From a virus: DNA of 20,120 nt. Positions 1 through 20,120 of this stretch are shown here, in pieces. The notes under the pieces were generated by a model. That model saw nothing but the letters and a program-made list of their open reading frames with translations, was not told the origin of the DNA and searched no databases. Both the position numbers and the translations under genes were made by a program. Position 1 is the first letter of the stretch; every line of letters starts with the position of its first letter. The stretch lies in IMG/VR virus record IMGVR_UViG_3300037189_002062, positions 1-20,120 of that record. The stretch is one strand, 5' to 3'.

Positions 1-2
1 TA

Positions 3-356
3 AGCTGGTTTACTAAAATGCAAGGAACTGCAACTGCGGCAACTTTAGCATCTACTCCAGCAACAAATTCTCAAACATTAAATTTATCTTCAAATGGAAC
101 ATATAAAGCTGGAGATTTCATTGAGGTTGGTGGATATGTTTATAAAGTAACAGCAGATTCCGCTGGAAGCGTAGTAACAATTCATAGACCAATTATTGGT
201 TCTCCTACTTCTGGTGCAACTGTAACTATGGGTAATGCCGTATCATTTAATGTGGTAGCAGAACAATGCCCAACTTATACTTTAGTGCCAATGACCAATG
301 GGGCATTTGTAAAATGGGATAACGCATTTATATTTAGAGAAGATGTAGCAAATTAG
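3..356 (+). CDS. Minor tail protein, C-terminal part (5' end outside window)
   Basis: The frame is open from base 3 through an internal ATG at 18 to a TAA at 354-356, so the gene most likely begins before the window. The visible part has about 117 residues. It is rich in Thr, Ala, Val and Gly and looks all-beta, ending in WDNAFIFREDVAN. I do not recognise a named family. Its position 8 bases before a DUF2163-like minor tail gene, and ahead of a J-like tip gene, argues for a distal-tail or tail-tip component. An alternative is a complete 112-residue protein starting at ATG 18, but no good ribosome site precedes that ATG (only a poly-A stretch), so the partial reading is preferred. Confidence 0.6.
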   Translation, partial: SWFTKMQGTATAATLASTPATNSQTLNLSSNGTYKAGDFIEVGGYVYKVTADSAGSVVTIHRPIIGSPTSGATVTMGNAVSFNVVAEQCPTYTLVPMTNGAFVKWDNAFIFREDVAN

Positions 357-364
357 GAGAATAT

Positions 365-1039
365 ATGACAACTACAATGGCGGCATTAACATCAGGCTCA
401 ATAAGAGTTGCTGAATTTGTTAAATTAACATTACCTGAAACTGCATATACATTTTGTAATGCCGCTGGTCCTATTATTGTAAATGGAATTACTTTTGATG
501 GTTTAGGAAGTTTGTTAAGTATTTCAGATATACAAAATGATATTAAAGCTAATAGTGCTGATTTAAAAATAGGCTTAGTTGGAATAGACCCAGCTAATAT
601 TTCTTTAATTTTAAGCAATGATATAAAAGGTAGCAAAATAGAAGTATGGCGTGGATTTTTAAATTCTAATAATCAAATACAAACTATAGGAATTACACAA
701 CAATTTTTTAAACGCTATCAAGGAATTATTAATAGCGTATCAATTAATGAAGATTTTAATGAAGAATTAAGACAGCGTACCGCAACTTGTATGCTTTCTT
801 CTGCATCTATGCGATTAGTTTTGGATGGAAGAAAAGCTGGAATAAGAACTAATCCTCAAATATGGAAAGTTTTTTATCCAAACGATACAAGTATGGCAAG
901 AGTTCCAATTATTGCATCTACTTATTTTGACTTTGGTAAAACTCCTCAAAGCGGAAGTCAAACTTCTGGTGGTGTGTTGTCTCGCTTTATTGGTGGTGGT
1001 GGAAATGTTACAAAAACAATTACAACTAACGAACCATAA
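365..1039 (+). CDS. DUF2163-like phage minor tail (tail tip) protein
   Basis: A 224-residue protein with an AGGAGA ribosome site just upstream (354-359). The N-terminal half (RVAEFVKLTLPETAYTF, then VNGITFDGLGSLLSIS) and the middle (IKGSKIEVWRGFLN) match my memory of minor tail proteins encoded just before the tip protein in siphoviruses; they sit at the tail tip and connect the distal tail ring to the hub. The segment around residues 150-190 (RKAGIRTNPQ..KVFYPNDTSM) is typical of this group. The C-terminus ends in a Gly/Ser/Thr-rich tail. The family name is from recollection of sequence style, not a search. It is followed after two bases by the acetyltransferase gene, consistent with one late operon. 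Confidence 0.65.
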   Translation: MTTTMAALTSGSIRVAEFVKLTLPETAYTFCNAAGPIIVNGITFDGLGSLLSISDIQNDIKANSADLKIGLVGIDPANISLILSNDIKGSKIEVWRGFLNSNNQIQTIGITQQFFKRYQGIINSVSINEDFNEELRQRTATCMLSSASMRLVLDGRKAGIRTNPQIWKVFYPNDTSMARVPIIASTYFDFGKTPQSGSQTSGGVLSRFIGGGGNVTKTITTNEP

Positions 1040-1041
1040 AT

Positions 1042-1473
1042 ATGATAAGAAAAGCTACAAGATTTGATAAGACAGAATTAATTGAAATGTTAAATCAATT
1101 TGGAAATGAATTTTTACCAGAATATATACAATATTTTAAAACAGAAACAGTAGATAAATTATTAACATCTATTATTTCTGGTGCTGGAATTGCTTATATT
1201 GAAGAAGGAAAAGGATTAATTATTGGTGCTATGTGTCCTTGTCTTTATGATGAAAAATTGTTTGTATTAAATGAGGTGGCTTGGTATGCAAAACCAGAAT
1301 TTAGAAATACATCTATTGGATATAGATTATTCAAAACTTATATTGATGAATCAAATAAAATGATAAAAGAAAAAAGAATTATTGCTTCTATTATGAATAG
1401 ATTGCATAACAGCCCAGAAATACATTATGAAAAATATGGATTTAAAAAATCCCAAGAAAGTTGGATAAAATGA
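1042..1473 (+). CDS. GNAT-family N-acetyltransferase
   Basis: A 143-residue protein with the GNAT core. Beta strands lead into NEVAWYAKPEFRNTSIGYRL (residues 78-96), which places an acetyl-CoA-binding R-x-x-x-x-G turn (R88 to G93) before the helix; the end HYEKYGFKK (129-137) is the usual GNAT C-terminal signature. Family members move an acetyl group from acetyl-CoA to an amine; the substrate here is unknown. The gene is embedded in the tail-tip module and overlaps the next gene by ATGA (1470-1473), so it is co-translated with structural proteins. GNAT genes at this position occur in other phages, to my recollection. A role in modifying a virion or host protein is inference only. Confidence 0.8.
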   Translation: MIRKATRFDKTELIEMLNQFGNEFLPEYIQYFKTETVDKLLTSIISGAGIAYIEEGKGLIIGAMCPCLYDEKLFVLNEVAWYAKPEFRNTSIGYRLFKTYIDESNKMIKEKRIIASIMNRLHNSPEIHYEKYGFKKSQESWIK

Positions 1474-4400
1474 GTCAAAGCATAGGTGGACTTCTTACTT
1501 TAGCAGTAGCTGTTGTTGCTCCACAGTTTTTGCCATTTTGGGCTGCAATAGCTGTTACTTTTGCTGTATCTACTATAACTTCAAGAATATTTGCATCCGA
1601 CCAAAATCAAAGCGTAAACACAGATTCAATAGGTAGCACTACCGCAAGACAACAAGTACCACCTGATACAACTACACCAGTTCCAATGGTTTATGGTTCT
1701 GCATGGTTAGGGGGCAAATTTGTTGATGCGTGTTTAAGAACAGACCAAAAAGTTATGTATTACTGTATGGCTATTTCATGCAAAAGTGAAAATAGCGTTG
1801 TTAGTGTAGATACAACTGCAATGTATTATGGCGATAGAAAAATTACTTTTGATGCCACAAATCGTACAAAAGTTGTAAGCCTTACTGATACGGCTGGCAA
1901 TGTTGATACAAGCATTGATAATTTTTTATTTATTAATCTTTATGCTTCTGATAAAGATGGTAATGTAGAAAAACTGAATGGCACTAAATATCCTTGGGAG
2001 TATGAAAGTGATGGAGGTGATGGCGGTGCAAACACATCTTTACAATGGGCAGATAGGTCAGGATTAATTGAATCGCAACAATGGAATTCAACTAACAGAA
2101 GAATGAATGGACTTATTTGGGCTACCATTCGTTTAGGCTATAGTCAAACAGCACAAACCACAAGTCTTGCACCAATTACTTTCAAAATTGGTCAATCTTT
2201 AAATGGTACTGGAGTAGCTAAACCTGGTGATGTTTGGGTTGATTACATGACCAATACTGTTTATGGTGCGGCTGTTCCTATTGAATATATTGATACAGAT
2301 TCTGCTACTGCTTTAAATAATTATTCAGACCAATTAATTACATTTAATGATTATGATGGTCATCCACAAACACAAGTGCGATATAGGATAAATGGAGTTA
2401 TAGACCCATCACAAGGTTGTTTGCAAAATGTAGACCAACTTATGACTGCTTGCGATAGCTGGCAAAAATATGATGCTACTACTGGAAAATGGGCTGTTGT
2501 TGTAAATAAAGCAACGGCATCATCCTATAATTTTAATGATTCTAACTTAGTTGGTGCAATAGATGTTGGAACTATAGATATAGCACAAATGCCCAATCAA
2601 ATTGAGGCAAAATTTCCAGATTCTACAAATCGTGACCAATACAATTATGTGAATGAAGCTGTACCAAATTATTTGCTATATCCAAATGAGCCTGTTAATA
2701 AAATTAGTTTAAATTTTGATTTAGTTAATAACAGCGTACAGGCTTTATATTTAGCGAATCGAGTATTAGAACAAAATCGTGAAGATTTATTAGTAACAAT
2801 TACTACGACTTATGATGGTATTCAAGTTAATGCTGGTGATGTGGTAACTCTTACTAATAGTTATTACGGATGGACGGCTAAACCATTTAGAGCCATGCAA
2901 GTGAAAGAAACTATTTCGCAAGATGGATTATTAAGTGCCCAAATTCAACTTATTGAATACAATGCACAAGTTTATGACAATTATAATATTACTCAATACA
3001 CACCATATCCTAATGGTAATTTAGTAAATGCTGGTTATTTTAGTGCTTTAAGTCCACCAGCCCCAGTAAATGTTCAGCCTTATATTTCTGTTCCTTCATT
3101 TGATATTAATGTAGCAATTCCTGTTACTGGTCGTGTTAGCTATGTAATTTTATATTACACAACTGTTGCATCACCAACAGCTACGGATTGGATTGTATTA
3201 GATTCACAAAATTTATCGGATGGACAAACATTTGAAAATGGAACAACCATTACTTTTCCGCATTACACTATTCCATCAAATACCTATTATTTTGCGTATG
3301 TAGTAGGAAATAATGTAGCTCAATCACAACTTTCTCCTATATCAGACCCGTTTATTTGGGGTGCAGACCCAGCCAATGCTTCGAACTTTACATTAACTTT
3401 TAATCCAGCAACTTTACAAGTTCCTTATTCTGGTGGTACACCTGATTTTTCTGGAGTAACTTGTAAGTTATATGGGCAAAATGGATTGGGTGGAGTTGAT
3501 TTTGTAATATCACAAACTGATAGCGATGCCGCTTTTGTTTCTGGAACATGGCGAATTGGTAATAGTTCTACAACTGGTTATGCCGATATTGTAAAAACTA
3601 ATATATCTGTACCTAATCCTACAGATGGTGGAACATTTGCTAATTTTGGTATTCCTACTGCAATGCCATCTAGCCCAGCAACAATGCTTGTTCCAGTTAG
3701 ATATAAAGATTTGGCTGGAGTAATTCATCAAGTATCGCCAGCAACTATCCAATATGCTTATCAAACTGCTGGAGATTCAGCAAATAAATACGCTACTGGC
3801 TTTTTATATCAATGGAACACAACAACTCCAAGTAACCCAAGCGGTACATCTATTTATACTTGGGGTACTGGTGCAATGACCAGTTATACAGGCGGTGGCG
3901 GTTGGACAACAACTATTCCATCAAACTCTGGTTCTCCTTTGCTTCAATTATGGCGAGCATCCAAACAAGTTTCTGATGTTGCTACCGCTGTAACGACTAC
4001 ACTAAGTTGGGTTTCTCCATTTTCAATTGCAAATATAACGCAAAATGGTGCGGATGGAACGCAAGCGGCAACACCTACTGTATTTCAATGGGCAATAACA
4101 ATACCCGCTGGACCTGTTGGCACATCTACTTATACTTGGGAAACTGCTTCATTTACCCCAACTCCTACTGGCTGGAGTTTAACTCCTGGAACTTCGCCTA
4201 GTGCTGGATATACTTTATGGGGAGCAAGTGTTCAATTAGTTGATAGCGCAACAGTTACTACCTCAACAATTAATTGGACTACCGCAAGTATTACCGCTAG
4301 AGGATATGCTGGTTCTACAGGAACAAATGGAGCATCTTCTAGGATTTGTTACGCTTCAACTACTTCATCATCTTTAAGCCCTACTCCAACAACTTATACA

Positions 4401-5177
4401 ACTAGCGGTAGTTCATCTTTTCCGCCATATAACACTTGGGGTGGCGCAGAAACTTGGGTAGCAACTCCACCAACTATATCTGCTGGACAATCCGTTTATC
4501 AATCAGATGGTATTTATAGTCCATCTACAGGTAATACAGTTTGGAATGTTCCTTATCTTTCTACTCTTAAAGTAGGTTCTTTATCTGCTATTACTGTTAA
4601 TACTGGTAACTTAACTGTTACAGGAACTATACAAGCTGGTTCTGCCGCATTATCTGGAACTACGATGACGGGTTCTGGATTGGTTGTTTACAATGGTGGC
4701 AATTATGCTTTAGGTGATTCAGCGGGAAACATTACCTACAATGGCGTTCAAACTACTATTAATGGTAATTTAATAGCTACAGGCAATGTCAATTTAAATG
4801 CTATTACTATTCCTGTTATTACTTCATCAGGCTCTAGCATAGGATTAAATCAATATTATTATGTTACATTGGCTGCACTTTATATAACGCTTCCTACTGC
4901 TGGCTATATTTATGTTTCATCTACACAAACTTTGCAAAATTATTCAGTAGACCCAACTTCAGCAGATAGTCGAATTATTATTGGTGGAGATATTATTACT
5001 TTTGCTGTAAATGGTTTTCCAACCAATCAATTTTCATCAAATGCTATGTCAGGGGCTGGATATTATGGTCCTGGCACTTATCTTGTGCAATTACAATCTA
5101 TAGTAAGTGCTGGTTCTACTGAATCAATTGTTTCAGTATTTACAAAAACTCTTTATGCACAGGGAATTTTACGATGA
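1470..5177 (+). CDS. Tail tip / host-specificity protein (lambda J-like)
   Basis: A 1235-residue protein read from ATG 1470, which overlaps the acetyltransferase stop (ATGA). A TTG at 1461 in the same frame would add three residues but is less likely, because AGAAAG (1455-1460) is well placed for the ATG. Residues about 5-38 are hydrophobic, as is common at the N-terminus of J-like proteins. PVPMVYGSAWLGG (around 70) and the hub region to about 500 (RYRINGVIDPSQGCLQNVDQLM, GKWAVVVNKA, DGIQVNAGDVVTL) fit the phage tail tip/J family. Fibronectin-like beta domains follow. Residues about 775-1030 hold roughly three copies of a degenerate repeat beginning (Y/F)QW..T.P..P.GTS.YTW. The end (LKVGSLSAITVNTGNLTVTG onward) resembles J/DUF1983 C-termini. 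It probably forms the central tip and contacts the receptor. Confidence 0.85.
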   Translation: MSQSIGGLLTLAVAVVAPQFLPFWAAIAVTFAVSTITSRIFASDQNQSVNTDSIGSTTARQQVPPDTTTPVPMVYGSAWLGGKFVDACLRTDQKVMYYCMAISCKSENSVVSVDTTAMYYGDRKITFDATNRTKVVSLTDTAGNVDTSIDNFLFINLYASDKDGNVEKLNGTKYPWEYESDGGDGGANTSLQWADRSGLIESQQWNSTNRRMNGLIWATIRLGYSQTAQTTSLAPITFKIGQSLNGTGVAKPGDVWVDYMTNTVYGAAVPIEYIDTDSATALNNYSDQLITFNDYDGHPQTQVRYRINGVIDPSQGCLQNVDQLMTACDSWQKYDATTGKWAVVVNKATASSYNFNDSNLVGAIDVGTIDIAQMPNQIEAKFPDSTNRDQYNYVNEAVPNYLLYPNEPVNKISLNFDLVNNSVQALYLANRVLEQNREDLLVTITTTYDGIQVNAGDVVTLTNSYYGWTAKPFRAMQVKETISQDGLLSAQIQLIEYNAQVYDNYNITQYTPYPNGNLVNAGYFSALSPPAPVNVQPYISVPSFDINVAIPVTGRVSYVILYYTTVASPTATDWIVLDSQNLSDGQTFENGTTITFPHYTIPSNTYYFAYVVGNNVAQSQLSPISDPFIWGADPANASNFTLTFNPATLQVPYSGGTPDFSGVTCKLYGQNGLGGVDFVISQTDSDAAFVSGTWRIGNSSTTGYADIVKTNISVPNPTDGGTFANFGIPTAMPSSPATMLVPVRYKDLAGVIHQVSPATIQYAYQTAGDSANKYATGFLYQWNTTTPSNPSGTSIYTWGTGAMTSYTGGGGWTTTIPSNSGSPLLQLWRASKQVSDVATAVTTTLSWVSPFSIANITQNGADGTQAATPTVFQWAITIPAGPVGTSTYTWETASFTPTPTGWSLTPGTSPSAGYTLWGASVQLVDSATVTTSTINWTTASITARGYAGSTGTNGASSRICYASTTSSSLSPTPTTYTTSGSSSFPPYNTWGGAETWVATPPTISAGQSVYQSDGIYSPSTGNTVWNVPYLSTLKVGSLSAITVNTGNLTVTGTIQAGSAALSGTTMTGSGLVVYNGGNYALGDSAGNITYNGVQTTINGNLIATGNVNLNAITIPVITSSGSSIGLNQYYYVTLAALYITLPTAGYIYVSSTQTLQNYSVDPTSADSRIIIGGDIITFAVNGFPTNQFSSNAMSGAGYYGPGTYLVQLQSIVSAGSTESIVSVFTKTLYAQGILR

Positions 5178-5611
5178 TTGATTATGTTATTTACACTAGC
5201 CTAGGAGAAATTACTCAGGTAGGAACTTGTCAAGATGAAACTTATGATTTATTGCCTATAAACCCTCAAGACTTTGTTCTTAAAGGTAAAGCAGTTTTAG
5301 GAGAACAATGGGTAGTTAATGGTGAAGTTGTTGATTTACCGCCAAAACCTTCTAATGAATACATTTTTGATTATTCTACTGGGCAATGGGTGATTGATAC
5401 CAAAGCATTAGAAACAGCTATTATTTTAAAAAGAGATAGATTATTGCTTGATTCAGATTGGACTCAATTACCAGATGTACCATTGACTCCAGACCAAAAA
5501 GAGCAATGGAGAGTGTATCGTCAGGAACTAAGGGATATTACTCAGCAACCTGGATACCCAACAAATGTAGTATTTCCTGTTGCTCCTTCTACTGAATTAG
5601 GTATAATCTAA
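5174..5611 (+). CDS. Tail assembly chaperone-like protein (Phage_tail_APC type)
   Basis: A 145-residue protein starting inside the tip gene's stop (ATGA, 5174-5177). The C-terminal half has the hallmark order RDRLLLDSDWTQLPDVPL, then EQWRVYRQELRDITQQPGYP (about residues 86-128), which is the conserved core of the Phage_tail_APC family found beside tail fibre genes. The N-terminal half (VIYTSLGEITQVGTCQD) is a small beta domain seen in similar proteins. These proteins are thought to assist fibre or tail assembly, or to be part of the fibre attachment; the function of this copy is inferred from family and position. The likely promoter for the following fibre genes overlaps its last codons. Confidence 0.8.
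   Translation: MIDYVIYTSLGEITQVGTCQDETYDLLPINPQDFVLKGKAVLGEQWVVNGEVVDLPPKPSNEYIFDYSTGQWVIDTKALETAIILKRDRLLLDSDWTQLPDVPLTPDQKEQWRVYRQELRDITQQPGYPTNVVFPVAPSTELGII
5580..5607 (+). promoter_or_regulatory. Candidate sigma70-type promoter for the fibre cassette
   Basis: TTGCTC (5580-5585), a 16-base spacer and a perfect TATAAT (5602-5607) lie at the end of the chaperone gene, about 70 bases before the next start. This is one of the few intergenic gaps in the late region, which supports a separate promoter. A chance match in AT-rich DNA is possible. Confidence 0.35.
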
Positions 5612-5679
5612 AAAAAGATAAAATACGATCCGTAGGTGAGTGGAGTGCCATTCCCTATTAACCAAGAATTGGAGAGATC

Positions 5680-6165
5680 ATGGCAGTCTTTAACAAAAAT
5701 ACCTTAACTCAGGTATCAGGTTTTGACAATCAAATTATTGCTGGCGAACTTGTCTGGCAACAAAAAACCTTTTGGAATCTAGCACTTAACGCTGATGACG
5801 GCACTCCGCTAGATTTATCTACTGCCACGATTGAAGCGGAAATTATCCGCAGAACTTTGACCAATGTTCGTGATAGCCGTTATGGTTTAGCGTTTGACAT
5901 TGGTAATTATGACCCTACCCCAGACCCTATTAATCTGACTATTACAAATGTAATAGGAGCAAGCGGTTCTTTTACCCTTGTAATAGATAGTGATGTTTGG
6001 GGTTTAATTGAAGGTCAAGTAGGGCTAGATATTGCTAATATAAATGGAGTTGGCTTTTCTGGGCGTATTAAAATTAGTTTCCCAGCTAATGGTTCGACAC
6101 CAGCGAATGACTTGATTATTTTCTTGTTATTCTTAGTTCGTTCTGATGCAATCGTAAATAATTAA
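5680..6165 (+). CDS. Putative fibre base / upper-baseplate-like structural protein
   Basis: A 161-residue protein with GGAGAG (5671-5676) before its ATG. The pattern FWNLALNADDGTPLDLSTATIEAEIIR (residues about 31-57), followed by beta strands and TLVIDSDVW, is like the immunoglobulin-like N-terminal domains (BppU-N style) that start many phage fibre or upper-baseplate proteins. It lies directly before the large collagen-like fibre gene, so a role as adaptor between tail and fibre is plausible. The family assignment is a guess from sequence style. No signal peptide or membrane segment is seen. Confidence 0.55.
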   Translation: MAVFNKNTLTQVSGFDNQIIAGELVWQQKTFWNLALNADDGTPLDLSTATIEAEIIRRTLTNVRDSRYGLAFDIGNYDPTPDPINLTITNVIGASGSFTLVIDSDVWGLIEGQVGLDIANINGVGFSGRIKISFPANGSTPANDLIIFLLFLVRSDAIVNN

Positions 6166-6174
6166 GGAATTGTC

Positions 6175-9100
6175 ATGGCAGAACTAATAGTTACTAATGC
6201 TAGTGGCGATACAGTTAATGTTGATGTAGCTGTAGGCAATCAAATTACTTTAACAGTAGATAAGGGTAACTACGGACCATCAGGTTTTAGCGGTACATCT
6301 GGCTATAGTGGCTACTCTGGTTTCAGCGGTAAGTCTGGTTACTCTGGCTTTAGTGGTCAATCAGGCTATAGCGGTTTTTCGGGACAATCTGGTTATTCAG
6401 GTACAAGTGGATTCTCAGGAAGCGGTATAAGCGGTTATAGTGGCTTTTCAGGCTATTCTGGAGAATCAATACAAGGCGAAAGCGGATTTTCTGGTTATTC
6501 AGGGTTTTCTGGAGAATCAGGCTATTCTGGTCAAGACGGACAAAGTGGTTTCAGTGGTGAATCTGGTTTTTCAGGTGAATCAGGCATAAGTGGCTACAGC
6601 GGGTTCTCAGGCTATAGCGGTCAGCAAGGCACATCAATTAATTTAAAAGGAACAGTTCCTACTGTTGGTGATTTACCAACAATAGGCAACCTACCAAATG
6701 ATGCTTATATTGTTGAAGCTGATGGAGATTTATATGTATGGGATGGGCTTGCTTGGAATAATGTAGGGCAAATAGTTGGACCATCTGGGCAAAGCGGTAT
6801 TTCAGGTTTTTCTGGATATAGTGGCGAATCAGGATTTAGCGGATTTTCAGGTGATAGTGGTATATCTGGATTTTCTGGTGATTCAGGAATATCTGGGTTT
6901 AGTGGTGATTCAGGAATAAGCGGTTGGTCAGGCTATAGCGGAGATAGTGGCATAAGCGGATTTTCTGGAGAATCTGGAACTTCTGGATATTCAGGACAAG
7001 ATGGACAATCGGGCTACTCAGGATATTCTGGCGATTCAGGCATAAGCGGATTTTCTGGTCAAGATGGACAAAGCGGTTACTCAGGATATTCAGGCATAGG
7101 TTTTTATTGGCAAGGCAGTTGGGTAATTGAAGTTGCTTATATTCAAAATTCAATAGTTGATTATGCAAATCAAACTTGGATTGCATTAGCATCTATATCA
7201 CCTTTTGATAATCCACCAACCACAAATGCAAATTGGGCTTTATTTGTTCCACAAGGGCAATCAGGTTTTAGTGGTTATTCTGGACAAGATGGTGCATCTG
7301 GTTTTTCTGGTGAATCTGGAACTTCTGGATTTAGCGGACAAGATGGTTTAAGCGGTTATTCAGGATTCAGTGGTTACTCAGGAATAGATGGCGATGGCAA
7401 AAGCGGAGATTCTGGTTTTTCTGGGTTCAGCGGATACTCTGGTTACAGCGGTCAAGATGGAATAAGCGGTGATTCAGGATATAGCGGATTCTCTGGTCAA
7501 GATGGATTATCTGGATACTCTGGGTTTTCTGGTGAATCAGGCACAAGCGGATACTCAGGCATTGATGGCACATCAGGTTACTCTGGAGAATCAGGCGCAT
7601 CAGGCATTAGCGGTTACAGCGGATTCTCTGGTCAAGATGGTTTATCAGGCTATTCTGGAGAATCAGGTACAAGTGGATATTCAGGTGAATCTGGAACCTC
7701 AGGATTTAGCGGTCAAGACGGATCATCTGGTATCTCTGGATGGTCTGGCTATTCGGGCATCAATGGACTAAGCGGTTATTCTGGACAAAATGGTTTATCG
7801 GGAATTTCAGGCTTTAGCGGAATTTCTGGTTACTCTGGCGCATCTGGAATTTCAGGTTACTCTGGTGCAGTAGGTCAATCTGGTTACAGCGGAATTTCTG
7901 GATACTCTGGTTATAGCGGTATCTCAGGATTTTCTGGACTACAAGGTGCATCATCTAGTTTATTTTTATATCAAGCACAAACAACTGCAACAAGTGGTCA
8001 GCCTACTAATGGGCATGTTCTTTGGAATAATGGAACACAAATAAATGCAACACAAATTAATATTAGCCATTTAACTGAAGATAATATTGATATTGATGTG
8101 TTTTTAGCATTGTTAAAACCTACAGAAACTTTTATTTTGCAAGATAGAAATGTAAGTGCAAATTATCAAACTTGGTTAATAACAGGCAATACAACAAATA
8201 TAAATCCAAATACTGCTAATAGTTATTGGACTGTACCAGTAAGCCTTGTTTCATCAGGTGGAACAGGAACAACTGATTTTGCAAATAATCACCAATTATT
8301 TTTTGCAGTAACAAAAGGTGTAAGTGGTACATCTGGCTACTCTGGCTTCTCTGGTTTCAGCGGCATTGGTACATCGGGCTACTCAGGGTTTAGCGGTATA
8401 TCAGGATATTCAGGGGCAAGCGGCATATCTGGTTACTCAGGATTTAGCGGTTCAGGAGTATCTGGTTACTCTGGATTTTCTGGCATCAATGGCGCATCGG
8501 GAATCAGCGGTTTCTCTGGTGCAAATGGAACATCAGGATTCTCAGGCTATAGCGGTTCAGGTGTAAGCGGTTGGTCAGGATTTAGCGGAGCAAGCGGTAT
8601 TTCTGGTTATAGCGGTTACAGCGGAGCCAATGGTGCAAGCGGTACATCAGGATATTCAGGATATTCAGGAAGTGGCGTAAGTGGCTATTCTGGCTATTCT
8701 GGCTATTCTGGATATTCAGGCTCTGGCGTATCTGGATATAGCGGATATAGCGGATTAGGACTTTCTGGTTACAGTGGATATTCTGGTTATTCTGGTTATA
8801 GTGGTGCTCAAGGAACCGCTGGATATTTAAGAACTAGCTTTACAGCCACTGCGGGACAAACCACTTTTTCAGTAACTTATACTGTAGGTTATATACAAAT
8901 TTATGTTAATGGAGTGTTACTTAATGCTGCGGATTACACAGCAACTAATGGAACTTCTTTTGTTTTAAATACCGCAGCATCACTTAACGCTATTGTAGAA
9001 GCAATTACTTATAATATTGGTAGTGTTGTTGGTATTTCTGGTTATAGTGGAATATCTGGTTATAGCGGAATATCTGGCTACAGTGGCTCTGGTGTATCTG

Positions 9101-9636
9101 GTTACAGTGGTTCTGGCATATCTGGCTTTAGTGGCATATCTGGCTTTAGTGGTTATTCTGGTTATAGTGGTGCGCTTAGTACTAGCGCAAACAATACATG
9201 GACAGGCACTCAAACATTTAACGGAACCACAAGTGTTTTAGCAGAAGTATTATTAAACGCTGCTGAAACAACAGTTGTATCAGCAATCGCAGCAACTGGC
9301 ACAATTGCTTATTACCCATCTACTCAATCAGTTCTTTACTATACAAGCAATGCTTCCGCTAACTGGACAGTAAATCTTACATTTTCTAGTGGTGTAACAT
9401 TAAATACCGCTATGAGTATAGGACAAACCTTAACTGTGGCTTTTTTAGTAACTCAAGGAACTACAGCATATTACAATTCTGCTGTTCAAGTAGATGGTTC
9501 TGCTGTTACTCCTAAATGGCAAGGCGGTGCTCCTACATCAGGAAATGTAAGTGGTATTGATGTTTATACTTATACCATTATTAAAACTGCATCAGCTACA
9601 TTTACTGTTTTAGCTTCTCAAACTCAATTTAAATAA
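6175..9636 (+). CDS. Large tail fibre protein with collagen-like Gly-X-Ser repeats
   Basis: A 1153-residue protein; AAGGAA sits before ATG 6175. Residues 1-33 are a short beta head. The rest alternates collagen-like Gly-X-Y triplets, almost all with Ser in the Y place (GYSGFSGQS, GQDGQSG), with globular inserts at about 152-201 (ADGDLYVWDGLAWNNVG), 307-359 (WQGSWVIEVAYIQNSIVDY, like a small carbohydrate-binding module), 590-714, 880-952 (QIYVNGVLLNAADYTATNGT) and a C-terminal head 1000-1153 (IAYYPSTQSVLYYTSNASANW to FTVLASQTQFK). The triplet total is roughly 660 residues, about 220 triplets (estimate). The C-terminal head and the 880-952 module are of kinds I recall from aquatic phage fibres. 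A trimeric triple-helical shaft with receptor-binding knobs is the expected structure. Serine codons vary from repeat to repeat. Confidence 0.85.
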   Translation: MAELIVTNASGDTVNVDVAVGNQITLTVDKGNYGPSGFSGTSGYSGYSGFSGKSGYSGFSGQSGYSGFSGQSGYSGTSGFSGSGISGYSGFSGYSGESIQGESGFSGYSGFSGESGYSGQDGQSGFSGESGFSGESGISGYSGFSGYSGQQGTSINLKGTVPTVGDLPTIGNLPNDAYIVEADGDLYVWDGLAWNNVGQIVGPSGQSGISGFSGYSGESGFSGFSGDSGISGFSGDSGISGFSGDSGISGWSGYSGDSGISGFSGESGTSGYSGQDGQSGYSGYSGDSGISGFSGQDGQSGYSGYSGIGFYWQGSWVIEVAYIQNSIVDYANQTWIALASISPFDNPPTTNANWALFVPQGQSGFSGYSGQDGASGFSGESGTSGFSGQDGLSGYSGFSGYSGIDGDGKSGDSGFSGFSGYSGYSGQDGISGDSGYSGFSGQDGLSGYSGFSGESGTSGYSGIDGTSGYSGESGASGISGYSGFSGQDGLSGYSGESGTSGYSGESGTSGFSGQDGSSGISGWSGYSGINGLSGYSGQNGLSGISGFSGISGYSGASGISGYSGAVGQSGYSGISGYSGYSGISGFSGLQGASSSLFLYQAQTTATSGQPTNGHVLWNNGTQINATQINISHLTEDNIDIDVFLALLKPTETFILQDRNVSANYQTWLITGNTTNINPNTANSYWTVPVSLVSSGGTGTTDFANNHQLFFAVTKGVSGTSGYSGFSGFSGIGTSGYSGFSGISGYSGASGISGYSGFSGSGVSGYSGFSGINGASGISGFSGANGTSGFSGYSGSGVSGWSGFSGASGISGYSGYSGANGASGTSGYSGYSGSGVSGYSGYSGYSGYSGSGVSGYSGYSGLGLSGYSGYSGYSGYSGAQGTAGYLRTSFTATAGQTTFSVTYTVGYIQIYVNGVLLNAADYTATNGTSFVLNTAASLNAIVEAITYNIGSVVGISGYSGISGYSGISGYSGSGVSGYSGSGISGFSGISGFSGYSGYSGALSTSANNTWTGTQTFNGTTSVLAEVLLNAAETTVVSAIAATGTIAYYPSTQSVLYYTSNASANWTVNLTFSSGVTLNTAMSIGQTLTVAFLVTQGTTAYYNSAVQVDGSAVTPKWQGGAPTSGNVSGIDVYTYTIIKTASATFTVLASQTQFK
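6277..9174 (+). repeat. Coding repeats: Gly-X-Ser (GFSG/GYSG) triplet blocks
   Basis: Degenerate 9-base units encode Gly-(Tyr/Phe/Ile/Glu/Thr)-Ser, sometimes Gly-Gln-Asp. Five blocks are separated by non-repeat globular modules (about 6628-6777, 7093-7251, 7942-8316 and 8812-9030). The DNA repeat is imperfect because Gly and Ser codons are mixed (TCT, TCA, AGC, AGT, a few TCG). This is protein-level repetition, not a satellite or CRISPR array. Confidence 0.85.
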
Positions 9637-9637
9637 T

Positions 9638-10486
9638 ATGCCAACAATTATTACAAGAGGTGTTTCTTCAGCTAAAGCGTTTGGTTTCACTGGCGGTAGT
9701 GGAAGACGTTTAATTGCATTAACTATTTCTGCAAATACACAAAACTACAATATTTTTAATAATAAAGGTGGTACATACGTCGCTGGTAAGTCTGATGTAA
9801 CGCTAACAATTAATTCTGGCGTTATTGTTGGTTCATCAACAATAAGTACTTATGCTTTAGACACTGGAACTGGCTGGACAACTGGCGACACTATTACGAT
9901 TATCAATAACGGAAGTATTGTTGGTGCTGGTGGTGTTGGTGGTGCTGGCGGTAATGGTACTGCTGGATTGCCTGGCGGCGATGGTGGCACTGCATTACGT
10001 TTTCAATATGCAACCGCTATAACTAATAATTCTATTATTGGTGGTGGCGGTGGTGGCGGCGGTGGTGGCGGTGATTATAATGGCGGTGCAAATGCTTTTG
10101 GTGGCGGTGGCGGTGGTGGCGGTGCTGGCAATAGTGTTGGTGCTGGTGGTGCAGCTGGATATACTACTGGAAATTGTACTGCTGGACAACCTGGAACTAC
10201 TACCGATGGTGGCAATGGTGGCGATGGTCTTTCTGGCGTGATTGGTGGTACTGGAGGGGCAGCAAATGGTAATGGCGGTACTGGTACAAGTAGTAATGGT
10301 TTTAATGCGGCTGGTGGTGGAGGTGGTGGTTTGGGTGGAACAGGCGGAATAGGAGGAACTTATACTCCTAGAAGGGGAGCTCCCAATGCTGGTGGTGTTG
10401 CTGGTGTCGCTGGCAATGCTACACTAGGGTCATCAACTTATGCAACATGGACAGCAACAGGAACTCGTTACGGAACAGTAGGTTAA
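9638..10486 (+). CDS. Polyglycine-rich fibre / adhesin-like protein
   Basis: A 282-residue protein starting one base after the fibre stop (TAATATG). Residues 1-90 form a beta region (LIALTISANTQNYNIF, SDVTLTINSGVIVGSS, TGDTITIINNGSIVG). From about 90 to 255 it is dominated by glycine, including runs of 11 and 8 Gly separated by short variable segments. Such glycine-rich stretches form polyglycine-II sandwiches in known phage receptor-binding adhesins (for example S16 gp38), which suggests a receptor-contacting role; this is by analogy. The N-terminal part may be the attachment domain. GGT and GGC codons alternate. It is the first of three consecutive small fibre genes. Confidence 0.65.
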   Translation: MPTIITRGVSSAKAFGFTGGSGRRLIALTISANTQNYNIFNNKGGTYVAGKSDVTLTINSGVIVGSSTISTYALDTGTGWTTGDTITIINNGSIVGAGGVGGAGGNGTAGLPGGDGGTALRFQYATAITNNSIIGGGGGGGGGGGDYNGGANAFGGGGGGGGAGNSVGAGGAAGYTTGNCTAGQPGTTTDGGNGGDGLSGVIGGTGGAANGNGGTGTSSNGFNAAGGGGGGLGGTGGIGGTYTPRRGAPNAGGVAGVAGNATLGSSTYATWTATGTRYGTVG

Positions 10487-10489
10487 TTT

Positions 10490-11023
10490 ATGACAATATC
10501 TCGCAATTTATCTATTCTTGCTGAAGGTGCAAATTCTTCTGGAGTATTGGCTACTAATAGCGGAGGTACAAACTTAACAAGTTTTACTTCTGGTGGTGCT
10601 GTATATGCAACATCAACTTCTGCTTTAACAACAGGAACATTACCTGTTGCTAGTGGTGGAACTGGATTAACTGCTCCTGGAACATCTGGAAATGTATTAA
10701 CTAGTAATGGAACTGCTTGGGTATCTTCTGCTCCTGCTGGAGGTGTTACTTATGCGGTAAAAACAGCAAACTATACGGCAGTCATTGGAGATAATATTCT
10801 AGCTGACACAAGCAGTGGTTCCTTTACAATTACTTTACCAGCATCTCCATCAACTGGTGGCGTAATATCTATTGTTGATTCAAAAGGCACATTTACAAGA
10901 AATGCTTTGGCAATAAACCCAAATGGAAACACTATTAATTATGATTCAACTACACTGTTCATAAGCAATACTGGTTTTGGATTTAATTTAATATATAACG
11001 GCTCTGATTGGAGAATCGCATAA
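10490..11023 (+). CDS. Short tail fibre protein
   Basis: A 177-residue protein starting 4 bases after the previous stop. Residues about 40-80 carry the widespread fibre motif LPVASGGTGLTAPGTSGNVL, then LTSNGTAW. The C-terminal domain (YTAVIGDNILADTSSGSFTI, ITLPASPSTGGVISIVD, ALAINPNGNTINYD, FNLIYNGSDWRIA) is a beta domain common at the tips of phage fibres. It is probably a trimeric short fibre or fibre tip. No lytic or enzymatic motif is seen. It overlaps the next gene by one base (TAATG at 11021-11025). Confidence 0.75.
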   Translation: MTISRNLSILAEGANSSGVLATNSGGTNLTSFTSGGAVYATSTSALTTGTLPVASGGTGLTAPGTSGNVLTSNGTAWVSSAPAGGVTYAVKTANYTAVIGDNILADTSSGSFTITLPASPSTGGVISIVDSKGTFTRNALAINPNGNTINYDSTTLFISNTGFGFNLIYNGSDWRIA

Positions 11024-11823
11024 TGAGTAATTTAGTAAATTCGTCAAGTTTAAATCCTACTCCATATTCTGGAGTGTTTGGTAGTGGTAGGTTTCAAATT
11101 TTTAATGCTAGCGGAACCTTTACTGTTCCTACAGGAATTACTTCTGTTCGTGCAAGAATTTGGGGTGCTGGTGGAAATGGGGCTTATGCTTATGGTGGTG
11201 GCGGAAATGGTGGTGGCGGAGGTGGTTTTTCATTAAAGGTTGTTACTGGTTTAACTGCGGGTGGAACTGTAGCTGTTACTGTAGGAACAACTGCCGCTGG
11301 TTCTTCTAGCTTTGGTTCTTATGCTAGTGCAACTGGAGGCGCAACTGCGGTAGCTAATGGTTCTGGCGGTGCTGGTGGAACTGGTTCTGGTGGCGATATA
11401 AATACTACTGGGGGAAATGGTGGAACTGGTTCTGCTGGTGTATATTGTGGCGGTGGAGGTTCTGCTTCTTATTTTGGTAATGGCGGTGCTGGTAGTCAAG
11501 GAATTACAGGAAGAAATACTAAAGGTGGTGGTGGTGGTGGTGGCACTTGGGTTAGTTCGGGGTCAGGAATTTATCCAGGTGGGCATGGATTAACTTCTAC
11601 TACTGGTGCATATTCTTATGGCACACCTTCATACGCAGCTGGACCTACTGGTCTTACAGGATTTAGTTTAGATTTTCTAGGCACAGGTGCTGGTGGTTCA
11701 GGTTATCAATCTGGATTTAATGGTGGCGGCGGCGGTGGTCAGGCTAGTGGCGGATTCCCAGGGGGAGGTGCTGCTTACAGCGACGGAATTTTTGGAAATG
11801 GTTATGTTATTGTGGAGTATTAA
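11023..11823 (+). CDS. Glycine-rich fibre-associated protein
   Basis: A 266-residue protein read from ATG 11023, which shares its A with the previous TAA stop; GGAG (11010-11013) is spaced correctly. A TTG at 11008 in frame would add five residues but is less likely. Residues about 25-50 read FQIFNASGTFTVPTGITSVR, ARIWGAGGNG, the typical entry into the glycine-rich domain seen in many phage and bacterial surface proteins. The remainder is Gly/Ser/Thr-rich with polyglycine runs. The ending AYSDGIFGNGYVIVEY is the usual last strand of this domain. It is likely a receptor-binding or virion surface protein, in the same architecture class as the polyglycine gene two places upstream but not obviously a copy of it. 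Confidence 0.7.
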   Translation: MSNLVNSSSLNPTPYSGVFGSGRFQIFNASGTFTVPTGITSVRARIWGAGGNGAYAYGGGGNGGGGGGFSLKVVTGLTAGGTVAVTVGTTAAGSSSFGSYASATGGATAVANGSGGAGGTGSGGDINTTGGNGGTGSAGVYCGGGGSASYFGNGGAGSQGITGRNTKGGGGGGGTWVSSGSGIYPGGHGLTSTTGAYSYGTPSYAAGPTGLTGFSLDFLGTGAGGSGYQSGFNGGGGGGQASGGFPGGGAAYSDGIFGNGYVIVEY

Positions 11824-11824
11824 T

Positions 11825-12037
11825 ATGAAATACGGAAGACTTATTGATAGTTGGGTACAAGAAACATTTATTTGCGAAGACGGAACAACAATTTATGATT
11901 ATTTTTATGTCACAGTGGCAAATGAATTTGAAGTAATTCCAGATTATGTAGAGGCTGGTTGGTATAAGAATCCAGATGGTACTTTTTCTCCACCACCACC
12001 ACCTCCTGAAGATATTCCTGTAACAGTTACACCATAA
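11825..12037 (+). CDS. Small fibre-assembly-like protein
   Basis: A 70-residue protein; ATG 11825 lies one base after the previous stop with GGAG at 11814-11817. Reading upstream in frame gives no better start. The end AGWYKNPDGTFSPPPPPPED resembles the tail of the N-terminal domain in phage tail assembly chaperone-like proteins (pattern GW.Y..G.F.PP), so it may act in fibre folding or attachment. The proline run is followed by VTVTP. The function is inferred from position and this motif only. Confidence 0.6.
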   Translation: MKYGRLIDSWVQETFICEDGTTIYDYFYVTVANEFEVIPDYVEAGWYKNPDGTFSPPPPPPEDIPVTVTP

Positions 12038-12038
12038 T

Positions 12039-12377
12039 ATGATTCCTTCTATATCTTTTGGTTGTGTAGCAAACCTTTTTTCTAAACAACTTCATTTTAA
12101 TAATAAGAATGATTTAGAAATTGGTCATACACATCCATTTGACCATTTAACTTTATTGGCTTATGGCTCTTTAGAGGTAACTGTAAACGGCAAAACTAGT
12201 ATTTATAAAGCCCCACACATGATTTATATTAAAAAAGATTATGTGCATGAATTAAAGGCTTTAGAAGATAACACTGTGGCTTATTGTATTCATGCTTTAA
12301 GGGATGGTAATGGTGTTGATGACATTGTAGACCCAGACATGATTCCAGATGGAGTAAAGCCAATAGTTAATATATGA
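12039..12377 (+). CDS. Cupin-fold protein
   Basis: A 112-residue protein. Motif GHTHPFDHLTLLAYGSLEV (residues 29-47) gives H30-x-H32 and H36, and H70 in KKDYVHELKAL falls where the second cupin motif supplies a metal ligand, so this is a single small beta-barrel cupin. Cupins include sugar epimerases, isomerases and metal-dependent enzymes; the reaction here is not determinable. The stop overlaps the methyltransferase start by ATGA (12374-12377), which ties it to the glycan-modification genes. It might act on a nucleotide sugar or simply bind a ligand in the virion. Confidence 0.7.
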   Translation: MIPSISFGCVANLFSKQLHFNNKNDLEIGHTHPFDHLTLLAYGSLEVTVNGKTSIYKAPHMIYIKKDYVHELKALEDNTVAYCIHALRDGNGVDDIVDPDMIPDGVKPIVNI

Positions 12378-13045
12378 CAAAAACAATATATGGATTAGAT
12401 GTAGCAACACAATGGGAAAAGATACTAGAACTTCATGTCTTAGCACTAGCTAAAGAACATCACCCTGATTGGTATCGTTGGCGATTGACCAACAATTATG
12501 AAAGAGCCGTATTTTTAAAAGGTGACCCAGTATTCTCTAGGGAAACTACCAGATACTTATGGGCTAATCAAAACCTATGGGGCAATAACATTCTTGAAAT
12601 TGGTTGCTCAACTGGTTATGGTTCTCAATTCTTTCCTAATAACATAAATTATCTAGGCTTAGATTACGACCCTATTATTGTGTCAGTCGCTAAAGAGCAA
12701 GAATGGGGCTATAAGCGTGAATTTGAGCAAGCCGATATAAACACCTATAAGCTAGGTGATTACGACACCATCATTGCTTTTGAGGTCATAGAGCATCTTG
12801 ATAATGGGCTAGAGATTGTAAAATTATTACAACAGCATTGCCAAAGGCTTTTAATTACAGTTCCTCACAATGAGCCTAAAGGATTTTGGGGTGAGCATCA
12901 TAAACTGCATGGACTTACAGAAAAAGACTTCCTAGGCTTTGAGTTTGAATATATCAATGAAGCTGGTCAGGTATCTAGTCAGCTAAAACCCATTACAGAA
13001 CAAAACAGATGTAATCTAATGCTATGCAAATACTCTGCTCCGTAG
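12374..13045 (+). CDS. Class I SAM-dependent methyltransferase
   Basis: A 223-residue protein. Motif I is ILEIGCSTGYGS (residues 73-84), the acidic strand-2 end is LGLDYD (94-99), motif III region EQADI (118-122), and motif IV IIAFEVIEHLD (133-143); ITVPHNEPKGFWGEHHKLHG follows at 161-180. This is the Methyltransf_11/23 layout used by small-molecule and sugar O-methyltransferases, not the NPPY or DPPY motif of DNA adenine methylases. The first 70 residues are an extra helical part (WEKILELHVLALAKEHHPDW). Sitting beside two glycosyltransferase genes, it may methylate a sugar on a glycan. The 3' end overlaps the next gene by 22 bases. Confidence 0.85.
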   Translation: MTKTIYGLDVATQWEKILELHVLALAKEHHPDWYRWRLTNNYERAVFLKGDPVFSRETTRYLWANQNLWGNNILEIGCSTGYGSQFFPNNINYLGLDYDPIIVSVAKEQEWGYKREFEQADINTYKLGDYDTIIAFEVIEHLDNGLEIVKLLQQHCQRLLITVPHNEPKGFWGEHHKLHGLTEKDFLGFEFEYINEAGQVSSQLKPITEQNRCNLMLCKYSAP

Positions 13046-13986
13046 CCACTAGAGATCGCTACACCACGACTTTGCCTATGGTCTTAATGGCTATAGCCAA
13101 TCAGACAAAAATGCCTGATAAGCTGGTTATATTCGATGATAACGATGAACCGCAAGATATGAGGGATAACCCTATATATCAGCATATATTTCAAATATTA
13201 AGTTACAAAAAGATTGCTTGGGAATGGCTATTTGCCGAGAAAAAAGGTCAGCATTATATCCATCAAAGAGCAAATACGATGGGTTTTGATTGGGTTTGGC
13301 GTGTAGATGACGATGCCATTCCAGAGCCTAATGTTTTAGAACAGCTTTGTAGTCACATTGATACTACAGTTGGGGCTATTGGTGGCTCAATCTTTACCAT
13401 GCCCAATGTATTTGATACTAGCAAATCTACAGGGAAAATTGCTAATATTGATTCTGAACCTAATATTCAATGGGGTAACATATATGTTACTAAAGAAGTA
13501 GAGCATTTGCATTGCTCATTTTTGTATAGGGCTGCTATACACGATTACAACTTAGGGTTATCCCGTGTAGCTCACAGAGAAGAAACGCTATTTACCTATG
13601 GTATATATCAAAAAGGGTATAAAGTTCTTACAGTACCCAATGCGGTAACTTGGCATTTAAAGGCTGAAGGCGGTATAAGAAGCGAAACAAGACAGGAGAT
13701 GTATGAACATGATGAACAAATCTTTAGAAACATTGTTGGGCATAGCGATAAAACCATTGTTGTTCTTAACTGCGGTCTTGGGGATCACATTGTCTTTAGC
13801 CATATTCTCCCAGACATCCCAAACCCTGTGGTCTTTACTTGCTATCCTGAAGTAATACCAGGGCGATCTATAGCTGAAGCTACTGCCCTTTTTGGTGATT
13901 TAGATCAATGGAATATTTATAAAAAGATGTGTCAATGGAACTGGAAAGACAGTTTAGAAAATGCTTTTAGAAAGCTATATCTATGA
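13024..13986 (+). CDS. GT2-type glycosyltransferase with C-terminal GT9-like half-domain
   Basis: A 320-residue protein. The GT-A domain covers residues 1 to about 235: ILCSVATRDR at the start, VIFDDND (35-41), the metal-binding DDD in WRVDDDAIPEPNVLEQL (95-97), HREE (184-187) as the likely catalytic-acid region, and VTWHL (208-212), typical of GT2. Residues 243-320 (TIVVLNCGLGDHIVFSHILP) instead look like the beginning of a GT-B, heptosyltransferase-like (GT9) fold, with a G-x-G-D loop. The other half is the next gene, which overlaps by ATGA (13983-13986). No convincing ribosome site precedes ATG 13024, so it may depend on coupling to the upstream gene. Likely role: adding a sugar to phage or host glycan. 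Confidence 0.75.
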   Translation: MQILCSVATRDRYTTTLPMVLMAIANQTKMPDKLVIFDDNDEPQDMRDNPIYQHIFQILSYKKIAWEWLFAEKKGQHYIHQRANTMGFDWVWRVDDDAIPEPNVLEQLCSHIDTTVGAIGGSIFTMPNVFDTSKSTGKIANIDSEPNIQWGNIYVTKEVEHLHCSFLYRAAIHDYNLGLSRVAHREETLFTYGIYQKGYKVLTVPNAVTWHLKAEGGIRSETRQEMYEHDEQIFRNIVGHSDKTIVVLNCGLGDHIVFSHILPDIPNPVVFTCYPEVIPGRSIAEATALFGDLDQWNIYKKMCQWNWKDSLENAFRKLYL

Positions 13987-14411
13987 TTATTATTTCTCCG
14001 TATGCCCAAAAACTTAAAAGCGGTAAAGAAAACCCTAAGAATTATCCTTATTGGAAAGAGTTACTAGAGCTAATTAAAGAGCCTGTAGTTCAGATTGGGC
14101 TTGAAGGAGAAGAACAGCTTGCAAAAGACTTTAGAAAAGGGCTGCCGCTTTCCAAAATTAAAACCTTGTTAGGTCAATGTCGCATTTGGATTGGATGTGA
14201 TAGTTTTTTACAACATTTAGCATGGCTAGAAAAGAAGCGTGGAATAGTGCTTTGGTCAGTATCAGACCCACTTATATTTGGTCATCCAGAGAACATTAAC
14301 TTATTAAAAGATAGGGAAAATCTAGCCAACAATCAATTTCTTTGGTGGGAGTTTGTGGAGCATAAAAAAGAGTATTTCGTAGAACCAAATAAAGTGATAG
14401 AATACCTTTAA
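13983..14411 (+). CDS. GT9-like glycosyltransferase C-terminal half
   Basis: A 142-residue protein. SPYAQKLKSGKENPKNYPYW opens it, VVQIGLEGEEQL (35-46) forms a Rossmann strand and helix, and WIGCDSFLQHLAWLEKKRGI (69-88) with D73, S74 and H78 matches the nucleotide-sugar binding part of GT9 (heptosyltransferase-type) enzymes, followed by VLWSVSDPLIFGHPEN. It lacks the N-terminal Rossmann half, which appears to be the last 75-80 residues of the preceding gene. The two polypeptides, coupled by ATGA, could assemble into one GT-B enzyme, or this may be an ancestral fusion broken by a stop. Sure of the fold, less so of activity. Confidence 0.65.
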   Translation: MIIISPYAQKLKSGKENPKNYPYWKELLELIKEPVVQIGLEGEEQLAKDFRKGLPLSKIKTLLGQCRIWIGCDSFLQHLAWLEKKRGIVLWSVSDPLIFGHPENINLLKDRENLANNQFLWWEFVEHKKEYFVEPNKVIEYL

Positions 14412-14412
14412 T

Positions 14413-14450
14413 TCCAGATAAGATAAGACTAATTAACCGATATATCTGGA
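14413..14450 (+). promoter_or_regulatory. Inverted repeat over the ribosome site of the first lysis gene
   Basis: TCCAGATA (14413-14420) and TATCTGGA (14443-14450) are perfect 8-bp complements with a 22-base loop. The right arm contains the GGA of the CTGGAG ribosome site (14446-14451) for ATG 14457, so the hairpin would mask it and could delay translation of the lysis cassette. It lacks a T tract and is not a good intrinsic terminator. Confidence 0.4.
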
Positions 14451-14456
14451 GTTTCT

Positions 14457-14705
14457 ATGGCTTTAAATCAACTTGATAAAGAAGAATTAATAACGCTTCT
14501 TAAAGAAGTAATTTCCGAAGCTGTAGAGCAACACCCATTATCAGACGATGAAGTTAAATGGGTACGCCTGGCAATAGAAGCCGAAGCTAAAAGAGCCGCA
14601 TTTCGTAAAGCTGTAATTGAAAAGACTTTTATTGGCTTAATGAGTTCAGCCGTTATTGGTTTGTTGATGTATGGATTTGACATATTTAGAACTCATTGGA
14701 AATGA
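14457..14705 (+). CDS. Small membrane protein of the lysis cassette (holin/antiholin candidate)
   Basis: An 82-residue protein with GGAG (14448-14451) upstream. Residues 1-57 are charged and probably helical (DKEELITLLKEVISEAVEQH, DDEVKWVRLAIEAEAKRAAF); residues about 60-77 (TFIGLMSSAVIGLLMYGFDI) form one membrane segment and the end is FRTHWK. It lies first in a run of membrane protein, membrane protein, spanins and muramidase. That position suits a holin or a holin modulator; the single transmembrane segment fits class III holins or antiholins. No name is assigned because holins are defined by function, not motif. The next gene overlaps it by ATGA (14702-14705). Confidence 0.6.
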   Translation: MALNQLDKEELITLLKEVISEAVEQHPLSDDEVKWVRLAIEAEAKRAAFRKAVIEKTFIGLMSSAVIGLLMYGFDIFRTHWK

Positions 14706-14905
14706 AAACAAATATTAAGGGTGCTATGCACTCTAAAACAATGTGGTTTTCTTTTGCTTTAGTTGTTTTTGGGGCGTTATTTGATAATTTTTCTTATTTG
14801 CAATCGGTTATTGACCAAAAATACTATGGCATTATTTTGGTTTTGATAGGAGTGATTTGTGCAATTTTAAGATTTTTGACTACTGGACCTATAAAAGATG
14901 ATTGA
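14702..14905 (+). CDS. Putative holin, two membrane segments
   Basis: A 67-residue protein read from ATG 14702, overlapping the previous stop (ATGA). A second candidate start is ATG 14726, which has a better-placed AAGGG (14717-14721) and gives 59 residues; in-frame TTG 14696 is less likely. Two hydrophobic stretches, WFSFALVVFGALF (about residues 15-27) and YGIILVLIGVICAILRF (about 42-58), are joined by FDNFSYLQSVIDQKY. This size and topology match a group of phage holin-like proteins beside lysozymes in phages of Proteobacteria. It overlaps the spanin gene by 8 bases. Confidence 0.6.
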   Translation: MKTNIKGAMHSKTMWFSFALVVFGALFDNFSYLQSVIDQKYYGIILVLIGVICAILRFLTTGPIKDD

Positions 14906-15296
14906 TTATGCAAAACTGGCTATTATCATTGGTGTTGTTCTTGCTGTTTTTGGTAGTGGTTTTTGGGTGGGCAATTCTCGATATGTACGCTATAAAGCAG
15001 AGGTTGAAGTTATTGCCAAAACACAAGAAGCCCATGTAGAGTCTATTCAGAAACAACATGAATTGGTTACTAAATCTACAATAAAGGAATACGATGCGAA
15101 ACTTGCTTTGCTACGCCAGTATTATGCTAATGGGGTGCGCCAGCCCAGTACCAGTAAGCTGCCCACCTTTTCCACAGCCACCAGCGGTCTTGATGCAATC
15201 ACCGCCTACAATTTACTTGCTGGACAATGCGCTGAAGCGACCCAGCAATTAGTTAGTTTAATTGACTGGACTAAGGAACAGGCTAGTATTAAATGA
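14898..15296 (+). CDS. Rz: Rz-like inner-membrane spanin (i-spanin)
   Basis: A 132-residue protein. Residues about 6-25 (KLAIIIGVVLAVFGSGFWVG) form an N-terminal signal-anchor; residues 30-75 (YKAEVEVIAKTQEAHVESIQ and onward) look like a periplasmic coiled coil, and the C-terminal part contains QCAEATQQLVSLIDW, which I recall from Rz-type proteins. Spanins fuse the inner and outer membranes at the last step of lysis. The assignment is strongly supported by a second reading frame inside this gene that encodes a lipoprotein o-spanin (15094-15252). It overlaps the muramidase gene by ATGA (15293-15296). Confidence 0.85.
   Translation: MIDYAKLAIIIGVVLAVFGSGFWVGNSRYVRYKAEVEVIAKTQEAHVESIQKQHELVTKSTIKEYDAKLALLRQYYANGVRQPSTSKLPTFSTATSGLDAITAYNLLAGQCAEATQQLVSLIDWTKEQASIK
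15094..15252 (+). CDS. Rz1: Rz1-like outer-membrane lipoprotein spanin, nested in Rz (+1 frame)
   Basis: A 52-residue frame lies wholly inside the Rz gene, one base shifted. AAAGGA (15083-15088) is well spaced before ATG 15094; the frame is closed by TAA at 15082-15084 upstream and TAG at 15250-15252. The peptide starts MRNLLCYASIMLMGCASPVP: a short basic/hydrophobic signal with lipobox LMGC (C15 as the lipidated residue). The mature part is very proline-rich (PVPVSCPPFPQPPAV, QSPPTIYLLDNALKRPSN; 11 Pro in about 37 residues), as in lambda Rz1. It would sit in the outer membrane and bind Rz across the periplasm. It is below usual gene-finder length limits. Confidence 0.85.
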   Translation: MRNLLCYASIMLMGCASPVPVSCPPFPQPPAVLMQSPPTIYLLDNALKRPSN

Positions 15297-15826
15297 TTAG
15301 CAATTTTAATAGGTCTTTAGAATCAATACTAAAGGCTGAAGGCGGTTTTACTGATGATCCCCGTGATCCTGGCAATCATCTTTCTGATGGTCGTTCTGGC
15401 TGTACTAATATGGGCGTAACTCAATCAGCATGGGAAGAATATGTAGGACATAAGGTTTCTATTGCCGACATGAAAGCCTTAACTAAAGAACAAGTAGGAA
15501 AGTTTTATAAGTCTAAATACTGGGATAGAGTGCAAGGAGATGCCCTACCAGTAGGTATTGATTTTTTAGCGACTAGCTTTGCTATTAATGCTGGTGTCGG
15601 TTCTTCTGCAAAGCTGCTTCAAAAGTGCATTAATGCAGTTCCAGACGGAATGATAGGAAGCAGAACCCTACAGACTATTGCTGGAGTTGATGGCAAAGAG
15701 TTAGTAGAAAAGTTTAGTGAAGCCAAAACTCACCATTATCAAACGCTTAAATCATTTCCTGTTTTTGGGCGTGGTTGGATCAATCGTGTTGAATCTGAAA
15801 AAGCCATTGCTTTAACAATGATTTAA
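15293..15826 (+). CDS. GH108 N-acetylmuramidase endolysin
   Basis: A 177-residue protein. ILKAEGGFTDDPRDPGN (residues 12-28) is the signature of glycoside hydrolase family 108, with E16 as the catalytic glutamate; TNMGVTQSAWEEY (38-50) and the following helices complete the domain. The C-terminal half (about 90-177: DFLATSFAINAGVGSSAKLL, QKCINAVPDGMIGSRTLQ) is the peptidoglycan-binding PG_binding_3 domain that accompanies GH108. The protein cleaves the glycan strands of peptidoglycan after the holin opens the inner membrane. There is no obvious N-terminal signal or SAR anchor, so export depends on the holin. Its stop overlaps the stop of the converging minus-strand gene by 4 bases. Confidence 0.93.
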   Translation: MISNFNRSLESILKAEGGFTDDPRDPGNHLSDGRSGCTNMGVTQSAWEEYVGHKVSIADMKALTKEQVGKFYKSKYWDRVQGDALPVGIDFLATSFAINAGVGSSAKLLQKCINAVPDGMIGSRTLQTIAGVDGKELVEKFSEAKTHHYQTLKSFPVFGRGWINRVESEKAIALTMI

Positions 15827-16095
15827 AACAATGAATTTTTAACAACTGGGGCAATAGTTTTGTTTGTGATTAAACATCTGCGTTTTTCACTTTCTACTAA
15901 AAGACCTAAAGATAGTAATTCATTAACTCTGCCGCAAACTGAACTAAGTTCTAATCCAGTTCTTTTAGCCAATTCTCTACGGGAATAGGTATAACTAAAA
16001 TCCATAGAATCAAGAATAAATTGAGCTTGTTGCCCAACTTTACCAGCGGCTCTATGTTCTTTATAAGCATTGATTGATGTTTGCGCTACAGACAT
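15823..16095 (-). CDS. Winged-helix DNA-binding protein
   Basis: A 90-residue protein. The start chosen is the ATG at 16095-16093, preceded on its strand by GGGAGATTCTA and overlapping the upstream stop by TAATG; an in-frame TTG at 16119 is poorer. Residues about 38-70 (YSRRELAKRTGLELSSVCGR, VNELLSLGLLVE) make a helix-turn-helix, with RRCLITNKTIAPV as the wing, in the style of MarR-like replication or regulatory proteins common in phage early regions. Its target is unknown. Being at the end of the leftward operon, it could time early or late transcription. Confidence 0.75.
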   Translation of the reverse strand: MSVAQTSINAYKEHRAAGKVGQQAQFILDSMDFSYTYSRRELAKRTGLELSSVCGRVNELLSLGLLVESEKRRCLITNKTIAPVVKNSLF

Positions 16096-16289
16096 TAGAA
16101 TCTCCCTATAGTTAGCCAAAATCCATAAGCAAATACAGCTACAAATAACATTGCCCCACAGAACGCACCAAAACCGCTGAAATCAGACGATTGAGGTCTT
16201 TCTATAGCAGTAGCATAGTCAGCATCTTTAAACGCTTCTGAAACCGATTTATAGCTTTTACCAACCATTCCAATGCTTCTTGTACTCAT
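16095..16289 (-). CDS. Small membrane protein with C-terminal transmembrane segment
   Basis: A 64-residue protein. The ATG at 16289-16287 is chosen because a GGGGG ribosome site lies 5 bases before it and it overlaps the preceding stop by TAATG; longer readings (ATG 16301, TTG 16349) run into the neighbouring 25-residue gene. Residues 1-38 are soluble (STRSIGMVGKSYKSVSEAFK, DADYATAIERP) and residues about 42-62 (GFGAFCGAMLFVAVFAYGFW) are a membrane helix. No family recognised. It is translationally linked to the genes on both sides. Confidence 0.6.
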   Translation of the reverse strand: MSTRSIGMVGKSYKSVSEAFKDADYATAIERPQSSDFSGFGAFCGAMLFVAVFAYGFWLTIGRF

Positions 16290-16366
16290 TAGAACCCCCA
16301 TCCAAACATTACGCCCAGTACTACGCCCAAAATAATTACTCCAACCCAATCAATTAATTTATTCAT
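16289..16366 (-). CDS. 25-residue hydrophobic membrane peptide
   Basis: A small frame reads MNKLIDWVGVIILGVVLGVM followed by FGWGF and a TAA that overlaps the next ATG (TAATG). The start at 16366 is preceded by GGGGGATTT, the same strong ribosome-site form used by other genes on this strand. Nearly all of it after residue 7 is one membrane helix with a glycine pattern. Correct spacing, a good ribosome site and stop/start overlap support a real gene. The function is unknown; membrane peptides in phage early operons often inhibit superinfection or host processes, but nothing here proves that. Confidence 0.6.
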   Translation of the reverse strand: MNKLIDWVGVIILGVVLGVMFGWGF

Positions 16367-16385
16367 AAATCCCCCTATATAAAAG

Positions 16386-16456
16386 ATAGCAAGCCAGGTC
16401 TTTTTAGTTTGAAATCTCTAAGAGCCATAAAGCTGAATAGTGTCAAGGCTTGCTAT
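16386..16456 (-). promoter_or_regulatory. 10-bp inverted repeat flanking a candidate promoter/terminator region
   Basis: ATAGCAAGCC (16386-16395) and GGCTTGCTAT (16447-16456) are perfect complements 51 bases apart, in the 96-base gap between minus-strand genes. On the minus strand a consensus -35 TTGACA (16446-16441) directly abuts one arm, but a good -10 17 bases on is lacking (TCTTAG). The other arm is followed by CTTTTATATA. It could be a pair of operator sites, or a terminator with a long loop for the 196-residue gene. Confidence 0.35.
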
Positions 16457-16462
16457 GTAAAG

Positions 16463-17053
16463 TTAAACTACTTTAGGTCTTTGAATCAATGTTTGTTTAA
16501 CGCCATTACGAACTCCATGATCTTTAATAGTGGCTTTGATAATGGCAGTTTCACCTTTGCAAGGAAAGCCGATTGCATAACCTTTATAAATAATAATATT
16601 TTTATCGGCATCTTCACAAATATTGATGTAATTTGTACCATAAGTGCTATCAATTTCAACAACATGAACGCAAGTAATAGTAATGGTAACTTTTTCGCCA
16701 ATTATGCCAATATGCTGACGGGTAGCATCTAAAGCGGCTTGTTTACTAGCCCATTCAATTTTGCGAGCATTGCGATCAGCGATACATTTGCGAACAGCTA
16801 AAACTTGCTTTTCAGACAATTTGCCATAAGTAGCATAAGCAGAAGCTAATGAACCAACAAAATTTTCTTTGTAACATTTGAAGTTACCTTCATCATCGTA
16901 AACACGACCAGATGATAAAAACCCTTCAATATCAGCATAATCTTCATAAGTTTTGCAAAAAGTTTTATTAGCATTAGCAAGAATACGAGCATGAGTAGCT
17001 TTTCTATAAGCATCTTCATTTTCAATTACTGTATAACCTTTAGTTGTTGCCAT
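16463..17053 (-). CDS. Early protein of unknown function with C-terminal OB-like beta domain
   Basis: A 196-residue protein; GGGGGAT precedes the ATG at 17053-17051. Residues 1-110 are mostly helical (YRKATHARILANANKTFCKT, SEKQVLAVRKCIADRNARKI); residues about 115-196 are beta-rich, with KVTITITCVHVVEIDSTYG, IIKATIKDHG and the end NGVKQTLIQRPKVV, which resembles C-terminal beta barrels in phage DNA-metabolism proteins. Four cysteines (33, 60, 90, 128) are scattered, with no clear zinc motif. I cannot name a family. Its place beside recombination genes suggests a part in DNA metabolism. It seems to have its own promoter and operator upstream. Confidence 0.6.
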   Translation of the reverse strand: MATTKGYTVIENEDAYRKATHARILANANKTFCKTYEDYADIEGFLSSGRVYDDEGNFKCYKENFVGSLASAYATYGKLSEKQVLAVRKCIADRNARKIEWASKQAALDATRQHIGIIGEKVTITITCVHVVEIDSTYGTNYINICEDADKNIIIYKGYAIGFPCKGETAIIKATIKDHGVRNGVKQTLIQRPKVV

Positions 17054-17087
17054 TTTTAAATCCCCCTAATGCGTTGAAAACAAGCTC

Positions 17088-17110
17088 AGTATATATTAAG
17101 TTTGCTTAAT
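17088..17110 (-). promoter_or_regulatory. Candidate promoter with palindromic operator for the 196-residue gene
   Basis: On the minus strand a TATACT -10 (17093-17088) lies about 35 bases before the start codon. Immediately upstream is the palindrome ATTAAG-TTTG-CTTAAT (17095-17110), which fills the -10/-35 spacer, a usual place for a repressor site. The -35 is weak (TGTATC). The same CTTAA/TTAAG half-site recurs in the divergent control region at 19057, 19067 and 19111. Confidence 0.4.
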
Positions 17111-17122
17111 GATACATAGGAC

Positions 17123-17140
17123 AAACCCTAATGGGTTTTT
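17123..17140 (+). terminator. Candidate intrinsic terminator hairpin
   Basis: AAACCC (17123-17128), a TAAT loop and GGGTTT (17133-17138), running into TTTTT, form a small terminator-like hairpin on the plus strand. Read on the minus strand the same stem is followed by only three T's (TTTGTCC), so termination of the leftward operon after the exonuclease would be weak. The stem is short. Confidence 0.35.
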
Positions 17141-17152
17141 ATACAGTATGGG

Positions 17153-17209
17153 TGGGCGGGGCATCGTGTGAAGGAGTATGGAACTAGGGGGTAATTCCAG
17201 CCCCGCCCA
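17153..17209 (-). repeat. Large interrupted inverted repeat after the exonuclease gene
   Basis: TGGGCGGGGC (17153-17162) pairs perfectly with GCCCCGCCCA (17200-17209), and inside it TGGAA (17179-17183) pairs with TTCCA (17195-17199). The right side of the two stems is continuous, whereas the left side has a 16-base bulge. The outer arms are very GC-rich in an otherwise AT-rich genome. The element begins 3 bases beyond the exonuclease stop. It may be a structured 3' end, a terminator or processing signal, or a protein-binding site. Confidence 0.5.
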
Positions 17210-17212
17210 ATG

Positions 17213-17989
17213 TCAGATTTTATTCTTTATTTGATAAACCCGCAACAAATGACAGAAAACAGCCCAACCATCAGCAATATCGGCTGGGTCGTGGATGATA
17301 AGTCTAACTTGATTCGTATTAGCATTAACAAAAAGATTGCCACAAATAGCGTTAGGCATACCAAGACCTTGCCTGTAAGCTGCCAGTTGATAGAGATGCT
17401 CTGGAAATGGCTTAATACCATCAAGATCAACCTCTTTAGATTTAGTGTCAATGACTGCTCCTGGGAAGTCGGTTAAAGGGTCGGCTGAGGCGTGTAAGTC
17501 GCATTTGCCACCAAAGCGTAGGTCATGGGCAAAAGATTGCTCTGCGACCCATTTATGCAGCCCAAATTCATTATCTAGGGCTTGTTCTGCTTCATAAACA
17601 TACTTGGGATATTCTGGGATGTAAACTTCATTGGCAAAGTAAGTTTCAATGATGGCATGGATGGTATTCCCCCGTTCTGCCGCTTTTCTTCCCGCTTCTT
17701 TTGAATCAAATAACACCCTTTCCAACCATGCTGGCTCTGGCTCATTTTGTTCCCTTGGTAAAGTTAAAGCTGATAACAAAATCTGTTGATTTAGATAAAC
17801 TTGAAGCCCTGGCTTGGCTATTTGCCCTAATATGGTCGTAACGCTAGGGACTAGGTTTAATTTCCTAGCATCTCTAAGTGTTGTATTGCGGATTTTTCCA
17901 TTAGCACCAGTAATTTGATAGGCTGGTTCGCCTGTATCGGCTTGATACCAATGCCCAGCATCAGAGCTATGCTTTTCTTCTACTAACAT
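17213..17989 (-). CDS. PD-(D/E)XK (RecB/YqaJ-like) exonuclease
   Basis: A 258-residue protein with AGGGGGA before its ATG at 17989-17987. The nuclease core is visible: GNTIHAIIETYF with H111, E150 in VAEQSF, D164 in FGGKCDLHAS, D181-x-K183 in GAVIDTKSK, and Q201-xxx-Y205 in YQLAAY. This is the pattern of RecB-family PD-(D/E)XK nucleases. In phages such enzymes resect double-stranded DNA ends for recombination with an annealing or single-strand-binding protein, here presumably the OB-fold protein encoded upstream in the same operon. N-terminal residues 1-60 (PSVTTILGQIAKPG) are also typical of these exonucleases. All catalytic residues are present, so it is probably active. Confidence 0.85.
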   Translation of the reverse strand: MLVEEKHSSDAGHWYQADTGEPAYQITGANGKIRNTTLRDARKLNLVPSVTTILGQIAKPGLQVYLNQQILLSALTLPREQNEPEPAWLERVLFDSKEAGRKAAERGNTIHAIIETYFANEVYIPEYPKYVYEAEQALDNEFGLHKWVAEQSFAHDLRFGGKCDLHASADPLTDFPGAVIDTKSKEVDLDGIKPFPEHLYQLAAYRQGLGMPNAICGNLFVNANTNQVRLIIHDPADIADGWAVFCHLLRVYQIKNKI

Positions 17990-18006
17990 TACTTCCCCCT
18001 ATAAAC

Positions 18007-18023
18007 TTAGGCTATTCGCCTAA
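18007..18023 (-). promoter_or_regulatory. Hairpin over the stop codon between two early genes
   Basis: TTAGGC (18007-18012) and GCCTAA (18018-18023) form a perfect 6-bp stem with a 5-base loop covering the TAG stop (18014-18012) of the 65-residue gene, 10 bases before the exonuclease ribosome site. It could affect mRNA stability or coupling. There is no T tract, so a terminator is unlikely. Confidence 0.3.
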
Positions 18024-18209
18024 ACTAAGTATTAACTCTCGTTCTTTTGGATTACTGACCTGATCGGCACATACCCGAATAGCCGTATTAAGGACTGATT
18101 TCATTCCTTCACGGCTAAAAGCCATAACTGGTCTTTCATCGTCATATCCAACTTCTTCAAAAGTTCGGATTGCAGTTGAGTTTATCGTGTCTTTAATCGT
18201 GCTATTCAT
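18012..18209 (-). CDS. Small early protein of unknown function
   Basis: A 65-residue protein with AAGGG 8 bases before its ATG (18209-18207). The sequence (STIKDTINSTAIRTFEEVGY, DDERPVMAFSREGM, NTAIRVCADQVSNPKERELI) looks like a compact helical soluble protein with a single cysteine. No motif or family is recognised. It lies between the SSB-like and exonuclease genes with short gaps, so it belongs to the recombination operon and may be an accessory factor, but this is inferred only from position. Confidence 0.65.
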   Translation of the reverse strand: MNSTIKDTINSTAIRTFEEVGYDDERPVMAFSREGMKSVLNTAIRVCADQVSNPKERELILSLGE

Positions 18210-18222
18210 GGTATTACCCTTT

Positions 18223-18825
18223 CTAAAACGGAATATCGTTTAGCGTGTCAGGCTCATTTGGTGAGCCACCATTACAGTTCTGCCATTCAGCAGATTCCAT
18301 AATTACTTTTTTCAAACCATCTGACAAAGAATCAAATACAGCCTTGTCATATTCTTGCAAGTTAAGGTAAACAAAAGGATTTTCAATTTCTGGAAATCCT
18401 GCTTTAACAACTGATGATGGAACTGGATTTAGCCCCATAATGTTGCAGTAAGTTTTTCCATCTCTTTCTGTATGGGTAAGATTGAGATAAGCCCATTTAC
18501 CAAGCAAGTCTTTAAGGTTAAACCCTTTAAGTTGATCGTCAGATAAGCCTTTTCCAGCCCAGCTTTCTAAATCAGCCCGTAATCCTGATTGTTGGTTTAA
18601 AGACAGCGTATAGCGTTTAGATTGCACCATTGGCTTGCCATCTTCCATTGCGTAGCCATCACCATGCAATTCAAAAGTAAACATTACTTTGCGTTGCATT
18701 TTAATTGCGCCTTGCCAAGTAACCTTTTGAGTTCCTAAGTCAAGGATGCGAACTAAGCTACCAAGCACCAATCCGCTTGGGGGTAATTTGTAACTGGTAT
18801 TTTGAGTAGTTTCTGCCACAATCAT
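18223..18825 (-). CDS. OB-fold single-stranded DNA-binding-like protein
   Basis: A 200-residue protein; AGGAG sits 6 bases before ATG 18825, which overlaps the upstream stop by ATGA. The N-terminal part (PPSGLVLGSLVRILDLGTQK, KVMFTFELHG, KRYTLSLNQQSGLRADLESW, GFNLKDLLGKWAYLNL) matches a phage family of OB-fold single-strand binding proteins to my recollection. The C-terminal end is acidic and finishes in NDIPF, like the DDIPF tip through which bacterial SSBs recruit partner enzymes. It would coat single strands during phage replication and recombination, working with the PD-(D/E)XK exonuclease in the same operon. A phage annealing protein is an alternative reading. Confidence 0.75.
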   Translation of the reverse strand: MIVAETTQNTSYKLPPSGLVLGSLVRILDLGTQKVTWQGAIKMQRKVMFTFELHGDGYAMEDGKPMVQSKRYTLSLNQQSGLRADLESWAGKGLSDDQLKGFNLKDLLGKWAYLNLTHTERDGKTYCNIMGLNPVPSSVVKAGFPEIENPFVYLNLQEYDKAVFDSLSDGLKKVIMESAEWQNCNGGSPNEPDTLNDIPF

Positions 18826-19016
18826 GTATTGCTCCTAAAAATTTTTCCAAAGTCTATAAAAAGATTATTTAAATGGCTACTAGCCACAGTTTTTGGATTA
18901 AAACCACAAGCGTATTTCAGCGTATCAATTTGATCCTTTGATAAGCTCATACCGCCTTCTAACTCCATAAATATCCAATGTAAATCTTGCTCAAGTTTTT
19001 CCATATCATTGCTCAT
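18822..19016 (-). CDS. Small first gene of the leftward early operon, unknown function
   Basis: A 64-residue protein with TAGGAGA 5 bases before the ATG (19016-19014). The sequence is acidic at the start (SNDMEKLEQDLHWIFMELEG) and helical throughout (LSKDQIDTLKYACGF, HLNNLFIDFGKIF). No family is recognised. Being the first gene read from the divergent control region and overlapping the SSB-like gene by ATGA, it is likely to be made very early after infection. Confidence 0.65.
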   Translation of the reverse strand: MSNDMEKLEQDLHWIFMELEGGMSLSKDQIDTLKYACGFNPKTVASSHLNNLFIDFGKIFRSNT

Positions 19017-19033
19017 AATTTCTCCTATTTCTC

Positions 19034-19047
19034 ACGGACAATTCCGT
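19034..19047. promoter_or_regulatory. Palindromic candidate operator ACGGA-CAAT-TCCGT
   Basis: A perfect 5-4-5 inverted repeat in the divergent control region, 18 bases upstream of the leftward start codon and close to the expected 5' end of that transcript. It differs in sequence from the 16-bp palindrome at 19078. It may be a regulator site or an mRNA leader hairpin. Confidence 0.35.
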
Positions 19048-19056
19048 AATACAGAA

Positions 19057-19072
19057 CTTAACATACCTTAAT
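19057..19072. promoter_or_regulatory. Paired CTTAA half-sites
   Basis: CTTAA (19057-19061) and CTTAAT (19067-19072) are direct half-sites 10 bp apart (one helical turn), overlapping the likely -10 zone of the leftward promoter. The same half-site is palindromic at 17095-17110 and occurs again at 19111 within the rightward -10. The repetition suggests a common regulator. Confidence 0.3.
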
Positions 19073-19077
19073 CAGTT

Positions 19078-19117
19078 ATGCAAGCCCTTGCATTTATAAA
19101 GGTAAAAGCGTTAAGAT
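19078..19117 (+). promoter_or_regulatory. Palindromic operator and rightward promoter of the Cro-like gene
   Basis: The 16-bp perfect palindrome ATGCAAGCCCTTGCAT spans 19078-19093. Its right arm ends in TTGCAT (19088-19093), a good -35; 18 bases on is TAAGAT (19112-19117) as -10. The expected start of transcription falls at about 19124, the A of the ATG. The left arm gives a mirror-image TTGCAT on the minus strand, 17 bases from TAAGTT (19060-19055), a weaker leftward promoter. A repressor bound here would block both. Confidence 0.5.
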
Positions 19118-19123
19118 TGCCTA

Positions 19124-19378
19124 ATGGACAATAAAATAAACTTTACCGATAGCCAAATTATTGACCTTCTGGGGGGCTGCACAAAAGTAGCAAAGTTATG
19201 TGACATCAGCGTTCCAGCGGTTTCTATGTGGCGTAAAAAGGGCATACCTCATGCTCAATATGTATTTTTGGGGGCAACCCTAGAAATTGCTAGTCATGGA
19301 TTAATTACTAGAAAAGACCTATTGCCTAAGACTTGGCATATCGTTTTCCCTGAGTTGATACCCAAACACGAAAAATAG
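19124..19378 (+). CDS. Cro/YdaS-like helix-turn-helix regulator
   Basis: An 84-residue protein. Residues 12-42 (IIDLLGGCTKVAKLCDISVP, AVSMWRKKGIP) make a helix-turn-helix of the Cro/YdaS type: TKVAKLCDI is the first helix, SVPAVSMWRKKG the recognition helix, and W36-R37-K38-K39 the DNA contact region. The rest (LITRKDLLPKTWHIVFPEL) is typical of phage Cro-like proteins. No ribosome site precedes ATG 19124, and the promoter upstream predicts transcription starting at the ATG, so translation may be leaderless like lambda cI from PRM. As the first rightward gene ahead of replication genes it occupies the place of cro. No cleavable CI-like C-terminal domain is present. Confidence 0.8.
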   Translation: MDNKINFTDSQIIDLLGGCTKVAKLCDISVPAVSMWRKKGIPHAQYVFLGATLEIASHGLITRKDLLPKTWHIVFPELIPKHEK

Positions 19379-19387
19379 ATATATACT
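19355..19387 (+). promoter_or_regulatory. Candidate promoter for the structured block
   Basis: TTGATA (19355-19360) and TATATACT (19380-19387) at the end of the regulator gene resemble -35 and -10 elements, though the spacing (19 to TATATA, 21 to TATACT) is long. The expected RNA start, about 19392-19394, coincides with the first base of the CCTTAGAT stem at 19394. The same TATATACT occurs in the minus-strand promoter near 17090. Confidence 0.35.
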
Positions 19388-19390
19388 CAG

Positions 19391-19590
19391 TTCCCTTAGA
19401 TTGGCGGCTCTACCGACATCGTGGCGATCTAAGGTGATAGCGTTACCAGGGGGTTAGAGGATGAAACAGCGCAATACGAATGGTGAAGCCAGAGTTCGTT
19501 CCTCTCAAGTCTGGCGGGTTATGCGAAACCGATTGGTAAAGCGTATGAAAGCAACCTAGGTAGGGCTAGGTTTGCTCTCCGAAAGGTAAA
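19391..19590 (+). ncRNA. Candidate structured RNA (class unknown)
   Basis: I count 100 G+C in the 200 bases 19391-19590 (50%), well above the neighbouring genes. Perfect or nearly perfect stems are CCTTAGAT/ATCTAAGG (19394-19401/19427-19434), GCCAGA/TCTGGC (19488-19493/19510-19515) and AGCAACCTA/TAGGTTTGCT (19550-19558/19567-19576, one bulged base), followed by CC-GAAA-GG (19579-19586), a GNRA-type tetraloop. A promoter-like sequence ends where the first stem begins. No Rfam class is recognised with confidence; an omega/HEARO-like RNA or a group II-type remnant were considered without proof. A 32-residue frame (19461-19559) lies within it, so a coding reading is also possible. Confidence 0.45.
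19461..19559 (+). CDS. Possible 32-residue basic micropeptide
   Basis: ATG 19461 is preceded by AGGGGGTTAGAGG, which matches the GGGGG ribosome-site form used by several genes in this phage. The peptide MKQRNTNGEARVRSSQVWRV then MRNRLVKRMKAT has ten Lys/Arg and one Glu, as in a nucleic-acid-binding peptide. The frame coincides with the stems of the candidate structured RNA, so chance is a serious alternative. No homologue is recognised. Confidence 0.3.
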   Translation: MKQRNTNGEARVRSSQVWRVMRNRLVKRMKAT

Positions 19591-19622
19591 GATTAATTAA
19601 GTAATAGTAATTAATATAAGAT

Positions 19623-19895
19623 ATGACTATGAACTATTTTATTGCCGCAGTCCTTCTTTACTATTTCAACGCTAATACTTTTTGGTGGGTAGGATTTGTA
19701 AGTTTAATATTTATGGAAATTGGGTTGTTAGGCTATCGTGCATACAAAGAAGCAACTAAAGAACCCATTTATGAATCAACTTTAAAAGACATTGTTAAGC
19801 TAGACGGATCGCCTTACACTTATGAAGATTTACAAAATATTTGGAATCATGGCTATCAAAACGGATATAACAACGCACATTTGACTAAACAATGA
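19623..19895 (+). CDS. Small membrane protein of unknown function
   Basis: A 90-residue protein. Residues about 4-15 (NYFIAAVLLYYF) and 20-37 (FWWVGFVSLIFMEIGLLG) are hydrophobic and could form one long or two short membrane segments; the rest (YRAYKEATKEPIYESTLKDI, YTYEDLQNIWNHGYQNGYNN) is soluble. No strong ribosome site is seen before ATG 19623; ATG 19629 is an alternative start. No family recognised. It lies in the rightward early operon and overlaps the next gene by ATGA (19892-19895), so it is co-translated with it. Confidence 0.6.
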   Translation: MTMNYFIAAVLLYYFNANTFWWVGFVSLIFMEIGLLGYRAYKEATKEPIYESTLKDIVKLDGSPYTYEDLQNIWNHGYQNGYNNAHLTKQ

Positions 19896-20120
19896 AAATT
19901 ACAGTTAAAAAAATCAAAGAAAACAAAGATGGTTCAGCCGATGTTGAAGTAAGCTATGACAAAGCTGGGTTACAGTTTTTAGTGCAACAAGGGGTTATTT
20001 GCACTTTTGTAGAGGCACTTGTACAAGAGAAAACAGGGGAGAAATACAATGTTTCAGACATTTTGGGAACTTTACCCAAGAAAAGTAGCAAAAAGGGCAG
20101 CAGAAAAGGCTTGGAACAAA
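19892..20120 (+). CDS. Early protein of unknown function, 3' end outside window
   Basis: The frame starts in the ATGA overlap and is open to the window edge (76 codons visible). The protein begins MKITVKKIKENKDGSADVEV, then SYDKAGLQFLVQQGVICTFV and KTGEKYNVSDILGTLPKKSS. The first 50 residues resemble small beta-alpha phage early proteins, but no family is recognised. From 20049 another start opens in a different frame and carries a known replication motif, so this gene probably ends soon after the window. Confidence 0.6.
   Translation, partial: MKITVKKIKENKDGSADVEVSYDKAGLQFLVQQGVICTFVEALVQEKTGEKYNVSDILGTLPKKSSKKGSRKGLEQ
20049..20120 (+). CDS. Replication initiator-like protein, N-terminal 24 residues (partial)
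   Basis: ATG 20049 follows GGGGAG (20036-20041), and the 24 visible codons contain FWELYPRKVAKRAAEKAW. This FW..YP.K..K..A..AW motif is a known signature in phage replication proteins of the lambda O / DnaT-like group and in related primosome proteins. It overlaps the previous frame by at least 72 bases. Location at the right end of the rightward early operon, after a Cro-like gene, agrees with a replication role. Only the start is visible, so the full domain set is unknown. Confidence 0.7.
   Translation, partial: MFQTFWELYPRKVAKRAAEKAWNK

What the first reader, a model, noticed from the sequence alone, without database searches (positions are those of the whole stretch)
19376..19600. GC-rich, stem-rich 200-nt block downstream of the Cro-like gene: possible new phage RNA
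A 50% GC block interrupts AT-rich DNA right after the regulator gene. It has three separated stems, a GAAA tetraloop and a promoter-like sequence whose predicted start matches the first stem. No tRNA or recognised riboswitch fits. It could be a regulatory RNA for the lysis/replication switch, a guide-type RNA, or an intron remnant.
Basis: partly seen in the sequence, partly recalled or inferred. Interest (0 to 1): 0.65.

Follow-up and report, generated by a model that had tools for sequence, protein, structure and literature searches.

The report
Phage RNA likely starting DNA replication
This stretch encodes a knotted RNA of about 200 bases, from a catalogued family with no known job, which in these phages seems to replace the protein half and DNA repeats that normally mark where viral DNA copying begins, probably by pairing with the DNA at its own end.

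Summary
The block is a real structured RNA, but not an unrecognised one: 19394-19519 matches Rfam RF02932 "Betaproteobacteria-1 RNA" (70.8 bits, cut-off 49.4), a family for which I found no known function.

New here: (1) 101 distinct homologues from phages and prophages show that Rfam models only part of it. The RNA runs to about 19591 and is pseudoknotted, with compensatory changes in every helix except weakly supported P5. (2) A 5-11 nt sequence in the P4 loop (R1) recurs as a direct repeat at the RNA's 3' end (R2). The two change together (z about 20), have no other enriched complement in cis, and are purine-rich; AT-rich DNA follows R2. (3) Among 66 phage loci sharing the Cro-like gene, 28/28 with the RNA lack the DUF1376 half of the replication initiator and keep only its C-terminal half. 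Of 38 without the RNA, 37 have DUF1376, and those 37 all carry short tandem iteron-like repeats that RNA-bearing loci lack.

Best explanation: an RNA-specified replication origin working like ColE1 RNA II, with R1 pairing to the template strand at R2 to seed an R-loop. The swap is shown; R-loop priming is inferred. Precedents: ColE1, T4, mycobacteriophage RNA origins.

The parts
19355..19387 (+). Candidate promoter in the end of the cro-like gene (TTGATA 19355-19360, TATACT 19382-19387); below consensus in this copy
   Evidence: Sequence; one search finds no consensus promoter here; better promoters at the same place in relatives
19394..19591 (+). Whole conserved RNA, P1 to end of R2 (Rfam RF02932 covers 19394-19519 only)
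   Evidence: (RF02932)
19394..19434 (+). Hairpin P1 (19394-19403 / 19425-19434); its loop holds the 5' arm of D (UGG 19422-19424)
19422..19448 (+). Pseudoknot helix D: 19422-19424 with 19446-19448
   Evidence: 96.8% of cells paired, 3 of 4 pairs with changes on both sides
19440..19472 (+). Helix C: GCGUU 19440-19444 with AGCGC 19468-19472
   Evidence: 21 of 34 arm combinations fully paired vs 1.5 shuffled
19457..19504 (+). Pseudoknot helix A: GAGGA 19457-19461 with UCCUC 19500-19504
   Evidence: 22 of 38 vs 2.1 shuffled
19476..19499 (+). Helix B: ACGAA 19476-19480 with UUCGU 19495-19499
   Evidence: 21 of 30 vs 4.3 shuffled
19488..19515 (+). Helix P3: GCCAGA 19488-19493 with UCUGGC 19510-19515, crossing A and B
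19521..19546 (+). Helix P4: AUGCG 19521-19525 with CGUAU 19542-19546; its loop contains R1
   Evidence: 81.5% of cells paired, all 4 pairs with changes on both sides
19529..19541 (+). R1: CCGAUUGGUAAAG in the P4 loop (shared core GGUAAAG 19535-19541)
   Evidence: concerted with R2
19551..19575 (+). Hairpin P5 (GCAACCUAG / CUAGGUUUGC)
   Evidence: Sequence; weak in the pair count because of alignment
19579..19591 (+). R2: CCGAAAGGUAAAG, direct repeat of R1 (core 19585-19591), at the 3' limit of conservation
19592..19660 (.). AT-rich stretch right after R2 (26% GC at 19600-19660), candidate DNA unwinding element
19124..19378 (+). Cro-like regulator (P22_Cro / YdaS-like)
19623..19895 (+). Small ORF of unknown function downstream of the RNA, no PHROG match
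20049..20120 (+). Start of the YPRK protein (MFQTFWELYPRKVAKRAAEKAWNK...), the C-terminal half of a replication initiator; runs off the window
   Evidence: Sequence; relative P0001 matches phrog_270 and phrog_9327 over their C-terminal parts

Best explanation
The block encodes a pseudoknotted phage RNA (Rfam RF02932, longer than modelled) that specifies the phage's replication origin in place of the DNA-recognising half of a protein initiator. Proposed sequence of events: the RNA is transcribed rightward after cro and folds into a knotted core that presents R1 in the P4 loop. When RNA polymerase has passed R2, R1, which has the same sequence as R2, pairs with the template strand there and seeds a persistent R-loop next to AT-rich DNA. 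The RNA then primes leading-strand synthesis, and/or the displaced strand receives the host helicase with the help of the stand-alone C-terminal half of the initiator (YPRK protein). Shown by sequence: the fold, the concerted R1/R2 repeat, the AT-rich flank, and the absence of DUF1376 and of iteron-like repeats wherever the RNA is present in this phage group. Inferred: R-loop formation, priming, helicase recruitment.
For: Mutual exclusion with the DUF1376 initiator half: 28/28 vs 1/38, p 8e-18 uncorrected for relatedness. RNA-bearing loci keep the C-terminal half: phrog_9327 holds both halves. Short tandem repeats in all 37 DUF1376 loci and in no RNA-bearing locus. The state changes 7 times on the best cro tree, 3 with strong support, always opposite to the initiator. 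R1 = R2 concerted in 101 RNAs and 40 diverse RNAs, with no other enriched complement in cis. Shared core 73% purine vs 51%. DNA after R2 is more AT-rich than other noncoding DNA in 73 of 84 contigs. GC-skew minimum within 1.5 kb of the RNA in 9 of 15 phage contigs. Replication genes nearby. One copy per phage contig, 20/20. ColE1 needs an rG-dC interaction for its persistent hybrid and T4 origins use R-loops (PMC4412123); RNA-based prophage origins exist (PMC7157519).
Against: No transcript, R-loop or replication data. The window copy's promoter is weak. The swap was tested in one phage group only; other RNA-bearing phages have primase/helicase genes instead of YPRK, and 39 of 101 loci showed neither in the DNA held. 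GC skew is confounded by divergent early transcription. A 5-9 nt seed is short for an R-loop. The three well-supported independent swaps are too few for a sign test.
Confidence: 0.68

Rival explanations
1. RNA-based origin as above, but R1 and R2 serve something other than seeding an R-loop, for example two equal binding sites for a replication protein, or processing sites.
For: All module-swap evidence holds equally. Both repeats follow similar pyrimidine motifs (CUCC / CACC).
Against: Protein sites would not be expected to change sequence freely in both places while neighbouring genes stay nearly identical. The purine bias fits an RNA:DNA hybrid.
Confidence: 0.12
2. Cis-acting antitermination leader of the early operon, like HK022 put or lambda nut: the RNA binds RNA polymerase and lets it read through terminators downstream.
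For: Sits right after cro at the start of the rightward early operon; downstream genes on the same strand in 100 of 117 loci.
Against: Does not explain the R1/R2 repeat or why the RNA replaces the initiator's DUF1376 half and the iteron-like repeats.
Confidence: 0.1
3. Trans-acting small RNA (or RNA-protein particle) whose two seeds R1 and R2 pair with the same phage or host target.
For: Two equal seeds are known in some bacterial sRNAs such as RNAIII (own knowledge); several relatives carry their own promoter.
Against: No complement of the repeat is enriched in the RNA, its flanks or the held loci. The sequence varies between phages with nearly identical flanks. The initiator swap stays unexplained.
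Confidence: 0.07

Closest known systems
Rfam RF02932 Betaproteobacteria-1 RNA
   Same: Window 19394-19519 matches the full 120-position model above the cut-off; this is the same RNA.
   Different: The model lacks helices A, B, D, P4, P5 and the R1/R2 repeat. No function or phage context was found in the papers searched.
ColE1 RNA II (plasmid pre-primer)
   Same: Structured transcript; an upstream loop and the sequence near the origin are the same (two G6 tracts 236 nt apart, probe identity from memory), so the loop can pair with the template at the second site. An rG-dC interaction is essential for the persistent hybrid (PMC4412123).
   Different: No sequence or fold homology seen; the repeat is an exchangeable 5-11 nt sequence, not G6; pseudoknotted core; found in phages next to a half initiator.
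RNA-based origins of cluster A mycobacteriophage prophages (RedRock, Alma and others; PMC7157519)
   Same: A noncoding RNA is needed for replication and takes the place of a RepA initiator in related phages.
   Different: Alma and RedRock origins do not match RF02932. They serve extrachromosomal prophages beside parABS, not a lytic early replication module.
Phage T4 oriF/oriG
   Same: Promoter plus downstream unwinding element; the R-loop primes leading-strand synthesis (PMC4412123).
   Different: No conserved knotted RNA or self-matching repeat is described in the text read.
Lambda-type O protein/iteron origin
   Same: The RNA-less relatives have this type: initiator with tandem repeats inside its gene (likeness to lambda from own knowledge).
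   Different: RNA-bearing phages lack the DUF1376 half and the repeats and keep only the C-terminal half.

Membership tests
Rfam RF02932 | Score above the curated gathering cut-off over the full model | tested here: met
   70.8 vs 49.4 bits, model positions 1-120
Rfam RF02932 | The three modelled hairpins | tested here: met
   P1, C and P3 are present, with covariation
ColE1 RNA II | Loop sequence identical to the transcript sequence near the origin | tested here: met
   R1 = R2 concerted; here not G6
ColE1 RNA II | Sequence or structural homology to a known plasmid replicon RNA | tested here: not met
   No other Rfam family matched; no hit in 72,556 plasmid records with three variants
ColE1 RNA II | Persistent RNA-DNA hybrid, RNase H cut, primer for DNA polymerase I | not testable with these tools
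   Needs experiment
ColE1 RNA II | Antisense control RNA (RNA I) | tested here: inconclusive
   The consensus scan found no promoter on either strand at 18950-20120
Mycobacteriophage RNA-based origin | RNA present instead of an initiator protein in related phages | tested here: met
   28/28 vs 1/38
Mycobacteriophage RNA-based origin | Homologous RNA | tested here: not met
   Alma and RedRock origin regions have no RF02932 match
Mycobacteriophage RNA-based origin | Region sufficient for plasmid replication | not testable with these tools
   Needs replicon assay
HEARO / group II intron / other guide RNA | Match to the Rfam model | tested here: not met
   Only RF02932 is significant at 19300-19700, searched down to E 5
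HK022 put / lambda nut antiterminator | Position at the start of the early operon after cro | tested here: met
HK022 put / lambda nut antiterminator | Read-through activity on RNA polymerase | not testable with these tools
   Needs transcription assay

The most novel reading that the evidence does not exclude
A widespread class of phage replication origins in which a pseudoknotted RNA, rather than a DNA-binding initiator domain with iterons, marks the origin by carrying its own exchangeable address: a loop sequence that must equal the DNA at the RNA's 3' end. Only the C-terminal, presumably helicase-recruiting, half of the protein initiator is kept, and exchange of the address would change which phage genome the RNA acts on.
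Probability: 0.5. Interest if true: 0.88.

Novelty: new variant of a known kind. Interest (0 to 1): 0.78.

Why it matters
It offers a function, testable by a simple replicon assay, for an RNA family without one. It shows an RNA standing in for half of an initiator protein plus its DNA repeats at the same locus of related phages. It would extend RNA-specified origins from plasmids and mycobacteriophage prophages to a diverse set of mostly betaproteobacterial phages. The concerted R1/R2 repeat is a sequence signature by which other R-loop origins might be found.

Tried and rejected
Energy-based evidence for structure: ordinary. Targets of the repeat in cis (RNA, flanks, held loci): none enriched; a look through whole phage contigs covered five before a script error and showed nothing consistent. 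DnaA boxes: no enrichment. Iteron search with 17-mers: uninformative; the short-period search separated the groups. blastn of the window RNA and a close variant against named phages: none; two GC-rich variants found Acidovorax phage AP1 and, one of them, MW202545. Plasmid records: none. The U-tract before P1 in some relatives first looked like a terminator; it is more likely an arm of an extra 5' domain. A first count of the initiator swap was blurred by the shared C-terminal tail and a too strict RNA pattern and was redone with the N-terminal domain only. Type III toxin-antitoxin repeats, retrons, diversity-generating elements, CRISPR/TnpB guides, bridge RNAs and ribosome bypass were considered from memory; no partner gene of such systems recurs beside the RNA and no such Rfam family matches. 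The paper that, from memory, first described the RNA family is not held.

Full report
WHAT IS THERE. The block after the Cro-like gene is a real RNA gene. cmscan finds one family in the whole window: RF02932 'Betaproteobacteria-1 RNA' at 19394-19519 (+), 70.8 bits against a cut-off of 49.4. The window is a virus contig. No function for RF02932 was found in the papers searched. Predicted folding energy is ordinary (z +0.45), so stability alone would not have shown the RNA.

RELATIVES. A scan with the Cro-like protein gave 80 phage loci. A pattern from the RNA gave 120 viral and 68 genome stretches, many of the latter spurious. 101 distinct RNAs were parsed. In bacterial genomes the RNA is rare (4 of 251 in one family, 3 of 299 in one phylum, each count including the genome used as centre). 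All 20 long phage contigs tested carry exactly one copy. The cultured Acidovorax phage AP1 has it, unannotated, after its primase gene.

STRUCTURE. Parsing by conserved motifs shows helices that Rfam lacks. Fully paired arm combinations: A 22 of 38, B 21 of 30, C 21 of 34, against 2.1, 4.3 and 1.5 when arms are shuffled (the A and C arms were chosen by best pairing, B sits at a fixed offset). On a MAFFT alignment of 40 diverse sequences made without structure, 36 of 46 pairs show changes on both sides, and the covariation score is 0.389 against 0.163 shuffled and at most 0.164 when partners are slid. Helix D joins the P1 loop to the C loop (96.8% of cells paired), C crosses A, and A and B cross P3: a chain of pseudoknots. 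P5 is weakly supported in that count, because of the alignment. About 20 of the 101 relatives add a 110-150 nt 5' domain between promoter and P1; the window copy does not.

THE CONCERTED REPEAT. After P3 comes P4, whose loop holds R1; the conserved part of the RNA ends in R2. R1 and R2 are direct repeats whose sequence differs from phage to phage but agrees within each RNA: longest common substring 6.55 against 4.42 (sd 0.11) when R1s and R2s are shuffled among sequences; in 40 diverse RNAs 6.98 against 4.49 (sd 0.17), never reached in 1000 shuffles. In the window both read GGUAAAG (19535-19541 and 19585-19591). AP1 and MW202545 show the same feature. No complement or further copy is enriched in the RNA, its flanks or the held DNA. 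The shared core is 73% purine against 51% for the contigs. Phages with nearly identical flanks carry different repeats. The one complement that always exists is the template strand at R2 (and R1) itself.

THE MODULE SWAP. Phage loci with the same Cro-like gene fall into two kinds. Without the RNA they encode a protein of about 250-270 aa with an N-terminal DUF1376 domain, annotated in PHROGs as primosomal or O-like replication initiator. With the RNA, that protein is missing and a protein of about 145 aa beginning MFQTFWELYPRK takes its place; it matches the C-terminal part of the same initiator families (phrog_9327: DUF1376 half at 6-130, YPRK half at 174-264). Of 66 loci with enough DNA downstream, 28 have the RNA, all without DUF1376 and all with YPRK; 38 lack the RNA, 37 of them with DUF1376; the exception, L023, has another protein there that looks like an initiator by eye (p 8e-18, relatedness not corrected). 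On the cro tree the state changes 7 times, at least 3 times on well-supported branches, and the initiator always changes the opposite way (three pairs cannot reach significance in a sign test). All 37 DUF1376 loci hold short tandem repeats, mostly of period 7 such as TAACCAATAACCAAGAACCAATAACCAT (21-26 of 28 periodic matches), inside the initiator gene in those inspected. The 28 RNA-bearing loci do not (16-20; shuffles 15-19). From own knowledge, lambda carries its iterons inside the O gene in the same way. What the RNA replaces is therefore the DUF1376 (N-terminal) half of the initiator, presumably the part that recognises the origin, together with the DNA repeats.

OTHER SIGNS OF AN ORIGIN. 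The 60 nt after R2 are more AT-rich than other noncoding DNA of the same contigs (32.5 vs 39.3% GC; lower in 73 of 84). The GC-skew minimum lies within 1.5 kb of the RNA in 9 of 15 phage contigs, though divergent early transcription contributes. Of 101 RNA loci, 40 have YPRK (all on the same strand) and 22 others have primase or helicase genes in reach.

MECHANISM. ColE1 replication needs an interaction between an rG stretch of the transcript and a dC stretch of the template for its persistent hybrid, which RNase H cuts into a primer; T4 origins use a promoter, an R-loop and an unwinding element (PMC4412123). In ColE1-type origins two G6 tracts lie 236 nt apart (the identity of the two probes is from memory). 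R1/R2 has the form expected if R1 seeds such a hybrid at R2, with an exchangeable sequence instead of G6. Mycobacteriophage prophages with RNA-based origins in place of RepA are a direct precedent (PMC7157519), though their RNA does not match RF02932. Best explanation: an RNA-specified phage origin. The swap and the repeat are shown; hybrid formation, priming and helicase recruitment by the YPRK protein are inferred.

LIMITS. There are no transcript or replication data. The window copy's promoter is weak. The window ends 24 codons into the YPRK gene, so its initiator type is read from near relatives (for example L007 and L010). The swap was tested in one phage group, and the p-values ignore part of the relatedness.

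Noticed in passing
L091, L086, L089, L096, L146, L166, L172, L090, L092, L156 and others, 110-150 nt upstream of P1: About 20 of 101 relatives carry an extra 5' domain closed by a stem (for example CAGCAGA...UCUGCUG in L091) and ending in a GGGGUUUUU tract; it is absent from the window copy.
   Followed up: partly
L017, L031, L034, L044, L047 and others, about 600-970 nt after cro: RNA-less relatives have tandem NAACCAN heptamers; in the loci inspected these lie inside the DUF1376 initiator gene and look like iterons. At least three in a row in 25 of 37 loci, none in 28 RNA-bearing loci.
   Followed up: yes
L011 and L014 (HNH-like gene); L060, L061, L063, L080 (gene like a PAPS reductase): Different extra genes sit between cro and the RNA in different phages, so the spot is a hot spot for gene insertion (gene names by eye).
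   Followed up: partly
MW202545.1 (L310) 5195-6062: The RNA follows a cluster of tRNA genes, and its 3' part is annotated as overlapping hypothetical proteins, probably spurious.
   Followed up: no
L216, L229, L230, L238, L239, L265: A GC-rich subgroup in bacterial genomes has a much longer P4; one lies near a UmuC-like gene and some contexts do not look like phage early regions, possibly integrative elements (gene name by eye).
   Followed up: no
window 6175-9633: Long collagen-like SGYSGFSG repeat tail-fibre protein (PHROG tail fibre families).
   Followed up: no
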